DNA of 64,000 nt, from positions 124,001 to 188,000 of the forward strand of contig NZ_AP014879.1 of NCBI RefSeq assembly GCF_002355735.1. Direction: 5' to 3'. The notes beneath the pieces are model-generated. The model had not been told where the DNA came from. It saw only the letters and a list, made by a program, of their open reading frames with translations, and searched no databases. A program made the translations under genes and the position numbers. Below are positions 1 through 64,000 of the stretch, in pieces; the first letter of the stretch is position 1, and every line of letters begins with the position of its first letter. The stretch is from Sulfuricaulis limicola (lineage in GTDB: Bacteria > Pseudomonadota > Gammaproteobacteria > Acidiferrobacterales > Sulfurifustaceae).

Positions 1-1
1 C

Positions 2-661
2 GGCGCCGATCTGCAGAAAATCCCCGCAGACAGCCGCCAGGCCCTGCTCAAGACCCTGAAGCTTAAAAACTGGGATGAACTTATGAGCGAAATCGGTCTC
101 GGCAACCGCCTGGCCTCGGTGGTGGCGCGCCAGCTGGTGCCGCCGACCGAGGCGGAAGACGCCAGCCGTTTTTTGCGGCTGTTCCGGCTGCGTTCCCAGA
201 AGCCGAAGACGAAGGAGCCGGCGCTGGCGATCCACGGGACCGAGGGCGTGGTGGTCACCTACGCGCGCTGCTGCCGTCCCATCCCCGGCGATCCCATCCT
301 CGGGTTCCTCACCGCCGGGCGTGGCATCGTGGTGCATACCGAGGATTGCCCGAACGTGGTGCGTTACCGCAAGCACCCGGAGCAATGGATCGACGTGCAA
401 TGGGAGCGCGACATCAAGGGCGTGTACCCGGTGTACGTGCGGGTCGAGGCCCGGAACCAGCGCGGCGTGCTGGCGTCCGTGGCCGCGGCCATCGCGGAAC
501 AGGAGGCCAACATCGACTCGGTCTCCTTCGACGACCGCGACAGCCAGTACACCTCCATGGACTTCACCATCGAGGTGCGCGACCGCGTGCACCTGGCGCA
601 GATCATGCGGCGCATCCGCGCGCTCGAGTCGGTGGTTCGGATCAACCGGAAGAAAGGATAG
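2..661 (+). CDS. spoT: SpoT/RelA-type (p)ppGpp synthetase/hydrolase, C-terminal part (5' end outside window)
   Basis: The reading frame is open from the first base, so only the last ~219 residues are present and the hydrolase/synthetase/TGS domains lie upstream of the window. The visible part holds the RIS/zinc-finger-like domain (YARCCRPIPGD, then HTEDCPNV) and a C-terminal ACT domain (VYVRVEARNQRGVLASV). In this family these regions sense partner proteins and nutrient state and tune alarmone synthesis versus hydrolysis in the cytoplasm. The following ridA and recG match the usual gammaproteobacterial spoT neighbourhood, which is why spoT is preferred over relA. The TAG stop overlaps the first base of an intergenic palindrome. 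Confidence 0.9.
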   Translation, partial: GADLQKIPADSRQALLKTLKLKNWDELMSEIGLGNRLASVVARQLVPPTEAEDASRFLRLFRLRSQKPKTKEPALAIHGTEGVVVTYARCCRPIPGDPILGFLTAGRGIVVHTEDCPNVVRYRKHPEQWIDVQWERDIKGVYPVYVRVEARNQRGVLASVAAAIAEQEANIDSVSFDDRDSQYTSMDFTIEVRDRVHLAQIMRRIRALESVVRINRKKG

Positions 662-724
662 TTTCAGGTCTCAGGTTTCAAGTTTCAGGTGCGAACCTGA
701 GACCTGAAACCTGAAACTTGAAAT
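661..724. repeat. Word-iterated palindrome downstream of spoT
   Basis: A 30-bp arm (661-690), a GCGA loop and a 29-bp arm (695-723) are made of reiterated TTTCAGG/TCTCAGG words and their complements. The sub-blocks occur in the same order in both arms rather than mirrored, so either of two alternative hairpins can form. No coding potential. It lies between spoT and the co-directional ridA. Confidence 0.8.
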
Positions 725-740
725 CGTTATCGAGGCCATA

Positions 741-1175
741 ATGAAAAAAGCAGTAATCTCTACTAACAAAGCCCCCCAAGCCATCGGTCCCTATTCACAG
801 GCAATCAAGGCCGGCGACACCGTTTACCTTGCCGGCCAGATCCCGCTGGTGCCGGAGACCATGGCGCTGGTGGAAGGTGACATGCGCGCGCAGATTTCGC
901 GTGTGTTCGAAAACCTGGCGGCGGTGGCCAAGGCGTCCGGCGGCAGCCTGCAGGACATCGTGAAGCTCAATGTCTATCTCACCGACCTCGGGCACTTCCC
1001 GCTGGTGAACGAGGTGATGGCGCAGTATTTCCGCGAGCCCTATCCGGCGCGCGCGGCCGTCGGCGTCGCTGCCCTGCCCAAGGGTGCGGCGGTGGAGATG
1101 GACGCGGTCATGGTGCTCGGATCTGGTCGCCCACCGAAAAAAGCGAAGAAAAAAGCAAAACGTAACCGCAGATAA
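741..1175 (+). CDS. ridA: RidA family reactive enamine/imine deaminase
   Basis: 144 residues of the YjgF/YER057c/UK114 (Rid) family, which hydrolyses reactive 2-aminoacrylate and related enamines/imines produced by PLP enzymes. Family landmarks include the N-terminal [19 protein letters not shown] in the middle and the PARAAVGV segment carrying the conserved arginine. The family is normally ~126-130 aa. Here a lysine/arginine-rich tail ([12 protein letters not shown]) extends it, and the last codons plus the TAA stop lie inside a repeat arm (1164-1178), so the tail may be repeat-derived. It sits between spoT and recG on the same strand, likely co-transcribed. The fold call is firm; the role of the basic tail is unknown. 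Confidence 0.93.
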
Positions 1176-1296
1176 ACGGTCGCTCCTGCGCTCGCGACAT
1201 TCGTATATCCCTGTGCAGCACTGATGCATGCGGATTGCGGATTAAAGCTGAAACTGTTCTATTTCTATCTGCGTTAATCGGCGTTCATCCGCGGTT
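1164..1296. repeat. Imperfect inverted repeat (CCGCGGAT-type words) between ridA and recG
   Basis: The left arm, AACCGCAGATAAACG (1164-1178), matches the reverse complement of 1282-1296 with two mismatches. Further GCGGATT words occur at 1230-1243 and related words at 1270-1290. The left arm contains the ridA stop codon. It has the same style as the other word-iterated intergenic elements in this window. Confidence 0.65.
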
Positions 1297-1307
1297 TCAA
1301 AATTCAT

Positions 1308-3380
1308 ATGGACATCGCCTCGCTGCCGGTAACGACCCTCAAGGGCGTCGGGCCCAAGCTCGCGGACAAGCTCAAGCGGCTCGGCCTGCAAACCGTGCAG
1401 GACGTCCTGTTCCATCTGCCGCTGCGCTACCAGGATCGTACCCGTCTGTTGCGCATGGGCAGCCTGCGGCCCGGCATGGAGGCCGCGGTCGAGGGCGAGA
1501 TCGAGCTGGCGGACGTGGTCTATCGCGGCCGGCGCAGCCTGATCTGCCGCGTCAGCGACGGCTCCGGTCATCTGCATCTGCGGTTTTTCTATTTCAACGC
1601 CATCCAGCAGCAGAATCTCGCGCGCGGCCGGCGCCTGCGGCTGTTCGGCGAGGTGCGCTTCGGCCCGGTCGGGCTGGAGATGATCCATCCCGAGTACGAA
1701 TTCATCGACGGCGCGCAGGCACCGCCGGCCGAGGAAAACCTGACGCCGGTTTATCCGACGACCACGGGCGTGCACCAGCTGAGCCTGCGCAAGCTGGCGC
1801 GCCAGGCGCTGGAAAAGCATCTCGACAAGATCCACGAATGGCTGCCGCCCGCCGTGTTGCAGGAACTGCAACTGCCGACGCTCACCGAGGCGCTGGCGCT
1901 GGTGCATCAGCCGCCGCCGCACACGCCGGTGGAACTGCTGGCGGAAGGCAAGCATCCCGCGGTGCTGCGCCTGTCGTTCGAGGAACTGCTGGCGCATCAC
2001 CTGAGCCTGCGGCGCCTGCGCGAGCGAGTGCAAACGGAACAGGCGCCGCCCGTGGCGGGCACGGGTGAACTCATGCAACGCCTGCTGGCGCAGCTGCCGT
2101 TTCAGTTGACGCAGGCCCAGCAGCGCGTGCTCGGCGAGATTCTGCATGATTTGCAGCAGAGCCATCCCATGCAGCGCCTGGTGCAGGGTGACGTCGGTTC
2201 CGGCAAGACCATCGTTGCCGCCTGCGCCGGCCTCGGTGTCATCGAAGGCGGGCTGCAGGTGGCCGTCATGGCGCCGACCGAGCTGCTGGCCGACCAGCAT
2301 CTGCGCAATTTTTCCGGCTGGCTGGAGCCGCTCGGCCTCACCGTGGTCGGGCTGTCCGGCAAGCTCAACGGCCGCGCGCGCCAGGACGCGCTCGAAAAAA
2401 TCGGCTCGGGCCGGGCCGACATAATAGTAGGCACGCAGGCACTGTTTCAGGAGGAAGTGGAATTCGCCGATCTGGGATTGATCGTGGTGGACGAGCAGCA
2501 CCGCTTCGGCGTGCACCAGCGGCTGGCGCTGCGCGAGAAGGGCCGCGTGGGCCTGCGCCGGCCGCATCAGCTGATCATGACCGCCACACCCATCCCGCGC
2601 ACGCTGGCGCAAAGCCTGTACGCCGATCTGGACGTGTCGGTGATCGATGAGCTGCCACCGGGACGCAAGCCGATCGAGACGGTGGCGCTGCCTTCGGCGC
2701 GCCGTGCCGACGTGGTCAGCCGCATCCGCGACGCCTGCACGGCGGGCCGACAGGCCTATTGGGTCTGCCCGTTGATTGAAGAGTCTGAGACCCTGGAGCT
2801 CGAGACGGCAACGGACACGGCGCAGGCCTTGCGCGAAGCCTTGCCCGATTTGTCGATTGCGCTGATCCATGGGCGCATGAAGCCGCTGGAAAAGGAAAAG
2901 ATCATGGCGGCGTTCAAGCGCGGTGAGGTGCATCTGCTGGTGGCCACCACCGTCATCGAGGTCGGCGTGGACGTGCCCAACGCCTCGCTCATGGTCATCG
3001 AGAACGCCGAGCGGCTGGGCCTGTCGCAATTGCACCAGCTGCGCGGGCGCGTCGGCCGCGGCGCGGCGGAAAGCCACTGCGTGCTGCTGTACCAGCCGCC
3101 GCTGTCGGAGATGGCGCGGGCGCGGCTGGCAGCGCTGCGCGAGACCAGCGACGGTTTCGAGATCGCGCGGCGCGACCTGGAGATGCGCGGTCCGGGCGAG
3201 ATGCTCGGCACGCGCCAGGCCGGCATGCCGCAGTTTCATATCGCCGATCTTTTGCGCGACCGCGCATGGCTGCCGCGCGTGCAGCAGGTGGCGGAACTGC
3301 TGCTCAAGGAGCATCCGCAATGCGTGGACCCGATCGTGCGGCGCTGGATCAGCGGCGCCGAGACCTATGGCAGCGTTTGA
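1308..3380 (+). CDS. recG: ATP-dependent DNA helicase RecG
   Basis: 690 residues, the usual RecG length. RecG reverses stalled replication forks and branch-migrates Holliday junctions and R-loops. An N-terminal wedge/OB-fold segment (roughly residues 50-150) is followed by the helicase core: Walker A GDVGSGKT near residue 293, the RecG-specific DEQH box near 394 (VVDEQHRFG), TATPIPRT near 424, and the motif VI region QLRGRVGRG. The C-terminal RecG region (GPGEMLGTRQAG) is intact. The ATG is preceded by an AT-rich stretch without a strong ribosome binding site. It follows ridA and precedes a convergent gene, so it ends the spoT-side unit. Confidence 0.97.
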   Translation: MDIASLPVTTLKGVGPKLADKLKRLGLQTVQDVLFHLPLRYQDRTRLLRMGSLRPGMEAAVEGEIELADVVYRGRRSLICRVSDGSGHLHLRFFYFNAIQQQNLARGRRLRLFGEVRFGPVGLEMIHPEYEFIDGAQAPPAEENLTPVYPTTTGVHQLSLRKLARQALEKHLDKIHEWLPPAVLQELQLPTLTEALALVHQPPPHTPVELLAEGKHPAVLRLSFEELLAHHLSLRRLRERVQTEQAPPVAGTGELMQRLLAQLPFQLTQAQQRVLGEILHDLQQSHPMQRLVQGDVGSGKTIVAACAGLGVIEGGLQVAVMAPTELLADQHLRNFSGWLEPLGLTVVGLSGKLNGRARQDALEKIGSGRADIIVGTQALFQEEVEFADLGLIVVDEQHRFGVHQRLALREKGRVGLRRPHQLIMTATPIPRTLAQSLYADLDVSVIDELPPGRKPIETVALPSARRADVVSRIRDACTAGRQAYWVCPLIEESETLELETATDTAQALREALPDLSIALIHGRMKPLEKEKIMAAFKRGEVHLLVATTVIEVGVDVPNASLMVIENAERLGLSQLHQLRGRVGRGAAESHCVLLYQPPLSEMARARLAALRETSDGFEIARRDLEMRGPGEMLGTRQAGMPQFHIADLLRDRAWLPRVQQVAELLLKEHPQCVDPIVRRWISGAETYGSV

Positions 3381-3392
3381 ACTGCCGGGACG

Positions 3393-3932
3393 CTAGAATT
3401 CGCGCGCCAGCATCAGCGTCAGGAAATCCTCTCCGACGTTCGGTCCGTCCCAGTCGAGCCCCAAAGCGGTTTTGCCGTTCGAGTAATGGGTCTCGCCGAT
3501 GGACAGGTCGTATTCTCCGAACTTGCGTCCGAACGCCAGACGCACCATGAATTGCCCGGTAGTCCCAAGATGATCCGTCGTCCGGTCAACCATGCCGATA
3601 CCGAGTGTGGCCGCGCAGTAATTTTCCGGAGAAAGCTTCCAGCGCAGCGTACGTCCGAACGAGAGCGCGGTGTTGTAATTCGGGCCACTCCAGTACGCGA
3701 TGGACAGCTCATAGAGACTTTTTCGATTGAACAACGCCGGCGCGTCTTTCTGGTAGGAGACAAACACAGCGTTTGATCCAGACGAGGAAATGTTTCCATA
3801 TCCCACCGCAACAGCCAGCATGTCGGCGCCGGTGGAACAGGCATATAACAGCATGCCGGCTGCCACCGGAATGAATTTGAACCGGACGCGTGGAACAGGT
3901 GAAATGTTCATTCGAATCTTCCCGAACCGCAT
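3393..3932 (-). CDS. pagL: PagL-like lipid A 3-O-deacylase (outer membrane)
   Basis: About 179 residues from the ATG at 3932, which has an AGGAC ribosome binding site (172 from the ATG at 3911). PagL enzymes are outer membrane beta-barrels that remove the 3-O acyl chain of lipid A. The C-terminal third carries the family signature: HYSNG with the catalytic His and Ser, then PNVGED supplying the acidic residue, and a terminal strand ending in Phe (LMLAREF). The N-terminus is a signal peptide; LLYAC could be a poor lipobox but a normal cleavage is equally likely. It converges on recG. With the arn operon at 33-40 kb it suggests two lipid A modification routes. GC looks lower than its neighbours. 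Confidence 0.72.
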   Translation of the reverse strand: MRFGKIRMNISPVPRVRFKFIPVAAGMLLYACSTGADMLAVAVGYGNISSSGSNAVFVSYQKDAPALFNRKSLYELSIAYWSGPNYNTALSFGRTLRWKLSPENYCAATLGIGMVDRTTDHLGTTGQFMVRLAFGRKFGEYDLSIGETHYSNGKTALGLDWDGPNVGEDFLTLMLAREF

Positions 3933-4079
3933 ATTGTCCTGAGGCATTAACCGGAAACGCTTGCGGCCATTGCCGCATGATTCCCGGAGCGTAAATTCAT
4001 GTATAGAGCCGCCGTTTCCGCTGACCGACCAGGTCGTTTCTGCTACGATTCGGCGCTCCTGAATCATTGATAACAATAC

Positions 4080-4652
4080 ATGGCTATTGTGAGCCCGGCA
4101 CCACCGCGAGGCACGGAACCGCTGTGGCGACCGGCGCGGCGGCTGAACCGCTCCGGGATTCCGCGGAATTATTTGCCGTGGTTGCTCGACACGGCGTCGC
4201 TCACGGAACGCATCATCGCCCAGTGCCGCGAAAACTTTCACGTGCGGCTGCTGGACCAGCGCCGGGCACGTCCGCTGCGCAACGAGGCCGAGGCCCTCGG
4301 CATGCGCGCCGGCACCCGCGCCATCGTGCGCCAGGTGCAACTCCTGTGCGGCGACACGCCCTGGGTGTACGCGCGCACCATCATCCCGCCACGGACCTTC
4401 GCCAGAAAACTCCACCGTTTCACCACCCTGGGCGCGCGTTCCCTCGGCGCCATGCTGTTTGCCGACCCGTCCATGAAGCGCGGCGAGGTGGAGGTTACCC
4501 GTCTCACGCCATCAGACCGGCTGTATCATCTGGTCACGCGCGATCTGCGCGACAAACCCGAAACGATATGGGGCCGGCGCTCGCTGTTCCGGCTCGGCGG
4601 CAAGCCGTTGCTGGTGTGCGAGTTCTTCCTGCCTGACATCGCCCAGTTTTAG
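4080..4652 (+). CDS. ubiC: Chorismate pyruvate-lyase UbiC
   Basis: 190 residues. UbiC converts chorismate to 4-hydroxybenzoate and pyruvate, the first committed step of ubiquinone synthesis. Visible landmarks are the N-terminal WRPARRLN...GIPRNYLPWLLDTASLT segment, the ARTIIPP strand, and the C-terminal CEFFLPD with the catalytic glutamate near the end, as in E. coli UbiC. ubiA, using its product, follows on the same strand after a palindromic spacer. The ATG has no clear Shine-Dalgarno sequence; GATAAC lies 5 nt upstream. Confidence 0.9.
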   Translation: MAIVSPAPPRGTEPLWRPARRLNRSGIPRNYLPWLLDTASLTERIIAQCRENFHVRLLDQRRARPLRNEAEALGMRAGTRAIVRQVQLLCGDTPWVYARTIIPPRTFARKLHRFTTLGARSLGAMLFADPSMKRGEVEVTRLTPSDRLYHLVTRDLRDKPETIWGRRSLFRLGGKPLLVCEFFLPDIAQF

Positions 4653-4672
4653 TTTCCCGAATAAAATAAATT

Positions 4673-4741
4673 GGCCACAGAGATCACAGAGTTAGAAAAA
4701 ATTCCTCTCTTTTTCTCTGTGTGCTCTGTGATCTCTGTGGC
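4673..4741. repeat. Near-perfect palindrome of CACAGAGATC words between ubiC and ubiA
   Basis: The left arm GCCACAGAGATCACAGAG (from 4673) is repeated inverted at 4715-4741, with A/T-rich inner flanks and a short loop around 4700-4709. The stem is ~26 bp. Transcribed in the ubiC-ubiA spacer, it would fold into a long hairpin. There is no U-tract after the stem, so it is not a classical terminator. Confidence 0.85.
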
Positions 4742-4775
4742 TGAAATATTATTTTTTAACAGAAATTAAAACCCA

Positions 4776-5642
4776 ATGACTCTGGCGCTAAAGCTAAAGG
4801 ACTACGCGCAGCTGATGCGGCTGCACCGGCCAATCGGCATCCTGCTGCTGATGTGGCCGACGCTGTGGGCGCTGTGGATCGCCGGCCAGGGCCGGCCTGA
4901 TGCGCACATCTTCGTCGTGTTCGTGCTCGGCGTGGTGCTGATGCGTTCCGCTGGTTGCGTCATCAACGATTACGCCGACCGGGACTTCGATCCGCATGTG
5001 GCGCGCACGCGCGACCGGCCGGTCGCCGCCGGACGCGTGAGTCCGCGCGAGGCGCTCGCGCTGTTTGCCGCCCTGTGCCTGGTCGCGTTCGCGCTGGTGC
5101 TCACGCTCACCCGCCTGACCGTCCTGCTGTCCTTCGCCGGCGCGTTCCTGGCGGCGACCTATCCCTTCCTCAAGCGTTACACCCATCTGCCGCAGTTTTA
5201 TCTGGGCATGGCCTTCGGCTGGGGCATTCCCATGGCGTTCGCCGCCGAGACCGGCGAGGTGCCGGGACTCGCCTGGATTTTGTTCGCTGCCAACATCTGC
5301 TGGTCCGTGGCCTATGACACCGCCTATGCCATGGTGGACCGGGAGGACGACCTCAAGGTCGGGGTGAAATCCACCGCCATCCTGTTCGGCCGTCATGATC
5401 GCGCCATGGTTTTGCTTTTTCACATCATGACAATCGCCTTGCTGGCATGGGTTGGCGCGCTCGCCGGTCTCGGTTTGGGGTATTATGCTGGCCTCGCGGC
5501 GGCGTCGGGATTCGCGCTTTATGAACAGCGACTCCTGCGTAACCGCGATCGGGATGGCTGTTTCCGTGCATTCCTGAACAACAACTGGTTCGGCGCGGCG
5601 GTGTTCGCCGGGCTGTTGTTGAATTATCTATTAAAAGATTAA
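4776..5642 (+). CDS. ubiA: 4-hydroxybenzoate polyprenyltransferase UbiA
   Basis: 288 residues, multi-spanning inner membrane prenyltransferase that attaches the polyprenyl tail to 4-hydroxybenzoate in ubiquinone synthesis. Both aspartate-rich motifs are present: NDYADRDFD near residue 63 and [12 protein letters not shown] near 181, binding the Mg-pyrophosphate. Hydrophobic segments alternate regularly along the protein. Partner of the upstream ubiC. Confidence 0.95.
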
Positions 5643-5650
5643 GAATTTTT

Positions 5651-5776
5651 ACCGCCAAGACGCCAAGAACGCCAAGGAAAAAAGGAAGACATGAAACGAT
5701 AATGAATCAAAATCATTTCCCGTTTTTGCTTCAATTCTTAAATGTTTTTCTTGGCGTTCTTGGCGTCTTGGCGGTT
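5651..5776. repeat. Long-armed palindrome of GCCAAGA words after ubiA
   Basis: A 31-bp arm starting ACCGCCAAGACGCCAAG at 5651 is repeated inverted at 5746-5776 with about one mismatch. The spacer of ~65 nt is A/T-rich and without structure I can see. It fills most of the ubiA-GST gap (5643-5798). Confidence 0.88.
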
Positions 5777-5798
5777 CAAAAATCATAAAGGTTAATCG

Positions 5799-6413
5799 AT
5801 GAAACTTTACGGTTCGCTCACTTCGCCCTACGTGCGCAAGGCCCGCATCCTGGTCCGGGAGAAGGACCTGCCGTGCGAGTTCGTCGTGGCCGACGCCTGG
5901 GCCGCGGACAGCCCCGTCCCCGCGCTTAATCCGTTAGGCAAGGTGCCGGTGCTGGCGCTGGACAACAACGATACGCTGTTCGATTCCCCGGTGATCGTCG
6001 AATACCTCGATGCGCTCAAGGCTCCGGCGCTGCTTCCCGCTTCCGGCGAGACCCGGTGGAATGTGCTGCGCTGGGAGGCCCTGGCGGACGGCATGCTGGA
6101 CGCGGTGGTGACGCGCCTGCTGGAATCGCGTCGCCCCGAAGCACAGCAGTCGGCGGACAACCTGCGGCGCCAGGAAGAAAAAATCGCGCGCTCGCTGGAA
6201 TATGTCGCGCGCCGGCTGGGCAGCGGTCCCTGGCTCGTTTCGGACCGTTTCACGCTGGCGGATCTGGTCGTGGCGGTCGCGCTGGAATACACCGATTTCC
6301 GTTATCCGCATGACTGGCGCAGCCGGCATCCGCGTCTCGGACAGTGGCTGGCCGGCGTCAGCGCCCGCCCGTCATTCATCGAAACCCGTCCCCCCGGCAT
6401 GGAAAAGAAATAA
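5799..6413 (+). CDS. Glutathione S-transferase family protein
   Basis: 204 residues. The N-terminal thioredoxin-like GST domain (MKLYGSLTSPYVRKARI, LNPLGKVPVL, then DSPVIVEYLD with the glutathione gamma-glutamyl-binding D/S pair) is followed by an all-helical C-terminal domain (ADLVVAVALEY). Layout resembles small bacterial YibF/YfcG-like GSTs. Substrate unknown. A cation exchanger follows 17 nt downstream on the same strand, possibly co-transcribed. Confidence 0.85.
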   Translation: MKLYGSLTSPYVRKARILVREKDLPCEFVVADAWAADSPVPALNPLGKVPVLALDNNDTLFDSPVIVEYLDALKAPALLPASGETRWNVLRWEALADGMLDAVVTRLLESRRPEAQQSADNLRRQEEKIARSLEYVARRLGSGPWLVSDRFTLADLVVAVALEYTDFRYPHDWRSRHPRLGQWLAGVSARPSFIETRPPGMEKK

Positions 6414-6430
6414 CCCAAGGACTCCCGCGC

Positions 6431-7444
6431 ATGACTATCGGCATTCTTCTCGTTGCCCTGCTCGTTATCCTGATCGGCGCGGAGACCTTTACCAACGCCC
6501 TGGAACACCTCGGCGAGCGTCTCAAAATCTCCGAGGGTGTGACCGGCTCCATCTTCGCGGCGGTGGGCACCGCCCTGCCCGAGACCATGGTACCGGTGGT
6601 GGCCATCCTTTCGACCGTGAGTACGCAGCAGGTGCGTGAGGAGGTGGGGGTGGGCGCGATCCTCGGCGCGCCGCTCATGCTCTCGACGCTGACCCTGTTC
6701 CTGATGGCGTTGTTTGCCATTCACAAGCGCGGCTGGTCGGACGAGCTGCACCCCGAGCGCACCGGCCTGCGGCGCGATCTCTCGTGGTTTCTGCTGGCGT
6801 TCGGCCTGAGCACGGTCGCCATTTTCATTCCCCACACATCGACGTGGGCGCGCGCGATGATCGCCATGTCGCTGGTGCTGATTTACTTCATCTATCTCAT
6901 GCTCACCATCCGCGCCTCGGCCAGGCTCGTGGCCGACGGCCATGGCACTGCCGCCAGCGAGCCGCTGTTTCTGGTGCGGCTGTTCGGCCGCCTCGGCGTG
7001 CCGGAAAACATGTTCACGATACTGCTGCAACTCGCCATCGGCCTGACACTGATCATCTTCGGCGCGCACGGCTTCGTCCAGGGGGTCGAGCAGCTGTCCG
7101 TCTGGCTCGGCATCTCGCCGCTGGTGCTGGCGCTGCTGATCGTGCCGGTGGCCACCGAGCTGCCGGAGAAGGTGAACAGCATTCTCTGGATCCGCAAGCG
7201 CAAAGATACGCTCGCCTTCGGCAACATTACCGGCGCCATGGTGTTTCAGGGTTCGCTGCTGCCGGCACTCGGCATCCTGCTCACGCCGTGGGAACCGCGC
7301 CAGGAAGTGGTCGCCGGCGTGGTCCTGACGCTGGTGGCGAGCGCCTATCTGCTGCTCATGGTGCGCCGCGGCCACCTCCGGCCGGTGCATCTGTTTTTCA
7401 ACGGGCTCTGTTACATCACTTACCTGCTGACGGTCGTGATCTAG
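6431..7444 (+). CDS. CaCA-type sodium/calcium exchanger family membrane protein
   Basis: 337 residues from the ATG at 6431. Two inverted repeats of the cation/Ca2+ exchanger superfamily are visible: GTALPETMVPVVAIL near residues 50-65 and VPVATELPEKVNSI near 238-250, each with the acidic ion-binding residue, embedded in about ten hydrophobic segments. A central loop has several charged residues (HKRGWSDELHPERTG). Inner membrane. Likely exchanges Ca2+ or another cation for Na+ or H+; ion specificity cannot be read from the sequence. Frame continues upstream of 6431 but the hydrophobic start favours this ATG. Confidence 0.85.
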   Translation: MTIGILLVALLVILIGAETFTNALEHLGERLKISEGVTGSIFAAVGTALPETMVPVVAILSTVSTQQVREEVGVGAILGAPLMLSTLTLFLMALFAIHKRGWSDELHPERTGLRRDLSWFLLAFGLSTVAIFIPHTSTWARAMIAMSLVLIYFIYLMLTIRASARLVADGHGTAASEPLFLVRLFGRLGVPENMFTILLQLAIGLTLIIFGAHGFVQGVEQLSVWLGISPLVLALLIVPVATELPEKVNSILWIRKRKDTLAFGNITGAMVFQGSLLPALGILLTPWEPRQEVVAGVVLTLVASAYLLLMVRRGHLRPVHLFFNGLCYITYLLTVVI

Positions 7445-7472
7445 CCGGCGTGCCGCGGCGCGGTCAATGGCC

Positions 7473-7478
7473 TAGAAT
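7473..7478 (+). promoter_or_regulatory. -10-like TAGAAT 8 nt before aroE
   Basis: TAGAAT ends 8 nt before the aroE ATG. No Shine-Dalgarno sequence follows and no good -35 is seen. If used, the transcript would be leaderless or have a leader of a few nucleotides. Confidence 0.45.
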
Positions 7479-7486
7479 AGGCGCCC

Positions 7487-8353
7487 ATGCACGTTCAGGA
7501 CCGACCCGTGGCCACCAAAGCGGAAAAAGACACAACCCCGGCGCGTTACGCGGTGATGGGCAATCCCGTTGCCCACAGCAAATCGCCCGTGATCCACAAG
7601 CAGTTCGCGCACCAGTTCGGCCACAACATCGAATACGCCGCGCTGTGGGTGGATACCGACGGGTTCGCCGAGGCGGTGCAGCAGTTTCGCGCCGAGGGCG
7701 GCAAGGGGCTGAATGTCACCGTGCCGTTCAAGCTCGAGGCCTTCAGTCTGGCGGACAACCTGAGTGAGCGCGCGAAACTGGCGGGCGCAGTCAACACCAT
7801 TCGATTCGAGGTCGACGGGAAAATTTTCGGTGACAACACCGACGGTACTGGCCTGGTGCATGACCTCACCAAGAATCTGAACGTGCACCTGCGCGGCAGG
7901 AAAATCCTGGTGCTGGGCGCGGGCGGCGCCGTACGCGGCGTGCTCGGGCCGCTGCTGAAGCAAAATCCGGCTCTGCTCGTCATCGCCAACCGCACCGTGC
8001 CCAAGGCCAAGGAACTCGCCAAAACCTTCGCGCAGTTCGGCAAGATCGAGGCCGTCGGTTATGACGAACTGGTCGGCAAGCGTTTCGACGTCGTGATCAA
8101 CGGCACCAGCGCGAGCCTCAAGGGTGAAATGCCGCCGCTGCCGGTGAACGTCTTCGCCGGCAACGCCGTGGCCTACGACATGATGTACGGCGACAAGCCC
8201 ACGCCGTTCCTCGAATGGGCCATGCTGCACGGCGCGGAAACCGCCGCCGACGGCCTCGGCATGCTGGTGGAGCAGGCGGCGGAGTCGTACCTGCTGTGGC
8301 GCGGCGTGCGCCCGGAGACGAGGCACGTGATCGCGGCGTTGCGCAAGGGCTGA
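7487..8353 (+). CDS. aroE: Shikimate dehydrogenase AroE
   Basis: 288 residues. AroE reduces 3-dehydroshikimate to shikimate with NADPH in aromatic amino acid and chorismate synthesis. Landmarks: substrate-binding GNPVAHSKSPVIH, catalytic lysine in NVTVPFK near residue 80, NTDGTG with the catalytic aspartate, dinucleotide fold GAGGAVRGV, and NGTSAS. A second in-frame GTG start at 7508 would shorten the N-terminus by seven residues and is equally compatible with the fold. Followed by a good intrinsic terminator. Supplies chorismate for pathways including UbiC. Confidence 0.95.
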   Translation: MHVQDRPVATKAEKDTTPARYAVMGNPVAHSKSPVIHKQFAHQFGHNIEYAALWVDTDGFAEAVQQFRAEGGKGLNVTVPFKLEAFSLADNLSERAKLAGAVNTIRFEVDGKIFGDNTDGTGLVHDLTKNLNVHLRGRKILVLGAGGAVRGVLGPLLKQNPALLVIANRTVPKAKELAKTFAQFGKIEAVGYDELVGKRFDVVINGTSASLKGEMPPLPVNVFAGNAVAYDMMYGDKPTPFLEWAMLHGAETAADGLGMLVEQAAESYLLWRGVRPETRHVIAALRKG

Positions 8354-8369
8354 ATCCGGGCGCGTCAGT

Positions 8370-8400
8370 GCGGCGATTCACCGAATCACGCCGCTTTTTT
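8370..8400 (+). terminator. Rho-independent terminator after aroE
   Basis: GCGGCGATTC pairs with GAATCACGCCGC around a short loop (one 2-nt bulge), followed by six T (8395-8400). Confidence 0.85.
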
Positions 8401-8457
8401 CTCGTTACGTATTCATAACGGCGTACCTCTCTGCGCCGAACGCTGCATTTGCTGCTC

Positions 8458-8658
8458 TTACAATAAATCAGGCGTCAGGCGGGAAGGGTCCGGGAGCGGT
8501 TCGTTTGATTCTGTCCCGGGCACATCCAGCTTGCGCAGGACGTGATAGATGGCGCCCTGGGTAACCCCCAGCCGCTGCGCGATCTGGGTGTTGGTCAGGC
8601 CCTGTTGCTTCAATTTGCGCACCTTCAGCGGGTCAAGCTTGCGGAATGACTTGGCCAA
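8458..8658 (-). CDS. Small helix-turn-helix protein (resolvase/Hin-type HTH)
   Basis: 66 residues. The core LKQQGLTNTQIAQRLGVTQGAIYHVLRK is a clear tri-helical HTH of the kind found at the C-terminus of resolvases and in small DNA-binding proteins. No recombinase catalytic domain is present, so this is a stand-alone DNA-binding protein. It lies just downstream of a Ner-like gene on the same strand, in a cluster of three regulators. Target unknown. Confidence 0.7.
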   Translation of the reverse strand: MAKSFRKLDPLKVRKLKQQGLTNTQIAQRLGVTQGAIYHVLRKLDVPGTESNEPLPDPSRLTPDLL

Positions 8659-8718
8659 GATTTCTCCCCTTTGCCTGCATCAAACAGGTTCCCTGCGTGA
8701 CTTGCCGGGCGTCGCGCT

Positions 8719-8991
8719 TTACGAGACGCGCCGGGTGTCGCGTGTTTTTTCCAGGACGTTCTCGCCGTTGGTGCGAGTCCGGTGTTTCACCGCGTGGTAG
8801 CGGTCCGGAAAAAGTTTTTCCAGCGGGATGCCGATGATTTCGGAAACGCGTTTCTCGACGCGGGCGCTGAAGTACTTGCGCGTCAGCACCTGCTGCACCG
8901 ACTGCGGTCCGAACAGGCCCAGCTCCATGGCGACGCGCGTGAGGGTGTAACCCTTTCTGGCGAGCGCGAACTTCAGGTCCAGGTAATCCAT
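8719..8991 (-). CDS. Ner/Nlp-like DNA-binding regulator
   Basis: 90 residues. The segment LKFALARKGYTLTRVAMELGL and the later VEKRVSEIIGIPLEKLFPDRY resemble Ner of Mu-like phages and the Nlp (Sfs-type) chromosomal regulators, small HTH proteins that bind early promoters. The C-terminal ~20 residues are polar and probably disordered. It is transcribed divergently from a repressor-like gene at 9081 across an 89-bp spacer with a palindrome, the typical geometry of a phage regulatory switch. No other phage genes are nearby. Confidence 0.72.
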   Translation of the reverse strand: MDYLDLKFALARKGYTLTRVAMELGLFGPQSVQQVLTRKYFSARVEKRVSEIIGIPLEKLFPDRYHAVKHRTRTNGENVLEKTRDTRRVS

Positions 8992-9026
8992 TCTTGTTAT
9001 TCCCTTTATCCCTTGTGTTAGGATGC

Positions 9027-9044
9027 AGCTGAAGATAATCAGCT
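9027..9044. promoter_or_regulatory. Palindromic candidate operator between divergent regulators
   Basis: AGCTGA-AGATAA-TCAGCT is a perfect 6-bp dyad with a 6-bp spacer, midway between the Ner-like gene (start 8991) and the repressor-like gene (start 9081). It contains GATAAT, a possible -10. Position suits autoregulation by one or both regulators. Confidence 0.5.
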
Positions 9045-9080
9045 TTACTTTTCCATGTTCCTTTGATCAGAGTTCAGAGT

Positions 9081-9548
9081 ATGGTGATCAAAATTACACC
9101 TGTCAACTCGGGTAGTGTAATAAATTCCTCTCCGGGCCGGCTGAAGGCGGAGCGCACCCGGCTGGGCTTGAGCCAGGTGGCGCTGGGCCAGGCGCTGGGG
9201 GTGACCAAGTGGACCATCATCAATTATGAAAGGACCGGCGGGCGCGGGACGCCGATCCCGGCGGACCTGCTTTCCGCCTGCTCCCGGCTCGGGATGGACG
9301 TGCAATACATCGTCACCGGCGTGTCTTCCAGCAACCTGAACCGGGTGGCGGAGGAGACCGGCAGCTACCGGGTGGAGCCGAAACGGTCGCCGGCCCTGTC
9401 GCCGGATGAACACCGGCTGCTGGAAAAATACCGCCGTCTCAAACCGTCCCAGCGCGCGCAGGCGCAAACCATTGTGGGGGCCCTGATCCCGGCGGAAGGC
9501 AAACCGGCGAAAAAACCGGTTTCACGGCTGCGGCGCGGGAAACGTTGA
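9081..9548 (+). CDS. XRE-family (phage repressor-like) transcriptional regulator
   Basis: 155 residues from the ATG at 9081 (an in-frame TTG lies at 9063). The HTH is LKAERTRLGLSQVALGQALGVTKWTIINYE, followed by a short segment (IPADLLSACSRLGMDVQYIVTG) common in phage CI-like and XRE regulators that carry this domain. The C-terminus is basic (KPAKKPVSRLRRGKR). No LexA-type peptidase domain is visible. Divergent from the Ner-like gene; together they could form a bistable switch. The regulated genes are not evident. Confidence 0.78.
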   Translation: MVIKITPVNSGSVINSSPGRLKAERTRLGLSQVALGQALGVTKWTIINYERTGGRGTPIPADLLSACSRLGMDVQYIVTGVSSSNLNRVAEETGSYRVEPKRSPALSPDEHRLLEKYRRLKPSQRAQAQTIVGALIPAEGKPAKKPVSRLRRGKR

Positions 9549-9558
9549 GTCTTGGGGC

Positions 9559-10086
9559 TTACTTCAGGTAATCGTTCTTGAGATCGACGTAGTGCCGGGC
9601 CGAGTATTCGAACCAGGCCTTTTCCTCGTCCGTCAGCTCGCGCACGCGCTTCGCCGGCCGGCCCATCCAAAGGTAACCGCCTTCCAGTTCTTTGCCTTCG
9701 GTAACGAGACTGCCGGCGCCGAGGAACACGCCTTCGCGCAGCACCGCGCCGTCGAGAATGGCGGAACCCATGCCGATCAGACAGCGCGACTCGACGGTGC
9801 AACCGTGGATGATGCATTGATGGCCGATGGTGACGTCGTCGCCGACGATGACGGCCCAGCCGCCCGGAACCCCTTCATAGTCGTGCGTGCCATGGAGAAT
9901 GCTGCCGTCCTGGATGTTGGTTCTGCTGCCGATGCGGATGTAATTGACGTCACCGCGCACCGAGCACATGGGCCAGATGGAAGTATCGGCGCCGATGACC
10001 ACGTCGCCGATGATGCTCGCGGCTTCATCGATGTAAACCCGGGGTCCGACGGTGGGCAGGATGCCTTTGTAGGGGCGTATCGCCAT
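9559..10086 (-). CDS. Gamma-carbonic anhydrase family protein
   Basis: 175 residues from the ATG at 10086. A left-handed beta-helix of hexapeptide repeats (IGDVVIGADTSIW, IRIGSRTNIQDGSILHG) ends in a C-terminal helix. Metal ligands of the gamma class are visible as the histidines in HGTHD and GHQCIIHGC. YrdA/CaiE-like members are common in gammaproteobacteria and often have uncertain activity; reversible CO2 hydration is the family prototype. TATAAT lies 7 nt before the ATG, with no Shine-Dalgarno site. It converges on the regulator gene. Confidence 0.9.
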   Translation of the reverse strand: MAIRPYKGILPTVGPRVYIDEAASIIGDVVIGADTSIWPMCSVRGDVNYIRIGSRTNIQDGSILHGTHDYEGVPGGWAVIVGDDVTIGHQCIIHGCTVESRCLIGMGSAILDGAVLREGVFLGAGSLVTEGKELEGGYLWMGRPAKRVRELTDEEKAWFEYSARHYVDLKNDYLK

Positions 10087-10093
10087 GGCCGCG

Positions 10094-10099
10094 ATTATA
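10094..10099 (-). promoter_or_regulatory. Perfect -10 TATAAT 7 nt before gamma-carbonic anhydrase start
   Basis: On the minus strand TATAAT, then CGCGGCC, then ATG. Suggests transcription starts at or next to the start codon. Confidence 0.55.
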
Positions 10100-10115
10100 G
10101 GAAGAAAAAGCCGGC

Positions 10116-11120
10116 CTACGCCATCCACGACAACGGGAGTTCATCCAGCGCTGCGGCCTGCTGCTTGAGCGCCAGCACCTGTTCCTCCCAGTAGCGCCGC
10201 GTGTTGAACCACGGGAAGTTGCGCGGGAAGGCGGGGTCGTCCCAGCGCTCCGCGAGCCAGGCCATGTAGCGCAGCATGCGCAGCGTGCGCAGGGGTTCCA
10301 TCAGGCGCAGTTCGGCGGCATTGAACTCCATGAACTCGGTGTAGCCGGACAGCACATCGGCCAGCTGCAGTTCCATGTCCTCGCGGTCGCCGGAAAGCAG
10401 CATCCACAAATCCTGCACCGCCGGGCCGGTCAGGCAGTCGTCGAAATCCACCAGGTGCGGGCCGGTGCCGGTCCAGAGAATGTTGCCGAGATGACAGTCG
10501 CCGTGCAGGCGGATCCACGCGGCATCATCAGCGGCGCGGAAGGCGGCTTCGATCGGCGGAAACAGGTATTCCATGATGGCGAAGAACGAGGCGCGCAGTT
10601 CTTCCGGCACCATGTCGTGTTCTTTCAGATAGCGCACCGAGCGGTGTCCGAATTCCTCAATGCCCAGACGTGCACGGTGACGGAACGGTTCGGCCGCGCC
10701 GAGCCGGTGCAGGCGACCGAGATAGCGGCCGAGCAGGGCGCGGTCGTCGCGCGAGTTCAGCTCGGGCGCACGCCCCGGTTGCCACGGAAACACCGCGAAG
10801 CGAAAACCCCCGTGGTGACTGAGCGTGCCGCTGCCCGGGCGCGCCAGCGGCGCCACGGCCGGGATCTCGTGTTCGGCCAGCTGCAGCGCGAAGGTGTGTT
10901 CTTCCAGGATCGCGGCCTCGTCCCAGCGGCCGGGGCGGTAGAACTTGGCCACAGACGGCGGACCGTCCTCGGTGTCCACGCGGTAGACGCGGTTTTCGTA
11001 GCTGTTGAGCGCGAGCAGGCCGCCGGTGCAGCGCCCGCCGTACATTTCCACGGCCTCGAGGATGATCTCGGGCGTGAGTGCGTCATAGGGGTGAGCCGGG
11101 GAATCGGGGACGGTGGTCAC
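10116..11120 (-). CDS. srkA: SrkA/YihE-type stress response serine/threonine kinase
   Basis: 334 residues starting at GTG 11120. Fold is the aminoglycoside phosphotransferase/choline kinase type: N-terminal lobe SYENRVYRVDTEDG, catalytic HGDCHLGNILW near residue 209, metal-binding LVDFDDCLTGP. In E. coli the YihE/SrkA kinase protects cells under envelope and toxin-antitoxin stress. Length matches the family (~328 aa). Divergent from prlC with only 24 bp between the start codons; a TATAAC hexamer lies 8 nt upstream and overlaps the opposite -10. Confidence 0.9.
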   Translation of the reverse strand: MTTVPDSPAHPYDALTPEIILEAVEMYGGRCTGGLLALNSYENRVYRVDTEDGPPSVAKFYRPGRWDEAAILEEHTFALQLAEHEIPAVAPLARPGSGTLSHHGGFRFAVFPWQPGRAPELNSRDDRALLGRYLGRLHRLGAAEPFRHRARLGIEEFGHRSVRYLKEHDMVPEELRASFFAIMEYLFPPIEAAFRAADDAAWIRLHGDCHLGNILWTGTGPHLVDFDDCLTGPAVQDLWMLLSGDREDMELQLADVLSGYTEFMEFNAAELRLMEPLRTLRMLRYMAWLAERWDDPAFPRNFPWFNTRRYWEEQVLALKQQAAALDELPLSWMA

Positions 11121-11128
11121 GGCCGCAC

Positions 11129-11136
11129 GTTATAAT
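11129..11136. promoter_or_regulatory. Overlapping divergent -10 elements of srkA and prlC
   Basis: TATAAT (11131-11136) reads toward prlC and TATAAC (11134-11129) toward srkA; the two hexamers overlap by four bases. Each ends 8 nt before its start codon. Neither gene has a Shine-Dalgarno sequence, and convincing -35 boxes are not visible. Confidence 0.6.
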
Positions 11137-11144
11137 ACTTCGAT

Positions 11145-13202
11145 ATGGAAAACACCTCTCTCGTCTCCAACCCGCTGCTCGATCTCACACAACCACCCCG
11201 TTTCGGCGTCATCCTTCCGGAGCATGCCGAACCGGCGCTGGACCGGGTGCTGGCAGAAAACCGCGCCGCCCTGGAGCGGGTGCTGGCATCCGGCGGTCCT
11301 TATGCCTGGGACAATTTCGCGCAGCCGATCGAGGACATGCGCGAACGCCTGGTGCGCCTGTGGTCGCCGGTGTCGCACCTGCACGCGGTCATGGACAGCG
11401 AGGCGCTGCGCGCCGCCTACAATGTCGGGCTGCCGAAACTTACCGCCTATTTCACGGAGCTGGCGCAGGACGAGCGGCTGTACGCCGGTTACAAGGCCAT
11501 CGCCGCGAGCCCGGGGTTTTCAGGGCTGACCCAGGCGCAGAAAAAAATCATCGAAAATACGTTGCGCGATTTCCGCCTTGCCGGCGCCGAGCTGCCGCCG
11601 GACAAGAAGGCGCGCTTCAAGGCCTTGCAACAGGAGCTCGCGGCCCTGCAGAGCAAGTTCTCGGAGAACGTGCTCGACGCCACCCAGGCGTGGGATTTGC
11701 GCATCACCGACGAAAAGGACCTCGCCGGCCTGCCCGAGTCGGCGCGCGCCATGGCGCGGCAGGACGCGCAGGAGAAAAATCTGCAAGGCTGGCGCTTCAC
11801 CCTCGAGGGCCCGTCCTACATCGCCTTCATGACCTACGCCGATGATCGCGAGCGGCGCCGGCAGATGTACGAGGCCTTCATGACGCGCGCCAGCGATCAG
11901 GGGCCGTCGGCGGGCAAGTGGGACAACGGCGGGTTGATCCTGGGCCTGTTGCGGCTGCGACGCGAGGCCGCGCAACTGCTCGGTTTCAATAATTACGCCG
12001 AGTATGCGCTACAGACGCGCATGGCCAAAACGGTTCCCGAGGTGATGGATTTCCTGAACGATCTCGCGCGCCGCGCCAAACCCGCGGCACAGAAGGATTT
12101 CGAGGAACTGAAACAGTTCGCGCGCGAGGCGCATGGCGTGGAACGGCTCGAGGCCTGGGATATCGCGTATTACTCCGAGAAGCTGCAACAGGCGAAATAC
12201 CGCATTTCGCAGGAAGACCTGCGGCCGTATTTCCCGGAGACCAAAGTCGTGCCCGGCCTGTTCGAGGTGGTCGAGCGGCTGTACGGCCTGAAGATCACCG
12301 GGGTCAGGGGCGTTGAGGTGTGGCACCCGGACGTGCGTTTCTATGAAATCCGCGACAGCACGGGCGAAGTGCGCGGGCGCTTTTACATGGACCTGTACGC
12401 GCGCGCCAACAAGCGCGGCGGCGCGTGGATGGACGAATGCATCAACCGCAAGCGCACCGCGGGCGGCGTGCAGGTGCCGGTGGCCTACCTGGTGTGCAAT
12501 TTCACCCCGCCCGTGGGCGGCCGGCCGGCGCTGTTCACCCATGACGAGGTCATCACGCTGTTCCACGAATTCGGTCACGGCCTGCACCACATGCTGACGA
12601 AGGTGGATTATGTGGGTGTGGCGGGCATCAATGGCGTGGCCTGGGACGCGGTCGAGCTGCCGAGCCAGTTCATGGAGAACTGGTGCTGGGAGCGCGAGGC
12701 GCTCGATCTCATCGCCGGGCATCACCAGAGCGGTGCGAAAATTCCGGACGAGCTGTACGTCAAAATGATCGCGGCCAAAAACTTCCAGTCCGGCATGCAG
12801 TTCGTGCGCCAGCTGGAGTTCTCGCTGTTCGACATGCGCCTGCACGGTGAATACAACCCGGATGGCGGCAAGGGCGTGCAACAGGTTCTGGACGAGGTGC
12901 GTGCCGAGGTGGCGGTGGTGATTCCGCCGGCGTTTAACCGCTTCCAGAACGGTTTTTCCCACATCTTCGCCGGCGGCTATGCCGCCGGCTACTATAGTTA
13001 CAAGTGGGCCGAGGTGCTGTCGGCCGATGCTTTCAGCAAGTTCGAGGAAAACGGGGTGTTCGATCGCGCCACCGGCCTGCAATTTTTGCGGAACGTTCTC
13101 GAGCAGGGCGGCTCGCGTGAGCCGATGGAGTTGTTCGTGAATTTTCGGGGACGCTCACCCAGGATCGATGCACTGTTGCGGCATTCCGGACTGGCCGCTT
13201 AA
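11145..13202 (+). CDS. prlC: Oligopeptidase A (M3 family zinc metallopeptidase)
   Basis: 685 residues, full length for the family. PrlC/OpdA degrades oligopeptides, including cleaved signal peptides, in the cytoplasm. The zinc site is HEFGH in LFHEFGHGLHHML near residue 473, with the third ligand glutamate in ELPSQFMENW. The N-terminal region is the helical M3A domain. Followed 12 nt later by a YgiM-like gene. Confidence 0.96.
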   Translation: MENTSLVSNPLLDLTQPPRFGVILPEHAEPALDRVLAENRAALERVLASGGPYAWDNFAQPIEDMRERLVRLWSPVSHLHAVMDSEALRAAYNVGLPKLTAYFTELAQDERLYAGYKAIAASPGFSGLTQAQKKIIENTLRDFRLAGAELPPDKKARFKALQQELAALQSKFSENVLDATQAWDLRITDEKDLAGLPESARAMARQDAQEKNLQGWRFTLEGPSYIAFMTYADDRERRRQMYEAFMTRASDQGPSAGKWDNGGLILGLLRLRREAAQLLGFNNYAEYALQTRMAKTVPEVMDFLNDLARRAKPAAQKDFEELKQFAREAHGVERLEAWDIAYYSEKLQQAKYRISQEDLRPYFPETKVVPGLFEVVERLYGLKITGVRGVEVWHPDVRFYEIRDSTGEVRGRFYMDLYARANKRGGAWMDECINRKRTAGGVQVPVAYLVCNFTPPVGGRPALFTHDEVITLFHEFGHGLHHMLTKVDYVGVAGINGVAWDAVELPSQFMENWCWEREALDLIAGHHQSGAKIPDELYVKMIAAKNFQSGMQFVRQLEFSLFDMRLHGEYNPDGGKGVQQVLDEVRAEVAVVIPPAFNRFQNGFSHIFAGGYAAGYYSYKWAEVLSADAFSKFEENGVFDRATGLQFLRNVLEQGGSREPMELFVNFRGRSPRIDALLRHSGLAA

Positions 13203-13214
13203 GGACAAAACGCC

Positions 13215-13826
13215 ATGACAGGAAGTCTGCGTGTCGTCGCCATGCTGGCAATGCTGGGTGTGTTTTCCGCCGTCCAGGCGGAAACGGTTTACGTCGCCGA
13301 GCGCATCCGCATCGGGTTGCGCGCGGAGATGGACGAAGCCAGCCCGGTGGTAAAAACGGTTGAAACTGGCGCCGCACTGGAGGTGGTCGAGCGCCTGGAA
13401 AAGCTGGTGCGCGTGCGCGACTCTCAGGGAACTGAGGGTTGGATCGAGGCGCGTTATCTCAGCCCCGAACCGCCGGCGCGGCTGCAGCTCACCCGGCTTC
13501 AGGAAGATCTGGCCAAAAGCCGGACGCAGGCGGCGGAAGCGCAGGCTCAGCTCAAGAAAGCCCAGTCGGCCCTGGCGGAACAGGCTGAAAAAATAAAGGA
13601 ACTGGAGAAAAATGCCGCCGACAGGCCGGCGCCCGCCCCGGCCGCACCGGTGGTGATCAAGGCCCCGCCGCCCGTCACCCCCGACGCGGCGAATACCGGT
13701 TTCAGCTTCAGTTACCCGTGGCTCGGGATTTCTTTTGCTATGCTGGTAATTGGATTCGCCGCCGGCGTGCGCTGGCTGCGCGAGTCCATCCGCAAACGAT
13801 CGGGTGGCATGTATCTGAGGGTTTGA
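13215..13826 (+). CDS. YgiM-like SH3-domain membrane-anchored protein (TIGR04211 type)
   Basis: 203 residues: signal peptide (cleavage after SAVQA), bacterial SH3 domain (residues ~24-85, ending GWIEARYL), a Lys/Glu/Ala-rich coiled coil (~90-135), a Pro/Ala linker, and one C-terminal membrane segment with a basic tail (RESIRKRSGG). The layout matches YgiM-type proteins, thought to act at the periplasmic face of the inner membrane; function not established. Lies between prlC and a glutaredoxin-domain gene, 3 nt from the latter, so co-transcription is likely. Confidence 0.78.
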   Translation: MTGSLRVVAMLAMLGVFSAVQAETVYVAERIRIGLRAEMDEASPVVKTVETGAALEVVERLEKLVRVRDSQGTEGWIEARYLSPEPPARLQLTRLQEDLAKSRTQAAEAQAQLKKAQSALAEQAEKIKELEKNAADRPAPAPAAPVVIKAPPPVTPDAANTGFSFSYPWLGISFAMLVIGFAAGVRWLRESIRKRSGGMYLRV

Positions 13827-13829
13827 TCC

Positions 13830-14390
13830 ATGAAGCGCTCCAAGACAATTTTTATCGCGGTGCTGACCGTTGCCGGCCTGTGCGCAGCACAGGCGGAATC
13901 GCTGTACAAGTGGGTGGACAGCCAGGGACGGGTGTCGTATCACGACCGGCCGCCGCCGGAAGGTTCCGATTTTCGCGTCGAGCAGAAAAACCTCGACGCC
14001 GGCAGGAAATCCGAGGTGGATGACACGCTCGAAAAAATCGTCGAGAAGTATCCGGTCGTTCTCTATTCCGTGCCCGTGTGCGGTTCCTGTGACCTCGCGC
14101 GCGCCTACCTGGAAAAACGCAAGATCCCGTACAGCGAGAAGAATCTGGAAAACAACGTCGAACTGCAACAGAAGCTGAAACAGAAGTACGGCGCGCTGTC
14201 GGCGCCGACGATCACGATCGGCGAGAAAGTCATGAAGGGCTATGTGGAGTCCATCCTCGAGGGCGAACTGGATACCGCCGGCTATCCAAAAATGGAAGCG
14301 TCCGGATCCGGCAAGGAAGAAGTCACAGGCCAGGAGAACACCTCTGCCACCGGAGATGCCGGCCAGCAACCTGCCCGCCGCCGTTATTGA
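13830..14390 (+). CDS. Exported DUF4124 + glutaredoxin-domain protein
   Basis: 186 residues. Signal peptide ending AAQA, then a DUF4124-type segment (ESLYKWVDSQGRVSYHDRPP), then a glutaredoxin-like fold with the CGSC active site near residue 83 and the cis-proline in SAPTITIG. The C-terminus is low complexity and polar. Probably a periplasmic thiol-disulfide protein; partner unknown. The CGSC motif differs from the CPYC of classical glutaredoxins. Confidence 0.8.
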   Translation: MKRSKTIFIAVLTVAGLCAAQAESLYKWVDSQGRVSYHDRPPPEGSDFRVEQKNLDAGRKSEVDDTLEKIVEKYPVVLYSVPVCGSCDLARAYLEKRKIPYSEKNLENNVELQQKLKQKYGALSAPTITIGEKVMKGYVESILEGELDTAGYPKMEASGSGKEEVTGQENTSATGDAGQQPARRRY

Positions 14391-14410
14391 ACCGGCCTGA
14401 ATCCAGGCCG

Positions 14411-14416
14411 TAAACT
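14411..14416 (+). promoter_or_regulatory. -10-like TAAACT 7 nt before xthA
   Basis: TAAACT, CCCTGCC, ATG. Same spacing as other candidate leaderless starts in the window, but the hexamer is weaker. Confidence 0.35.
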
Positions 14417-14423
14417 CCCTGCC

Positions 14424-15197
14424 ATGAAAATCGCCACGTGGAATGTCAATTCCATCCGTGTGCGCCTGCCCCAGGTGCTGGCGTGGCTGGAAAAAGAAAA
14501 CCCCGACGTGCTGTGCCTGCAGGAAACCAAGATCACCGACGAGGAATTCCCCACGGCGGCGCTGCGCGAGGCCGGGTACCGGGCGGTTTACGCCGGCCAG
14601 AAGACCTATAACGGCGTCGCCACCCTGAGCCGGGCGCCGGCGGAAGACATCGTCAGCGCGCTGCCCGGCGCCGCCGGCGACCAGAAGCGCCTGCTGGCCG
14701 CGACCGTGGGCGGCATGCGCGTGATCAATGTGTACATACCGAACGGCGAGGAGGTCGGTTCGGAAAAGTATTCCTACAAATTATCCTGGCTCAAGGCGCT
14801 CGAAAAATTCATCGCCCGGGAACTGAAAAGCCATCCGCGCCTGGCGCTCCTGGGCGATTACAACGTCGCGCCGGAAGCGCGCGACGTGCATGATCCCAAA
14901 CGCTGGGAAGGCCGTGTGCTTTTCAGCGACAAGGAGCGCGCGGCGTTTCAACGGCTGATCCGGCACGGCCTGGCAGACGTGTTCCGGCAATTCGATCAGC
15001 CGGAAAAGTGTTTCAGCTGGTGGGATTACCGCGCCGGCGCCTTCCAGCGCAACCACGGCCTGCGCATCGACCACATCCTGTGCAGTCCGCGGTTGGCGGA
15101 AGCATGCCGGGGATGCCGCATCGATATCGAACCGCGCCGGCACGAGCGGCCTTCGGATCACGTCCCGGTGATCGCCGAATTTGGCGTTACGCCATGA
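14424..15197 (+). CDS. xthA: Exodeoxyribonuclease III (AP endonuclease)
   Basis: 257 residues of the ExoIII family, which cuts DNA 5' to abasic sites and trims 3' ends in base excision repair. Landmarks: MKIATWNVNSIRVRL, the metal-binding glutamate in LQETKI, LGDYNVAP, and the catalytic histidine in ERPSDHVPVIAEF. Length matches short ExoIII proteins. Converges with the PhnD-like gene downstream. Confidence 0.95.
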   Translation: MKIATWNVNSIRVRLPQVLAWLEKENPDVLCLQETKITDEEFPTAALREAGYRAVYAGQKTYNGVATLSRAPAEDIVSALPGAAGDQKRLLAATVGGMRVINVYIPNGEEVGSEKYSYKLSWLKALEKFIARELKSHPRLALLGDYNVAPEARDVHDPKRWEGRVLFSDKERAAFQRLIRHGLADVFRQFDQPEKCFSWWDYRAGAFQRNHGLRIDHILCSPRLAEACRGCRIDIEPRRHERPSDHVPVIAEFGVTP

Positions 15198-15218
15198 CGT
15201 CCGCGGCGCCGCCCGGTT

Positions 15219-16046
15219 TCAGCGTGATTCGGCGAGGTCGAAGCCCCAGGTGTCGCGCAAGAGCTTACCCAGCCCCGCGTATTCAGCCTTTGTCGCCGGT
15301 TCGAAATCCTCCACCTTGAACTCGCCACGCAGTTTCTGGGTGGCGATCTTGCCCTCGGGTGACAGCAGCGCCGCCGTGATTTTGTCTTTCAGATCGGACG
15401 CCAGGCGCGGGCCCGCGGTGAAGGCCTGGTTCGGCAGCGCCCGGCTGGAGAAGATGACGCGGGCGCCGCCCTGTTCCGCCGCCAGTTTCTCGTACATTTT
15501 TGCCTGGAGAATTCCGGCCACGCATTTTCCGTTCATGACACCCTTGTAAGCTTCCGGGAAACTCTGGGTTTCCACGATCAGGGGTTGACGCGAGGGGTTG
15601 TCAAATTCGTAAAGCACCGTCAGCGTGGCGAGGTTTGGCGGAGGGAACGCACAGACGGCGCGACCGGCGAGCTGCTTCAGCTCCTGTATCTTTTCCTGCT
15701 CCTTTTTTACCGCGACCACAAAGCTCAGTTTTCCCGGCAGTTTCACCAGCGGAACATGCCCCTGCCTGTCCTGACGCCATCCAATGAAAGCCGGCCCGTC
15801 AAAAACGATGTCGTAATCACCCCGTTGCATGTCGCGTTGATAAACCAGCCAGTTTTCCGGATACCGGTAGATGACCTTCTGGCCGGCGACCCGGGACAGG
15901 TAATCCGCAATCGGTTGATAAACTTCTTCGCCCTTGGCGCGGGATTCACGCGGCGGGGAGGAGAAAATCAGGTCCGCCAGGGCGGGCGGCGCGGCAAAAA
16001 CCCCGGACAACAGCAAAGAACACACGGCAAGATTTCTTGTCAGCAT
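15219..16046 (-). CDS. PhnD-like periplasmic solute-binding protein
   Basis: 275 residues from the ATG at 16046, which precedes a good signal peptide (LAVCSLLLSGVFAAPPALA). The body has features of the PhnD/SsuA/transferrin-type binding-protein family: an N-terminal strand LIFSSPPRE, VYQPIADYLSRVAGQKVIYR, YDIVFDGPAFIGW, GRAVCAFPPPN, and GKCVAGILQ. These proteins serve ABC importers or sensor kinases. No permease or ATPase follows. It is divergent from apbE at the edge of an iron island, so iron or chelate sensing is possible, but the ligand cannot be predicted. Confidence 0.75.
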   Translation of the reverse strand: MLTRNLAVCSLLLSGVFAAPPALADLIFSSPPRESRAKGEEVYQPIADYLSRVAGQKVIYRYPENWLVYQRDMQRGDYDIVFDGPAFIGWRQDRQGHVPLVKLPGKLSFVVAVKKEQEKIQELKQLAGRAVCAFPPPNLATLTVLYEFDNPSRQPLIVETQSFPEAYKGVMNGKCVAGILQAKMYEKLAAEQGGARVIFSSRALPNQAFTAGPRLASDLKDKITAALLSPEGKIATQKLRGEFKVEDFEPATKAEYAGLGKLLRDTWGFDLAESR

Positions 16047-16200
16047 GGATGGGCCTGTGAGACGAAGTAGGGGGGATGGAACGTGTCGTAACGCAATACC
16101 GGAAGTCACGGATATAGTTATAGAAGACGCCAACCAGGACGGCTTATTCCCGCGTATCATGGAAATTTTCAGGCTCGGAAGTTTATGCCATGCAAATCCG

Positions 16201-17250
16201 ATGGTTAGAAAAATGACATCGCCGGCGCGACGTGCCTCATGCGCTGGCAACAGGCGTGGTCCTGGCGCTGCGTTTTTTCTGTTGCTGCTGATGGCGACGA
16301 CGGCGAGCCATGCCGGGAAGACGCATCAGGAAGCGCGGCCGTTGATGGGCACCGTGGTCAGCATCACGGTGGAAAACGGCCCGGCCGACGTGCGGGAAAA
16401 AGTGGACGCCGCCTATCGCGAGATGACGCGCCTGTCGGACATGATGAATCACTATGATCCCGGCAGCGTGGTGAGCGAGATCAATCGCCAGGCCGGCAAG
16501 CGGCCGGTGAAGGTGCCGCCGGAATTAATGGAGGTGCTGGTCATGGCGCGGCGCGTATCCGCTCGCACCGACGGCGCCTTCGACATCACGGTCGGCGCAT
16601 TCAAGGGGTGGCGTTTCAACCCGGAGAATCCCGCCATGCCATCGGCGCAGGAGCTCGCTGCCGCCTTGCCGCTGGTGGATTACCGCAACGTGCTGCTCGA
16701 TGAAAATAACCGGACCGTCCTGCTCAGGCGGCCCGGCATGCGCATCGATCTGGGCGGCATTGCCAAGCTTTATATCCTGAATGCCGGCATGCAGGCGTTG
16801 CGGCGGCACGGCATCGAACAGGCCATGTTGAACGGCGGCGGCGATGTTGCGGTGACGGGAACGCGCGACGGCCGGCCATGGCGCATCGGCATTCGCCATC
16901 CACGACGCGCCGGTGAACTCCTGGCCGCCGTGGAACTGACGCGCGGCTGGGTGGTGACCTCCGGTGATTACGAGCGCTATTTCATTCGCGACGGCCGGCG
17001 TTATCACCACATCCTCGACCCGCGCACCGGCTATCCCGTCGCGGGGCCGCAGCAGGTCACGCTGGTGGGGGAAGACCTGTCGAACCTCAACGGGTTTTCC
17101 AGTGCCATCATGGTGCTCGGGGAGGAAAAGGGCCGCGCGCTGTTGGGTCGTCTTGGCGGGGTGCAAGGCCTGATCGTGGGCGCGGACGGCGGGGTCTGGC
17201 GCACGCCCGGGTCAGAATCCCGGTTCCAGCTCCTGGAATCCTCGCCTTAG
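16201..17250 (+). CDS. apbE: ApbE-family FAD:protein FMN transferase
   Basis: About 349 residues from ATG 16201 (ATG 16213 is an alternative). A hydrophobic export segment (AAFFLLLLMATTASHA) precedes the ApbE domain: LMGTVVSITV, GAFDITVG, GGIAKLYILNAG, NGGGDVAVTG, and ILDPRTGYPV. ApbE flavinylates Thr in periplasmic/membrane proteins such as NqrC and flavin-dependent reductases. The usual GGIAKGYAVD motif reads GGIAKLYILN here. No flavinylation target is obvious in the window. It precedes the cupredoxin-Ftr1 pair by 95 nt. Confidence 0.9.
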   Translation: MVRKMTSPARRASCAGNRRGPGAAFFLLLLMATTASHAGKTHQEARPLMGTVVSITVENGPADVREKVDAAYREMTRLSDMMNHYDPGSVVSEINRQAGKRPVKVPPELMEVLVMARRVSARTDGAFDITVGAFKGWRFNPENPAMPSAQELAAALPLVDYRNVLLDENNRTVLLRRPGMRIDLGGIAKLYILNAGMQALRRHGIEQAMLNGGGDVAVTGTRDGRPWRIGIRHPRRAGELLAAVELTRGWVVTSGDYERYFIRDGRRYHHILDPRTGYPVAGPQQVTLVGEDLSNLNGFSSAIMVLGEEKGRALLGRLGGVQGLIVGADGGVWRTPGSESRFQLLESSP

Positions 17251-17280
17251 CCATCTTCCGGCTTGCCTGTCCGCGGGGGC

Positions 17281-17321
17281 TTGACACCGAGGAGTAAATG
17301 TAAATAATAACGATTCTCATT
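17281..17321 (+). promoter_or_regulatory. Promoter with Fur-box-like sequence upstream of cupredoxin-ftr1
   Basis: A perfect TTGACA (17281-17286) is followed 18 bp later by TAATAA (17305-17310). AATAATAACGATTCTCATT (17303-17321) overlaps this -10 and resembles the three-hexamer Fur box. Suggests iron repression of the downstream iron permease genes. Confidence 0.6.
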
Positions 17322-17345
17322 TATAAAATTGGTTAAAAGGCTCCC

Positions 17346-17774
17346 ATGACAGAAAAACAGTCACATGCCGGCGGGAACGCCCGGCCGCGCGCTTTTATCT
17401 CCGGACCGTCCGTGGCTTCGTTATTCCGTGCTGCGCGCCAGGCATCCCAGTCTGTGGGGCTTATTGCGGGGCTGTCGCTGGGACTCAGCTTTCCGTTGCA
17501 TGCCGACAATCTGCCAGGCTTCAGCCTGACTGCCAAAGACGGTCGTTTTTTGCCGGAACAGATAGATATTCCCGCAGGTCAGAAAGTCAGGCTGGTGGTA
17601 AAGAATGAAGGACCCGGACCGGAAGAGTTTGAAAGTTCCGCGCTCAATCGGGAAAAGGTGATCTTGCCCGGCAAGAGCGCCGAGATTTTCATTGGGCCAC
17701 TGAAACCGGGGACCTACGATTTTTACGGGGAGTTCCATCCCCAGACCGCGCGCGGCCGCATCGTCGCCAGATAG
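17346..17774 (+). CDS. Periplasmic cupredoxin-domain protein of an Ftr-type iron importer
   Basis: 142 residues. An N-terminal hydrophobic segment (VGLIAGLSLGLSFPLHA) precedes a cupredoxin-like domain: FSLTAKDGRFLPEQIDIPAGQKVRL spans the first strands (positions ~57-82), then FESSALNREKVILPGKSAE and YDFYGEFHPQTARG. Such proteins accompany Ftr1 permeases in EfeUO/FtrABC-type systems, where they are proposed to handle Fe or Cu during ferrous iron oxidation and import. The long polar N-terminus before the signal suggests the true start may be further in. Directly precedes ftr1 (26 nt). Confidence 0.8.
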   Translation: MTEKQSHAGGNARPRAFISGPSVASLFRAARQASQSVGLIAGLSLGLSFPLHADNLPGFSLTAKDGRFLPEQIDIPAGQKVRLVVKNEGPGPEEFESSALNREKVILPGKSAEIFIGPLKPGTYDFYGEFHPQTARGRIVAR

Positions 17775-17800
17775 AAACCAATCCCGGGCAGACCGTCATC

Positions 17801-18634
17801 ATGCTAGCCACAGCCATCATCGTGTTTCGCGAAGTGCTCGAAGCCGCGCTCATTATCGGTATCGTGCTGGCCGCCACCCAGGGCCTGCTCAAGCGCGGGA
17901 CCTGGGTGGGCATCGGTATCGCCGCGGGAATCGCCGGGGCGGGATTGGTGGCACTGTTTGCGGATGTCATATCGTCCGCCTTTGCCGGCATCGGCCAGGA
18001 AGTTTTCAATGCCGGCATATTGCTCTTCGCGGTGATCATGCTTGGATGGCATAACGTCTGGATGAAACGCCATGGACGGGAGATGGCCCGTCACATGCGC
18101 GACGTGGGTCAGGCCATTCGGTCAGGCAGTCGTTCCATGACCATGCTGGCTATCGTGATCGGTCTTGCAGTCTTGCGCGAGGGTTCGGAAGTGGTGCTGT
18201 TCGTGTATGGCATCACCGTGGCACAGCAGGATTCGGCGCGCATGATGCTGGCCGGTGGTTTGCTGGGTTTGATGTCAGGCGCCGTGGCGGGCCTGCTGAT
18301 GTATCGTGGCCTGTTGCGCCTGTCGAGCAAGTATCTGTTCACGGTCACCGCGTGGCTGATCACGCTGCTGGCCGCTGGCATGGCGGCGCAGGCGGCGGGC
18401 TTCCTGGCACAGGCGGACCTGTTGCCGTCGCTGGTGCAATCCATGTGGGACACTTCGGGCATCCTGGCGCAAACCAGCGTCCCCGGCCGTGTGCTGCAAA
18501 CACTGATCGGCTATGTCGATCATCCCAGCGGCATCCAGGTCCTGTTTTACGTCGTCACGCTGAGCGGCATCGTTGTATTGACGCGTCTTTACGGCGGATC
18601 GCCTGCACCGAAAACCAATGCTGTGAATACCTAG
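17801..18634 (+). CDS. Ftr1-family high-affinity iron permease
   Basis: 277 residues, about seven membrane segments. Both iron-transfer REXXE motifs are present: REVLE near residues 8-14 and REGSE near 126-130. Ftr1/EfeU proteins import iron across the inner membrane after oxidation by a partner. The partner here is probably the upstream cupredoxin; no P19, multicopper oxidase or ferredoxin-type FtrD gene is adjacent. The Fur-like promoter at 17281 suggests iron repression. Confidence 0.9.
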   Translation: MLATAIIVFREVLEAALIIGIVLAATQGLLKRGTWVGIGIAAGIAGAGLVALFADVISSAFAGIGQEVFNAGILLFAVIMLGWHNVWMKRHGREMARHMRDVGQAIRSGSRSMTMLAIVIGLAVLREGSEVVLFVYGITVAQQDSARMMLAGGLLGLMSGAVAGLLMYRGLLRLSSKYLFTVTAWLITLLAAGMAAQAAGFLAQADLLPSLVQSMWDTSGILAQTSVPGRVLQTLIGYVDHPSGIQVLFYVVTLSGIVVLTRLYGGSPAPKTNAVNT

Positions 18635-18676
18635 AAGCCTGCGACGGGAACACCGTTCGTGGCGGGGATTTACCGC

Positions 18677-18705
18677 TTGCAAATGTAAATAATTCTCATT
18701 ATCGA
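18677..18705 (+). promoter_or_regulatory. Fur-box-like promoter upstream of outer membrane barrel gene
   Basis: TTGCAA (18677-18682), then TAAATAATTCTCATTATCG (18686-18704) resembling a Fur box and overlapping TATCGA (18700-18705). Shares the AATNATTCTCATT core with the site at 17303. Confidence 0.55.
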
Positions 18706-18721
18706 TAAATAAGGGCACATC

Positions 18722-19513
18722 GTGGAATTCAAAATGACAAAAATTTTTTCTCCAGAAACAAACCGGGTATGGCTGGGCGTGGCACTTCTGTGGTTTGGCC
18801 CCGCGGCACATGCGCTCAATTATCATGAACTGGAAGTCTACCCCTACCGGACTGCGTCCCGGGGTGAAACCGAGCTGGAAATGTTCACCACTTATACACG
18901 GCGCGGAACACAGGATGAGACGCCTCCGGAAAACAATCAGGGCCTGGTGCGCCAGTCGTTCGAAATCGCGCACGGTGTGACCGACAAGACCGAGATCGCC
19001 GGTTATGTCGACTATTCCCGCGCCCGCGGCAGCAACGAGTGGGAATTTGAAGCCAGTCGCGCACGCGTGCGCACGCGTTTCGCCGAAAAGGGCCAATGGC
19101 CGGTGGATCTCGGGCTCTATGCCGAGGCGGAGTTTCCCCACCAGGACGACAATGATGTTGAATTCGAGCTGCGCGGGATTATCGAAAAAGACATCGATCA
19201 ATGGACGTTCGATATCAATCCGATTCTGGAAAAAGTCCTGAAGGGCGCCGAAAAAGAGGAAGGTTGGGAACTGCAGTATGCTGCCGCGGCGATCTATCGT
19301 CTGAACGAACGCTGGCACCCGCGTCTGGATTTTTTCGGCGATTTTGGCCCCGCGCGCCATTTCGAGGACAGGAATGATCAGAAACATCTGATCTCGCCGG
19401 CGGTGGATGTCATGTTCGGGCATGGCCTGTCCGCGAGTCTTGGCGTGGCATTCGGACAGACCCGGGCAAGCGAACAGCAATTGGTGCGCGCGCGGGTTGA
19501 ATGGGAATTTTGA
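18722..19513 (+). CDS. Predicted outer membrane beta-barrel protein, iron-island associated
   Basis: 263 residues from GTG 18722 (ribosome binding site AAGGGC; ATG 18734 is an alternative). A signal peptide (VWLGVALLWFGPAAHA) is followed by alternating hydrophobic/polar strands with many Tyr, Phe and acidic residues, and the chain ends in a typical barrel C-terminus, VRARVEWEF. Not a TonB-dependent receptor: too short and no plug domain. Placed between ftr1 and the ferric-binding protein under its own Fur-like site, it may be a porin or surface component for iron. No precise family recognised. Confidence 0.65.
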   Translation: MEFKMTKIFSPETNRVWLGVALLWFGPAAHALNYHELEVYPYRTASRGETELEMFTTYTRRGTQDETPPENNQGLVRQSFEIAHGVTDKTEIAGYVDYSRARGSNEWEFEASRARVRTRFAEKGQWPVDLGLYAEAEFPHQDDNDVEFELRGIIEKDIDQWTFDINPILEKVLKGAEKEEGWELQYAAAAIYRLNERWHPRLDFFGDFGPARHFEDRNDQKHLISPAVDVMFGHGLSASLGVAFGQTRASEQQLVRARVEWEF

Positions 19514-19548
19514 TTTGATAATTCAATTTCTGGAATTCAGGAGGGAAG

Positions 19549-20559
19549 ATGCGTAATTTCAAAAAATTCTGTGCGGCAGTCGCGGTGCTGGGATTGTCGG
19601 TCAGCGTCGTGCCGGCGTCCGCGGCCGACGAGATCGTGGTGTATTCCGCGCGCAACGAGCAGCTGATCAAACCGCTGTTCGACGCCTACACCGCCGAGAC
19701 CGGCACGCCGATCAAGTTCATCACCGACAAGGAGGGTCCGCTGCTGGAGCGTCTCAAGGCCGAGGGCAAGAACACGCCGGCGGACCTGCTGCTCACGGTG
19801 GACGCCGGCAACCTGTGGCTGGCGGCGAAAGAGGGCGTGCTGGCCGAGGTAAAATCGAAGACACTCCGGACCAATATCCCGGCGCATCTGCGTGATCCGG
19901 ACAACCGCTGGTTCGGGTTGTCGGTGCGCGCACGCACCATCGTCTACAGCACCGAACGCGTGAAACCGAAGGAGCTTTCGACCTACGAGGCGCTGGGCGA
20001 TGCCAGATGGAAAGACCGGCTGTGCCTGCGTACCTCGAAGAAGGTCTACAACCAGTCGCTGGTGGCGATGATGATCGCGCGCCACGGCGAGGCCAAAACG
20101 GAAAAAATCGTGAAGTCCTGGGTCGCCAACCTCAGGACCGATCCGTTTCCGGACGACACCAAACTGATGGAAGCGATCCAGGCCGGGCAGTGCGACGTCG
20201 GCATCGTTAATACCTACTATTTTGGCAGGCTCAAACAGAAACAGCCCGAGGCGGCAATCGCGCTGTTCTGGCCCAACCAGAAGGATCGCGGCGTGCACGT
20301 CAATGTCTCGGGCGCGGGTGTCACGGCGCACGCCAGGCACCGCGCGGAGGCGGTGAAATTCCTCGAATGGCTGTCCTCGGAAAAGGCGCAGAACCTGTTC
20401 GCGGACGAGAACATGGAGTATCCGGCCAACCCGAGAGTGAAACCGCACGCCAGTGTCGCGGCCTGGGGCAGGTTCAGGCAGGACACCATCAACGTCTCCA
20501 AAGCCGGCAGCCTGCAGGCCAAGGCCGTGATGCTGATGGATCGGGCGGGTTACAAGTAA
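19549..20559 (+). CDS. fbpA: Ferric iron ABC transporter periplasmic binding protein (FbpA/FutA type)
   Basis: 336 residues. Signal peptide ([13 protein letters not shown]) then a class-II binding-protein fold: [35 protein letters not shown], and the paired tyrosines in NTYYFGRL near residue 221 that coordinate Fe3+ in this family. Good ribosome binding site (AGGAGGG). Followed 54 nt later by the cognate permease. No ATPase gene is adjacent, so energy must come from an ATPase encoded elsewhere or shared. Confidence 0.92.
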
Positions 20560-20613
20560 GCGCCGGTTGCCGGAGTTCAGGCTAACATCAGGAGAGATGC
20601 CTGATCCCGAGCC

Positions 20614-22293
20614 ATGAGCACGACCACCGAAGAAATGCGTCAGTCCGGCCCGCCGGTGGAAACCGGTATCTCCGACTGGCTCAACGTCAACGTGCGCCTG
20701 TGGCGCCTGGCCAGTTTCGTCGGCGCCGCCATCGTGGCGGCGCCGATCCTGGTGGTGGCGCTCGCCTGGCTCACGCCGGCAGGCGAGGTGTGGCGGCACC
20801 TGGTCCAGACCGTGCTCGGCGAACTGCTGCTGAACACCGTAGTGCTGATGCTCGGGGTCGGTGGTGGCGTGTTCCTGCTCGGAGCCGGGCTGGCGTGGCT
20901 GGTGACGATGTACGATTTCCCGGGACGGCGCCTGTTCGACTGGGCGCTGATGCTGCCGCTGGCGATCCCGGCCTACGTGCTGGCGTTCGTGGCCGTGGCG
21001 CTGCTCGATTTCAGCGGTCCGGTGCAGGGTGCCCTGCGCGCGCTGTTCGGCGGAGCCGCCTGGTTCCCGCCGATCCGTTCTGCCGGCGGCGTGGTCGCCG
21101 TCATGGTGCTGGCGTTCTATCCCTACGTGTACATGCTGGCGCGCGCCGCGTTCCTGGCGCAGGGACGGCGCATGCTCGAGACCGGGCGCGTGCTCGGCCT
21201 CTCGCCGCGCGCGGCGTTCCTGCGCGTGGCCCTGCCCATGGCGCGCCCGGCGCTGGCCGCCGGCGTGGCGCTGGCGCTGATGGAGGCGCTCGCCGATTTC
21301 GGCGCGGTGGCGATTTTCAATTACGACACCTTCACCACGGCGATCTACAAATCCTGGCTCGGGCTGTTCTCGCTGCCGGCGGCGGCGCAGCTGGCTTCGT
21401 TGCTGCTGCTGTTCGTGGCCGTGGCGCTCATCGGCGAACGCCAGCTGCGCGGGCGCGCGCGTTACCACGTGAGCTTGCGGCACGGGCGCGAGCAGCATTA
21501 CCGCCTGGCCGGCACGCGCGCCTGGGGTGCCACGGCGGCCTGCGCCCTGGTGTTGCTGCTGGCATTCGCTATTCCGGTGAGCCAGTTGTTTTACTGGGCG
21601 TGGGACAGCGCGCGCATCGATCTCGATGCGCGTTACCTGAGGTTTTTTCTCAACACCGTCGCGCTCGGCGCCGCCGCCGCGATCGTGACCACGATCGGTG
21701 CGCTGCTGCTGGCCTATACCTATCGCCTCAAGCCCGATCGTTGGGTCGCGGGCGCGGTGCGTTTCGCCACGCTGGGCTATGCCCTGCCCGGTTCGGTGCT
21801 GGCGGTCGGGATCATGGTTTCCTTCGTCTGGCTCGATCGGCAGTTCGCCCAGTGGCTCCAGTCGTTGTTCGGTATCGTTGCCGGGCCACTGCTTACTGGC
21901 AGCCTCATCGCGCTGCTGCTTGCTTACGGCGTGCGCTTCATGGCGGTGGCCCACGGGCCGATCGACAGCAGCTTCGAGCGCATCAAACCGTCGCTGTGGC
22001 AGGCGGCGCGCAGTCTCGGCGCCGGCAACCGCGAGATCCTGTGGCGCGTCTCGATCCCGCTGCTGCGCACCGGGCTGCTGTCGGCGGCGCTGCTGGTGTT
22101 CATCGAGGTGATGAAGGAATTACCGGCGACCCTGTTGTTGCGTCCCTTCGGCTGGGACACGCTGGCCACGCGCATCTTCGAGATGACCTCCGAGGGCCAG
22201 TGGGAGCGCGCCGCGCTGCCGGCGCTGACGCTGGTACTGGCAGGCCTGATCCCGGTGGTGATGCTGGTGCGGCGCTCCTCTTCCCAAGCCTGA
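20614..22293 (+). CDS. fbpB: Ferric iron ABC transporter permease (FbpB/SfuB type, fused two-domain)
   Basis: 559 residues with roughly twelve membrane segments forming two BPD_transp_1 halves. Each half has an EAA-like loop for the ATPase: GRVLGLSPRAAFLRVALP near residues 195-210 and ARSLGAGNREILWRVSIP near 467-485. Such fused permeases partner FbpA-type proteins. The gene ends the iron island; a hypothetical secreted protein rather than fbpC follows. Confidence 0.93.
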   Translation: MSTTTEEMRQSGPPVETGISDWLNVNVRLWRLASFVGAAIVAAPILVVALAWLTPAGEVWRHLVQTVLGELLLNTVVLMLGVGGGVFLLGAGLAWLVTMYDFPGRRLFDWALMLPLAIPAYVLAFVAVALLDFSGPVQGALRALFGGAAWFPPIRSAGGVVAVMVLAFYPYVYMLARAAFLAQGRRMLETGRVLGLSPRAAFLRVALPMARPALAAGVALALMEALADFGAVAIFNYDTFTTAIYKSWLGLFSLPAAAQLASLLLLFVAVALIGERQLRGRARYHVSLRHGREQHYRLAGTRAWGATAACALVLLLAFAIPVSQLFYWAWDSARIDLDARYLRFFLNTVALGAAAAIVTTIGALLLAYTYRLKPDRWVAGAVRFATLGYALPGSVLAVGIMVSFVWLDRQFAQWLQSLFGIVAGPLLTGSLIALLLAYGVRFMAVAHGPIDSSFERIKPSLWQAARSLGAGNREILWRVSIPLLRTGLLSAALLVFIEVMKELPATLLLRPFGWDTLATRIFEMTSEGQWERAALPALTLVLAGLIPVVMLVRRSSSQA

Positions 22294-22402
22294 CGGTCGC
22301 TATTCCATCACGGATTTTCCGCCTCCGGGCCGGCCGTGTATTATCTCCGCGCCGGGCGGCCCGATCGCGGCCTGTCTCCGGTTCGGGAGAATAGCCAAAA
22401 AA

Positions 22403-23305
22403 GTGAAATACGTACTGACTGCAACGGCGTGCGCCGCCGCGGTGTTGGCTGTCTTCAGCCCGGTGGCGGGAGCGGAGACGGGTGCGTCCGTGTCCGGTGC
22501 GGTTCCCTGCGCCGATCCGGCGGCGGATATCGAGCTGGCGCTGATATCGAAATCCGGGCCCGGCACCGGCCGTGTGCGCATTACCGGCGTGATGAAGAAT
22601 CTGGGCACGGTGGCGTGGACCGCCACCGGCCCGTCGCATCACCTGCAAGCCGTGTTGGCGCGTCAGGATGCCGGGACGCAACCGGACGGGGAACCGGTGC
22701 AGCCCGCGATTGCCATCCGGGAGCTGGCGCCCGGCCGGCAATACCGGATCGATTACCAGACGGACTGGGACGCTGGCCGCAAAGCGCCGCCGCCGCGTTT
22801 CATCTTGCGCTTTTTTGACGCGGGCCGGATTGGCACGCGGCCCGACAATTATCATCCGGATTGCCGCGCCGACAACAACCGCAAGGAAATCACCGCGGCC
22901 GATATCGACAAGCTGTTTCAGCCGGCTGCGCCGCCACCGCCTCTCAAGGTCGAAAGCTATCGCCTGCTGGGAGGCATCGGCGTCAACACGGTGGAAACGC
23001 AGCTGGTCTATCGTCGCGGCATGACCCACACCGGCAAGCTCGCGGCCACGGTGGCGGCGCCCTATGCCGGCGCGTCCGATGACGCGCCGCTCAGCGGGAA
23101 CAGCGGCACGGTGAAAATCCGCGTGCACATTCCGTGCGACGCCAGGGAAACGCCGGGCACGATTCCTCCTCCCGTGACCATCACCTACCGGTTATGGGGC
23201 ACGCTTGGCCTTCCCGGCGGTTCAGGCTGGGTGCCTGGCTTCAGTCTTGACCAGTCGATTCCCTACCGCGAGCTTTGTGGTCCCGGTCCCGCGGATAAAC
23301 CATAG
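22403..23305 (+). CDS. Secreted protein of unknown function
   Basis: 300 residues from GTG 22403. Signal peptide (AAAVLAVFSPVAGA). The mature part looks like two beta-rich modules: ~30-160 (GRVRITGVMKNLGTVAWTA, a CARDB/adhesion-like strand pattern with RYRIDYQTDWDAG) and ~185-290. Cysteines occur early (VPCADPA), at DCRADNN, IPCDARE and near the end (ELCGPG), giving potential disulfides. No family recognised. It stands alone between fbpB and the glycine riboswitch. Confidence 0.65.
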   Translation: MKYVLTATACAAAVLAVFSPVAGAETGASVSGAVPCADPAADIELALISKSGPGTGRVRITGVMKNLGTVAWTATGPSHHLQAVLARQDAGTQPDGEPVQPAIAIRELAPGRQYRIDYQTDWDAGRKAPPPRFILRFFDAGRIGTRPDNYHPDCRADNNRKEITAADIDKLFQPAAPPPPLKVESYRLLGGIGVNTVETQLVYRRGMTHTGKLAATVAAPYAGASDDAPLSGNSGTVKIRVHIPCDARETPGTIPPPVTITYRLWGTLGLPGGSGWVPGFSLDQSIPYRELCGPGPADKP

Positions 23306-23402
23306 CCGTGGCCAGGGGCGCCATCCCGGACGCCGGCAACGGCGGATAATCCCGGCTTGGCGCTGTAAAGGCGCTGCGCTATAGTGCCGGGCCTCGACCC
23401 AG

Positions 23403-23570
23403 ACCCGCGGGAGAGACCCCGGAACCGGTATTGATCCGGGGCGCCGAAGGCGCAATCGCCAGGAATCGCTCAGGCAAAAGGACCGCGGAGACGATCGGTC
23501 GACTCTGGAGAGAGATGGCGCACCGCCATCCACCGAAGGGGCTCAAGCTCTCAGGTTACCGGACAGAGGG
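23403..23570 (+). promoter_or_regulatory. Tandem glycine riboswitch
   Basis: Two aptamers in series: the first (about 23403-23488) has GCGGGAGAGAC, GCCGAAGGCGCAA and GCTCAGGCAAAAGGACCGCG; the second (about 23503-23567) has CTCTGGAGAGA, CACCGAAGGGG and CTCTCAGGTTACCGGACAGAG. These are the conserved elements of gcvT-type glycine riboswitches. It precedes gcvT and is followed directly by a terminator hairpin, consistent with glycine turning expression on. Confidence 0.95.
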
Positions 23571-23605
23571 GCGGTGACTTTATTCAAGTCATCGCCCTTT
23601 TTTTT
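23570..23605 (+). terminator. Intrinsic terminator acting as riboswitch expression platform
   Basis: GGCGGTGACTT (23570-23580), loop TATTC, AAGTCATCGCC (23586-23596), then eight T (23598-23605). It abuts the second aptamer's closing stem, so aptamer folding can compete with it. Confidence 0.9.
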
Positions 23606-23637
23606 GAATCTGGAACCGCTGCGGTTATAAAAATCAT

Positions 23638-24732
23638 ATGGGATTCAAGACACCTTTATACGACGCGCACGTGAAGATGGGCGCCAAGATCGTGGACTTC
23701 GGCGGCTGGGACATGCCGCTGCACTACGGCTCCCAGATCGAGGAGCACCACAAGGTGCGCCGGGACTGCGGCATGTTCGACGTCTCGCACATGAACGTGG
23801 TGGACGTGAAGGGCGGAGGCGTGCGCGACTTCTTTCGCCTGCTGCTGGCCAACAATGTCGACAAGCTCAAGACCAAAGGCAAGGCGCTGTACAGCTGCAT
23901 GCTCACCGCCAAGGGCGGCGTGATCGACGATCTCATCGTTTATTACATGGACGACCAGTGGTTCCGTGTCGTCATGAACGCCGCCACGCGCGACAAGGAC
24001 ATGGCCTGGGTCAATGCCGCCGCCAAGGAATTTGGCGGCCTGACGCTCACGCAACGTGGTGATGTGGCGATGATCGCGGTGCAGGGGCCGAATGCGAAAG
24101 AGAAGGTTTATCAGGCTTTGGGCGAGGCGCTGCGCGCGCCGGCCGGCGCGCTCAAGCCGTTTCACGCCGTGACCGTGGGCGAGCTGTTCATCGCCACCAC
24201 CGGCTACACCGGCGAGGACGGTTTCGAGATCATTCTGCCGGCCAAGGCCGCGCCCTTCACCTGGCAGATGCTGAACGAAGCCGGCGTGCCGCCGATCGGT
24301 TTGGGCGCGCGCGATACCCTGCGGCTCGAGGCCGGCATGAATCTGTACGGCTCGGACATGGACGAAACCACCACGCCGCTGGAGTCGGGCCTGGCCTGGA
24401 CCGTGGCGCTGGAGCCGGCCGACCGCAAATTCATCGGTCGCGAGGTGCTGGACCGGCAGAAAGCCCAGGGCGTGCCACGCCAGCTGGTGGGCCTAGTACT
24501 GGAAGGCAAGGGCGTGTTGCGCAATCACCAGAAGGTGACGTGCGACGGCGCCGGCGAGGGCGAAATCACCAGTGGGAGTTTTTCGCCGACGCTGGAGCAG
24601 TCCATCGCCTTCGCGCGCGTCCCGGCTTCCGTCAAGATCGGTGACCGCTGCACCGTGGACCTGCGCGGCAAGCCCGCCACGGCGCGCGTCGTCAAATATC
24701 CGTTTGTTCGCAATGGCAAAAGCTGCATCTGA
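23638..24732 (+). CDS. gcvT: Glycine cleavage system T protein (aminomethyltransferase)
   Basis: 364 residues. GcvT transfers the methylene group from the H-protein aminomethyl-lipoyl arm to tetrahydrofolate and releases ammonia. Landmarks: [24 protein letters not shown] region at the N-terminus, GMFDVSHM, and a C-terminal aminomethyltransferase barrel ([19 protein letters not shown] region). First gene behind the glycine riboswitch; gcvH, gcvPA, tpx and gcvPB follow. TATAAA lies 6 nt before the ATG and no Shine-Dalgarno site is clear. Confidence 0.97.
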
Positions 24733-24747
24733 AAGTGAGATAAAACC

Positions 24748-25143
24748 ATGAGCAATATTCCGAAAGACCTGAAGTACACGAAATCGCACGAATGGGTTAA
24801 ACCGAACGCCGACGGCAGCGTCACCGTCGGCATCACGCACCATGCCCAGGACCTCATGGGCGACATGGTGTTCGTGGACCTGCCGACGGCCGGGACCAAG
24901 GTTACGGGCGGCAAGGAATGCGGCGTGGTCGAATCGGTGAAGGCGGCCTCGGATGTTTATGCTCCGGTCAGCGGCGAGATCGTCGAGGCCAATGCCGCGC
25001 TGTCCGACTCGCCCGAGACCGTCAACAAGGACCCTTATGGTTCCGGCTGGATGTTCCGTTTGAAGCCCGCGAACAAGGCCGAAGTCGACGCGCTGCTCGA
25101 TGCCAAGGCCTACGAAGCGCTGGTCGCTTCGGAAAAGCACTGA
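24748..25143 (+). CDS. gcvH: Glycine cleavage system H protein
   Basis: 131 residues. The lipoyl-carrier protein of glycine cleavage. The lipoylation site is the lysine of VESVKAASD near residue 66, and the N-terminal KYTKSHEWV and the GDMVFVDLP segments are typical. 15 nt after gcvT, same operon. Confidence 0.97.
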
Positions 25144-25144
25144 A

Positions 25145-25231
25145 TTGAATCGACAGGATTTACAGGATTAACAAGATTATTTTTTAAATCCTGTGAATCC
25201 TGAAAAATCCTGTTAATCCTGTGAATTGATT
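25145..25231. repeat. Palindrome of ACAGGATT words between gcvH and gcvPA
   Basis: ACAGGATT occurs in tandem (25153 onward: ACAGGATT-T-ACAGGATT-A-ACAAGATT) and is answered by four inverted AATCCTGT/ATCCTGA copies up to 25226, with AATTGA/TGAATTGATT flanks. The same ACAGGATT word closes the ends of the element at 56641-56911. Confidence 0.85.
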
Positions 25232-25244
25232 TGTAGGTAACGTC

Positions 25245-26645
25245 ATGCCGTTTATTCCCCATACCGACGCCGATGTGAAGGCGATGCTGAAGAGCATCGG
25301 CGTCAATTCGATTGACCAGCTTTTCGACGAGATTCCCGAAAAGCTCCGCGCCGGCAAACTGACGCAGGTGCCGGAAGGTCTGAGCGAAATGGAAGTCACG
25401 CGCCTGATGCAGGCGCGCGCCAACCAGGACGGTGCCTACATCAACTTCATCGGCGCCGGCGCCTACGAGCACCATATCCCGGCGGCGGTGTGGGAGATCG
25501 TCACGCGCGGCGAGTTCTATTCCGCCTACACGCCATACCAGGCCGAGGCCAGCCAGGGCACGCTGCAACTGCTGTATGAATACCAGACCATGATGGCCTC
25601 GCTCACCGGCATGGATGTCTCGAATGCCTCGCTCTATGACGGCGCTTCGGGGCTGGCCGAGGCGGTGCTGATGGCAGTGCGCGCGCACAAGAAGGCGCGC
25701 AAGATACTCATGCCTTCGACCGTGCACCCGATCTGGCGCCGCGTGGTGCGCGCGATCGTCGCCAACCAGAACATCGAGCTGGTGGAAATTCCGCTGTGCA
25801 TGGAATGCGGCAACATCATTCCGGATTCGCTCAAGCAATATGAAGGCGGCGAGTTCGCCGCGCTGGTGATTCCGCAGCCCAATTTCTTCGGCGTGCTGGA
25901 AGAGGTGGACGCGCTTACCGACTGGGCGCACGCGCATAACATGTTTGCCATCGGGCTGGTGAACCCGACGGCGCTGGCGCTGCTGACGCCGCCGGGCGAG
26001 TGGGGCGCGAAGGGCGCCGATATCGCCGTGGGCGAAGGCCAGCCGCTGGGCGCGCCGCTGTCTTCGGGCGGCCCTTACTACGGCTTCATGTGCTGCAAGG
26101 AGGCGCTGGTGCGGCAGATGCCGGGCCGCATCATCGGGCGCACCGTGGACAAGGACGGCAAGCCGGGATTTACCCTGACCTTGCAGGCGCGCGAGCAGCA
26201 TATCCGCCGTTCCAAGGCGACCTCGAACATCTGCACCAACCAGGGCCTGGTGGTGGCGGCCTCGACCATTTACATGGCGCTGCTGGGTCCCGAGGGACTT
26301 GAGCGTGTCGCCCGCACATCGCATGCGAATACGCTGGCGCTCATCGAAAAGCTCACGGCCATCCAGGGCGTGACGCGCGTGTTCGACCATCCCGTGTTCC
26401 ACGAAGTGGTATTGCGACTGGATGCCCCGGTGTCGGAAACACTGCGCGCCCTGGAGGCGCAGGGCATACTCGGTGGTTACGATCTGACCGAGCATTACCC
26501 GCACCTCGGCCAGTCGCTGCTGGTGTGCGCCACGGAGACGCGCACGCCGGAGGATATCAATCAATATGCGTTCCATCTGGAGCGCATCGTCAGCAAGCGC
26601 CGGCTCGATCCGCCGTGCGCCGTCAAAACAAACCCCAACATTTAA
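25245..26645 (+). CDS. gcvPA: Glycine dehydrogenase (decarboxylating) subunit 1
   Basis: 466 residues. N-terminal half of the P-protein, encoded separately (two-subunit type). Landmarks: [15 protein letters not shown] start, [25 protein letters not shown], and [20 protein letters not shown]. Works with gcvPB as an (alpha-beta)2 PLP enzyme that decarboxylates glycine onto GcvH. Separated from gcvPB by tpx, which is unusual because the two subunit genes are normally adjacent. Confidence 0.95.
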
Positions 26646-26662
26646 TCCAAGGAGACACGATC

Positions 26663-27163
26663 ATGGCCCAGATCAAACTCGGCGGTAACCCCATCCATAC
26701 CAACGGCGACCTGCCCAAGGTCGGCAGCCCCGCGCCGGACTTCAAGCTCACGGACGCCGATCTCAACGATCTTTCGCTCGCAAGCTTCAAGGGTAAAAAG
26801 AAACTGTTGAACATCGTGCCGAGCCTCGACACGCCAACCTGCGCGTTGTCCACCAAGAAGTTCAACGAGCAAGCCGCGAAGTATCCCAACACGGTGATGC
26901 TGATCGTGTCGGCCGACCTGCCGTTCGCGATGAAGCGCTTCTGCGCCGCCGAGAACACCGACAAGGTGAAATCGCTGTCGATGATGCGCGACCGCCACTT
27001 TGCCAAAGACTACGGCGTGCTCATCACCGACGGCCCGCTCGCCGGCATCACCGCGCGCGCCATCGTCGTGATCGACGAGAACAACAAGGTGGTGCACACC
27101 GAGCTGGTGCCGGAGATCAAGAATGAGCCGAATTATGATAAAGCGCTGGCCGCGCTGAAATGA
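26663..27163 (+). CDS. tpx: Thiol peroxidase Tpx
   Basis: 166 residues from ATG 26663, with a clear AAGGAG ribosome binding site. Atypical 2-Cys peroxiredoxin that reduces lipid and other hydroperoxides with thioredoxin. Peroxidatic Cys in TPTCALS near residue 60 and resolving Cys in RFCAAENTD near 94, the Tpx spacing. Located 18 nt after gcvPA and before gcvPB, so probably transcribed with the glycine cleavage genes. A hairpin overlaps its stop codon (27162-27182). Confidence 0.95.
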
Positions 27164-27182
27164 CGAGCGTTTTTTGCTCGTC
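27162..27182 (+). terminator. Hairpin at the tpx stop codon
   Basis: GACGAGC (27162-27168), loop GTTTTTT, GCTCGTC (27176-27182). The T-rich stretch is in the loop, not after the stem, so termination is weak at best; it may stabilise the tpx 3' end. Confidence 0.4.
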
Positions 27183-27277
27183 ACCCCGGCGAAAGCCGGG
27201 GTCCAGGCATTAAATAGTTCGCGCGCGGAGCGCGCGATCCTTTAATGAACTGGATTTCCGCTTTCGCGGGAATGACG
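27179..27277. repeat. Composite REP/BIME-like inverted repeat between tpx and gcvPB
   Basis: Outer arms 27179-27215 and 27241-27277 are inverted copies of the common CGTCATTCCCGCGAAAGCGG type, each with its own GCGAAAGC hairpin and a TCCAG tail plus CATTAAA. The centre holds a GCGCGCGGAGCGCGC palindrome. A further GCGGGCGAAGCCCGC hairpin lies at about 27315-27329. The element separates tpx from gcvPB. Confidence 0.85.
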
Positions 27278-27359
27278 TGCAGATAACTGTGCGTCAGCCA
27301 CCCACAAGTAATACGCGGGCGAAGCCCGCTCGACAGATGAACGTTAGAGTGAAGCAAAT

Positions 27360-28811
27360 ATGCTGATATTCGAACAATCCCAACCCAACCGCCGCAATTA
27401 TTCGCAGGCGCCCCTCGCCAAAGCGGAGGTCAAGGACATCCCGGAAAAATTCCGCCGGAAAAAACGTCCGTTGCTGCCGGAAGTGTCCGAGATGCAGGCG
27501 GTGCGGCATTACACCAGGCTGTCGCAACTGAATTTCTCGATCGACACGCATTTCTACCCGCTCGGTTCCTGCACCATGAAGTACAACCCGCGCGCCTGCA
27601 ACAAGCTGGCGATGCTGCCGAACCTGCTCGGACGCCATCCCTACGCGCCGGAATCCACCGGCCAGGGTTTCCTCGCCTGCATGTACGAATTGCAGGAGAT
27701 GCTGAAGGACGTCACCGGCATGAAGGCGGTGTCGCTCACGCCGCTGGCCGGCGCGCAGGGCGAGTTTGCCGGTGTTGCCATGATCCGCGCCTATCACGAT
27801 TCGCGCGGCGACAAGACGCGCACCGAAATTCTGGTGCCGGATGCCGCGCACGGCACCAACCCGGCGACGGCGGTGATGTGCGGCTACACCGTGCGCGAGA
27901 TTCCAACCGACGCCAACGGCGACGTCGAGATCGAGGCGCTGAAGGCGGCGGTCGGGCCGCAGACGGCGGGGTTGATGCTGACGAATCCGTCCACGCTCGG
28001 CGTGTTCGAACGCAAGATCACCGAGATCGCCAAGATCGTGCACGAGGCCGGCGGCCTGCTGTATTACGATGGCGCCAACCTGAACGCCATTCTCGGACGC
28101 GTGAAGCCGGGCGACATGGGCTTCGACGTGATCCACATGAACCTGCACAAGACCTTTTCCACGCCGCACGGCGGTGGCGGACCGGGCGCCGGGCCGGTGG
28201 CGGCGAACGACCGCCTCACGCCGTTCCTGCCGGTGCCGATCGTGGGCAAGGTGCAGAACAAGTATCTGTGGGAAACCGAAAAGACGCGTCCGCAGACGAT
28301 CGGAAGACTGTCGGCCAACATGGGCAACGCCGGCGTGCTGCTGCGCGCTTATGTGTATGCGCGGTTGCTGGGGCGCGAGGGCATGCACCGCGTGGCCGAG
28401 TTCTCCACGCTCAACGCCAACTACATCATGGCGGAACTTTCAAAACGCGGTTTCGACATGGCGTTCCCGAAGCGGCGCGCCACGCACGAGTTTGTGCTCA
28501 CTTTCAAGAAGCTGAAAGACGAGACCGGCGTGAGCGCCATGGACGTTGCCAAGCGCCTGCTCGACAAGGGCTTCCACGCGCCGACGACGTACTTCCCGTT
28601 GCTGGTGCCGGAGTGCCACCTGATCGAACCGACCGAGACCGAGGCCAAAGAGGAGCTCGATCGTTTCATCGCCGCCATGGAGGATATTCTGAAGGAAGCG
28701 CGCACCAGCACCGATGTCGTCAAAGGCGCGCCGCACACGCTGCCGGTGAAACGTCTGGACGATGTGCGCGCCGCGCGAGAGCTCGATCTGACCTGGAAGC
28801 GGGCCGGCTGA
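27360..28811 (+). CDS. gcvPB: Glycine dehydrogenase (decarboxylating) subunit 2
   Basis: 483 residues. C-terminal half of the P-protein; binds PLP through the lysine of [15 protein letters not shown] near residue 263. Other landmarks: [13 protein letters not shown] and [12 protein letters not shown]. Completes the glycine decarboxylase with gcvPA. Preceded by a ~196-bp spacer with the REP-type element, so its dosage may be set independently of tpx. The aminopeptidase-like long frame overlapping its 3' end is a shadow. Confidence 0.96.
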
Positions 28812-28825
28812 CACATGCCATCGCC

Positions 28826-29191
28826 ATGAAAGGCCTGTTCGATCTGGGTCGAGTGTGGCGCGCGGCCGGCTATTCTGCCGCCGGATTCCGGGCGGCGCTG
28901 AAAAACGAGGCGGCGTTCCGCCAGGAGCTGGCGCTGTTCATTATCCTCGCGCCGCTCGGGCTCTGGCTCGGGCGCGACGGCGTGGAGCGGTCATTGCTGG
29001 TCGGCAGCCTCATGTTGGTGCTGCTGGTCGAGCTGCTGAATTCCGCGATCGAGGCGGTGGTCAACCGCGTCGGGCGCGAACCGCACGAACTGTCCGGACA
29101 GGCCAAGGATATCGCTTCGGCGGCGGTGTTCGTTTCCCTGATTCTCGTCGTGGTAGTCTGGGCGCTGGTGCTGACCGACCATTATTTCTGA
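28826..29191 (+). CDS. dgkA: Diacylglycerol kinase DgkA
   Basis: 121 residues from ATG 28826, the usual DgkA size. Integral membrane kinase with three helices that recycles diacylglycerol to phosphatidic acid. Signature ELLNSAIEAVVNRV near residues 69-82, preceded by the amphipathic ALKNEAAFRQELALF surface helix. DgkA recycles diacylglycerol from osmoregulated glucan or LPS phosphoethanolamine decoration. Starts 14 nt after gcvPB. Confidence 0.95.
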   Translation: MKGLFDLGRVWRAAGYSAAGFRAALKNEAAFRQELALFIILAPLGLWLGRDGVERSLLVGSLMLVLLVELLNSAIEAVVNRVGREPHELSGQAKDIASAAVFVSLILVVVVWALVLTDHYF

Positions 29192-29204
29192 TCAATCAAC
29201 AACC

Positions 29205-29777
29205 ATGCTCGATACCATCCACCGGTTTTTCAACAATCCCTCAGCGCGGAAGATTTTTCTCGCGCTTCGTTACCCGCTGTTTCTGGCGGTGCTGGTGCTG
29301 CTGGCACTGAAAGCCAGGATAGCGCTGCTGCCCATGGCGTTTCTGGTTTCACTGCTCGGTGAAGCGATCCAGCTGTGGTCATTTGCCTCGCTGGTCAAGA
29401 ACGAGCAACTCACCGCGCGCGGGCCGTACGTGCTGGTGCGCAATCCGATGTATCTCGGGCGGTTCTTCCTGATACTGGGTGTGGTGCTGCTGTTTGGCAA
29501 TCCCTACGTCACCCTCGCCTACGTGGTTTTTTATTATTTTTACATGGTCAACCGCGTGGGCCGGGAGGAAAAGCGTCTGGCGGAATTATTGGGACAGCCG
29601 TATCGCGATTACTGCGCGCGCGTGAACCGGTTCCTGCCGTCGTTCGGCCGGCTGCTCGATCCGGCCGTGAGGTTTTTCAACCGGGGTGTTTTGTTCCGCA
29701 ACAATGGCCACTGGAACCTGCTGGCCATGCTGGTGTTTTACGGGGTGTTGGCCGGGTACCTGATTTATATACGCTGA
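29205..29777 (+). CDS. Isoprenylcysteine/phospholipid methyltransferase-like membrane protein
   Basis: 190 residues with about five membrane segments. The region GPYVLVRNPMYLGRF (near 75-90) and later EEKRLAELLGQPYRDY are the SAM-binding and C-terminal signatures of the ICMT/PEMT-like membrane methyltransferase group. The substrate is unknown. It ends in a hydrophobic helix. 13 nt after dgkA, possibly co-transcribed. Confidence 0.8.
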   Translation: MLDTIHRFFNNPSARKIFLALRYPLFLAVLVLLALKARIALLPMAFLVSLLGEAIQLWSFASLVKNEQLTARGPYVLVRNPMYLGRFFLILGVVLLFGNPYVTLAYVVFYYFYMVNRVGREEKRLAELLGQPYRDYCARVNRFLPSFGRLLDPAVRFFNRGVLFRNNGHWNLLAMLVFYGVLAGYLIYIR

Positions 29778-29790
29778 TGCGAAGAATATC

Positions 29791-30141
29791 TCAGGCGCGT
29801 TTTTGCTGGCGCCGGTCGAGCCACCACGCCACCAGCGGCAGCGTCAGGCTGGTGAACGGGAGCGTAGCCAGCGCGAGGTAAATGCTCAGTCGCGACAGGC
29901 GGTGCAGCTGTGTCCGCAGTTCCGCGCGTTCCGTTTTGGTCCATTTCAATCCGTTGCGCGGTTTCATCAACAGCGCCATCAGTCCGGGGATCTGTGCGAT
30001 CTCCATGCGGATGCGCGCCTTCTCGCGTTCCTGGAGCAGCTTCGCCGCCGTGAACAGACGACGGGTCCCCGCAACGACGCCGTTGCCGGCGGGAGCAGCG
30101 GTGTCGGTGACCATGGCTTTGACGGAGGATTGGGGTTCCAT
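29791..30141 (-). CDS. Small membrane protein with LETM1-like C-terminal segment, function unknown
   Basis: 116 residues from ATG 30141 (ATG 30219 would add 26). The middle is charged (LLQEREKARIRMEIAQIPG), followed by LMKPRNGLKWTKTERAELRTQLHRL, read as several short pieces, and one hydrophobic helix (LALATLPFTSLTLPLVAWWL) with a basic end. The charged helix followed by a PGG/L-rich membrane-proximal helix recalls small LETM1-like bacterial proteins, but the match is impressionistic. Convergent with the methyltransferase gene. Confidence 0.5.
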   Translation of the reverse strand: MEPQSSVKAMVTDTAAPAGNGVVAGTRRLFTAAKLLQEREKARIRMEIAQIPGLMALLMKPRNGLKWTKTERAELRTQLHRLSRLSIYLALATLPFTSLTLPLVAWWLDRRQQKRA

Positions 30142-30295
30142 GCGGGCTTGTTCGGTCGTTCCGGTAAGGATAGTCGCGGGATGAACGCGCGGGTGCAGCG
30201 ATGGTTTTGCATATTGCATGCCACGGGCCGTGGCGGGCGGGAAAAAGCGGGTGTAAGACTGGAAATTCAGGGCGTTGCCGCGGGGTGGTCTGGCC

Positions 30296-30661
30296 TCAAT
30301 CCGCGACTAGGGCGAATCCCTGTGCCTGCCAGTGGGCGATCCCGCCGGCGAGGCTGTAGACCTTTCCGGCTCCCAGTTGCCGGAGCCTGTCGGCCGCCGC
30401 GACGCTGCCCGAACCGTCCCGGCTGCAGAGTACGAAGGTCTTGTGGCGTCCGCCGAACAGCTGCTCTATTTGTATGCGCCTGGTGTCGTCCACCGCGCCC
30501 TCCAGCAGGCCGTGCGGGAGCAGCATTGCACCCGGAATATGTCCGCGCCGGAATTCACCGGCCTCGCGCAGATCCACGATTATCAGCTCATCGTGGTTCT
30601 CGATCATCTCGTCGAATTCCTCGACGCTGATCTCGCGCACTTCGGTATGTATTTCACTCAT
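30296..30661 (-). CDS. Rhodanese-like domain protein
   Basis: 121 residues from ATG 30661. Single rhodanese domain: IIVDLREAGEFRRGHIPGA (first half), active-site loop VLCSRDGSGS with the catalytic cysteine, and YSLAGGIAHWQAQGF at the end. Family members transfer sulfane sulfur or act as persulfide carriers. Its ATG overlaps the TAA stop of the upstream YyaL-like gene (TAATG), implying translational coupling. Confidence 0.88.
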   Translation of the reverse strand: MSEIHTEVREISVEEFDEMIENHDELIIVDLREAGEFRRGHIPGAMLLPHGLLEGAVDDTRRIQIEQLFGGRHKTFVLCSRDGSGSVAAADRLRQLGAGKVYSLAGGIAHWQAQGFALVAD

Positions 30662-32727
30662 TAGTTTAACGCCGCTTGGAATTCGGCCAAGTCCGTGACC
30701 GGCGCGGAGCAGGTCTGCCCGGTACAAATATAGGCGGTGACACCGTTTCTGGCTGTGCGTTCCGCCAGTATGCCGGGCAGATTTCCCGCGTCGCCCGGAA
30801 TCGCCAATACCAGCCGGTGCGGATGATACTGCCGGCCGGTGATGGCCTGCCAGGGTTGCATCGCTTCAGGCGTGCCGCGCAGGACGATAGTCTGTGGCGG
30901 CGACAATTGTTCCTCCAGCGCCAGCAGCAGCGCGCCATGCGCGGAAGCTTGTTGCCGCATGCCCGAGTACAGCGCCTCCAGGGTACGCTCGGCGGCATGC
31001 AGATAATTCAGGTTGCCGGTCAGGTGGCCGAGCTGCCCCAGCACGCGCGCGGCGACGCCGTTGCCGGAAGGGATGGCGTCGTCCGACACCGGTTTGGGGC
31101 GATACACGAGTTTCTCGTGATCGTCGCCGGTGAAATAAAAGCCGCCGTGGCTTTCATCCTCGAAATGCTCGAGCACGTTATCCGCCAGCGCGATGGCAAA
31201 ATCCAGATCGGCGCGGCGGAAGCGCGCTTGCAGCAATTCGAGCGCGGCCGCGATCAGGAACACATGATCGTCGAGGTAGGCGTTCAGGTGTGATTTGCCG
31301 TCCTTGTGCGTGGCGAGCAGGCGCTGATCGCGCCACAGCTGCGCCTGGATGAAGTCCATGGCGCGTTCGGCGGAGACGACGAAATCCGGTTGCCCCAGTA
31401 CCCGACCGGCATGCGCCATGGCCTGGATCATGAGGCCGTTCCAGGACGTGAGGATTTTTTCATCCCGCCCCGGGCGCACGCGTTGTTCACGTGCGGCGAA
31501 TAATTTTGCCCGCGCCGCATCGAGCAGGTTGATAATTTCCGATTCCGGGCGCTGAAACTGGTCGGCGATGGCGTCGTATGTGTTCCGCACGTTGAGGTGC
31601 CACTGTCCCTCGAAATTGGGCGTGCCTTGCAGGCCGAAGCGGTGTTCGACCAGGTCCCATTCCCCGGGCGTCACCAGCGACCGTATTTCATCCACCGTCC
31701 AGACGTAGAACTTGCCCTCGTGCCCCTCGGAGTCGGCGTCGAGCGCCGAGTAGTAGCCACCTTGGGGTGATTGCATTTCGCGCATGACCCATTCGGCGGT
31801 TTCAATGGCGTTGCGGCGGAACAGCGACTCACCAGTGGCGAGCCAGGCGTCGGCGTAAAGCGCCAGCAGCTGGGCGTTGTCATACAGCATTTTCTCGAAA
31901 TGCGGGATCTCCCAGCGTTCGTCCACCGAGTAGCGGCAGAAGCCGCCGCCGATCTGGTCGTAAATGCCGCCATGGGCCATGGCCGCGAGCGTGTGCCGCG
32001 CCATGTGCAGGGCGTCCTGGTCCTGTGCGTCGTCGTGCCGGCTGCGCGCCCAGCGGTGCAGGCATAATTCGAGCGAGGTGGGATGCGGGAACTTGGGAGC
32101 CTTGCCGAAACCGCCGTGGCGTGTATCGAACTGGCGTTGCAGTTCGGTATGAGCCTGTTCCAGCACTTCCGGGCCGACATGCTCGCCGGGCGCGGGCCCC
32201 GGCGGCTGCAGGCGTCCGAAGATGTCGCGCAGGGAGTGATTCTGCTCGTGGATGGCATCACGCTTGTCGGCGTAGACCCCGGCCACGTGCCGCAGCAGAT
32301 CAGTGAAAGCCGGCATGCCGTATTTGGCCGACTTGGGGAAATAGGTGCCGCCGAAGAACGGCATCTGGTCGTCGGGCGTGAGGAACATGTTGAGCGGCCA
32401 GCCGCCGGGGCGCTGCGCCAGGATCTGGTGCGCGGTCTGGTAGATCTTGTCGAGATCGGGGCGCTCCTCGCGGTCCACCTTGATGCACACGAACAGCCCG
32501 TTCATGACGCGCGCGACTTCCTCGTCTTCGAAGGATTCGTGCTCCATCACGTGACACCAGTGGCAGGCCGAGTAGCCGATGGAGACCAGGATCGGTTTGT
32601 CTTCGCGGCGCGCGCGCTCCAGCGCCTCCGCGCCCCACGGATACCAGTCCACCGGATTGTGCGCGTGTTGCAGGAGGTAGGGGCTGGTTTCGTGAATCAA
32701 CCGGTTGGTGTGCGCGGATTTCGGCAT
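30661..32727 (-). CDS. YyaL/DUF255 thioredoxin-domain protein
   Basis: 688 residues. The N-terminal ~160 residues form a DUF255 thioredoxin-like domain with CHWC at residues 55-58, [10 protein letters not shown] and [12 protein letters not shown]. The rest is an (alpha/alpha)6-barrel region like N-acylglucosamine epimerases or glycosidases. Orthologues (bacterial YyaL, human SPATA20) are widespread but of unproven activity. No signal peptide, so cytoplasmic. Coupled to the downstream rhodanese gene, which hints at thiol or sulfur chemistry. Confidence 0.9.
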
Positions 32728-32921
32728 GCGACGGCTTTCTTGACCAAAGAAATCAACTATAAACCATGAGTAAAGTTTTGTCTTATCGCTTTGGCCGGGT
32801 CAGTACCGATGAAAGACACAGGAGATGTCTGGACAATCAAACCAATCCCAGTAACATCGCAAGCCCGCAACATGAACTTTCAGGCCGAGCGAACCGGCAG
32901 GCGTGTTTTGGTTCGTTGAAA

Positions 32922-34706
32922 ATGGGCCGCCAAAAAGTTCTGTTACCTGAACCCGCGGTTGCGAATTCGTCACGGAGTCTGCGCATCTTGTCTGATTTCC
33001 CTGCAAGCCGATCACACGCCCCGGCCGCCGATGCCGGACATTGGTGGCGCGATCTGCTGTTGTTGATGTTGATGCTGGGAGTTCTGTTTGGCAATGAGCT
33101 GGGCAGCCGCACGCTGTGGGAACCGGACGAGGGGCGCTATGCCGAGATTCCGCGCGAGATGGTGCAAACCGGCGATTACCTCACGCCGCGCCTGAACGGC
33201 GTCAAATATTTCGAAAAACCCGCGCTGTTTTACTGGTTGCAGGCCGGTGCCATCCGCGTATTCGGCCTCAACGAATGGTCGTTGCGTCTGTGGACCGCGC
33301 TGTTCGCGCTGCTCGGTTGCCTCATGGTGTACGTCGCCGCACGCCGGCTTTACAGCCGGCGCGCCGGTTGGCTGGCCGCCGGCGTGCTGGCAACATCGCC
33401 GATGTACGATTTTCTCGGCAGCATCATCACCCTCGACATGGCTGTCTCGACCTTTCTCACGTTCGCGCTGCTGGCGTTTCTGCTCGGTGTGCGCGAACCG
33501 CCGGGGCAGGCACGTCGCCTGTGGCTGTGGGGATTCTACGCGGCCTGCGCGCTCGCCACGCTGACCAAGGGCCTCATCGGCATGGTGCTGCCGGCCATGG
33601 TGGTCGGCGCGTGGATGCTGCTGCTCAACGAGTGGCGCCAGTTGCGCACGCTTTATCTTCCGACCGGCCTGCTGCTGTTTCTCGCCATCGCCGCGCCCTG
33701 GCACGTGCTGGTGGCGCGCGCCAACCCCGAGTTCGCGCAGTTCTATTTCATCCACGAACACTTCCAGCGTTATCTCACCACGGTGCACCAGCGTTACGAA
33801 CCGGCGTGGTTCTTCATTCCGGTGCTGGTGCTCGGCATGTTTCCCTGGATCGCGTTCGTGGGGCATGCCGTCAAGGACGCGATGCCGGGCGCCTGGTCCG
33901 AACGTCGTCTCCATCGCGAGTCCTGGTTCCTGGTGCTGTGGGCCGGGCTGGTGTTCCTGTTCTTCTCGGCTTCCCAGTCCAAGCTGATCCCGTACATCCT
34001 GCCGGTGCTGCCGCCGCTGGCGCTGCTGCTCGGCCGTTACCTGGCGCGGGCCTGGGATCATTCGGAACTGCTGGGCCCGCGCCGGGTGTTCTGGCTGGTG
34101 CTGGTTCTGGGCCTGGGCATGGCGTTCGCCGTGCTGTACGTGCGTCACCATTTGCCAGCGCATCCGCGGGCGGAATCCATGCTGGGGCTGGTGGGGACGC
34201 ACCTGTATTGGATGGCCGCCGCCCTGTTGCTGGCGGCGGTGGTTCCCTTCGCCTTCAGTCGCTGGCGCAATTGTCGCCGCACCATTGCCTCACTGCTGGC
34301 GGTGTCGGTGCTGGTGATCGCGGTGTTTGACACGAGCCTGCCGCGACTGAACGACTTTCGTTCCGTCAAGCCGCTGGCCCTGATACTCAAGCCGATGTTG
34401 CATCCGGACGACGAGGTCATGGCTTATCAGACCTATTATCAGGACCTCCCGGTATATCTGGAGCGTCGCATCACGGTGGTGGGGTGGAAGGGAGAGCTCG
34501 AATTCGGCATGCAGGTCGAGGACACCAGCGCCTGGATGATCGAAGAGCCGGCCTTCTGGGAGCGCTGGGAGGGGGCACGCCGGGTATACCTGCTGACCGC
34601 CCTGGATAACTATGACAAACTGCGTGCTGAAGGCCGAGGCCAGTTCCGGCTGATCGCACAGAGCGGGCCAAACGTGCTTGTGACCAACAGGATGGTTCAA
34701 CCGTGA
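32922..34706 (+). CDS. arnT: ArnT-like lipid A 4-amino-4-deoxy-L-arabinose transferase (GT39 family)
   Basis: About 595 residues from ATG 32922; the frame opens at ATG 32766 and a TTG at 32988 is also possible. The first ~40 residues look non-coding and the protein proper begins at the first membrane helix (LLLLMLMLGVLF). The PMT-type acidic motif LWEPDEGRYAEIP follows it, then about a dozen membrane segments and a periplasmic C-terminal domain. ArnT moves L-Ara4N from undecaprenyl phosphate to lipid A, conferring polymyxin tolerance. First gene of the arn operon; overlaps the next gene by 4 nt. Confidence 0.85.
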   Translation: MGRQKVLLPEPAVANSSRSLRILSDFPASRSHAPAADAGHWWRDLLLLMLMLGVLFGNELGSRTLWEPDEGRYAEIPREMVQTGDYLTPRLNGVKYFEKPALFYWLQAGAIRVFGLNEWSLRLWTALFALLGCLMVYVAARRLYSRRAGWLAAGVLATSPMYDFLGSIITLDMAVSTFLTFALLAFLLGVREPPGQARRLWLWGFYAACALATLTKGLIGMVLPAMVVGAWMLLLNEWRQLRTLYLPTGLLLFLAIAAPWHVLVARANPEFAQFYFIHEHFQRYLTTVHQRYEPAWFFIPVLVLGMFPWIAFVGHAVKDAMPGAWSERRLHRESWFLVLWAGLVFLFFSASQSKLIPYILPVLPPLALLLGRYLARAWDHSELLGPRRVFWLVLVLGLGMAFAVLYVRHHLPAHPRAESMLGLVGTHLYWMAAALLLAAVVPFAFSRWRNCRRTIASLLAVSVLVIAVFDTSLPRLNDFRSVKPLALILKPMLHPDDEVMAYQTYYQDLPVYLERRITVVGWKGELEFGMQVEDTSAWMIEEPAFWERWEGARRVYLLTALDNYDKLRAEGRGQFRLIAQSGPNVLVTNRMVQP

Positions 34707-35068
34707 ATTATTTTCCGCTGATTCTTCTCGGTGTGCTGCTGAATGCCGGCGCCCAGCTGCTGCTCAAGGAAGGCATGCGACGCGTCGGTTATTTCGAGTT
34801 CGCCTGGGCCAACGTGGTTCCCATCGGCTGGCAGGTGGCGGCCAACCCGTTCGTGCTCGCCGGCCTGTTCGCCTACGTGGTAAGCGTGGCGGTATGGCTG
34901 CTGGTGCTGTCACGCGTCGAGGTCAGTTTCGCCTATCCGATGCTGTCCGTGGGGTACATCGTGAATGCCGTGGCCGGCTATTACCTGTTCCAGGAAAATC
35001 TCTCGCTCACGCGCATCACCGGCATTCTCATCATCATCGCCGGTGTTTATCTGGTCACCCGCAGTTAG
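34703..35068 (+). CDS. ArnE/ArnF-like EmrE-type flippase subunit
   Basis: 121 residues, four membrane helices of the small multidrug resistance fold. LLNAGAQLLLKEGM at the start and SFAYPMLSVGYIVNAVAGYY are typical of ArnE/ArnF, which flip undecaprenyl-phosphate-L-Ara4N to the periplasmic side. Enteric bacteria use two such subunits; only one gene is present here, suggesting a homodimer, as for EmrE. Overlaps arnT by 4 nt. Confidence 0.82.
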   Translation: MNYFPLILLGVLLNAGAQLLLKEGMRRVGYFEFAWANVVPIGWQVAANPFVLAGLFAYVVSVAVWLLVLSRVEVSFAYPMLSVGYIVNAVAGYYLFQENLSLTRITGILIIIAGVYLVTRS

Positions 35069-35078
35069 GCACGGAGCC

Positions 35079-36239
35079 ATGACCGAGGAATTCCTCCCGT
35101 TCTCGCGGCCCTCGATCAGCCGCGAGGCGATCGACGAGGTGGTGGCCTGCCTCGAATCCGGCTGGATCACGACCGGGCCGCGCGTCAAGAAATTCGAGGA
35201 AGACCTCAAACGCTATTTCGGCGCGCCGCACGCGCTGGCGCTGTCCTCCGCCACCGCCGGCCTGCATTTGGCGCTCGCGGCACTGGAGCTGAAACCGGGT
35301 GACGAAGTCATCACCACGCCCATGACCTTCGCCGCCACGCTCAACACCATCGTGCTCGCCGGCGGCAAGCCGGTGCTGGTGGACGTCGAAGCCGACACCT
35401 ATAACCTGGATGTTTCGCGACTGGCGAAAGCGATCACCAAACGCACGCGCGCGATCGTGCCGGTGCATTTCGCCGGGCTTCCGGTGGATCTCGACCCGTT
35501 GTACGAACTGGCGCGCCAGCACGGCCTGCGCGTGATCGAGGACGCGGCGCATGCCATCGGCACGGAATACAAAGGCCGGCGCATCGGCGCTTTCGGCGAC
35601 ACCCAGGTGTTCAGCTTCCACCCGAACAAGAACATGACCACCGGGGAGGGCGGTTGCGTGGTGACGCGCGACGACAAGCTGGCCGAAAAAATCGCGCTGC
35701 TGCGCTTTCACGGCATGGACCGCGAGGCCTGGAACCGTTTCGGCAAAGCCGGGTCCCAGCACTACGAAATAATCACCCCGGGTTTCAAGTACAACATGAT
35801 GGATATCCAGGCCGCGCTCGGCCTGCACCAGCTGCCGGCGCTCGACGGTTTCATCCAGCGGCGCACGGAGCTGGCGCGGCGCTACCAGAAAATTCTCGCT
35901 GACTGGCCGCAGTGGACCCGACCCGGGACGCCGAAATACGCCCATCGCCACGCCTGGCACCTGTACACGCCGCTGATCAATCCCGCGGCCGCCGACATGG
36001 ATCGCGATGCCTTCATGCAGGGCATGAAGGAGCGCAATATCGGCACCGGCCTGCATTACCGCGCGGTGCACCTGTATCCTTATTACCGCGAGCACTACGG
36101 CTTCAAGCCCGGCGATTTCCCGAATGCCGAAAGCATCGGCAGCCGCATCGTGAGCCTGCCGCTGTTTCCCGCCATGCGCGACGCCGACCAGGACCGGGTG
36201 GTCGCGGCGATGGCCGCGCTCTTCGGGAGAAAACCGTGA
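35079..36239 (+). CDS. arnB: UDP-4-amino-4-deoxy-L-arabinose aminotransferase ArnB
   Basis: 386 residues from ATG 35079. PLP-dependent sugar aminotransferase (DegT/DnrJ/EryC1 family) that converts UDP-4-keto-arabinose to UDP-L-Ara4N using glutamate. Landmarks: FSRPSISREAIDEVV, VIEDAAHAIGT, and SFHPNKNMTTGEGG with the PLP lysine near residue 185. The ATG is 10 nt after the flippase stop. Its stop overlaps the arnC GTG. Confidence 0.95.
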   Translation: MTEEFLPFSRPSISREAIDEVVACLESGWITTGPRVKKFEEDLKRYFGAPHALALSSATAGLHLALAALELKPGDEVITTPMTFAATLNTIVLAGGKPVLVDVEADTYNLDVSRLAKAITKRTRAIVPVHFAGLPVDLDPLYELARQHGLRVIEDAAHAIGTEYKGRRIGAFGDTQVFSFHPNKNMTTGEGGCVVTRDDKLAEKIALLRFHGMDREAWNRFGKAGSQHYEIITPGFKYNMMDIQAALGLHQLPALDGFIQRRTELARRYQKILADWPQWTRPGTPKYAHRHAWHLYTPLINPAAADMDRDAFMQGMKERNIGTGLHYRAVHLYPYYREHYGFKPGDFPNAESIGSRIVSLPLFPAMRDADQDRVVAAMAALFGRKP

Positions 36240-37177
36240 CGAAGCCCTATGTCAGCGTCGTCATCCCGGTGTACAACGAGCAGGAAAACCTGCCGGACCT
36301 GTTCCTGCGCCTGACAACGGCGCTCGACAAGTCCGGCCAGTCCTACGAAATTCTCTTCACCAACGACGGCAGCCGTGACAACTCGCTGGCATTGTTGCGC
36401 GATTTTCACAGGCAACGACCGAAGCAGGTGCGTGTGATCGATTTCAACGGCAACTTCGGCCAGCACATGGCCATCATGGCGGCGTTCGAGCGCGCGCGCG
36501 GCGACGTGATCGTAACCCTCGATGCCGACCTGCAGAATCCGCCGGAAGAAATTCCGAAGCTTTTGCGGGAAATCGAGAAGGGGCACGACGTCGTCGGCGG
36601 TTACCGCAAGGACCGCCACGATTCCTGGTTTCGACGAAAGGCGTCGCGCCTGCTCAATATTGTGCGCGAACGCACCACCCGCATCCGCATGCGCGACCAG
36701 GGCTGCATGCTGCGCGCCTACCGCAGAAACATCGTCGAGCACATCACCGCCAGCGGCGAGACCTCGACTTTCATTCCGGCGCTGGCGATGAGCTACGCCG
36801 CCAGTCCGGTCGAGGTCGAGGTCGAGCACGCGGCGCGCGCCGCCGGCACCTCGAAGTACCGGCTCTACGACCTGATCCGCCTGAATTTCGACCTCATGAC
36901 AGGATTTTCCGTCGTGCCGCTGCAGATGTTCACGCTCTTCGGTATGGCCGTTGCCGCCGGCAGCCTGGTGTTCGTGGTTTTTCTTTTCATTCGCCGCCTG
37001 GTTGTCGGGCCTGAAGCGGAAGGCCTGTTCACGTTGTTTGCGATTTTGTACTTCCTCGTCGGCGTCGGCATCATGGGTCTGGGCGTCATCGGTGAGTATA
37101 TCGGGCGCATCTACCAGGAAGTGCGCCGCCGTCCGCGCTTCATGATTCGCGACATTTACGAGCAGCTCAATGACTGA
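36236..37177 (+). CDS. arnC: ArnC: undecaprenyl-phosphate 4-deoxy-4-formamido-L-arabinose transferase
   Basis: 313 residues from GTG 36236, overlapping the arnB stop by 3 nt (GTGA). GT2-type transferase with SVVIPVYNEQENL at the start, the metal-binding VTLDADLQNPPEEIP near residue 97, and two C-terminal membrane helices. It loads Ara4FN onto undecaprenyl phosphate at the inner face of the membrane. Confidence 0.93.
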   Translation: MTKPYVSVVIPVYNEQENLPDLFLRLTTALDKSGQSYEILFTNDGSRDNSLALLRDFHRQRPKQVRVIDFNGNFGQHMAIMAAFERARGDVIVTLDADLQNPPEEIPKLLREIEKGHDVVGGYRKDRHDSWFRRKASRLLNIVRERTTRIRMRDQGCMLRAYRRNIVEHITASGETSTFIPALAMSYAASPVEVEVEHAARAAGTSKYRLYDLIRLNFDLMTGFSVVPLQMFTLFGMAVAAGSLVFVVFLFIRRLVVGPEAEGLFTLFAILYFLVGVGIMGLGVIGEYIGRIYQEVRRRPRFMIRDIYEQLND

Positions 37178-38108
37178 GCATGGCATCGTCGTTTTCGCCT
37201 ACCACGACGTCGGCGTCGAATGCCTCGATGCACTGATTTCGCGCGGCAGCCGCGTGCTCGCGGTGTTCACGCATCGCGACAACCCCGAGGAACGGATCTG
37301 GTTCAGGTCGGTGGCGGAACTTGCGCAGCGCCACAACATTCCGGTGCACACGCCGGATTCGGTGAATACGCGGGAATGGATCACGCGCTTGCGCGAGATG
37401 AAGCCCGATATCATTTTTTCGTTTTATTACCGCAACCTGATCTGCCAGGAGATCCTGGATATTCCGGGCCTCGGCGCCTTCAACATGCACGGCTCGCTGC
37501 TGCCGAAATATCGCGGGCGCGTGCCGATCAACTGGGCGGTGCTGAACGGCGAGACCGAAACCGGCGCCACGCTGCACTGGATGGTCAAACGACCCGACGC
37601 CGGCGATATCGTGGACCAGGAGGCGGTGCCCATTGGCTCACGCGATTCGGCACGCGATGTCTTTCTCAAGGTAACGGTCGCGGCAAGGAAAATTCTGGAA
37701 CGGAGCCTGGACGCGATCAAACAGGGCCGGGCGCCGCGACGTCCGCAGGACGAGTCGCAGGCGAGCTGTTTCGGCGGGCGCAATCCGGAGGACGGGCGGA
37801 TAGACTGGCGCGCCGACGCCCGGCAAATTTTCAATCTGGTCCGCGCCGTGACGCATCCCTATCCCGGCGCCTTCACGGAAGTGGATGGACGACGGCTTTT
37901 CATCTGGTGGGCCGAGCCCAAAACCGATTGCGCGGGCATGCCGGGCGAGGTTGTTTCGGTCTCGCCCTTGCGGGTGGCGACGGGCAAGGGCTGTCTTGAG
38001 ATCAGTCAATGGCAGTGGCGCGGCGGCCGGAAACAGGAGGGTGCGGCAGAAGGCCTGCGGCCCAACCAGATTCTGGGCGCCGCCGCTTCGCGGACGGCAT
38101 CGGTTTAA
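37170..38108 (+). CDS. arnA1: UDP-L-Ara4N formyltransferase (stand-alone ArnA N-terminal domain)
   Basis: 312 residues. Corresponds to the N-terminal formyltransferase half of E. coli ArnA. Formyl transfer residues are visible in NMHGSLLPKYRG (Asn and His of the catalytic set) and VKRPDAGDIV (Asp). A C-terminal OB-like domain (FTEVDGRRLFIWWAE) follows. Uses 10-formyl-tetrahydrofolate to make UDP-Ara4FN. In enterics this is fused to the decarboxylase; here they are separate genes. Overlaps arnC by 8 nt. Confidence 0.9.
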   Translation: MTEHGIVVFAYHDVGVECLDALISRGSRVLAVFTHRDNPEERIWFRSVAELAQRHNIPVHTPDSVNTREWITRLREMKPDIIFSFYYRNLICQEILDIPGLGAFNMHGSLLPKYRGRVPINWAVLNGETETGATLHWMVKRPDAGDIVDQEAVPIGSRDSARDVFLKVTVAARKILERSLDAIKQGRAPRRPQDESQASCFGGRNPEDGRIDWRADARQIFNLVRAVTHPYPGAFTEVDGRRLFIWWAEPKTDCAGMPGEVVSVSPLRVATGKGCLEISQWQWRGGRKQEGAAEGLRPNQILGAAASRTASV

Positions 38109-38132
38109 CGCATACACATAAATGGAGTCAGT

Positions 38133-39173
38133 ATGAGTCTCAAGATTTTGATCCTCGGCGTGAACGGTTTCATCGGCAACAGCCTGACCGAGCGCATCCT
38201 GCGCGACACCGACTGGGAGGTCTACGGCATGGACATGGGCCGGGACAAGCTCGACTCATGCCTCGGCCACGAGCGCTTCCACTACGTCGAGGGCGACATC
38301 ACCATCAACAAGGAGTGGATCGAGTATCACGTCAAGAAATGCGACGCGGTGCTGCCGCTCGTGGCCATCGCCACGCCCGCGACCTACGTGCTCGAGCCGC
38401 TGCGCGTGTTCGAGCTCGACTTCGAGGCCAACCTCGCGATCGTGCGCCAGTGCGTGCGCTACCACAAGCGCGTGATCTTCCCCTCGACCTCCGAGGTCTA
38501 CGGCATGAGCACCGACCGCGAGTTCGACGAGGAAGCGTCGAACCTGGTGCTCGGACCGATCAACAAGCCGCGCTGGATCTATTCGTGCAGCAAGCAGCTG
38601 CTCGACCGCGTGATCGCCGCCTACGGCCAGCAGCAAGGCTTCAAGTACACCCTGTTCCGGCCGTTCAACTGGATCGGACCGAAACTCGACAACATCATGG
38701 AACCCAAGGAAGGCAGCTCGCGCGTGCTGACCCAGTTCATCGGCAACATCCTGCGCGGCAAGGACATCCAGCTGGTCGACGGCGGCGCGCAGCGGCGCAG
38801 TTTCACCTACATCGACGACGGCGTGGACGCGCTGCTGCGCATCATCGCCAACAAGGACGGTTGCGCCGACGGGCGCATTTTCAACATCGGCAACCCGAAC
38901 AACGACATGTCGGTGCGCGAGCTGGCCGAGACGCTGGTGGCGCTGGTCAAGACCTATCCCAAGTACGCGGCGCTCGCGGAAAAGACCAAACTCATCACGG
39001 TCAGCTCGGGCGATTACTACGGCAAGGGCTATCAGGACATCCTCACGCGCGTGCCGTCGATCCGGAACGCCGAAAAATATCTCGGCTGGAAACCGACCAC
39101 CGACCTCAAGACGGGGTTGCGCAAGACGCTCGACTACCATCTCGGCCGGCCGTCGCGGGAACTGGAAGCCTGA
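38133..39173 (+). CDS. arnA2: UDP-glucuronic acid decarboxylase (stand-alone ArnA C-terminal domain)
   Basis: 346 residues of an extended SDR. Landmarks: NAD fold [11 protein letters not shown], the ArnA-type [19 protein letters not shown] segment, [10 protein letters not shown] with the catalytic Ser-Glu pair, and YSCSK with the YxxxK pair. It oxidatively decarboxylates UDP-glucuronate to UDP-4-keto-arabinose for ArnB. Closely matches the C-terminal half of ArnA rather than UXS-type enzymes. 24 nt after the formyltransferase. Confidence 0.92.
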
Positions 39174-39182
39174 TCCACGGCC

Positions 39183-40091
39183 ATGCCGGAGACGCGCCTC
39201 GCGATCAAGGTCGATGTCGATACCGATCGCGGCACGCGCATCGGCGTGCCGCGGCTGCTGGATATTCTGGACGAGTTCGGCGTCAAGGCGACGTTTCTGT
39301 TCTCGCTCGGACCCGACAACACCGGCCGCGCCATCCGGCGCATTTTCCGTCCCGGGTTTTTCGGCAAGGTGGCGCGCACCAATGTCGTCGCTATCTACGG
39401 GTTGCGCACGCTTTTGAACGGCGTGTTGTGGCCCGGCCCGCACGTGGGCCGGCGCAATCAGGACGTGATGCGCGCCGCGCGCGACCGCGGTCACGAGGTC
39501 GGAATTCATTGCTACGACCATATCCGCTGGCAGGATGGCCTCGCGCGCATGTCGCGCGCCGAGGTCCATGAGGAATTCGACAAGGCGCGCCGCGAGTTCG
39601 AACGCGTTTTCGGCGCGCCCGCGCAAACCGCCGGCGCCGCCGGCTGGCAGGCGAATGCCGTGAGCCTCGCCGCCTACGACGAGGCAAACCTGCTATATGC
39701 GAGCGATGCGCGCGGCACGCACGCCTTTTTTCCTCGAGCCGGTGGCACAGTCTTCAAGACCTTGCAGATTCCGACGACGCTGCCGACGCTCGACGAACTG
39801 CTCGGACGTCCGGATTACCCCGAGGAACGCCTGGTGAAACAGTATCTGTCGTGGCTGCGTCCGGGTCAGCTCAATGTTCTGACCGCGCACGCCGAGATCG
39901 AAGGAATGCTGAAGGCCGATCTGTTTCGCTCCCTGCTGGCGCAATCGCAAAACCAGAACGTAAGTTTTGTCCGGCTGGACGATCTGGCGCGCGCCTGCCT
40001 GCGGCAGCGTGAAGGCGTTCCGGTCTGCGAACTGATCCAGGGTGAAGTAGACGGCCGTTCCGGCATGCTTGCCGTACAGAAAGCCGCATGA
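39183..40091 (+). CDS. arnD: ArnD: 4-deoxy-4-formamido-L-arabinose-phosphoundecaprenol deformylase
   Basis: 302 residues of the NodB/polysaccharide deacetylase family. IKVDVDTDRGTRIGVPRLL carries the acidic metal pair, LLDILDEFGVKATFLFS the first strand, and VGIHCYDHIRWQ the HxxxH-like ligand segment. Removes the formyl group before flipping and transfer to lipid A. Last gene of the arn unit; lgt follows after 44 nt. Confidence 0.92.
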   Translation: MPETRLAIKVDVDTDRGTRIGVPRLLDILDEFGVKATFLFSLGPDNTGRAIRRIFRPGFFGKVARTNVVAIYGLRTLLNGVLWPGPHVGRRNQDVMRAARDRGHEVGIHCYDHIRWQDGLARMSRAEVHEEFDKARREFERVFGAPAQTAGAAGWQANAVSLAAYDEANLLYASDARGTHAFFPRAGGTVFKTLQIPTTLPTLDELLGRPDYPEERLVKQYLSWLRPGQLNVLTAHAEIEGMLKADLFRSLLAQSQNQNVSFVRLDDLARACLRQREGVPVCELIQGEVDGRSGMLAVQKAA

Positions 40092-40121
40092 GCATGTCTG
40101 GCGGCGCCGATCCATCTCGTT

Positions 40122-40127
40122 CATAAT
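40122..40127 (+). promoter_or_regulatory. -10-like CATAAT 8 nt before lgt
   Basis: TTCATAAT, CGCCCGCC, ATG. No Shine-Dalgarno sequence follows. Could give lgt a near-leaderless transcript independent of arn. Confidence 0.4.
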
Positions 40128-40135
40128 CGCCCGCC

Positions 40136-40921
40136 ATGCTCGCTCCCGATATCGATCCCGTCGCCATTCATCTCGGTCCGCTGAAAGTTCACTGGTACGG
40201 CCTGATGTATCTCATCGGCTTCCTCGGTGCCTGGTGGTTGGGCGTGTACCGCGCAAAACGTGCGGCCTCCGGCTGGCAGTCGCAGGAGATTGCCGATCTG
40301 CTTTTCTACGGCGCGCTCGGGGTGATTCTCGGCGGGCGCATCGGTTACGTCCTTTTCTATAACCTTTCCTATTATCTCCATCATCCGGTGGAAGTGTTTT
40401 ATATCTGGTCCGGCGGCATGTCGTTTCATGGCGGCCTGCTCGGGGTCATTAGCGCCATGTGGCTGTACGCACGCCGCACGCAGCGCCCGTTTTTCGCCGT
40501 GGCTGATTTTGTTGCGTTGCTGACACCGCTCGGACTGGGTGCCGGACGTCTCGGCAATTTCATCAACCACGAACTCTGGGGGCGTGTGACCGACGTCCCC
40601 TGGGGCATGGTGTTCCCCAATGCCGGCGCGTTGCCGCGCCATCCCTCGCAGCTTTATGAATTCATGCTGGAAGGCGTTGCGCTTTTCATCATCCTGTGGG
40701 TTTACGCGCGCAAACCGCGCCCGACGTCCGCGATTTCAGGATTGTTTCTGCTCGGTTACGGAATATTCCGGTTCCTGGTGGAGTTCGCGCGCGAGCCGGA
40801 TGTGCAACTGGGGTATCTGGCATTCGACTGGCTGACCATGGGGCAGGTGCTGAGTCTGCCAATGGTGCTGTTTGGGGCCTGGCTGATCCGGCGGGCCTAC
40901 CGTAACAGGATGCCGGTATAA
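40136..40921 (+). CDS. lgt: Prolipoprotein diacylglyceryl transferase Lgt
   Basis: 261 residues, seven membrane segments. Lgt transfers diacylglycerol from phosphatidylglycerol to the lipobox cysteine, the first lipoprotein maturation step. Signature [20 protein letters not shown] near residues 143-160, plus HGGLLG and RHPSQLYE. Several lipoprotein genes occur in this window (47530, 48094, 63029). The 220 bp after it (40922-41141) hold no gene. Confidence 0.96.
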
Positions 40922-41141
40922 CGCCGGCGCCGCCATTTCTGGTGCATCGTTTCGTGCTTTTTAAGCAGCCGCCTTAGAAGTTCAGTTATTTCTCGCGGAT
41001 TGACGTTCCCGGGAGCAGGCGGTATTGTTTGCCCGCAATAACAAGATGTTCGCCTTCCTGCCTTCACCCACAAAGAGGTGCGGCTGGCGCAAATCTTAAC
41101 AATTCACTTACATAGATATATTCTGGAGGAGGATGAGAATC

Positions 41142-41723
41142 ATGCGTATGCAATATATTGCAAGGGCTGCCATTGCCTGTGTGGCGATGACGTTGTCTTT
41201 TGCGGCCACTGCCGCCAGTTCAGATGACTGGTATGCCGGCGTCGGTTTCGGTCAATCAGAAAACAAAACCAGAGTCGCGAAAATAGCCGGGACAGGCTTC
41301 ACCGGCAGTCTCGATAACGAAGATTCCAGCTGGAAAGCTTTTGGGGGTTATCGTCTGTGGGACCAGTATGTCGCGGTTGAGGCGTCCTACATCGATCTGG
41401 GCAAGACCACTGCGAGCAGTTCGACTTTGTCCGGTACGCAGGAGATCAAGGCGTTTACCATAGGGGTAGTCGGTTATATTCCGATCGTCGATCCGTTCGG
41501 TGCCATTATCCACCTCGGATTTTCCCGCAATGATTCGAGAACCGAAACCGTCACCGGCAGCACCGGTACGTTCTCCGGAGCGACCGACTTCGAATTTTAC
41601 TGGGGCGCCGGCTTGCAGTTCGACATTACCAAGAACATCGGTGTGCGTGCGGAATTGGAACGTTTCAGTGTGAACGGCGGTGATGTCAACCTGCGCAGCG
41701 CGGGCGTCTACTATCGTTTCTAG
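41142..41723 (+). CDS. Outer membrane beta-barrel protein (OmpA/opacity-like, 8-stranded)
   Basis: 193 residues from ATG 41142, chosen because GGAGGAGG (41125-41132) sits 9 nt upstream; the ATG at 41133 would abut it. Signal peptide ends ATAAS. The mature chain has alternating strands with glycines and aromatic residues (WYAGVGFGQSE, AFGGYRLWDQYVAVEASY, EFYWGAGLQFD) and ends VYYRF, the barrel assembly signal. Fold matches OmpX/OmpW/opacity-type 8-strand barrels. Function not predictable. Strong ribosome binding site and terminator suggest high expression. Confidence 0.8.
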   Translation: MRMQYIARAAIACVAMTLSFAATAASSDDWYAGVGFGQSENKTRVAKIAGTGFTGSLDNEDSSWKAFGGYRLWDQYVAVEASYIDLGKTTASSSTLSGTQEIKAFTIGVVGYIPIVDPFGAIIHLGFSRNDSRTETVTGSTGTFSGATDFEFYWGAGLQFDITKNIGVRAELERFSVNGGDVNLRSAGVYYRF

Positions 41724-41750
41724 ACAGGCGTCCTCAAGTTTGTTCGTACA

Positions 41751-41780
41751 AACGGCCGGTTATTCCGGCCGTTTTGTTTT
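41751..41780. terminator. Bidirectional intrinsic terminator between convergent genes
   Basis: AAACGGCCGG, loop TTATT, CCGGCCGTTTT, with T-rich flank downstream on the plus strand and T-rich complement on the minus strand. Serves the barrel gene and the converging aldehyde dehydrogenase gene. Confidence 0.88.
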
Positions 41781-41782
41781 AA

Positions 41783-43141
41783 TTACTTGACCCATATCGT
41801 CTTGATGTTCACGAACTCGCGGATGCCGTGCACGGACAGCTCGCGACCGTAGCCCGAGGCCTTGATGCCGCCGAAGGGCAGGCGCGGGTCGCTTTTCACC
41901 ATCCCGTTGACGAAGCTTGAGCCCGACTGGATGCGTCGTGCCAGGCGTTCGCCTTTTTTCACATCGCGCGTGAATATCGTCGCGCCCAGCCCGTAACGGT
42001 TGTCGTTGGCGATGCGGACTGCATCCTCCTCGTCCCGGGCGCGAATGACAACGGCCACCGGGCCGAACAATTCCTCCTCCCAGGCGCGCATCCCCGGCCG
42101 GACATGGTCCAGCACCGTCGGCTCGTAGAAAAATCCCGGTCCCGCCGCCGGCCCGCCGTGCAGCGCGAGGCTGGCGCCCGTCGCGACCGAATCGGTCACC
42201 TGCTGGTGCAGCTGATCGCGCAGATCGGCGCGCGCCATCGGGCCGAGCCGGGTTTCCTCTTTCATGGGGTCGCCCAGACGCAGCGCATGAGCCTTGTGCC
42301 TGAACTGTTCGATGAAGGCTTCGGCAATCGGCTCGACCAGGATAAAACGCTTGGCGGCGATGCAACTCTGGCCGCAGTTGAGAAAGCGTGAGGCGATGGC
42401 GGTGTTCACCGCCGGTTCCAGATCGGCGTCCGCCAGTACGACGAAGGCGTCCGAGCCGCCGAGTTCCAGCACGGTTTTCTTGAGCGCAGCGCCGGCGGCC
42501 GCGGCGACCTTGCGGCCGGCCACCTCGCTTCCGGTAAGGCTGACCGCGTGAATGCGCGGGTCGGCGATGATTTTTTCCGCCCGCGCGGCGGTGATCATGA
42601 GCGTCTGGAAAACTCCCTCGGGAAATCCGGCCTTGCGGAAAATTTCGCCGATGGCCAGCGCGCATTGCGGGACGTTCGAAGCGTGCTTGAGCAGCGCGGT
42701 ATTGCCCGCCATAAGGCTTGGTGCGGCGAAGCGGAACACCTGCCAGAAGGGAAAATTCCATGGCATGATGGCCAGCACGGTGCCGAGCGGCGGATAGCTG
42801 ACATAGCTGGAACCGGCATCGGTCTGGATGATTTCGTCACACAGAAAAGACTCGGCGTGCTCGGCGTAAAACTCGCAACCCCAGGCGCACTTCTCGATCT
42901 CGGCGCGCGCCTCCCGGACGATCTTGCCCATCTCGAGGGTGATTATTCCGGCATAATGTGCGGTGTTATTACGCAGCTCCGCCGCGGCGTGACGAAACAG
43001 CCGCGCGCGTTCGGCGAAAGGCGTCGCTTGCCAGCCCGGGTTGGACGCCGCGGCAGCGGTGAGCGCGATTTCGACCTGCGCGTCGTTCCACGTGTCGAAG
43101 GTTTTCAACCGTTCGCCGGTAGCGGGATTGATCGTTTCCAT
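41783..43141 (-). CDS. NAD(P)-dependent aldehyde dehydrogenase, succinate-semialdehyde type
   Basis: 452 residues, ALDH superfamily. Landmarks: [17 protein letters not shown] near 125-140, catalytic Glu in LELGGSDAF, catalytic Cys in [13 protein letters not shown], and [14 protein letters not shown]. The short length (~450 rather than ~490) and motif wording match Sad/YneI-like succinate-semialdehyde dehydrogenases, but substrate prediction within ALDHs is unreliable. Monocistronic. Confidence 0.85.
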
Positions 43142-43195
43142 GGTCGTTGAGAGTATTGATACCGTTCAGCGCCAGCTATTTTAGGTGTTGTTATC

Positions 43196-43201
43196 TATAA
43201 T
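43196..43201 (+). promoter_or_regulatory. Perfect TATAAT 9 nt before slt
   Basis: TATAAT, ACACACAGC, ATG. No Shine-Dalgarno sequence; transcription would begin within a few bases of the start codon. Confidence 0.55.
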
Positions 43202-43210
43202 ACACACAGC

Positions 43211-45154
43211 ATGCAACGGTACTTTACCCTGATTCTGCTTCTGGCCAGCCTGATGGGCGCGGGCAAGGCCGTATTGGCGCAGGATATTACCCAGGAAGAG
43301 GAGAACCGGCGGCGCGACTATCTGGCCGCGCTCGAGGCCCTGAAGGCAGGACAGCAGGCCCGCTTCAGGACGCTTTATAACAATCTGGACGGTTACATCC
43401 TGCGCGGTTATCTCGAGTACGAATCCCTGAAAAACCGTGTGTCATCCACACCGGCTGCCGAGATCCGGCGTTTCCTCGCGGACAACAGCCAGGCGCCGAT
43501 CAGCGACGTCATTCGCAAGAAGTGGCTGCGCGTGCTCGCCGGCCGCGGCGACTGGCCCGCTTTCCTCAAGGAATACCAGGACATCGAGGACGAGCCGGAG
43601 CTGCAATGCCTGCGCCTGTCACACCTGCTCAAGACCAGCGAACAGCAGGCGACGCTGATGGCCGAGGCCGAGCAACTCTGGCTCACGGGCAAGCAGTTGC
43701 CGCGCGCCTGCGACCCGGTGTTCAGTGCCTGGAAAAAGGCCGGTCACATGACCGCCGACAAGGTCTGGGCGCGCATCCGTCTGGCGATGGAGGCGCGCAA
43801 CCTGCGGCTCGCCAGCGAGCTCGCCGTTCATCTGGACCCGTCCGAACGGATATGGGTCAGGCGCTGGGAGGCGATGCATCGCGATCCCGTGCGCGAGCTG
43901 CACAACATCGCCTATCCGGTCGAGACGCCGGTGGCGCGCATGGTGGTCAAACACGGCATCGTGCGTCTCGCCTACCGCGACCCCGAGGAGGCGATGATCC
44001 AGTGGCACCTGCTGAAGGGCAAGTACCAGTTTTTCGGCGAGGACGACAATTACGTCATGCGCAACATCGGCATCCTGGCGGCGCAGGACCAGCTGCCGCA
44101 GGCGCTGGTATGGCTGTCGGAGGTTTCCGCCGACCCCGCGGATGAACCGCTGCACCTGTGGCGGGTAAAAGCCGCACTGCGCGCCGGGCAGTGGGAGACG
44201 GCGAAGCGCTTCATCGCGGGATTGAGTGAGGAGCAGCAACGCAACAGCCAGTGGCGCTACTGGAGCGCACGTATCCTCGAGGCCACGGGCAGCAAGAACG
44301 AGGCGCGCAGCCTGTACCAGGGTTTGGCGCGCGACCGCAGTTACTACGGGTTCCTCGCCGCGGATCGCATCGACACGGATTACTCGATGCAGCATGTCAG
44401 CATCGACGCCAGCCCGGAGGAAATCAGCGCCATGCTGGCACGCCCGGGCATCCAGATGGCCCAGGAGCTGTACCAGATGGGGCAGGTGGTTGACGCGCGC
44501 CGCCAATGGATCTGGACCATGCGGCGCATGAACAACCGCGACCTCGCGGTGGCGGCGGTGATCGCGCAACAGTGGGGCTGGCACGACCGCGCCATCCTCA
44601 CGGTGGCGAAGAGCGACCATCAGGACGATCTCGAGTTGCGCTTCCCGCTGCTGTATCGCGATGTTATCGAAACCAATGCCTCCGAGGCCGGCATCGATCC
44701 CAGCTGGGTGTACGGCGTGGTGCGCCAGGAATCCGCCTTCGTCGTTGACGCGCGCTCCTCGGCCGGCGCGCTTGGACTGATGCAGCTGATGCCGTCTACC
44801 GGCCGGCTTACCGGCCGCAAGATCAACATGCCGATTCGCAACAACCGCGCGATACTGAACATCGAGAACAACCTGCGTCTGGGCGCAAGCTACCTGAAGG
44901 AAGTGCTGGGCCGCAGCAATGGCAATCAGGTGCTGGCCACGGCCTCCTACAACGCCGGTCCGAACCGCGTCAGCAGCTGGATGCCGCCGCGCAACATGGA
45001 AGCCGATGTCTGGGTCGAGCTGATTCCGTACAGCGAGACGCGCGACTACGTGAAAAACGTCATGTCCTATACCACCGTGTACAACCATCGTCTGGGCAGC
45101 CGCCCGGAACGCCTGCGCAACCGCATGGTGGATATCGTGCCACCGGAAAAATAG
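43211..45154 (+). CDS. slt: Soluble lytic murein transglycosylase (Slt70 family)
   Basis: 647 residues. Signal peptide (LLLASLMGAGKAVLAQ), then a long alpha-superhelical U-domain of repeats (~30-460), then the SLT catalytic domain: VYGVVRQESAFVVDA with the catalytic glutamate near residue 507, GALGLMQLMP, and ATASYNAGPNRV. It cleaves peptidoglycan glycan strands to 1,6-anhydromuropeptides in the periplasm. Length matches E. coli Slt70. Confidence 0.94.
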   Translation: MQRYFTLILLLASLMGAGKAVLAQDITQEEENRRRDYLAALEALKAGQQARFRTLYNNLDGYILRGYLEYESLKNRVSSTPAAEIRRFLADNSQAPISDVIRKKWLRVLAGRGDWPAFLKEYQDIEDEPELQCLRLSHLLKTSEQQATLMAEAEQLWLTGKQLPRACDPVFSAWKKAGHMTADKVWARIRLAMEARNLRLASELAVHLDPSERIWVRRWEAMHRDPVRELHNIAYPVETPVARMVVKHGIVRLAYRDPEEAMIQWHLLKGKYQFFGEDDNYVMRNIGILAAQDQLPQALVWLSEVSADPADEPLHLWRVKAALRAGQWETAKRFIAGLSEEQQRNSQWRYWSARILEATGSKNEARSLYQGLARDRSYYGFLAADRIDTDYSMQHVSIDASPEEISAMLARPGIQMAQELYQMGQVVDARRQWIWTMRRMNNRDLAVAAVIAQQWGWHDRAILTVAKSDHQDDLELRFPLLYRDVIETNASEAGIDPSWVYGVVRQESAFVVDARSSAGALGLMQLMPSTGRLTGRKINMPIRNNRAILNIENNLRLGASYLKEVLGRSNGNQVLATASYNAGPNRVSSWMPPRNMEADVWVELIPYSETRDYVKNVMSYTTVYNHRLGSRPERLRNRMVDIVPPEK

Positions 45155-45301
45155 TGCGTCTCCTCGGGTACCCCCGAAAAGCCTGATTTTACCGCGCCGG
45201 TCGCGCCGCACGGCCGTTGTTTTCCTGATCTAAACTCATTGCTACAGGCCGCACACATCAATCCGCCCCCATAAGCCGGGGTGGCCCAGGGCAGGGGCAC
45301 A

Positions 45302-46480
45302 ATGAAAAAGGAAAACCAGATCTTTCTGCTGGAAAGCCAGCTGCGCGATCGCGAATTCGAGATCGCCATGCTGCGGGAAACCGCCGAGGCCATCAGCGGC
45401 GAACTCGACCTTGAGAAAGTATTTCAGGTGGTCGCCGACCACGCGCGCAAACTCATCCTTGCCGAAACCGTGCTGATCCCGGTGCTGGACCAGAAACAGG
45501 CCCAATACATCTACCGCGCCGGCTGCGGAAAAAACGCCGACGAGATAGTGGGCGAATCCCTTCCGCTCGACACCGGTGTTTGCGGCTGGGTGTGGCGCCA
45601 CAAGCGTCCCTGGTGGCGCGGCGTGCTCGAGGAGCTGGAAGAGGAGGAAAGAAACCGGTGGGAGAAGGAGGCGGGCAGCATCATCCTCGTGCCGCTCATT
45701 GGCAAGCGCCATTTTCTCGGCGGCATCGCCGGCATCAACAAGATCGGCGGCAAGGATTTCACCCGGCGCGATCTCGATCTGCTCACCCTGTTTGCCCACC
45801 AGGCCAGTTACGCGGTTGAAAATGCGGAATTATTCGATCAGCTGAACAAATCCAAGGAACAGTCCGAGGAATACCAGCGGGAGCTGCAGGCCCTCAACGC
45901 CGAGCTGGAACGGCGCGTCGCCCAGCGCACCACCGCCCTGGTCGACGCCGTGAAGGAGCTCGAACACCTGGCGATGCACGACATGCTGACGGACCTGCCG
46001 AACCGTTCGCTGGTCGAGGACCGTCTGCAACAGGGGATCCATATCGCCAAACGCGAGAAGAAAGTCATCTCGCTCATGATGATCGACCTCAACCGGTTCA
46101 AGGAGGTCAACGACAAACACGGGCACGACGTGGGTGACAGCCTGCTGAAGCAGGTCGCTATGCGCCTGCGGCGCGTGTTGCGGCAGTCGGACACCGCCGG
46201 CCGGCTCGGCGGCGATGAATTCGCCATCGTTCTGCCCTCGACGGACGCGGCCGGTGCCGTGAAAGTGGCCGAAAAACTGCTCAAGGTCATGGAACCGCCG
46301 TTCAAGGTCGGTGACTACACGCTCAGCAGCGCCTGCAGTATCGGCATCGCCGTGTATCCGCAGCACGGCGAGGATGTCACCAGCCTGTGCCGCAGCGCCG
46401 ACGTGGCCATGTACGCGGCCAAGCGCAGTGGCCACGGCTACGCCGTCTATCGTCCGGGGGATGATAAAAACGTGATGTAG
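45302..46480 (+). CDS. GAF-GGDEF diguanylate cyclase
   Basis: 392 residues from ATG 45302 (AGGGG ribosome binding site 5 nt upstream). An N-terminal GAF domain (~20-175, LDLEKVFQVVADHARKL) is followed by a coiled-coil linker (~180-220) and a GGDEF domain with GRLGGDEFAIV near 300 and the RQSD inhibitory c-di-GMP site five residues before it. So the enzyme should be active and product-inhibited. Cytoplasmic; no membrane segment. The GAF ligand is unknown. Confidence 0.92.
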   Translation: MKKENQIFLLESQLRDREFEIAMLRETAEAISGELDLEKVFQVVADHARKLILAETVLIPVLDQKQAQYIYRAGCGKNADEIVGESLPLDTGVCGWVWRHKRPWWRGVLEELEEEERNRWEKEAGSIILVPLIGKRHFLGGIAGINKIGGKDFTRRDLDLLTLFAHQASYAVENAELFDQLNKSKEQSEEYQRELQALNAELERRVAQRTTALVDAVKELEHLAMHDMLTDLPNRSLVEDRLQQGIHIAKREKKVISLMMIDLNRFKEVNDKHGHDVGDSLLKQVAMRLRRVLRQSDTAGRLGGDEFAIVLPSTDAAGAVKVAEKLLKVMEPPFKVGDYTLSSACSIGIAVYPQHGEDVTSLCRSADVAMYAAKRSGHGYAVYRPGDDKNVM

Positions 46481-46588
46481 TCCGTCCGGTTCCCCGCCCC
46501 GGAACAGCCGGCGTAATCTGCAAAATTTTTCCTCTCGCGCAGCCGCAACCCTCTGGCGTTGGTCCCCGAGGCGGCGCAGAATCACCCG

Positions 46589-47518
46589 ATGGCTTTGCAC
46601 AAGATCTGCCTTCTCGGCGGCACCGGTTTCGTCGGCAAGCGACTCGCGGCGCGCCTGTCCGCGGCCGGGCACGATATCGTCATTCTCACGCGTCGCGCGG
46701 TGCGGCACCGCGATCTCCTGGTGTTGCCCACGGCGCGGCTGGTGGAAGGCGATGTGCACGACGCCGAATTCCTGCGTCAGCAGTTCGAGGGAAAAGACAC
46801 CGTCATCAACCTGATCGGCATCCTGAATGAAAAGGGCCGGTCGGGAAAAGGATTCACGCGGGCGCACGCCGAGCTGCCGGAAAAAGTCGTGCAGGCCTGC
46901 CGTGAAACCGGCGTGTCGCGCCTGTTGCACATGAGCGCGCTGCATGCCGCGCGCACCGCTCCGAGCCACTACCTGCGCACCAAAGCCCTGGGCGAGGAGG
47001 TGGTGCACCGCGCCGAAGGCCCGGATTTCCACGTCACCAGCTTCCGCCCCTCGGTCATTTTCGGACCGGGTGACGGCTTCCTGAACCGCTTCGCCGGGCT
47101 GCTGCGCCTTGCGCCCGGTGCATTCCCGCTCGCCTGCCCCGGCGCGCGTTTCCAGCCGGTATATGTCGAGGACGTGGTGCGCGTCTTCGCGGATTCGCTC
47201 GACAACCACAAGACATTCGGAAAGCGCTACGACCTTTGCGGCCCGAAGGTCTACACCCTGCGCGAGATCGTGGAATACGTGGCGCAGCTGCTCGGCAAGC
47301 GCGTATGCGTCATCGGCCTGCCCGCCGGCCTGTCCTGGTTGCAGGCCGCCATGCTGGAATTCGCGCCAGGCAAGCCGTTCTCGCTCGACAATTACCGCTC
47401 GCTGCAGGTCGACAGCGTGTGCGAGAAAGGCTTCCCGGAGGTGTTTGGAGTCATGCCGGCGAGTCTGGAAGAAATCGCTCCCATGTACCTCGCAAAATAC
47501 CAGCCACATTCAAGTTGA
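46589..47518 (+). CDS. NDUFA9-like NAD(P)-binding atypical SDR
   Basis: 309 residues from ATG 46589. N-terminal dinucleotide fold KICLLGGTGFVGKRL; lacks the classical YxxxK catalytic pair, like complex I NDUFA9-type and other atypical extended SDRs. Bacterial members are annotated as complex I subunit-like or quinone-associated NAD-binding proteins; no nuo genes are nearby. CAGAAT lies 6 nt before the ATG. Confidence 0.82.
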   Translation: MALHKICLLGGTGFVGKRLAARLSAAGHDIVILTRRAVRHRDLLVLPTARLVEGDVHDAEFLRQQFEGKDTVINLIGILNEKGRSGKGFTRAHAELPEKVVQACRETGVSRLLHMSALHAARTAPSHYLRTKALGEEVVHRAEGPDFHVTSFRPSVIFGPGDGFLNRFAGLLRLAPGAFPLACPGARFQPVYVEDVVRVFADSLDNHKTFGKRYDLCGPKVYTLREIVEYVAQLLGKRVCVIGLPAGLSWLQAAMLEFAPGKPFSLDNYRSLQVDSVCEKGFPEVFGVMPASLEEIAPMYLAKYQPHSS

Positions 47519-47529
47519 GGACATTGCAG

Positions 47530-48084
47530 ATGCAATTAAAGATAAAAGGGTTTTCGCTTGTTTTTGTGTTGATGATTAGCGGATGTCTTTCATCTGGTCC
47601 AGCCAATAACACTGGTTTTGGCCAAATTAAGCGAATTGAAGATCTGGAAGGAGTATATGGAAATTTGGGCGAAGCCAGTCCAGGCAGAGGCCCCTTTTAC
47701 CTATCAAAAATTATATGGCCGAAAGATGATGAGCTGGATCACAAGAATGTGGAAAACATTGAGGTCCGAAAAATCACCAGCGAAATGCTTAAAGTCAAAG
47801 CTGTTACAAATGGCGTTGTGAAAAAAGAAACCACATATGTGAAGGGAAAAGACTTTGATATAAATGGTGGACGCATTAGCCTAAATGTTGGCGGAGGTAT
47901 TGCAGGCCTAAAAGGAGGAGAGCCTCTGGTTGGACCATATTATGAATCTGCAGAACTTGGTTTGGATAGCACTGGACATGGAAAGTATCGGCAAAGCTTT
48001 GCGACAGCTGGTTTAGTGTACCTATTTCTACCAATAGCGATAGGTGGAAATGAAGATGTGAGATTTGTGAGACTTGAAAAATAA
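47530..48084 (+). CDS. AT-rich predicted lipoprotein, unknown function
   Basis: 184 residues from ATG 47530. Lipoprotein signal with lipobox (LVFVLMISGC). The body has charged and beta-prone stretches (VYGNLGEASPGRGPFYLSKI, KGKDFDINGGRISLNVGGG) and a hydrophobic patch near the end (GLVYLFLPIAIGG). No domain recognised. Base composition is markedly AT-richer (low 40s % GC by eye) than its neighbours, and codons such as AAA, GAA and ATA are common, suggesting recent acquisition. 11 nt after the SDR gene, with its own GAGG site. Confidence 0.7.
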   Translation: MQLKIKGFSLVFVLMISGCLSSGPANNTGFGQIKRIEDLEGVYGNLGEASPGRGPFYLSKIIWPKDDELDHKNVENIEVRKITSEMLKVKAVTNGVVKKETTYVKGKDFDINGGRISLNVGGGIAGLKGGEPLVGPYYESAELGLDSTGHGKYRQSFATAGLVYLFLPIAIGGNEDVRFVRLEK

Positions 48085-48093
48085 GCGCAAAAA

Positions 48094-49149
48094 TTAATTC
48101 ACGGGTTGACTCAATTTCCGTAAGGCCATGGTGCGTTCAGTTTTCGGTAGGTTCATCATTTCTTTCGCTGAGCTATAAAAAGACACAAGGTCGCCATTCT
48201 GCTGCATCAGGAGCTCCTGAAACGCCATAACATGCTGGTGGTACAAGCCAATGGCGGCGAGGTGGGCGTTGTTCAGGTCCTGTTCGAACCATTTGTCGAA
48301 ATCGGCATGGCCATTCCAGCCGGCCTTCAGCGCCGCATAATCGTTCCGTAGTTCGCCGAAGATCCGTCCCTTGGCCGAGCGTTTTTCCGCGTCGCCCAGG
48401 TTCGAGGCGTAGATCTCCGCCAGTCGCGCCCTGTGCTTCAGCACCAGTACCGTGAACTGCTCGCGCCTCCGGAGTTTCTGCCGGTAGGCCTCGGCCTGTG
48501 GCGCCGTGCCGTGACGCTCGAACCAGCGCTGCACGCCTTCGAGTTCCACCACGGTGGCGAAGGATTCATTGAAGGTGGTATCACCGCCGACATAGACCAC
48601 CTGATGTGCCAGCTCATGGAACAGCAGCCCGGCGAGATCGGCCTCGGAGCGGTGGATGAAGGTGTTGAGCACGGGGTCGTTGAACCAGCCGAGCGTGGAA
48701 TAGGCCGGGACGCCGCCGATGTAGACGTCATAACCGTCCTGTTTCAGACCGGCGGCGAATTTTTCCGCCTCGTCTTGAGCGAAGTAGCCGCGGTAGGACA
48801 CGCAGCCGGCGAACACGAAACACCATCGCTTCGGTTCCAGCGACAATTCCGGTGTGGCAAAGACATTCCAGACGACAAAAGGCCGTTCCAGATCGGCATA
48901 GGTCCGGTAGCTGCGATTGTCCGGCAGCCCGAGTTCCCGGCTGGCGAAGTCGCGCAGGCGCCGCACCAGCTCCAGCTGTCGGCGGGTCTGCGGGGTCGTG
49001 GCCGGGTCGCTCAGCACTTCCTCCACCGGCCGGCGCTTGTTGAGCAGTTCGACCTGTCCGGAAACAGCATGCAGGTAATAAGCCGGACTGGCGCAGCCGC
49101 CGATGATGGCGAACAGCAGCAGGGCGAGCAGTCGGCGGCGGTATTTCAT
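48094..49149 (-). CDS. Lipoprotein zinc aminopeptidase-like protein (PF10023 type)
   Basis: 351 residues from ATG 49149 (GTG/ATG extension to 49179 is possible). Lipobox in LLLFAIIGGCASP. Gluzincin motif HELAH in LLFHELAHQVVYVGG, with a downstream NESFATVVE glutamate as third ligand. Family members are annotated as putative aminopeptidases; substrate unknown. Likely anchored to the outer membrane, facing the periplasm. Divergent from cca. Confidence 0.85.
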   Translation of the reverse strand: MKYRRRLLALLLFAIIGGCASPAYYLHAVSGQVELLNKRRPVEEVLSDPATTPQTRRQLELVRRLRDFASRELGLPDNRSYRTYADLERPFVVWNVFATPELSLEPKRWCFVFAGCVSYRGYFAQDEAEKFAAGLKQDGYDVYIGGVPAYSTLGWFNDPVLNTFIHRSEADLAGLLFHELAHQVVYVGGDTTFNESFATVVELEGVQRWFERHGTAPQAEAYRQKLRRREQFTVLVLKHRARLAEIYASNLGDAEKRSAKGRIFGELRNDYAALKAGWNGHADFDKWFEQDLNNAHLAAIGLYHQHVMAFQELLMQQNGDLVSFYSSAKEMMNLPKTERTMALRKLSQPVN

Positions 49150-49195
49150 GAATCCCGGCTTTGCGTCAGTGACAGCCACACATTAGCATGAGGCA

Positions 49196-50413
49196 ATGAA
49201 AACTTACCTTGTGGGCGGGGCGGTGCGTGACAAGCTCCTGGGCCTGCCGGTCCAGGACCGGGACTATGTCGTGGTTGGCAGCACCCCGGAAGAAATGGTG
49301 GCCAAGGGCTTCAAGCCGGTGGGCGCCGATTTCCCCGTGTTCCTGCATCCGGAAACGAAAGAGGAATACGCGCTGGCGCGCACCGAGCGCAAGTCGGGCC
49401 ACGGCTACAAGGGTTTCAAGGTATATGCCGCGCCGGACGTGACACTGGAAGACGACCTGCGCCGCCGCGACCTCACCATCAACGCCATGGCCGAGGATGA
49501 ATCGGGCCAGCTGATCGATCCCTTCAAGGGCGCGGAGGACCTGCGCAACGGCGTGCTGCGCCATGTCTCGCCCGCGTTCGCCGAGGACCCGGTGCGCATC
49601 CTGCGCGTGGCGCGCTTCGCCGCGCGCTATGCCAAGTGGGGCTTCCACGTGGCGCATGCCACCAACAAGCTCATGCGCGAGATGGTCGAATCCGGCGAGG
49701 CCGATCACCTGGTGGCAGAGCGCGTGTGGACCGAACTCGAGCGCGCCCTGGGGGAAGCCAGGCCGTCGCGTTTTTTCGAGACGCTGCGCGGTTGCGGGGC
49801 ATTGCAACGTTTGTTCCCGGAAATCGACGCATTGTTCGGCGTGCCGCAGCCGGAAAAGCACCACCCGGAAGTGGACACCGGCGCGCACGTCATGCTGGTG
49901 CTGGACGCGGCGGCGCAGCTTTCGCCCGACACGCGCGTGCGCTTCGCCGCGCTCATGCACGATCTCGGCAAGGGCAACACGCCGCCGGCGGAATGGCCGC
50001 AGCATATCGGGCACGAGGAACGCGGCGTGGAGCTGGTGAAAAAATTCTGCCAGCGTTTTCGCGTGCCGAACGAGCACCGCGACCTGGCCGTGCTGACGGC
50101 GCGCTATCATGCGCATTGCCATAAGATCGCCGAACTCCGGCCGGCCACGGTGGTTGATACGCTCGAGGCCCTGGACGCGTTCCGCCGCCCGGAACGGGTG
50201 GATTTGTTCGTCACCGCCTGCGAGGCCGATTTCCGTGGCCGCCACGGCAGCGAGGACAAACCCTACCCCCAGGCCGGGCTTTTCCGCAGCGTATTCGCGG
50301 CAGCGCGCACGGTGGATACGGCGGCGATTGCCGCGGGCGGCGGTCAGGGGCCGGACATCGGCGCCCGCATCCGCGAGGCGCGCATTGCCGCCGTGCGGCA
50401 GGTGTTATCATAA
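49196..50413 (+). CDS. cca: CCA tRNA nucleotidyltransferase (multifunctional, with HD domain)
   Basis: 405 residues. Adds or repairs the CCA end of tRNAs. Nucleotidyltransferase landmarks: TYLVGGAVRD, DRDYVVVGS with the metal aspartates, and RRRDLTINAMA. A C-terminal HD domain (MHDLGKGNTPP) gives phosphatase/phosphodiesterase activities as in E. coli Cca. Both tRNA genes in this window already encode CCA, so repair is the main role. Confidence 0.95.
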   Translation: MKTYLVGGAVRDKLLGLPVQDRDYVVVGSTPEEMVAKGFKPVGADFPVFLHPETKEEYALARTERKSGHGYKGFKVYAAPDVTLEDDLRRRDLTINAMAEDESGQLIDPFKGAEDLRNGVLRHVSPAFAEDPVRILRVARFAARYAKWGFHVAHATNKLMREMVESGEADHLVAERVWTELERALGEARPSRFFETLRGCGALQRLFPEIDALFGVPQPEKHHPEVDTGAHVMLVLDAAAQLSPDTRVRFAALMHDLGKGNTPPAEWPQHIGHEERGVELVKKFCQRFRVPNEHRDLAVLTARYHAHCHKIAELRPATVVDTLEALDAFRRPERVDLFVTACEADFRGRHGSEDKPYPQAGLFRSVFAAARTVDTAAIAAGGGQGPDIGARIREARIAAVRQVLS

Positions 50414-50461
50414 TCACCCGATTCCTCCCGCCCGACCGGGATCTGATCAGTAAGGTGAATC

Positions 50462-50986
50462 ATGTTCATGAGACTCGACAATCCGTTCCCGCGGATGCTG
50501 ATGGCAATGTCGGTGTTGTGGCTCGCCGGCACAATGAATGCGGCCGCCGCGGAGCAGCCGGCCGCAAAGCCGGCGGAGGAGGTGATCAAGGTGGTGTACC
50601 ACGCCGATTTCGCCGACCCGCGCCGTTTCAGCGCCATGCTGTCCAATATCTACAACATGGTTTCGACCTATCAGTCCGAGCTGAAGGAATATGACGTGCG
50701 CATCGTGTTCCTTTCCCACGGCATTCGTTTCGTGACGCAGGACAAGCTGGCCGGCACGCCGTTTGCCGAGGATGCCGCGTTCAAGCAGCGACGCGCGGAT
50801 CTGATGGCGCGGCTGGCGTCGTTGCGCGACACCGAGGGCGTGAAGCTCGAGCTGTGCGACATCACGCGCCAGGCCGTGAGCTTGCCCGCAGAAAAGATCA
50901 TTCCGGGAGTAAAGCTGGTGCCCTCCGGCGTGGTGCGCATCGCGGAATTGCAGCACCAGGGCTTCGCCTACCTCAAGGTGGAATAG
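50462..50986 (+). CDS. Exported DsrE/DsrF-like protein
   Basis: 174 residues. Signal peptide ([17 protein letters not shown]). The body has the DsrE-like fold pattern: [16 protein letters not shown], then [23 protein letters not shown] with one cysteine, and [19 protein letters not shown]. Cytoplasmic DsrE relatives carry sulfur; exported members like this are of unknown role, though common in sulfur oxidisers. 5 nt before rimO, likely co-transcribed. Confidence 0.82.
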
Positions 50987-50991
50987 ACCCC

Positions 50992-52350
50992 ATGCCCAAG
51001 GCAGTTTCTCCCCCGCCGGCGGCGCCGCCGCCCGGCGCCGCCGCCATTCCCCGCGTCGGGTTCGTCAGCTTGGGCTGCCCCAAGGCGCTGGTGGATTCCG
51101 AGCGCATCCTCACACAATTGCGCGCCGAGGGTTACGCGATCGCGCCCGATTACGCCGGCGCCGACCTCGTGGTGGTCAACACCTGCGGCTTCATCGATGA
51201 CGCCGTCGCGGAGTCGCTCGATGCCATCGGCGAGGCCCTGGCGGAGAACGGGCGCGTGATCGTCACCGGCTGTCTCGGCGCCCGCGGCGATATCGTCAAG
51301 CAGACCCATCCGCGGGTGCTGGCCGTCACCGGCCCGCACGCGCTCGAGGAGGTCATGCAGTCGGTGCACGCGCACCTGCCGAAACCGCACGATCCCTACA
51401 CCGACCTGGTGCCGCCGGCCGGCATCAAGCTCACGCCGCGGCACTATGCCTATCTCAAGATCGCCGAGGGCTGCAATCACCGCTGCACGTTCTGCATCAT
51501 CCCCTCGATGCGCGGCGATCTCGTCAGCCGCGATATCGGCGCGGTGTTGCAGGAAGCGGAAAATCTGGTCAAGGCGGGCGTGAAGGAGCTGCTGGTGATC
51601 TCGCAGGACACCAGCGCCTACGGCGTGGACGTAAAATACCGCCCCGGGTTTTGGCACGGCCGGCCGGTCAAGACGCGCATGACTGATCTCGCGCGCTCTC
51701 TGGGCGAGCTGGACGTGTGGGTGCGGCTGCATTACGTCTACCCCTATCCGAGCGTGGACGCAATCATCCCGCTCATGGCGGAGGGCAAGATCCTGCCCTA
51801 CCTCGACGTGCCGTTTCAGCACGCCAGCCCGCGCATCCTCAAGCTCATGAAGCGCCCGGCGAATGCCGAGAACAATCTCGCGCGCATCGAGTCCTGGCGA
51901 GAGAATTGTCCCGACATCACGCTGCGCTCGACCTTCATCACCGGTTTTCCCGGCGAGACCGAACAGGAGTTCAACGAACTGCTCGATTTCCTGCGCGCGG
52001 CGCAGCTCGACCGCGTGGGTTGTTTCGCCTATTCGGCTGTGGAGGGTGCCGTGGCCAATGCCTTGCCCGACCCGGTGCCCGAGGAGGTCAAACAGGACCG
52101 CCTGGCGCGCTTCATGGAAGTACAGGCGAGGATTTCCGCCGACAAGCTGCAGCGCAAGGTCGGCAAGACCCTGACCGCGCTGGTGGACAGTGTCGAGGGC
52201 GACATGGCGGTGGCGCGTTCCAGCGCCGATGCGCCTGAGATCGACGGCGTGGTTTATGTGGAAGGCGCCGGCCACCTGAACCCCGGCGATTTCTGCCAGG
52301 TCCGCATCACCCGCGCCGGCGAGCATGACCTGTGGGCGAAACCGGTTTAG
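50992..52350 (+). CDS. rimO: Ribosomal protein S12 methylthiotransferase RimO
   Basis: 452 residues from ATG 50992, following a Pro/Ala-rich N-terminal tail. Radical SAM methylthiotransferase: three N-terminal [4Fe-4S] cysteines ([25 protein letters not shown]), the radical [11 protein letters not shown] near residues 161-168, and a C-terminal TRAM domain. Modifies Asp88 of ribosomal protein S12. Its stop codon overlaps that of the convergent mtnC by 2 nt. Confidence 0.95.
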
Positions 52351-53021
52351 AGCCTGATTTCGTCGAAGTTCCGGGCCTGCCGGTGCGTCGCCCCGGGATC
52401 GGTTGCGCCGTCCCGCACCAGCCACGTCACCTGCATCCCGGCCGCGCGCGCGGCGTCGAGTTCCTCCCGGATGTCGGAGAGAAACAGGATGTCGCCGGGC
52501 GCGGTGTCGATGGCCTCGGCGATCTTGCAGTAGGAATCGGCCTCGCGTTTGCTGCCGACGGTGGTGTCGAAATAGCCGGAAAACAGCGGCGTCAGGTCGC
52601 CGTATTCCGTGTGCGCAAACAGCAATTTCTGGGCCTGCACGGAACCGGAGGAAAAAACATAAAGCCGGAGGCCGGCCTGTTGCCATTGTTTCAAATGGCG
52701 CGCGGCGTCTTCGTACATATGACCCCTGAAGTCGCCTTTTTTGTAACCGTCCTCCCAGATCATTCCCTGCAGGCTTTTGAGCGGCGTGATTTTTCTGTCC
52801 TCATCGATCCAGCGGATGAGCTGTTCGATGACTTCCGGGTCGCTTAGGTTTTCCCCAGTGATGCGCCGGACTTCATCCAGTTCCTTACGCACGGCGGGTT
52901 CCGCGGTGTGGGCGCGCACGAACTCCGCCATGCGCTCACGGGCGTAGGGGAACAGCACGTCCTTCACGAAGGACAGCGAGGACGTGGTGCCTTCGATGTC
53001 GGTCAGGATGGCCTTGATCAT
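52347..53021 (-). CDS. mtnC: Acireductone synthase MtnC (enolase-phosphatase E1)
   Basis: 224 residues from ATG 53021. HAD-superfamily enzyme of methionine salvage that enolises and dephosphorylates 2,3-diketo-5-methylthiopentyl-1-phosphate. Landmarks: [30 protein letters not shown], and [12 protein letters not shown]. No mtnABD genes are adjacent. GATAAT with an upstream TGT (extended -10) lies 12 nt before the ATG. Shares 4 nt with the 3' end of rimO. Confidence 0.93.
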
Positions 53022-53037
53022 TTGGACGCTCGTATTA

Positions 53038-54231
53038 TCACAGTCGCGCGCGCCGGTCCTGCAGTGTAAAGCCCGGCAGCGGTTCGCGCACGCCGCGCCC
53101 GAGCGCGAGGACCTTGAACAGCTCGCCCATTTCATGCGGCAGCGTGAGTTTCTTGACCTGCTGCGTCAATGCCAGATGCGCGCGCACATCGTCGGGGTCG
53201 GAGGCGGCCATGATCCGGTCCAGCCCGCAGCCGAGCAGGAACGCCGCCTGCGAGGTATAGCCCAGGAGCGTGAGGCCGGCGTCAACCCCGGCCTCGGCGA
53301 TGGCCGTGAAGTCCATGTGCGCGGTGATGTCCTGCAACCCGGCATGCCGCAAGGGGTCGTCATGGGCATGATGCCGGTAGTGACACATGAGCGTGCCCTG
53401 CGCGCGCTGCGGGTGATAGAACTCCGCGCGCGGGAAGCCATAATCGATGAGCAGCATCACTCCCTGTTTGAGACTGTCGGCCACGCGACGCACCCAGGCC
53501 TCGGCGCGCAGATTGATTTCCGAGGTGTAGTCTGCCGCCAAGCCGAGCGGCTCTACGCGCGCGCGCAGGGATGCGCCGGCCGGCTGCTCCTGCCACACCA
53601 GGCCCTGGTTTTCCCAGGCAACGTATAGCTCGTTGACGCCGTTTGGCGTGACTCTGAAACGGGTGACCGGCATGGCGTCCAGCACTTCGTTGGCCAGCAC
53701 CATGCCGCGAAAGTTGGCGGGCAGGTCATCGAGCCAGTGCACGCGCCCGAAAACATGCGGCGCCCGGCGTTTGATGGTTTCGCTCTGGCGTGCGCGCAGC
53801 TCGGCGCCGAGTTCGAGAATAAGGTAGCGCTCCGGCAGCTGGCCCAATGACTCCAGTTCGAGCAGCAGGTCCGCCGCCAAGGCACCGCTGCCGGCGCCGG
53901 CTTCCAGGATATCGCCGCCGCCCAGCCCGGCCAGCAGCGATTGGCAAGGACGCGCGACACAGCGCGCGAACAGCGAACCCAATTCCGGCGCGGTGATGAA
54001 ATCGCCGTGTTCGCCGAATTTGCGGGCTCCCGCCACGTAGTAACCCAGCCCCGGCGCATACAGCGCCAGTTCCATGAAACGGTCGAAGGCAATGGCGCCA
54101 CCTGCCGCGGCGAGCTCCTCACGCAGGCGTTGCATGAGCTTGTCGTGGTGCGCCTGTTCCCCGGCCGTGGGCGATGGCAGTGCGGGTGAGGCGGATCCGG
54201 CGGACTGGCCGTTGCGGCGGGGCGGATTCAT
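53038..54231 (-). CDS. MidA/NDUFAF7-type SAM-dependent methyltransferase
   Basis: 397 residues from ATG 54231. SAM-binding motif LEAGAGSGALAADLL near residue 113, preceded by the family's FDRFMELALYAPGLGYY and FITAPELGSLFARC. The COG1565 family includes human NDUFAF7, which methylates an arginine of a complex I subunit; the bacterial substrate is unknown. The NDUFA9-like SDR at 46.6 kb is another complex I-type relative. Next to mtnC but not obviously linked. Confidence 0.85.
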   Translation of the reverse strand: MNPPRRNGQSAGSASPALPSPTAGEQAHHDKLMQRLREELAAAGGAIAFDRFMELALYAPGLGYYVAGARKFGEHGDFITAPELGSLFARCVARPCQSLLAGLGGGDILEAGAGSGALAADLLLELESLGQLPERYLILELGAELRARQSETIKRRAPHVFGRVHWLDDLPANFRGMVLANEVLDAMPVTRFRVTPNGVNELYVAWENQGLVWQEQPAGASLRARVEPLGLAADYTSEINLRAEAWVRRVADSLKQGVMLLIDYGFPRAEFYHPQRAQGTLMCHYRHHAHDDPLRHAGLQDITAHMDFTAIAEAGVDAGLTLLGYTSQAAFLLGCGLDRIMAASDPDDVRAHLALTQQVKKLTLPHEMGELFKVLALGRGVREPLPGFTLQDRRARL

Positions 54232-54385
54232 CCGAGAAATGGCTATTGGCGCAGAGGTTGGTAATCGGTATCGTGGAACATTCAGCAACTATACTGGGTA
54301 TTCTATGATTCAGGCTAACCAGGCAAGCGAGCAGGTCCTAATCTTATGACAGGACGAACGAGCGCAGCGAAGTAGGGCTCCATTT

Positions 54386-55138
54386 ATGGCCGACAACCCC
54401 CTCGAAGGCAAGGTGGCCCTGATCACGGGCGGCGCGCATCGCATCGGTGCCGCCATGGCGCGCCTGTTACACGCCCAGGGCATGAAGCTGGTGATCCATT
54501 ATCACACCTCGGAAAAGGCCGCCCATGCGCTGCAGGATGAATTGCACCAGGTCCGGCCGGAATCGGTCATGCTGGTGCGCGGCGACCTCAATAACGGCGA
54601 GCGGCTGGCGAAGAACCTGCTCTTCGAAACCGTGGAATCCTTCGACCGTCTGGACGTGCTGATCAACAACGCTTCGCGCTTCTATCCCACACCGGTGGGC
54701 GAGGCCACCGAATCCCAGTGGGATGACATCGTCGGCACCAACCTGCGGGCGCCGTATTTCATCGCGCAGGCGGCGGCGCCGCATCTCAAAAAAACCGGCG
54801 GCTGCATCATCAACATCGCCGACATCTACGGCGATCGCCCCTTGATCGGATATCCGATCTACAGCATCGCCAAGGCCGGCGTGATCATGCTCACCAAGGC
54901 GCTGGCGCGCGAACTGGGGCCGGAAATCCGCGTCAATGCCGTCGCCCCCGGCGTGATCCTGTGGCCCGAGAGCGACCTCGACGAGATGTCCAAGCAGCGC
55001 ATCATTTCGCGCACCCCGCTCAAGCGTTCCGGCGATCCCGGCGACGTGGCGCAAACCGTGCTGTTCCTCATCCGCGACGCCGGCTTCATCACCGGCCAGG
55101 TGCTGGCGGTGGACGGCGGGCGCTGGGTGGTGATGTAG
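54386..55138 (+). CDS. Pteridine reductase / FolM-like short-chain dehydrogenase
   Basis: 250 residues, classical SDR fold. TGGAHRIGAAMAR is the TGxxxRxG NADPH site with the arginine typical of pteridine reductases (PTR1/FolM) rather than FabG. The active site tyrosine and lysine are in YSIAKAGVI. Reduces dihydromonapterin or dihydrofolate-type pterins. Convergent with folK-folB, which make the pterin precursor, supporting the assignment. Confidence 0.85.
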   Translation: MADNPLEGKVALITGGAHRIGAAMARLLHAQGMKLVIHYHTSEKAAHALQDELHQVRPESVMLVRGDLNNGERLAKNLLFETVESFDRLDVLINNASRFYPTPVGEATESQWDDIVGTNLRAPYFIAQAAAPHLKKTGGCIINIADIYGDRPLIGYPIYSIAKAGVIMLTKALARELGPEIRVNAVAPGVILWPESDLDEMSKQRIISRTPLKRSGDPGDVAQTVLFLIRDAGFITGQVLAVDGGRWVVM

Positions 55139-55146
55139 CTCCCGCC

Positions 55147-55641
55147 TCAGGTCCGCGGATCAAAATTCGTTTTCCACATCTCCTGTTTCCCCATTTCAAA
55201 CTGCTGCCACATCTTGGCGCAGGCAAGCCCCGTTTCCGGATGCCGCAGATCCGGGGCAATGTCCGCCAGTGGGGATAATACAAAGGCATAACGCCGGATG
55301 TCGGGATGCGGCAGATTCACCTTGTCGTCGTGCTGAACCAAATCACCATAAAGCAGCAGGTCGAGATCGAGCGTGCGCGCGCTGAAGCGATTTTCCTGGC
55401 GCACGCGCCCCAGTCGCGATTCGATTCGGGAGAGCGTTTCCGTGATCTGTTCTATGGGTTCGGCGCTGTCGAAACCGGTCACCAGATTGTAAAAATTCTC
55501 GCCCTCGAAACCGAGGGCCTTGCTTTCGTACACCGGGGAGAGCGTGAGCTGGCCGTAATGCGCCGTCAGTTCGCGTACGGCGCCGCGAATGCTGTTTTCC
55601 CTGTCGATGTTGCTGCCGATGCCGATGTACACCCGGGGCAC
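55147..55641 (-). CDS. folK: 2-amino-4-hydroxy-6-hydroxymethyldihydropteridine pyrophosphokinase FolK
   Basis: 164 residues from GTG 55641, 5 nt after the folB stop. HPPK transfers pyrophosphate from ATP to hydroxymethyldihydropterin in folate synthesis. Landmarks: VYIGIGSNIDRE, then the signature NRFSARTLDLDLLLYGD, then NLPHPDIRRYAFVL. No ATG fits the start, so GTG is used. Confidence 0.93.
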   Translation of the reverse strand: MPRVYIGIGSNIDRENSIRGAVRELTAHYGQLTLSPVYESKALGFEGENFYNLVTGFDSAEPIEQITETLSRIESRLGRVRQENRFSARTLDLDLLLYGDLVQHDDKVNLPHPDIRRYAFVLSPLADIAPDLRHPETGLACAKMWQQFEMGKQEMWKTNFDPRT

Positions 55642-55646
55642 GGAGT

Positions 55647-56000
55647 TCAGGCCTTCCCGCGCTCGATGATCACGCCCACGTCGGTGGCGCCGCGCACGGC
55701 GCCCTTCTTGTTGACGCGCACGCGCACCCACGCAAGTTTGAATTCGGCCAGCAGGATTTCCGCGACCTTCTCGGCCAGGGTTTCCACCAGCTGGAATTGC
55801 GAGTTGCCGACGAATTCGCCAAGGCGCTTGGAAACCGCCTTGTAATTGAGCGTGTCCTCGATCTTGTCGGTGGCCGCGGCGCGGCGGATGTCCGCGGCCA
55901 TGTCGAGATCGAGAATGATCGTTTGCTTGATGCGGCGTTCCCACTCCCAGATGCCGATGATGCACTCGATCTTGAGGTCGTGGAGGTAGATAATATCCAT
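55647..56000 (-). CDS. folB: Dihydroneopterin aldolase FolB
   Basis: 117 residues. Converts dihydroneopterin to hydroxymethyldihydropterin, the FolK substrate. Landmarks: IIYLHDLKIECIIGIWEWE, LNYKAVSK, VETLAEKVAEILL, and VNKKGAVRGATDVGV. Forms an operon with folK. Divergent from plsY with 40 bp between starts; TATAGT lies 8 nt before the ATG. Confidence 0.94.
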   Translation of the reverse strand: MDIIYLHDLKIECIIGIWEWERRIKQTIILDLDMAADIRRAAATDKIEDTLNYKAVSKRLGEFVGNSQFQLVETLAEKVAEILLAEFKLAWVRVRVNKKGAVRGATDVGVIIERGKA

Positions 56001-56008
56001 GGGTCGCC

Positions 56009-56016
56009 ACTATAAC
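56009..56016. promoter_or_regulatory. Overlapping divergent -10 elements of folB and plsY
   Basis: ACTATAAC contains TATAGT toward folB (56014-56009, 8 nt before its ATG) and TATAAC toward plsY (56011-56016, 24 nt before its ATG). Same overlapped geometry as the srkA/prlC site. Confidence 0.5.
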
Positions 56017-56040
56017 GAAAAACATCGCGGACTTTAAACC

Positions 56041-56628
56041 ATGACATGGCTTTATTTGCTTCCGCTGCTGGCTTACCTGCTCGGCTCGGTGTCGAGCGCC
56101 GTGGTCATCGCCCGCGTCATGGGCCTGCGGGACCCGCGCGACGTCGGTTCCGGGAATCCGGGTGCCACCAATATCCTGCGCTACGGCGGCAAGGCGGCGG
56201 CCATTCTGACTCTGGCGGGAGACATCCTGAAGGGCGTGATAGCGGTGCTCATTGCGCGGGCGCTGACCACGGACGACATTGTCATCGTGCTCAGCGGATT
56301 CGCCGCGTTTCTTGGCCACCTGTTCCCGGTGTTTTTCGGTTTCCGCGGCGGCAAGGGCGTGGCGACGGCGCTGGGTGTGTGGCTGGCGCTCAGCCCTCCG
56401 GTCGGTCTAGCCTTGCTCGGCACCTGGGTGCTGATGGCGGTGCTGTTCCGCTATTCCTCGCTGTCGGCCCTGACGGCCTCGGCGGCGGCGCCGCTGTACG
56501 TGGCGTGGTTGTCGCCGGGCATGCCGTATCTGGTAACGATGGTCATCATGAGCGCGATTCTGATCTTCCGGCACCGCTCCAATATCCGCAATCTGCTCGC
56601 CGGCACCGAGACCAAAATTGGACGCTGA
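56041..56628 (+). CDS. plsY: Glycerol-3-phosphate acyltransferase PlsY
   Basis: 195 residues, five membrane segments. Uses acyl-phosphate to acylate glycerol-3-phosphate in the first step of phospholipid synthesis. Motifs: VGSGNPGATNILRYGGK region near residues 37-52 and FFGFRGGKGVATALG near 98-112. Length typical. Followed by the large hairpin element at 56641. Confidence 0.95.
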   Translation: MTWLYLLPLLAYLLGSVSSAVVIARVMGLRDPRDVGSGNPGATNILRYGGKAAAILTLAGDILKGVIAVLIARALTTDDIVIVLSGFAAFLGHLFPVFFGFRGGKGVATALGVWLALSPPVGLALLGTWVLMAVLFRYSSLSALTASAAAPLYVAWLSPGMPYLVTMVIMSAILIFRHRSNIRNLLAGTETKIGR

Positions 56629-56640
56629 ACAATTAAATTG

Positions 56641-56911
56641 AAATTCACAGGATTAAGCAGGGCGAGCCGGAAACAGACGAAGACACTTAACGTGTCTTCG
56701 TCCCGGCGAGCGCCCCGCCATGGATGGCGGGGCCGAGTCTCCCGAAGCCATCATGGTCGCGCCAGGGACGGCAGGCACGCCCTCCCTGGCGTCGCGACAG
56801 AAACCCCGATAAACCCCGGCCCGCACATCCCTGTGCGGGCGCTCAGCGGCGCCGATGTACGTTAAGTACATCGGCGACTGCTCCGCTTCGCCCTGTAAAT
56901 CCTGTGAATTA
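56641..56911. repeat. Mirror-ordered multi-hairpin intergenic element
   Basis: The ends are inverted repeats (ATTCACAGGATT...CAGGGCGA at 56643-56664, answered at 56886-56911). Between them lie five hairpins: GACGAAGACAC/TTAAC loop (56676-56702), CCCCGCCA/TGGCGGGG (56713-56732), GCCAGGGA/TCCCTGGC (56761-56790), CCCGCACA/TGTGCGGG (56820-56839), and GCCGATGTAC/GTTAA loop (56851-56875). Order and loop sequences mirror around the central hairpin. It fills the plsY-tsaD gap; no open frame is convincing. Confidence 0.75.
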
Positions 56912-56921
56912 GATTTAGTTT

Positions 56922-57956
56922 TTAGGCCGAGCCGAGTTCTTCGATGCCCCAGCGCGCCCGCGCGCTAAACGCGAGTGGTTCGTGTTGTCCCACCGCCAGT
57001 CGCAAATACCCGGCATAGGCGATCATGGCGCCGTTGTCGGTGGAAAATTCCGGGCGCGGGAAGTACACGCGCACGCCGAGTTTTTCCGAGAGCTGCTTCA
57101 AGCGTTCACGCAATTTCAGATTGGCGCTGACGCCGCCGGCCACTACCAGCTGTTTCGCGCCGGTCCGTTCCAGTGCCCATTCGCATTTGATGGCGAGCAC
57201 GTCCACGGCGGCTTGTTCGAACGAGGCGGCGATGTCGGCGATGAATGGCGGGGTGAGCGCCCGGTTCCGCACCGCGGTGACCACGGCGGTTTTAAGGCCG
57301 CTGAAACTGAAGTTGAGTCCCGGGTGCGCGCCCTGGGTCTTGAGCCGCTCCGTCATGGGGCGCGGAAATTTGAATTTTTTCGGGTCACCGTCTTGTGCTG
57401 CCCTGGCGATGGCCGGGCCGCCCGGGTAACCGAGGCCGAGCAACTTGGCGGTCTTGTCGAAGGCCTCGCCCACGGCATCGTCCACGGATTCGCCGAGGAT
57501 GGTGTAACGGCCGAGCGCCTGCACATCGGCGAGCAAGCTGTGGCCACCGGAGACCAGCAGCGCGGTGAAGGGAAACGCCGGCGGATCCGGTTCCAGCATC
57601 GGCGAGAGCAGATGCCCCTCCATGTGATGTACCGCGACAGCAGGGATCTTCCAGGCATAGGCCAGCGAACGGCCGAGGGCCGCGCCTACCAGCAGGGCCC
57701 CGGCCAGGCCCGGTCCGGCGGTGTAGGCGATGCCGTCGATCTGGTCCGGGCGGGTATCGGCTTCCTGCATCACGGCCCGGATCAGCGGCAGGGCCTTGCG
57801 GATATGATCGCGCGAGGCCAGTTCCGGCACCACCCCGCCGTAATCGAGGTGCAGCGCGGTCTGGGAAAACAGCCGGTGCGCCAGCAGGCCGGCCCCGGAG
57901 TCATAGAGGGCGACGCCGGTGTCATCGCAGGAGGTTTCGATCCCGAGGACTCGCAT
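56922..57956 (-). CDS. tsaD: tRNA N6-threonylcarbamoyladenosine synthase TsaD
   Basis: 344 residues. Transfers the threonylcarbamoyl group to A37 of ANN-decoding tRNAs, including the tRNA-Ile species. Landmarks: [16 protein letters not shown], the metal motif HMEGH at residues 111-115, and [10 protein letters not shown]. Divergent from rpsU, the usual gammaproteobacterial arrangement. TAAAAT lies 6 nt before the ATG. Confidence 0.96.
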
Positions 57957-57962
57957 GGGGCG

Positions 57963-57968
57963 ATTTTA
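57963..57968 (-). promoter_or_regulatory. -10-like TAAAAT 6 nt before tsaD
   Basis: Minus strand TAAAAT, CGCCCC, ATG. Another start codon directly behind a -10 element, without a Shine-Dalgarno site. Confidence 0.5.
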
Positions 57969-58021
57969 CACGGGCAGGGCCGGTTTTACGGTCTATGATG
58001 TACAAATCCGGCGGGAATCTA

Positions 58022-58067
58022 TAGAATCGCCGCCTTTCCGTATTCGACCGGCCTGCTGCAACAGGCC
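58022..58067 (+). promoter_or_regulatory. rpsU promoter and leader hairpin
   Basis: TAGAAT (58022-58027) is a plausible -10. The leader then forms GGCCTG/CAGGCC (58050-58055 with 58062-58067) around a CTGCAA loop, upstream of a GAGGAAAA ribosome binding site. Confidence 0.5.
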
Positions 58068-58085
58068 CATTTTGTGAGGAAAACG

Positions 58086-58325
58086 ATGCCTTCAGTCCGG
58101 GTTAAAGAGAACGAACCATTCGAAATGGCTCTGCGCCGTTTCCGCCGCTCCTGCGAGAAGGCGGGCGTGTTCACCGAGATGCGCAAGCGCGAGCACTACG
58201 AGAAGCCGACCGAAATCCGCAAGCGCAAGGCCGCCGCCGCGCGCAAGCGCGAGCTCAAGAAGCTCATGCGCCGCAGCAATCCGCGTCCGCCCGCGCCCGC
58301 CGCTGCCACCAGTTCCCGCCCCTGA
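58086..58325 (+). CDS. rpsU: 30S ribosomal protein S21
   Basis: 79 residues from ATG 58086 with a GAGGAAAA ribosome binding site. [20 protein letters not shown] and [20 protein letters not shown], read as pieces, are the S21 core. The family is normally ~71 aa; here an Arg/Pro/Ala tail ([13 protein letters not shown]) extends the C-terminus. First gene of the macromolecular synthesis cluster with yqeY, dnaG and rpoD. Confidence 0.96.
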
Positions 58326-58346
58326 TTCTCTTTCCTGCCTTGGGCG

Positions 58347-58796
58347 ATGAGCCTTAAGGAAAAAATCAAAGACGACATCAAGCAGGCCATGCGCGACAAG
58401 AACGAGTCGCGCCTGGGCACCCTGCGCATGCTGAGCGCTGCGATCCAGCGGCGCGAAGTGGACGAGCGCATCCAGCTCGACGACGTGCAGGTTATCGCCG
58501 TGATCGAGAAGCTGGTGAAGCAGGGACGCGAATCGATCGAGCAGTACGTCAAAGGCGGGCGCCAGGAACTGGCCGACAAGGAATCCGGCGAGATCGCCGT
58601 GTTTCAGGCCTATCTGCCGCAGCAACTGAGCGAGGCCGAGATCGACCAGCTCGTGGCCGAGGCCATCGCCGCCACCGGCGCCAGCTCCATCAAGGACATG
58701 GGCAAGGTCATGGGTGTGCTCAAGCCCAAACTCCAGGGCCGGGCCGACATGGGTCAGGTCGGCGGCAAGATCAAAGCCCGGCTCGGCGCCGGCTGA
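58347..58796 (+). CDS. GatB/YqeY domain protein
   Basis: 149 residues. YqeY-type protein resembling the C-terminal tRNA-interacting domain of GatB: LKEKIKDDIKQAMRDKNESRL, LRMLSAAIQRREVDE, and VMGVLKPKLQGRADM. Usual resident between rpsU and dnaG. Role uncertain; probably tRNA- or translation-related. Confidence 0.92.
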   Translation: MSLKEKIKDDIKQAMRDKNESRLGTLRMLSAAIQRREVDERIQLDDVQVIAVIEKLVKQGRESIEQYVKGGRQELADKESGEIAVFQAYLPQQLSEAEIDQLVAEAIAATGASSIKDMGKVMGVLKPKLQGRADMGQVGGKIKARLGAG

Positions 58797-58863
58797 AAAT
58801 TCCAATTTTTAGCTCTTTTTCAGCAAACCTCGATTTAGTTTCTCCGCTTCCTTACGGCCTGTT

Positions 58864-58869
58864 TAGAAT
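58864..58869 (+). promoter_or_regulatory. -10-like TAGAAT 6 nt before dnaG
   Basis: TAGAAT, AGCCCC, ATG. Possible internal near-leaderless promoter for dnaG-rpoD inside the cluster. Confidence 0.45.
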
Positions 58870-58875
58870 AGCCCC

Positions 58876-60660
58876 ATGGCCGGCCGCATCCCCAAGCAGT
58901 TCATCGACGAATTACTGACGCGCTCCGATATCATCGATGTCATCGATGCGCGCGTGCCGCTGCGCAAGGCCGGCAAGGACTACAAGGCCTGCTGTCCGTT
59001 CCACGAGGAAAAAACCCCATCTTTTACAGTGAGCGCCGACAAGCAGTTTTACCACTGCTTTGGCTGCGGCGCGCATGGCTCGGCCATCGGTTTCCTCATG
59101 GATTATGAGCACATGAGCTTCGTCGAGGCGGTCGAGGAGCTGGCCGCGCGCGCCGGGCTCACGGTCCCCAAGGAAGCAGGTACCGCGTTCGAGAAGGAAA
59201 AGGACACCGGCGCCGACCTGATCGAACTCATGCGCGAGGCCGCGCGTTTTTACCGGCAGCAGTTGCGCGAGCATCCGCAGGCGGGTCGGCCGGTGGACTA
59301 TCTAAAGGGGCGCGGCATCACTGGCGAGATCGCGCGCGACTTCGATCTCGGCTTCGCTCCGGACGGTTGGGACAACCTGCTGCGCGCGCTGGGCAAGGAC
59401 GACGCCAGCCGCGAGGCGCTGGCGCGTGCCGGGCTGGTGGTGAAAAAGGACGGCGGTGGCTACTACGACCGCTTCCGCGATCGCGTCATGTTCCCGATCG
59501 AAGACCACCGCGGGCGCATCGTCGCCTTCGGCGGGCGCGTGATCGACAAGGGTGAGCCCAAATATCTCAACTCCCCGGAAACGCCGTTGTTCCATAAGGG
59601 GCGTGAGCTCTACGGGCTGTTTCATGCGCGCGATGCCATCAAGCGCGAAAACCGCGTCATGGTGGTCGAGGGCTACATGGACGTGGTGGCACTGGCACAG
59701 TTCGGTATCGATTTCGCCGTGGCCACGCTTGGCACGGCGACCACGCGTGATCATCTGGAGCGCTTGTTCCGGCACGCCCCGGAGGTGGTTTTCTGCTTCG
59801 ACGGCGACCGCGCCGGCCGCGAGGCCGCTTGGCGCGCGCTCGACAACGCCCTGCCGGTCCTGCGTGAAGGTCGGCAGATCAGCTTCCTGTTCCTGCCGGA
59901 AGGTGAGGACCCGGACACACTGGTGCGCAAGGAAGGCCGGGAGACATTCCTGGCGCGTCTCAAGAAGGCGCTGCCGCTGCCGGATTACCTTTTTGATTCC
60001 CTGTCGCGCCAGGTGGACCTGGGCCGTCTGGACGGCCGTGCCCGCCTGGTGGAACTTGCCCGCCCGTTATTGTCCAAAATGCCGGTCGGTGTGCTGCGCC
60101 AGATGATGCTGGACCGGTTGGCGGAACTCAGCCTCATGGACCCGGATAAATTACCCGTAAGCGCCGCGAATCCGGAGCAGCCTGCGTCTCAGCGCGGATT
60201 CCGCCCCAGCGGCAGCGGCCCGCGCGAGCCGGCCTCGGTGGTGCGCTTGGCGATCGCCATGCTGCTACAGCGCCCGGAGCTGGCGCGAAATGTGCACAAT
60301 GCCGACGCCCTGGCCGATCTGGACATGCCGGGAATACCGTTACTGCTTGAATTGCTGCGGGTGGTGAAGGGAACTTCAGGATTGAATACAGCGTCTATAA
60401 TAGAGAATTTTAGCGATAGTGAGTACAAACAAAATCTGGCGAAACTGGCGTTCTGGCAGCATCCGGCCCTGGAACAGGACCTTGAAACCGAATTTAGCGG
60501 TGTTATGAATCGTCTGGAGGAGGCTTCTACCCGGCAAAAAACCGAGCAGCTTTTGCAGAAAAAGCAGGCGGGCGGGCTGAATCAGATGGAAAAGGATGAA
60601 TTGGCACGATTATTGAGCCTCAAGAGAGATAATTCCCGCGTATCACCTTCTCGCCATTGA
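58876..60660 (+). CDS. dnaG: DNA primase DnaG
   Basis: 594 residues. Synthesises RNA primers for replication. N-terminal zinc-binding domain CCPFHEEKTPSF ... YHCFGCGAHG, TOPRIM core with VVEGYMDVVALAQ and FDGDRAGREAAW, and a C-terminal helicase-binding domain. Family length. Start is supported by MAGRIPKQFIDELLTRSDI. Confidence 0.97.
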   Translation: MAGRIPKQFIDELLTRSDIIDVIDARVPLRKAGKDYKACCPFHEEKTPSFTVSADKQFYHCFGCGAHGSAIGFLMDYEHMSFVEAVEELAARAGLTVPKEAGTAFEKEKDTGADLIELMREAARFYRQQLREHPQAGRPVDYLKGRGITGEIARDFDLGFAPDGWDNLLRALGKDDASREALARAGLVVKKDGGGYYDRFRDRVMFPIEDHRGRIVAFGGRVIDKGEPKYLNSPETPLFHKGRELYGLFHARDAIKRENRVMVVEGYMDVVALAQFGIDFAVATLGTATTRDHLERLFRHAPEVVFCFDGDRAGREAAWRALDNALPVLREGRQISFLFLPEGEDPDTLVRKEGRETFLARLKKALPLPDYLFDSLSRQVDLGRLDGRARLVELARPLLSKMPVGVLRQMMLDRLAELSLMDPDKLPVSAANPEQPASQRGFRPSGSGPREPASVVRLAIAMLLQRPELARNVHNADALADLDMPGIPLLLELLRVVKGTSGLNTASIIENFSDSEYKQNLAKLAFWQHPALEQDLETEFSGVMNRLEEASTRQKTEQLLQKKQAGGLNQMEKDELARLLSLKRDNSRVSPSRH

Positions 60661-60743
60661 AAAGTTTGGGGCAGGCAACCACTTAAGCTATACTCTCGCG
60701 TTTTTCGCGGGCTTTTACGTTTCATCACAACGCCTTAGCGGCG

Positions 60744-62618
<1,875 letters not shown>

Positions 62619-62644
62619 GCCGTCGCTGTTCTATCCACACCCGC

Positions 62645-62677
62645 AACGGGCCGGTATAATCCGGCCCGTTGTCGTTT
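62645..62677 (+). terminator. rpoD terminator with TATAAT in its loop
   Basis: AACGGGCCGG (62645-62654), loop TATAAT (62655-62660), CCGGCCCGTT (62661-62670), then GTCGTTT. The weak T-tract suggests imperfect termination. The loop hexamer is a perfect -10, 17 nt before the tRNA, with a GC-rich discriminator typical of stringently controlled stable RNA promoters; no strong -35 is seen. Confidence 0.6.
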
Positions 62678-63000
62678 GGGCCTGTAGCTCAGTTGGTTAG
62701 AGCAGGGGACTCATCACAATGGTGCGCTCGTGTTGAAAGATACGAGATGAACGGGATGAATTCAGGGAAACCTTCCAGCCATGGCTGATGGCAACCCTGA
62801 GCCAAGCCGGGAGTACACTCCCGGAAGGTGCAGAGACTACCTGAGGGCTTGAGCGCCCTTGATCACAGGCTTGAGCGTCCCGCGCCCTAACTTCTCTTGC
62901 TGCAATAGGGATGAGGGCGGTGAGATAGTCCACTCCTGTCGGAAACGGCGGGGCAGAGTGAATCCCTTGGTCCTAGGTTCGAGTCCTAGCGGGCCCACCA
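62678..63000 (+). tRNA. tRNA-Ile2 (anticodon CAU), interrupted by a group I intron
   Basis: The 5' exon is 62678-62714 and the 3' exon 62961-63000 (37 + 40 = 77 nt with encoded CCA). Joined, they form a complete cloverleaf: acceptor GGGCCTG/CGGGCCC, D-arm GCTC/GAGC, anticodon stem GGGGA/TCCCT with loop CTCATAA, T-arm CTAGG/CCTAG. The CAU anticodon with an Ile2-like body (ACTCATAAT with TTGGTC variable loop) indicates the isoleucine AUA decoder, modified to lysidine by TilS, rather than methionine. The intron splits position 36 from 37. Confidence 0.93.
62715..62960 (+). ncRNA. Group I intron (IC3-like) in the tRNA-Ile(CAU) anticodon loop
   Basis: 246 nt without an ORF. It follows U36, ends in G (62960) and contains group I core sequences: TTCAGGGAAACC (about 62761-62772), GGCAACCCTGAGCCAAG (about 62790), GGTGCAGAGACTACC (62828-62842) and GAGATAGTCC (62922-62931). 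P7 pairs GACTA (62835-62839) with TAGTC (62926-62930). The guide GTG (62722-62724) can pair with the exon CAT, giving the U-G at the splice site. These core strings resemble the cyanobacterial tRNA-Leu and Azoarcus tRNA-Ile introns of subgroup IC3. Self-splicing is expected. Confidence 0.92.
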
Positions 63001-63028
63001 AATTTCTCACGACGAGATGTAACAAGCC

Positions 63029-63571
63029 ATGCGCCTCATCGGATGCTTCTGTTTGCTGCTGATGGCGGGATGCGCCGGGGTGGAGCGCGCGCCGCCCGAG
63101 AGCAGCGCACCACCGCCGGAGATGGCGGCGACCGAGCCTGCCAAGCCCGGCCCTGCTGATGCGGCTGTCGCCAGGACCGAGCCACCGGCAGCAGGCATCC
63201 CGGCAAAGCTTCCCGCGGAACCGTCCGTCAAAAAACCGGACGCCACGCCAGTTCCTGCGAAGAAAGCGACGCCACCACCTTTGGATCTGACAGCATTGGA
63301 GACCCGGCTCAAGGAAACCAAGGCCATCGGCGTGTTCACCAAGATCACGCTCAAGAACCAGGTCGATGATCTGCTGGAGCAATTCCGTGCGTATTACCAG
63401 GGTCGGGCCAAGACCTCTCTCGCCGAGCTGCGGCGGCCGTACGACGGTCTGGTCCTCAAGGTGCTCTCGCTCCTGCAGGACGGTGACCCGGAACTGGCAC
63501 ACGCGATCGTGGCTTCGCGCGAGGCGATCTGGGGCATCCTGGCCGACCCCAACAAGTTTGCCACTCTCTAA
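63029..63571 (+). CDS. Predicted lipoprotein with Pro/Ala-rich linker, unknown function
   Basis: 180 residues. Lipobox in CLLLMAGCAGV, then a ~70-residue Pro/Ala/Lys linker (residues ~18-88), then a helical domain (LTALETRLKETKAIGVFTKI, LLEQFRAYYQGR, SLLQDGDPELAHAIVASRE). Looks like an outer membrane-anchored, wall-spanning helical protein. No family named. Followed 21 nt later by a small exported protein, probably co-transcribed. Confidence 0.7.
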   Translation: MRLIGCFCLLLMAGCAGVERAPPESSAPPPEMAATEPAKPGPADAAVARTEPPAAGIPAKLPAEPSVKKPDATPVPAKKATPPPLDLTALETRLKETKAIGVFTKITLKNQVDDLLEQFRAYYQGRAKTSLAELRRPYDGLVLKVLSLLQDGDPELAHAIVASREAIWGILADPNKFATL

Positions 63572-63592
63572 TCTGACCGCAGGAGAAACGCG

Positions 63593-63847
63593 ATGAACAA
63601 ACGTGTAAAGGCTTGGGCGCTGGTTGTGATGATGACGGCGTTTTTCACCGGACCGGCGCGGGCGGCGGAAGACGCGGCGCTGCTCAAGGACATGACGTCC
63701 GTGATCGCGCTCCTCGGGCTGCCCTGCGGCAAGGCCGTCAACGCCGTCAAGAAAGGTGACAACGACCACGTCGTGACCTGCCAGGACGGCAACCGCTACC
63801 GGGTATTTCTGAACGCCGAGGGCCGGGTCGTGGCGGAGAAACAATAA
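63593..63847 (+). CDS. Small exported protein, unknown function
   Basis: 84 residues. Signal peptide (ALVVMMTAFFTGPARA) and a ~60-residue mature domain with two cysteines (GLPCGKA and VVTCQDG) that may form a disulfide, and a C-terminal beta segment (YRVFLNAEGRVV). Good ribosome binding site (AGGAG). Partner of the upstream lipoprotein by position only. Confidence 0.65.
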   Translation: MNKRVKAWALVVMMTAFFTGPARAAEDAALLKDMTSVIALLGLPCGKAVNAVKKGDNDHVVTCQDGNRYRVFLNAEGRVVAEKQ

Positions 63848-63880
63848 CGCCCGGCGTTGGCTTGAATTAAGAAGACGAAA

Positions 63881-63956
<76 letters not shown>

Positions 63957-63979
63957 ATTTGCACGAAAAAGGGAGGGGC

Positions 63980-63985
63980 ATTATA
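63980..63985 (-). promoter_or_regulatory. -10 of tRNA-Phe promoter
   Basis: TATAAT on the minus strand, followed by a GC-rich discriminator (GCCCCTCCC) and a short leader before the tRNA at 63956. The upstream -35 lies near or beyond the window edge. Confidence 0.6.
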
Positions 63986-64000
63986 GGGAGCCCGCCGCCT

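Follow-up and report, generated by a model that had tools for sequence, protein, structure and literature searches.

Group I introns have been noted in the tRNA-Ile2 genes of Acidovorax and Burkholderia in a passage of an earlier paper (PMC8450103). According to a passage in another, what sets the IA2 td ribozyme apart from the otherwise similar IC3 ribozymes of Synechococcus and Azoarcus is an extension, P7.1/7.2, between P7 and P3 (PMC4498298). With regard to phages, a statement in a 2014 review places all phage introns observed to date in protein-coding genes (PMC3984707). No report of tRNA-Ile(CAU) introns in Gammaproteobacteria, or of split tRNA-Ile genes in phages, was found in the top-ranked, mostly open-access literature.

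The DNA analysed here (the window, a stretch of 64,000 nucleotides) carries a tRNA-Ile(CAU) gene that is split within its anticodon loop, between U36 and A37. The insert matches the RF00028 model along its whole length (73.5 bits against a gathering threshold of 50, E 8.9e-17, model positions 1-253 of 253). The features of the locus are as follows, where pairing and both-side changes refer to the alignment described below.

60744-62618, plus strand: rpoD (sigma-70), with Pfam sigma-70 domains; a neighbour conserved by synteny, its stop codon 59 nt before the tRNA
62678-62714, plus strand: 5′ exon of tRNA-Ile(CAU), ending CUCAU with C34, A35 and U36
62712-62724, plus strand: P1, anticodon CAU and C62715 with GGUG (62721-62724), U36-G wobble at the 5′ splice site; paired in 57/57, invariant
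62715-62960, plus strand: group I intron, IA-like, 246 nt, starting with C; last base omega-G (62960)
62725-62749, plus strand: P2 hairpin with GAAA loop (62735-62738); both-side changes in 8/8 inner pairs
62752-62758, plus strand: 5′ strand of P3, partner 62876-62882; 99.5% of cells paired, mostly invariant
62761-62801, plus strand: P4 (62761-62767 with 62795-62801) and P5 (62771-62772 with 62790-62791)
62802-62828, plus strand: P6, invariant, and P6a, with both-side changes in 7/7 pairs
62835-62839, plus strand: 5′ strand of P7, GACUA, partner UAGUC (62926-62930); invariant
62840-62869, plus strand: P7.1 (62840-62843 with 62866-62869) and P7.1a (62844-62848 with 62855-62859), an IA-like insert between P7 and P3
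62883-62919, plus strand: P8 with variable loop (62883-62887 with 62915-62919); 97.5% of cells paired, both-side changes in three pairs
62932-62959, plus strand: P9.0 (62932-62933 with 62958-62959) and P9 (62935-62941 with 62946-62952), the latter with a GAAA loop
62961-63000, plus strand: 3′ exon of tRNA-Ile(CAU), from A37 to the encoded CCA, starting AAUCCC

Read together, the two exons give a canonical 77-nt tRNA with anticodon CAU. Its acceptor, anticodon and T stems pair 7, 5 and 5, and it has A37 and A73, as expected of tRNA-Ile2 (CAU). It is distinct from the Met-like CAU genes of the same genome (L017 and L026), and the three E. coli genes found among the matches listed are annotated as tRNA-Ile (84.6%). 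Six intronless relatives were examined: three have an intact gene identical to the rejoined exons (77/77), three differ from them at 3-5 positions, and in all six rpoD lies upstream of the intact tRNA-Ile(CAU). A sequence-only reading of the window had proposed a group I intron of 246 nt ending in G, a perfect rejoined tRNA, rpoD as neighbour and the absence of a homing endonuclease ORF. The covariance-model match bears out the first of these, the boundaries hold to the base, the tRNA and its neighbour are as described, and no endonuclease was found in the intron, the single ORF tested that overlaps it, of 78 aa on the minus strand, being without a Pfam match. A plasmid search returned short matches at the exons only (3 records). 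ARAGORN, when run on the window, missed the tRNA at the split gene; genomes carrying such genes can thus appear to be without AUA decoding.

The fold was assessed on an alignment of 57 gamma-type sequences, including that of the window, with a hand-drawn structure of 69 pairs in which P7 and P9.0 were included; L094 (685 nt) was excluded from the alignments. Over the whole structure 96.2% of cells are paired and 32 pairs show changes on both sides; double-change cells number 469 (125 in shuffles), and the covariation score is 0.334 (0.134 in shuffles). Slid versions of the structure pair 32-44% of cells, a comparison in which the true structure has an edge through having been drawn on one of the 57 sequences. 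As a lone strand the intron folds with a z of -2.74 (2/200 shuffles as low). All cells of P7.1a are paired, three of its pairs have both-side changes, and double-change cells number 25 at one pair and 27 at another. Six of the seven P9 pairs and one in P9.0 change on both sides. The P7 pairing that the sequence-only reading had picked out (62835-62839 with 62926-62930) is upheld in that it forms in 57/57 sequences, although its five pairs never vary and so, on their own, speak neither for nor against it. P1, P5, P6 and P7.1 proper never vary either; the support for these helices and for P7 comes from the Rfam model and from context. The U-G at the 5′ splice site (alignment columns 12 and 56) is present in 57/57. 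The P3-P9 core with its P7, the terminal omega-G and the U-G splice site together identify a group I intron. Inspection of the alignment by eye gave no convincing P10 between intron and 3′ exon. A distal P5 hairpin of the window was paired in 34% of cells of the alignment and is not claimed; the poor pairing is probably a misalignment of the variable loop.

The presence of P7.1 with P7.1a or P7.2 is a mark of IA introns in general, and the window intron has P7.1 with P7.1a between P7 and P3. An IC3 intron has no extension at this point, where the window has a 30-nt hairpin (62840-62869), and in five Azoarcus-type tRNA-Ile introns (L057, L095, L110, L119, L126; 203-210 nt) P7 leads straight to P3 without a P7.1 insert. 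By the distinction drawn in the passage of PMC4498298 the window intron is therefore IA-like, and is not of the subgroup of the Azoarcus tRNA-Ile and cyanobacterial tRNA-Leu introns (IC3) to which it had first been assigned. If the intron were IC3 nonetheless, it would have both ancestry and architecture in common with those introns. The tRNA, the bond and the guide GUG are identical, and the window P2 and P9 carry GAAA loops, which is an Azoarcus trait. The architectural part of this alternative is already refuted by P7.1/P7.1a, which separates P7 from P3 and in which P7.1a covaries; the question of ancestry is taken up below with the tree.

Within the 2.86-Mb single-contig genome (G000), RF00005 gave 43 tRNA matches. 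Two other CAU genes were named among these by ARAGORN; from their features we take L017 to be elongator-Met-like and L026 initiator-Met-like. None of the 43 is a tRNA-Ile(UAU), and the pattern for an intact tRNA-Ile(CAU) has no match in G000. A second intact gene, which would make the split copy dispensable, was therefore found neither among the 43 matches nor by pattern, in a list that also lacks tRNA-Ile(GAU) and tRNA-Ala(UGC), whose usual place is in the rRNA operons; the list is thus not exhaustive, and a hidden second tRNA-Ile(CAU) is possible. As no other tRNA-Ile(CAU) was found, splicing is probably needed to read AUA. The genome has a TilS gene (185 bits, cut-off 93.6), and AUA makes up 66 of 791 Ile codons (~8%), or 66 of 17,980 codons, and is present in 31/48 ORFs, as counted in non-overlapping window ORFs picked by length and GC3, an approximate set in which some are probably spurious. 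From the TilS gene and this share of AUA it can soundly be inferred that splicing would gate AUA decoding, as the sequence-only reading had it.

The order of events would follow general group I chemistry. The internal guide GUG would pair with the anticodon CAU itself, forming the U36-G wobble at the 5′ splice site, and exogenous guanosine bound in P7 would attack after U36. Omega-G62960 would then occupy the G site (P9.0), and attack by the 3′-OH of U36 after omega-G would join U36 to A37. The mature tRNA would presumably then be modified by TilS (lysidine at C34) and read AUA. Since splicing of the window intron is a prediction from its letters, and protein help is common among group I introns, many of which need it, the intron could be decayed or protein-dependent, with the fold kept but splicing dead or reliant on a host factor. 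However, the core is paired and conserved over the 57 sequences and, because no other tRNA-Ile(CAU) was found, a dead intron should be lethal. We consider decay or dependence on protein improbable, and favour an intron that splices itself.

The genome has other RNA elements too. Its tmRNA gene is interrupted in the T-loop by another group I intron (L002:1173-1836, ~G000:C1:2180302-2180965), which scores 37.8 bits with RF00028, under the cut-off; by our reading of the sequence, this T-loop insertion is at the known main tmRNA site. Apparent tmRNA introns occur in four other genomes of the family (L043, L044, L047, L049), and further group I introns lie in apparent tRNA-fMet and tRNA-Leu genes of family genomes (L040, L045, L041, L048, L042). 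The window's family seems to be rich in tRNA introns. The window also contains a glycine riboswitch aptamer (23398-23495, 62.8 bits).

Twenty genomes of the family were screened with RF00028. Matches were found in 13/20, above the cut-off in 8/20, and inspection of these eight revealed the same kind of intron in tRNA-Ile(CAU). An intact gene was found by pattern in 6/20 and neither form in 6/20, the latter being explained by incomplete genomes or pattern variants. Within the window's genus, the intron is present in five species (G000, G011, G012, G014, G018) and an intact gene in three (G013, G016, G017), whilst neither was found in G015. Across species genomes, a split-site pattern (the 5′ exon without A37) hit at least 119 stretches, 80 of which were listed as loci; 67 of the 80 gave a parsed intron, making 75 split genes together with the eight family loci. 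Most of the 13 unparsed loci (L055, L059, L063, L064, L078, L096, L101, L102, L104, L112, L117, L118, L125) were cut at the locus end. Three of them (L055, L112, L118) look like unsplit tRNAs with another base at 37, and therefore the split-site pattern is no proof of an intron.

Window-type (gamma-type) introns, with at least 70% identity to that of the window, account for 57 of the 75 split genes. Thirteen others are mostly from Burkholderiales and Bacteroidota (60-65% identity for the 12 aligned), and five are of the Azoarcus type (53-57% identity). Burkholderiales loci include both IA-like and Azoarcus-like types. A gammaproteobacterial chromosome had at first been regarded as a less familiar host, a view that these data do not support: among the loci listed, most named ones with a window-type intron are labelled Gammaproteobacteria, and of 369 genomes from the window's class, which to all appearances is Gammaproteobacteria, 24 show the split-site signature, in 18 family codes, a count of exact pattern matches that misses variants and may include some unsplit genes. 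Two MAG labels, L088 (Actinomycetes) and L057 (Akkermansia), misfit their introns and may be misbinned; they were given no weight. Four loci have an additional tRNA-Ile(CAU) 5′ half, which stops shortly after the anticodon and precedes the split tRNA by 150-230 nt; two carry the label Burkholderiales (L053, L108), one Rhodoferax (L110) and one Akkermansia (L057).

The sequence-only reading had offered two histories, an old intron kept vertically or one moved by reverse splicing. Of the 54 gamma-type loci that extend 400 nt or more upstream, 40 have a sigma-70 C-terminal motif on the same strand in the upstream 3.5 kb. RpoD and intron distances are correlated (Spearman 0.38, Mantel p 0.0005, 38 gamma loci; Spearman 0.46, p 0.001 for all 39 loci kept from the 42 with a long enough RpoD). 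The relation flattens at about 15-20% RpoD difference, and vertical descent is therefore claimed at closer range only. On the rpoD tree of the family, at least five changes of intron state are needed, two of them forced by well-supported (starred) branches, and intron presence clusters no better on this tree than shuffled labels (mean 5.2, 308/500 shuffles as low). With the intron so patchy (8/20 with it, 6 intact, 6 neither) and at least five changes, descent is not simply vertical. The intron at the rpoD-tRNA-Ile2 locus is thus inherited vertically at closer range, with repeated loss or gain; the pattern fits vertical persistence with recurrent precise loss as well as recurrent gain by recombination. 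The earlier pair of histories was incomplete in leaving out phages, in which split tRNA-Ile(CAU) genes occur and whose introns mix with chromosomal ones in the tree.

A blastn search of annotated phages with the intron gave 24 records, from Vibrio, Klebsiella, Synechococcus and crAss-like phages, all of them partial matches that cover less than 80% of the query. In Klebsiella phage Muenster (L205:823-1133) a tRNA-Ile(CAU) missing from the annotation is interrupted at the U36-A37 bond by an IA-type intron of 231 nt (RF00028 104.1 bits), and the Klebsiella jumbo phage RCIP0023 (L222) has an identical split gene, also unannotated. Three other records of Klebsiella phages contain the Muenster-type intron with an identity of at least 98%, one of them over 84% of the query length. 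The split tRNA-Ile of the Klebsiella jumbo phages contradicts the statement in the 2014 review (PMC3984707) that phage introns lay in protein-coding genes. The window and Muenster introns are 58% identical (130 of 224). Of the phage introns compared, the closest to the window's is in the capsid gene of viral contig L197 (72%, 163 of 226), not in a tRNA.

The split-site pattern was found on 13 viral contigs, with a 3′ exon in 11 of them (the other two being L213 and L216). An intron of the window's kind sits in the tRNA-Ile(CAU) of L209 (RF00028 80.8 bits). Azoarcus-like introns occur in the same gene of L212 (60.2 bits) and L218 (55.9 bits), above the Rfam cut-off, and, under it, of L206 and L210, whose inserts are alike in the stretches compared (L206 gave 50.5 bits with the model R1, below). 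L207, L211, L214 and L217 carry an insert of 440-631 nt with similar ends after U36 of tRNA-Ile(CAU). These longer inserts could not be assigned to group I, with no RF00028 match at cut-off and at best E 0.1 with R1. L208 and L215 have a 100-nt insert at the tRNA-Ile(CAU) site.

Several viral contigs show further arrangements. The major capsid protein gene of L197 holds five group I introns in ~2 kb (9185-11250), the first being the one closest to the window's, and the pieces between them match SU10_MCP and phrog_1328. On the minus strand of L199 (5907-6534) a tmRNA match (RF00023 74 bits) encloses a group I intron match (91.1 bits), and on the minus strand of L201 (9523-9861) a group I intron (RF00028 76.9 bits) interrupts an apparent tRNA-Leu. 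L191, L192 and L198 start inside an intron-bearing tRNA-Ile(CAU); in L192 an integrase gene (482-1723) follows just after the split tRNA, as if an element had integrated there.

Relationships among the introns were examined with a covariance model, R1, of the core of 24 tRNA-Ile introns (22 chromosomal and 2 from phage or viral contigs). Phage introns outside the model score 44-169 bits, the best being L197 (169), L201 (145), L204 (132) and L203 (130; psbA, S-PM2), in a sample where close introns are over-represented, having been picked by exact core strings or blastn likeness. The scores are 42-61 bits for chromosomal Azoarcus-type introns, 59-63 for tRNA-fMet introns and 20-36 for tmRNA introns. 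The best R1 match is 112-141 bits in L203, L205, L219 and L220, of which L205 was in the model. A tree was built from 68 rows and 170 columns of an alignment fitted to the model, with a midpoint root and a bootstrap that had not settled; of 72 R1 matches it omits L042, L126, L211 and one short L197 match. In this tree a well-supported group (98/99) unites the introns of the Azoarcus type with those of tmRNA, fMet and Leu, and the IA-like tRNA-Ile and phage introns fall outside it. The IA-like chromosomal tRNA-Ile introns and the phage introns are intermixed.

AU tests followed inspection of the first tree and used 66 rows (L048 and one L202 match also omitted), grouped according to host and gene. 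A single clade of all 37 tRNA-Ile introns was rejected (p 7e-6), as was one of the 30 IA-type tRNA-Ile introns (p 0.004), whereas a single clade of the 19 gamma-type introns was not (p 0.42). Gamma-type introns may thus be of single origin, judging from these sequences. The first rejection, together with R1 scores that place the best four phage introns well above the chromosomal Azoarcus-type ones, also argues against common ancestry with the IC3 introns, and we regard an IC3 identity for the window intron as highly improbable. We are confident that the split gene, the sole tRNA-Ile(CAU) gene detected in the genome, instead contains an autocatalytic, IA-like group I intron with P7.1/P7.1a, whose inheritance is vertical at closer range with repeated loss or gain.

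As the tRNA-Ile introns do not form a single clade, the U36-A37 bond was entered more than once. From sequence comparison, the nearest relatives outside tRNA-Ile are phage introns, with which the window intron shares its type. An account of origin compatible with the above is that the intron came into the tRNA from phages, by recombination or by reverse splicing of a phage split tRNA-Ile(CAU) or phage intron, and later spread by exchange of the rpoD-tRNA locus, with loss. In its favour, introns of this class occur in phage capsid, terminase, psbA and tRNA genes; the Klebsiella phages and L209 have tRNA-Ile(CAU) genes split at the same bond by IA-type introns, the former with near-identical copies in further records; and chromosomal and phage introns mix in the tree, with a single IA-type clade rejected. 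Yet the direction is unrooted, one clade of gamma introns is compatible with the data, the Muenster intron is distant from the window's and the nearer L197 intron sits outside any tRNA; moreover, the phage introns were picked up through similarity to these introns, a procedure biased towards close ones. We hold this origin to be plausible, though with somewhat less than an even chance.

We propose, tentatively and with a little less confidence, that unrelated group I introns have inserted time and again at the U36-A37 bond of tRNA-Ile(CAU), which would act as a hub, and that phages are the vehicle, exchanging ready-split genes with chromosomes. Such ready-split genes exist in phages and viral contigs for both kinds, IA-type (Klebsiella jumbo phages, L209) and Azoarcus-like (L212, L218 and, under the cut-off, L206 and L210). 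On this proposal a guide that reads the anticodon CAU would make tRNA-Ile(CAU) a preadapted target, and the essential nature of the tRNA would keep the intron in place without an endonuclease. With two intron lineages at the same bond, in chromosomes and phages alike, the movement of endonuclease-free group I introns becomes directly testable. The window intron itself belongs to a known kind, and it is the repeated, phage-linked entry into the site that is the notable part.

The Azoarcus BH72 pre-tRNA-Ile(CAU) intron (IC3) shares with the window intron the tRNA and the bond, the pairing of guide GUG with anticodon CAU and the lack of an endonuclease. It differs in that Azoarcus-type introns are 203-210 nt long and without the P7.1 insert, and four of them form a separate clade in the tree. 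The introns of Acidovorax and Burkholderia are also group I and in the same tRNA gene, but in betaproteobacterial hosts, and the passage that describes them gives no subgroup (PMC8450103). T-loop introns of tmRNA are likewise group I introns in an RNA of translation (another than tRNA, as a passage of PMC11915505 relates), and one is in the same genome; they form a separate clade, score 20-36 bits with R1 and lie in the T-loop rather than the anticodon loop. Lastly, the phage introns (psbA of S-PM2, the terminase genes of Vibrio phages and the tRNA-Ile of Klebsiella jumbo phages) have the same core as the window intron, but most of them interrupt protein-coding genes, and the one in the Klebsiella phage tRNA-Ile shares 58% identity with it.
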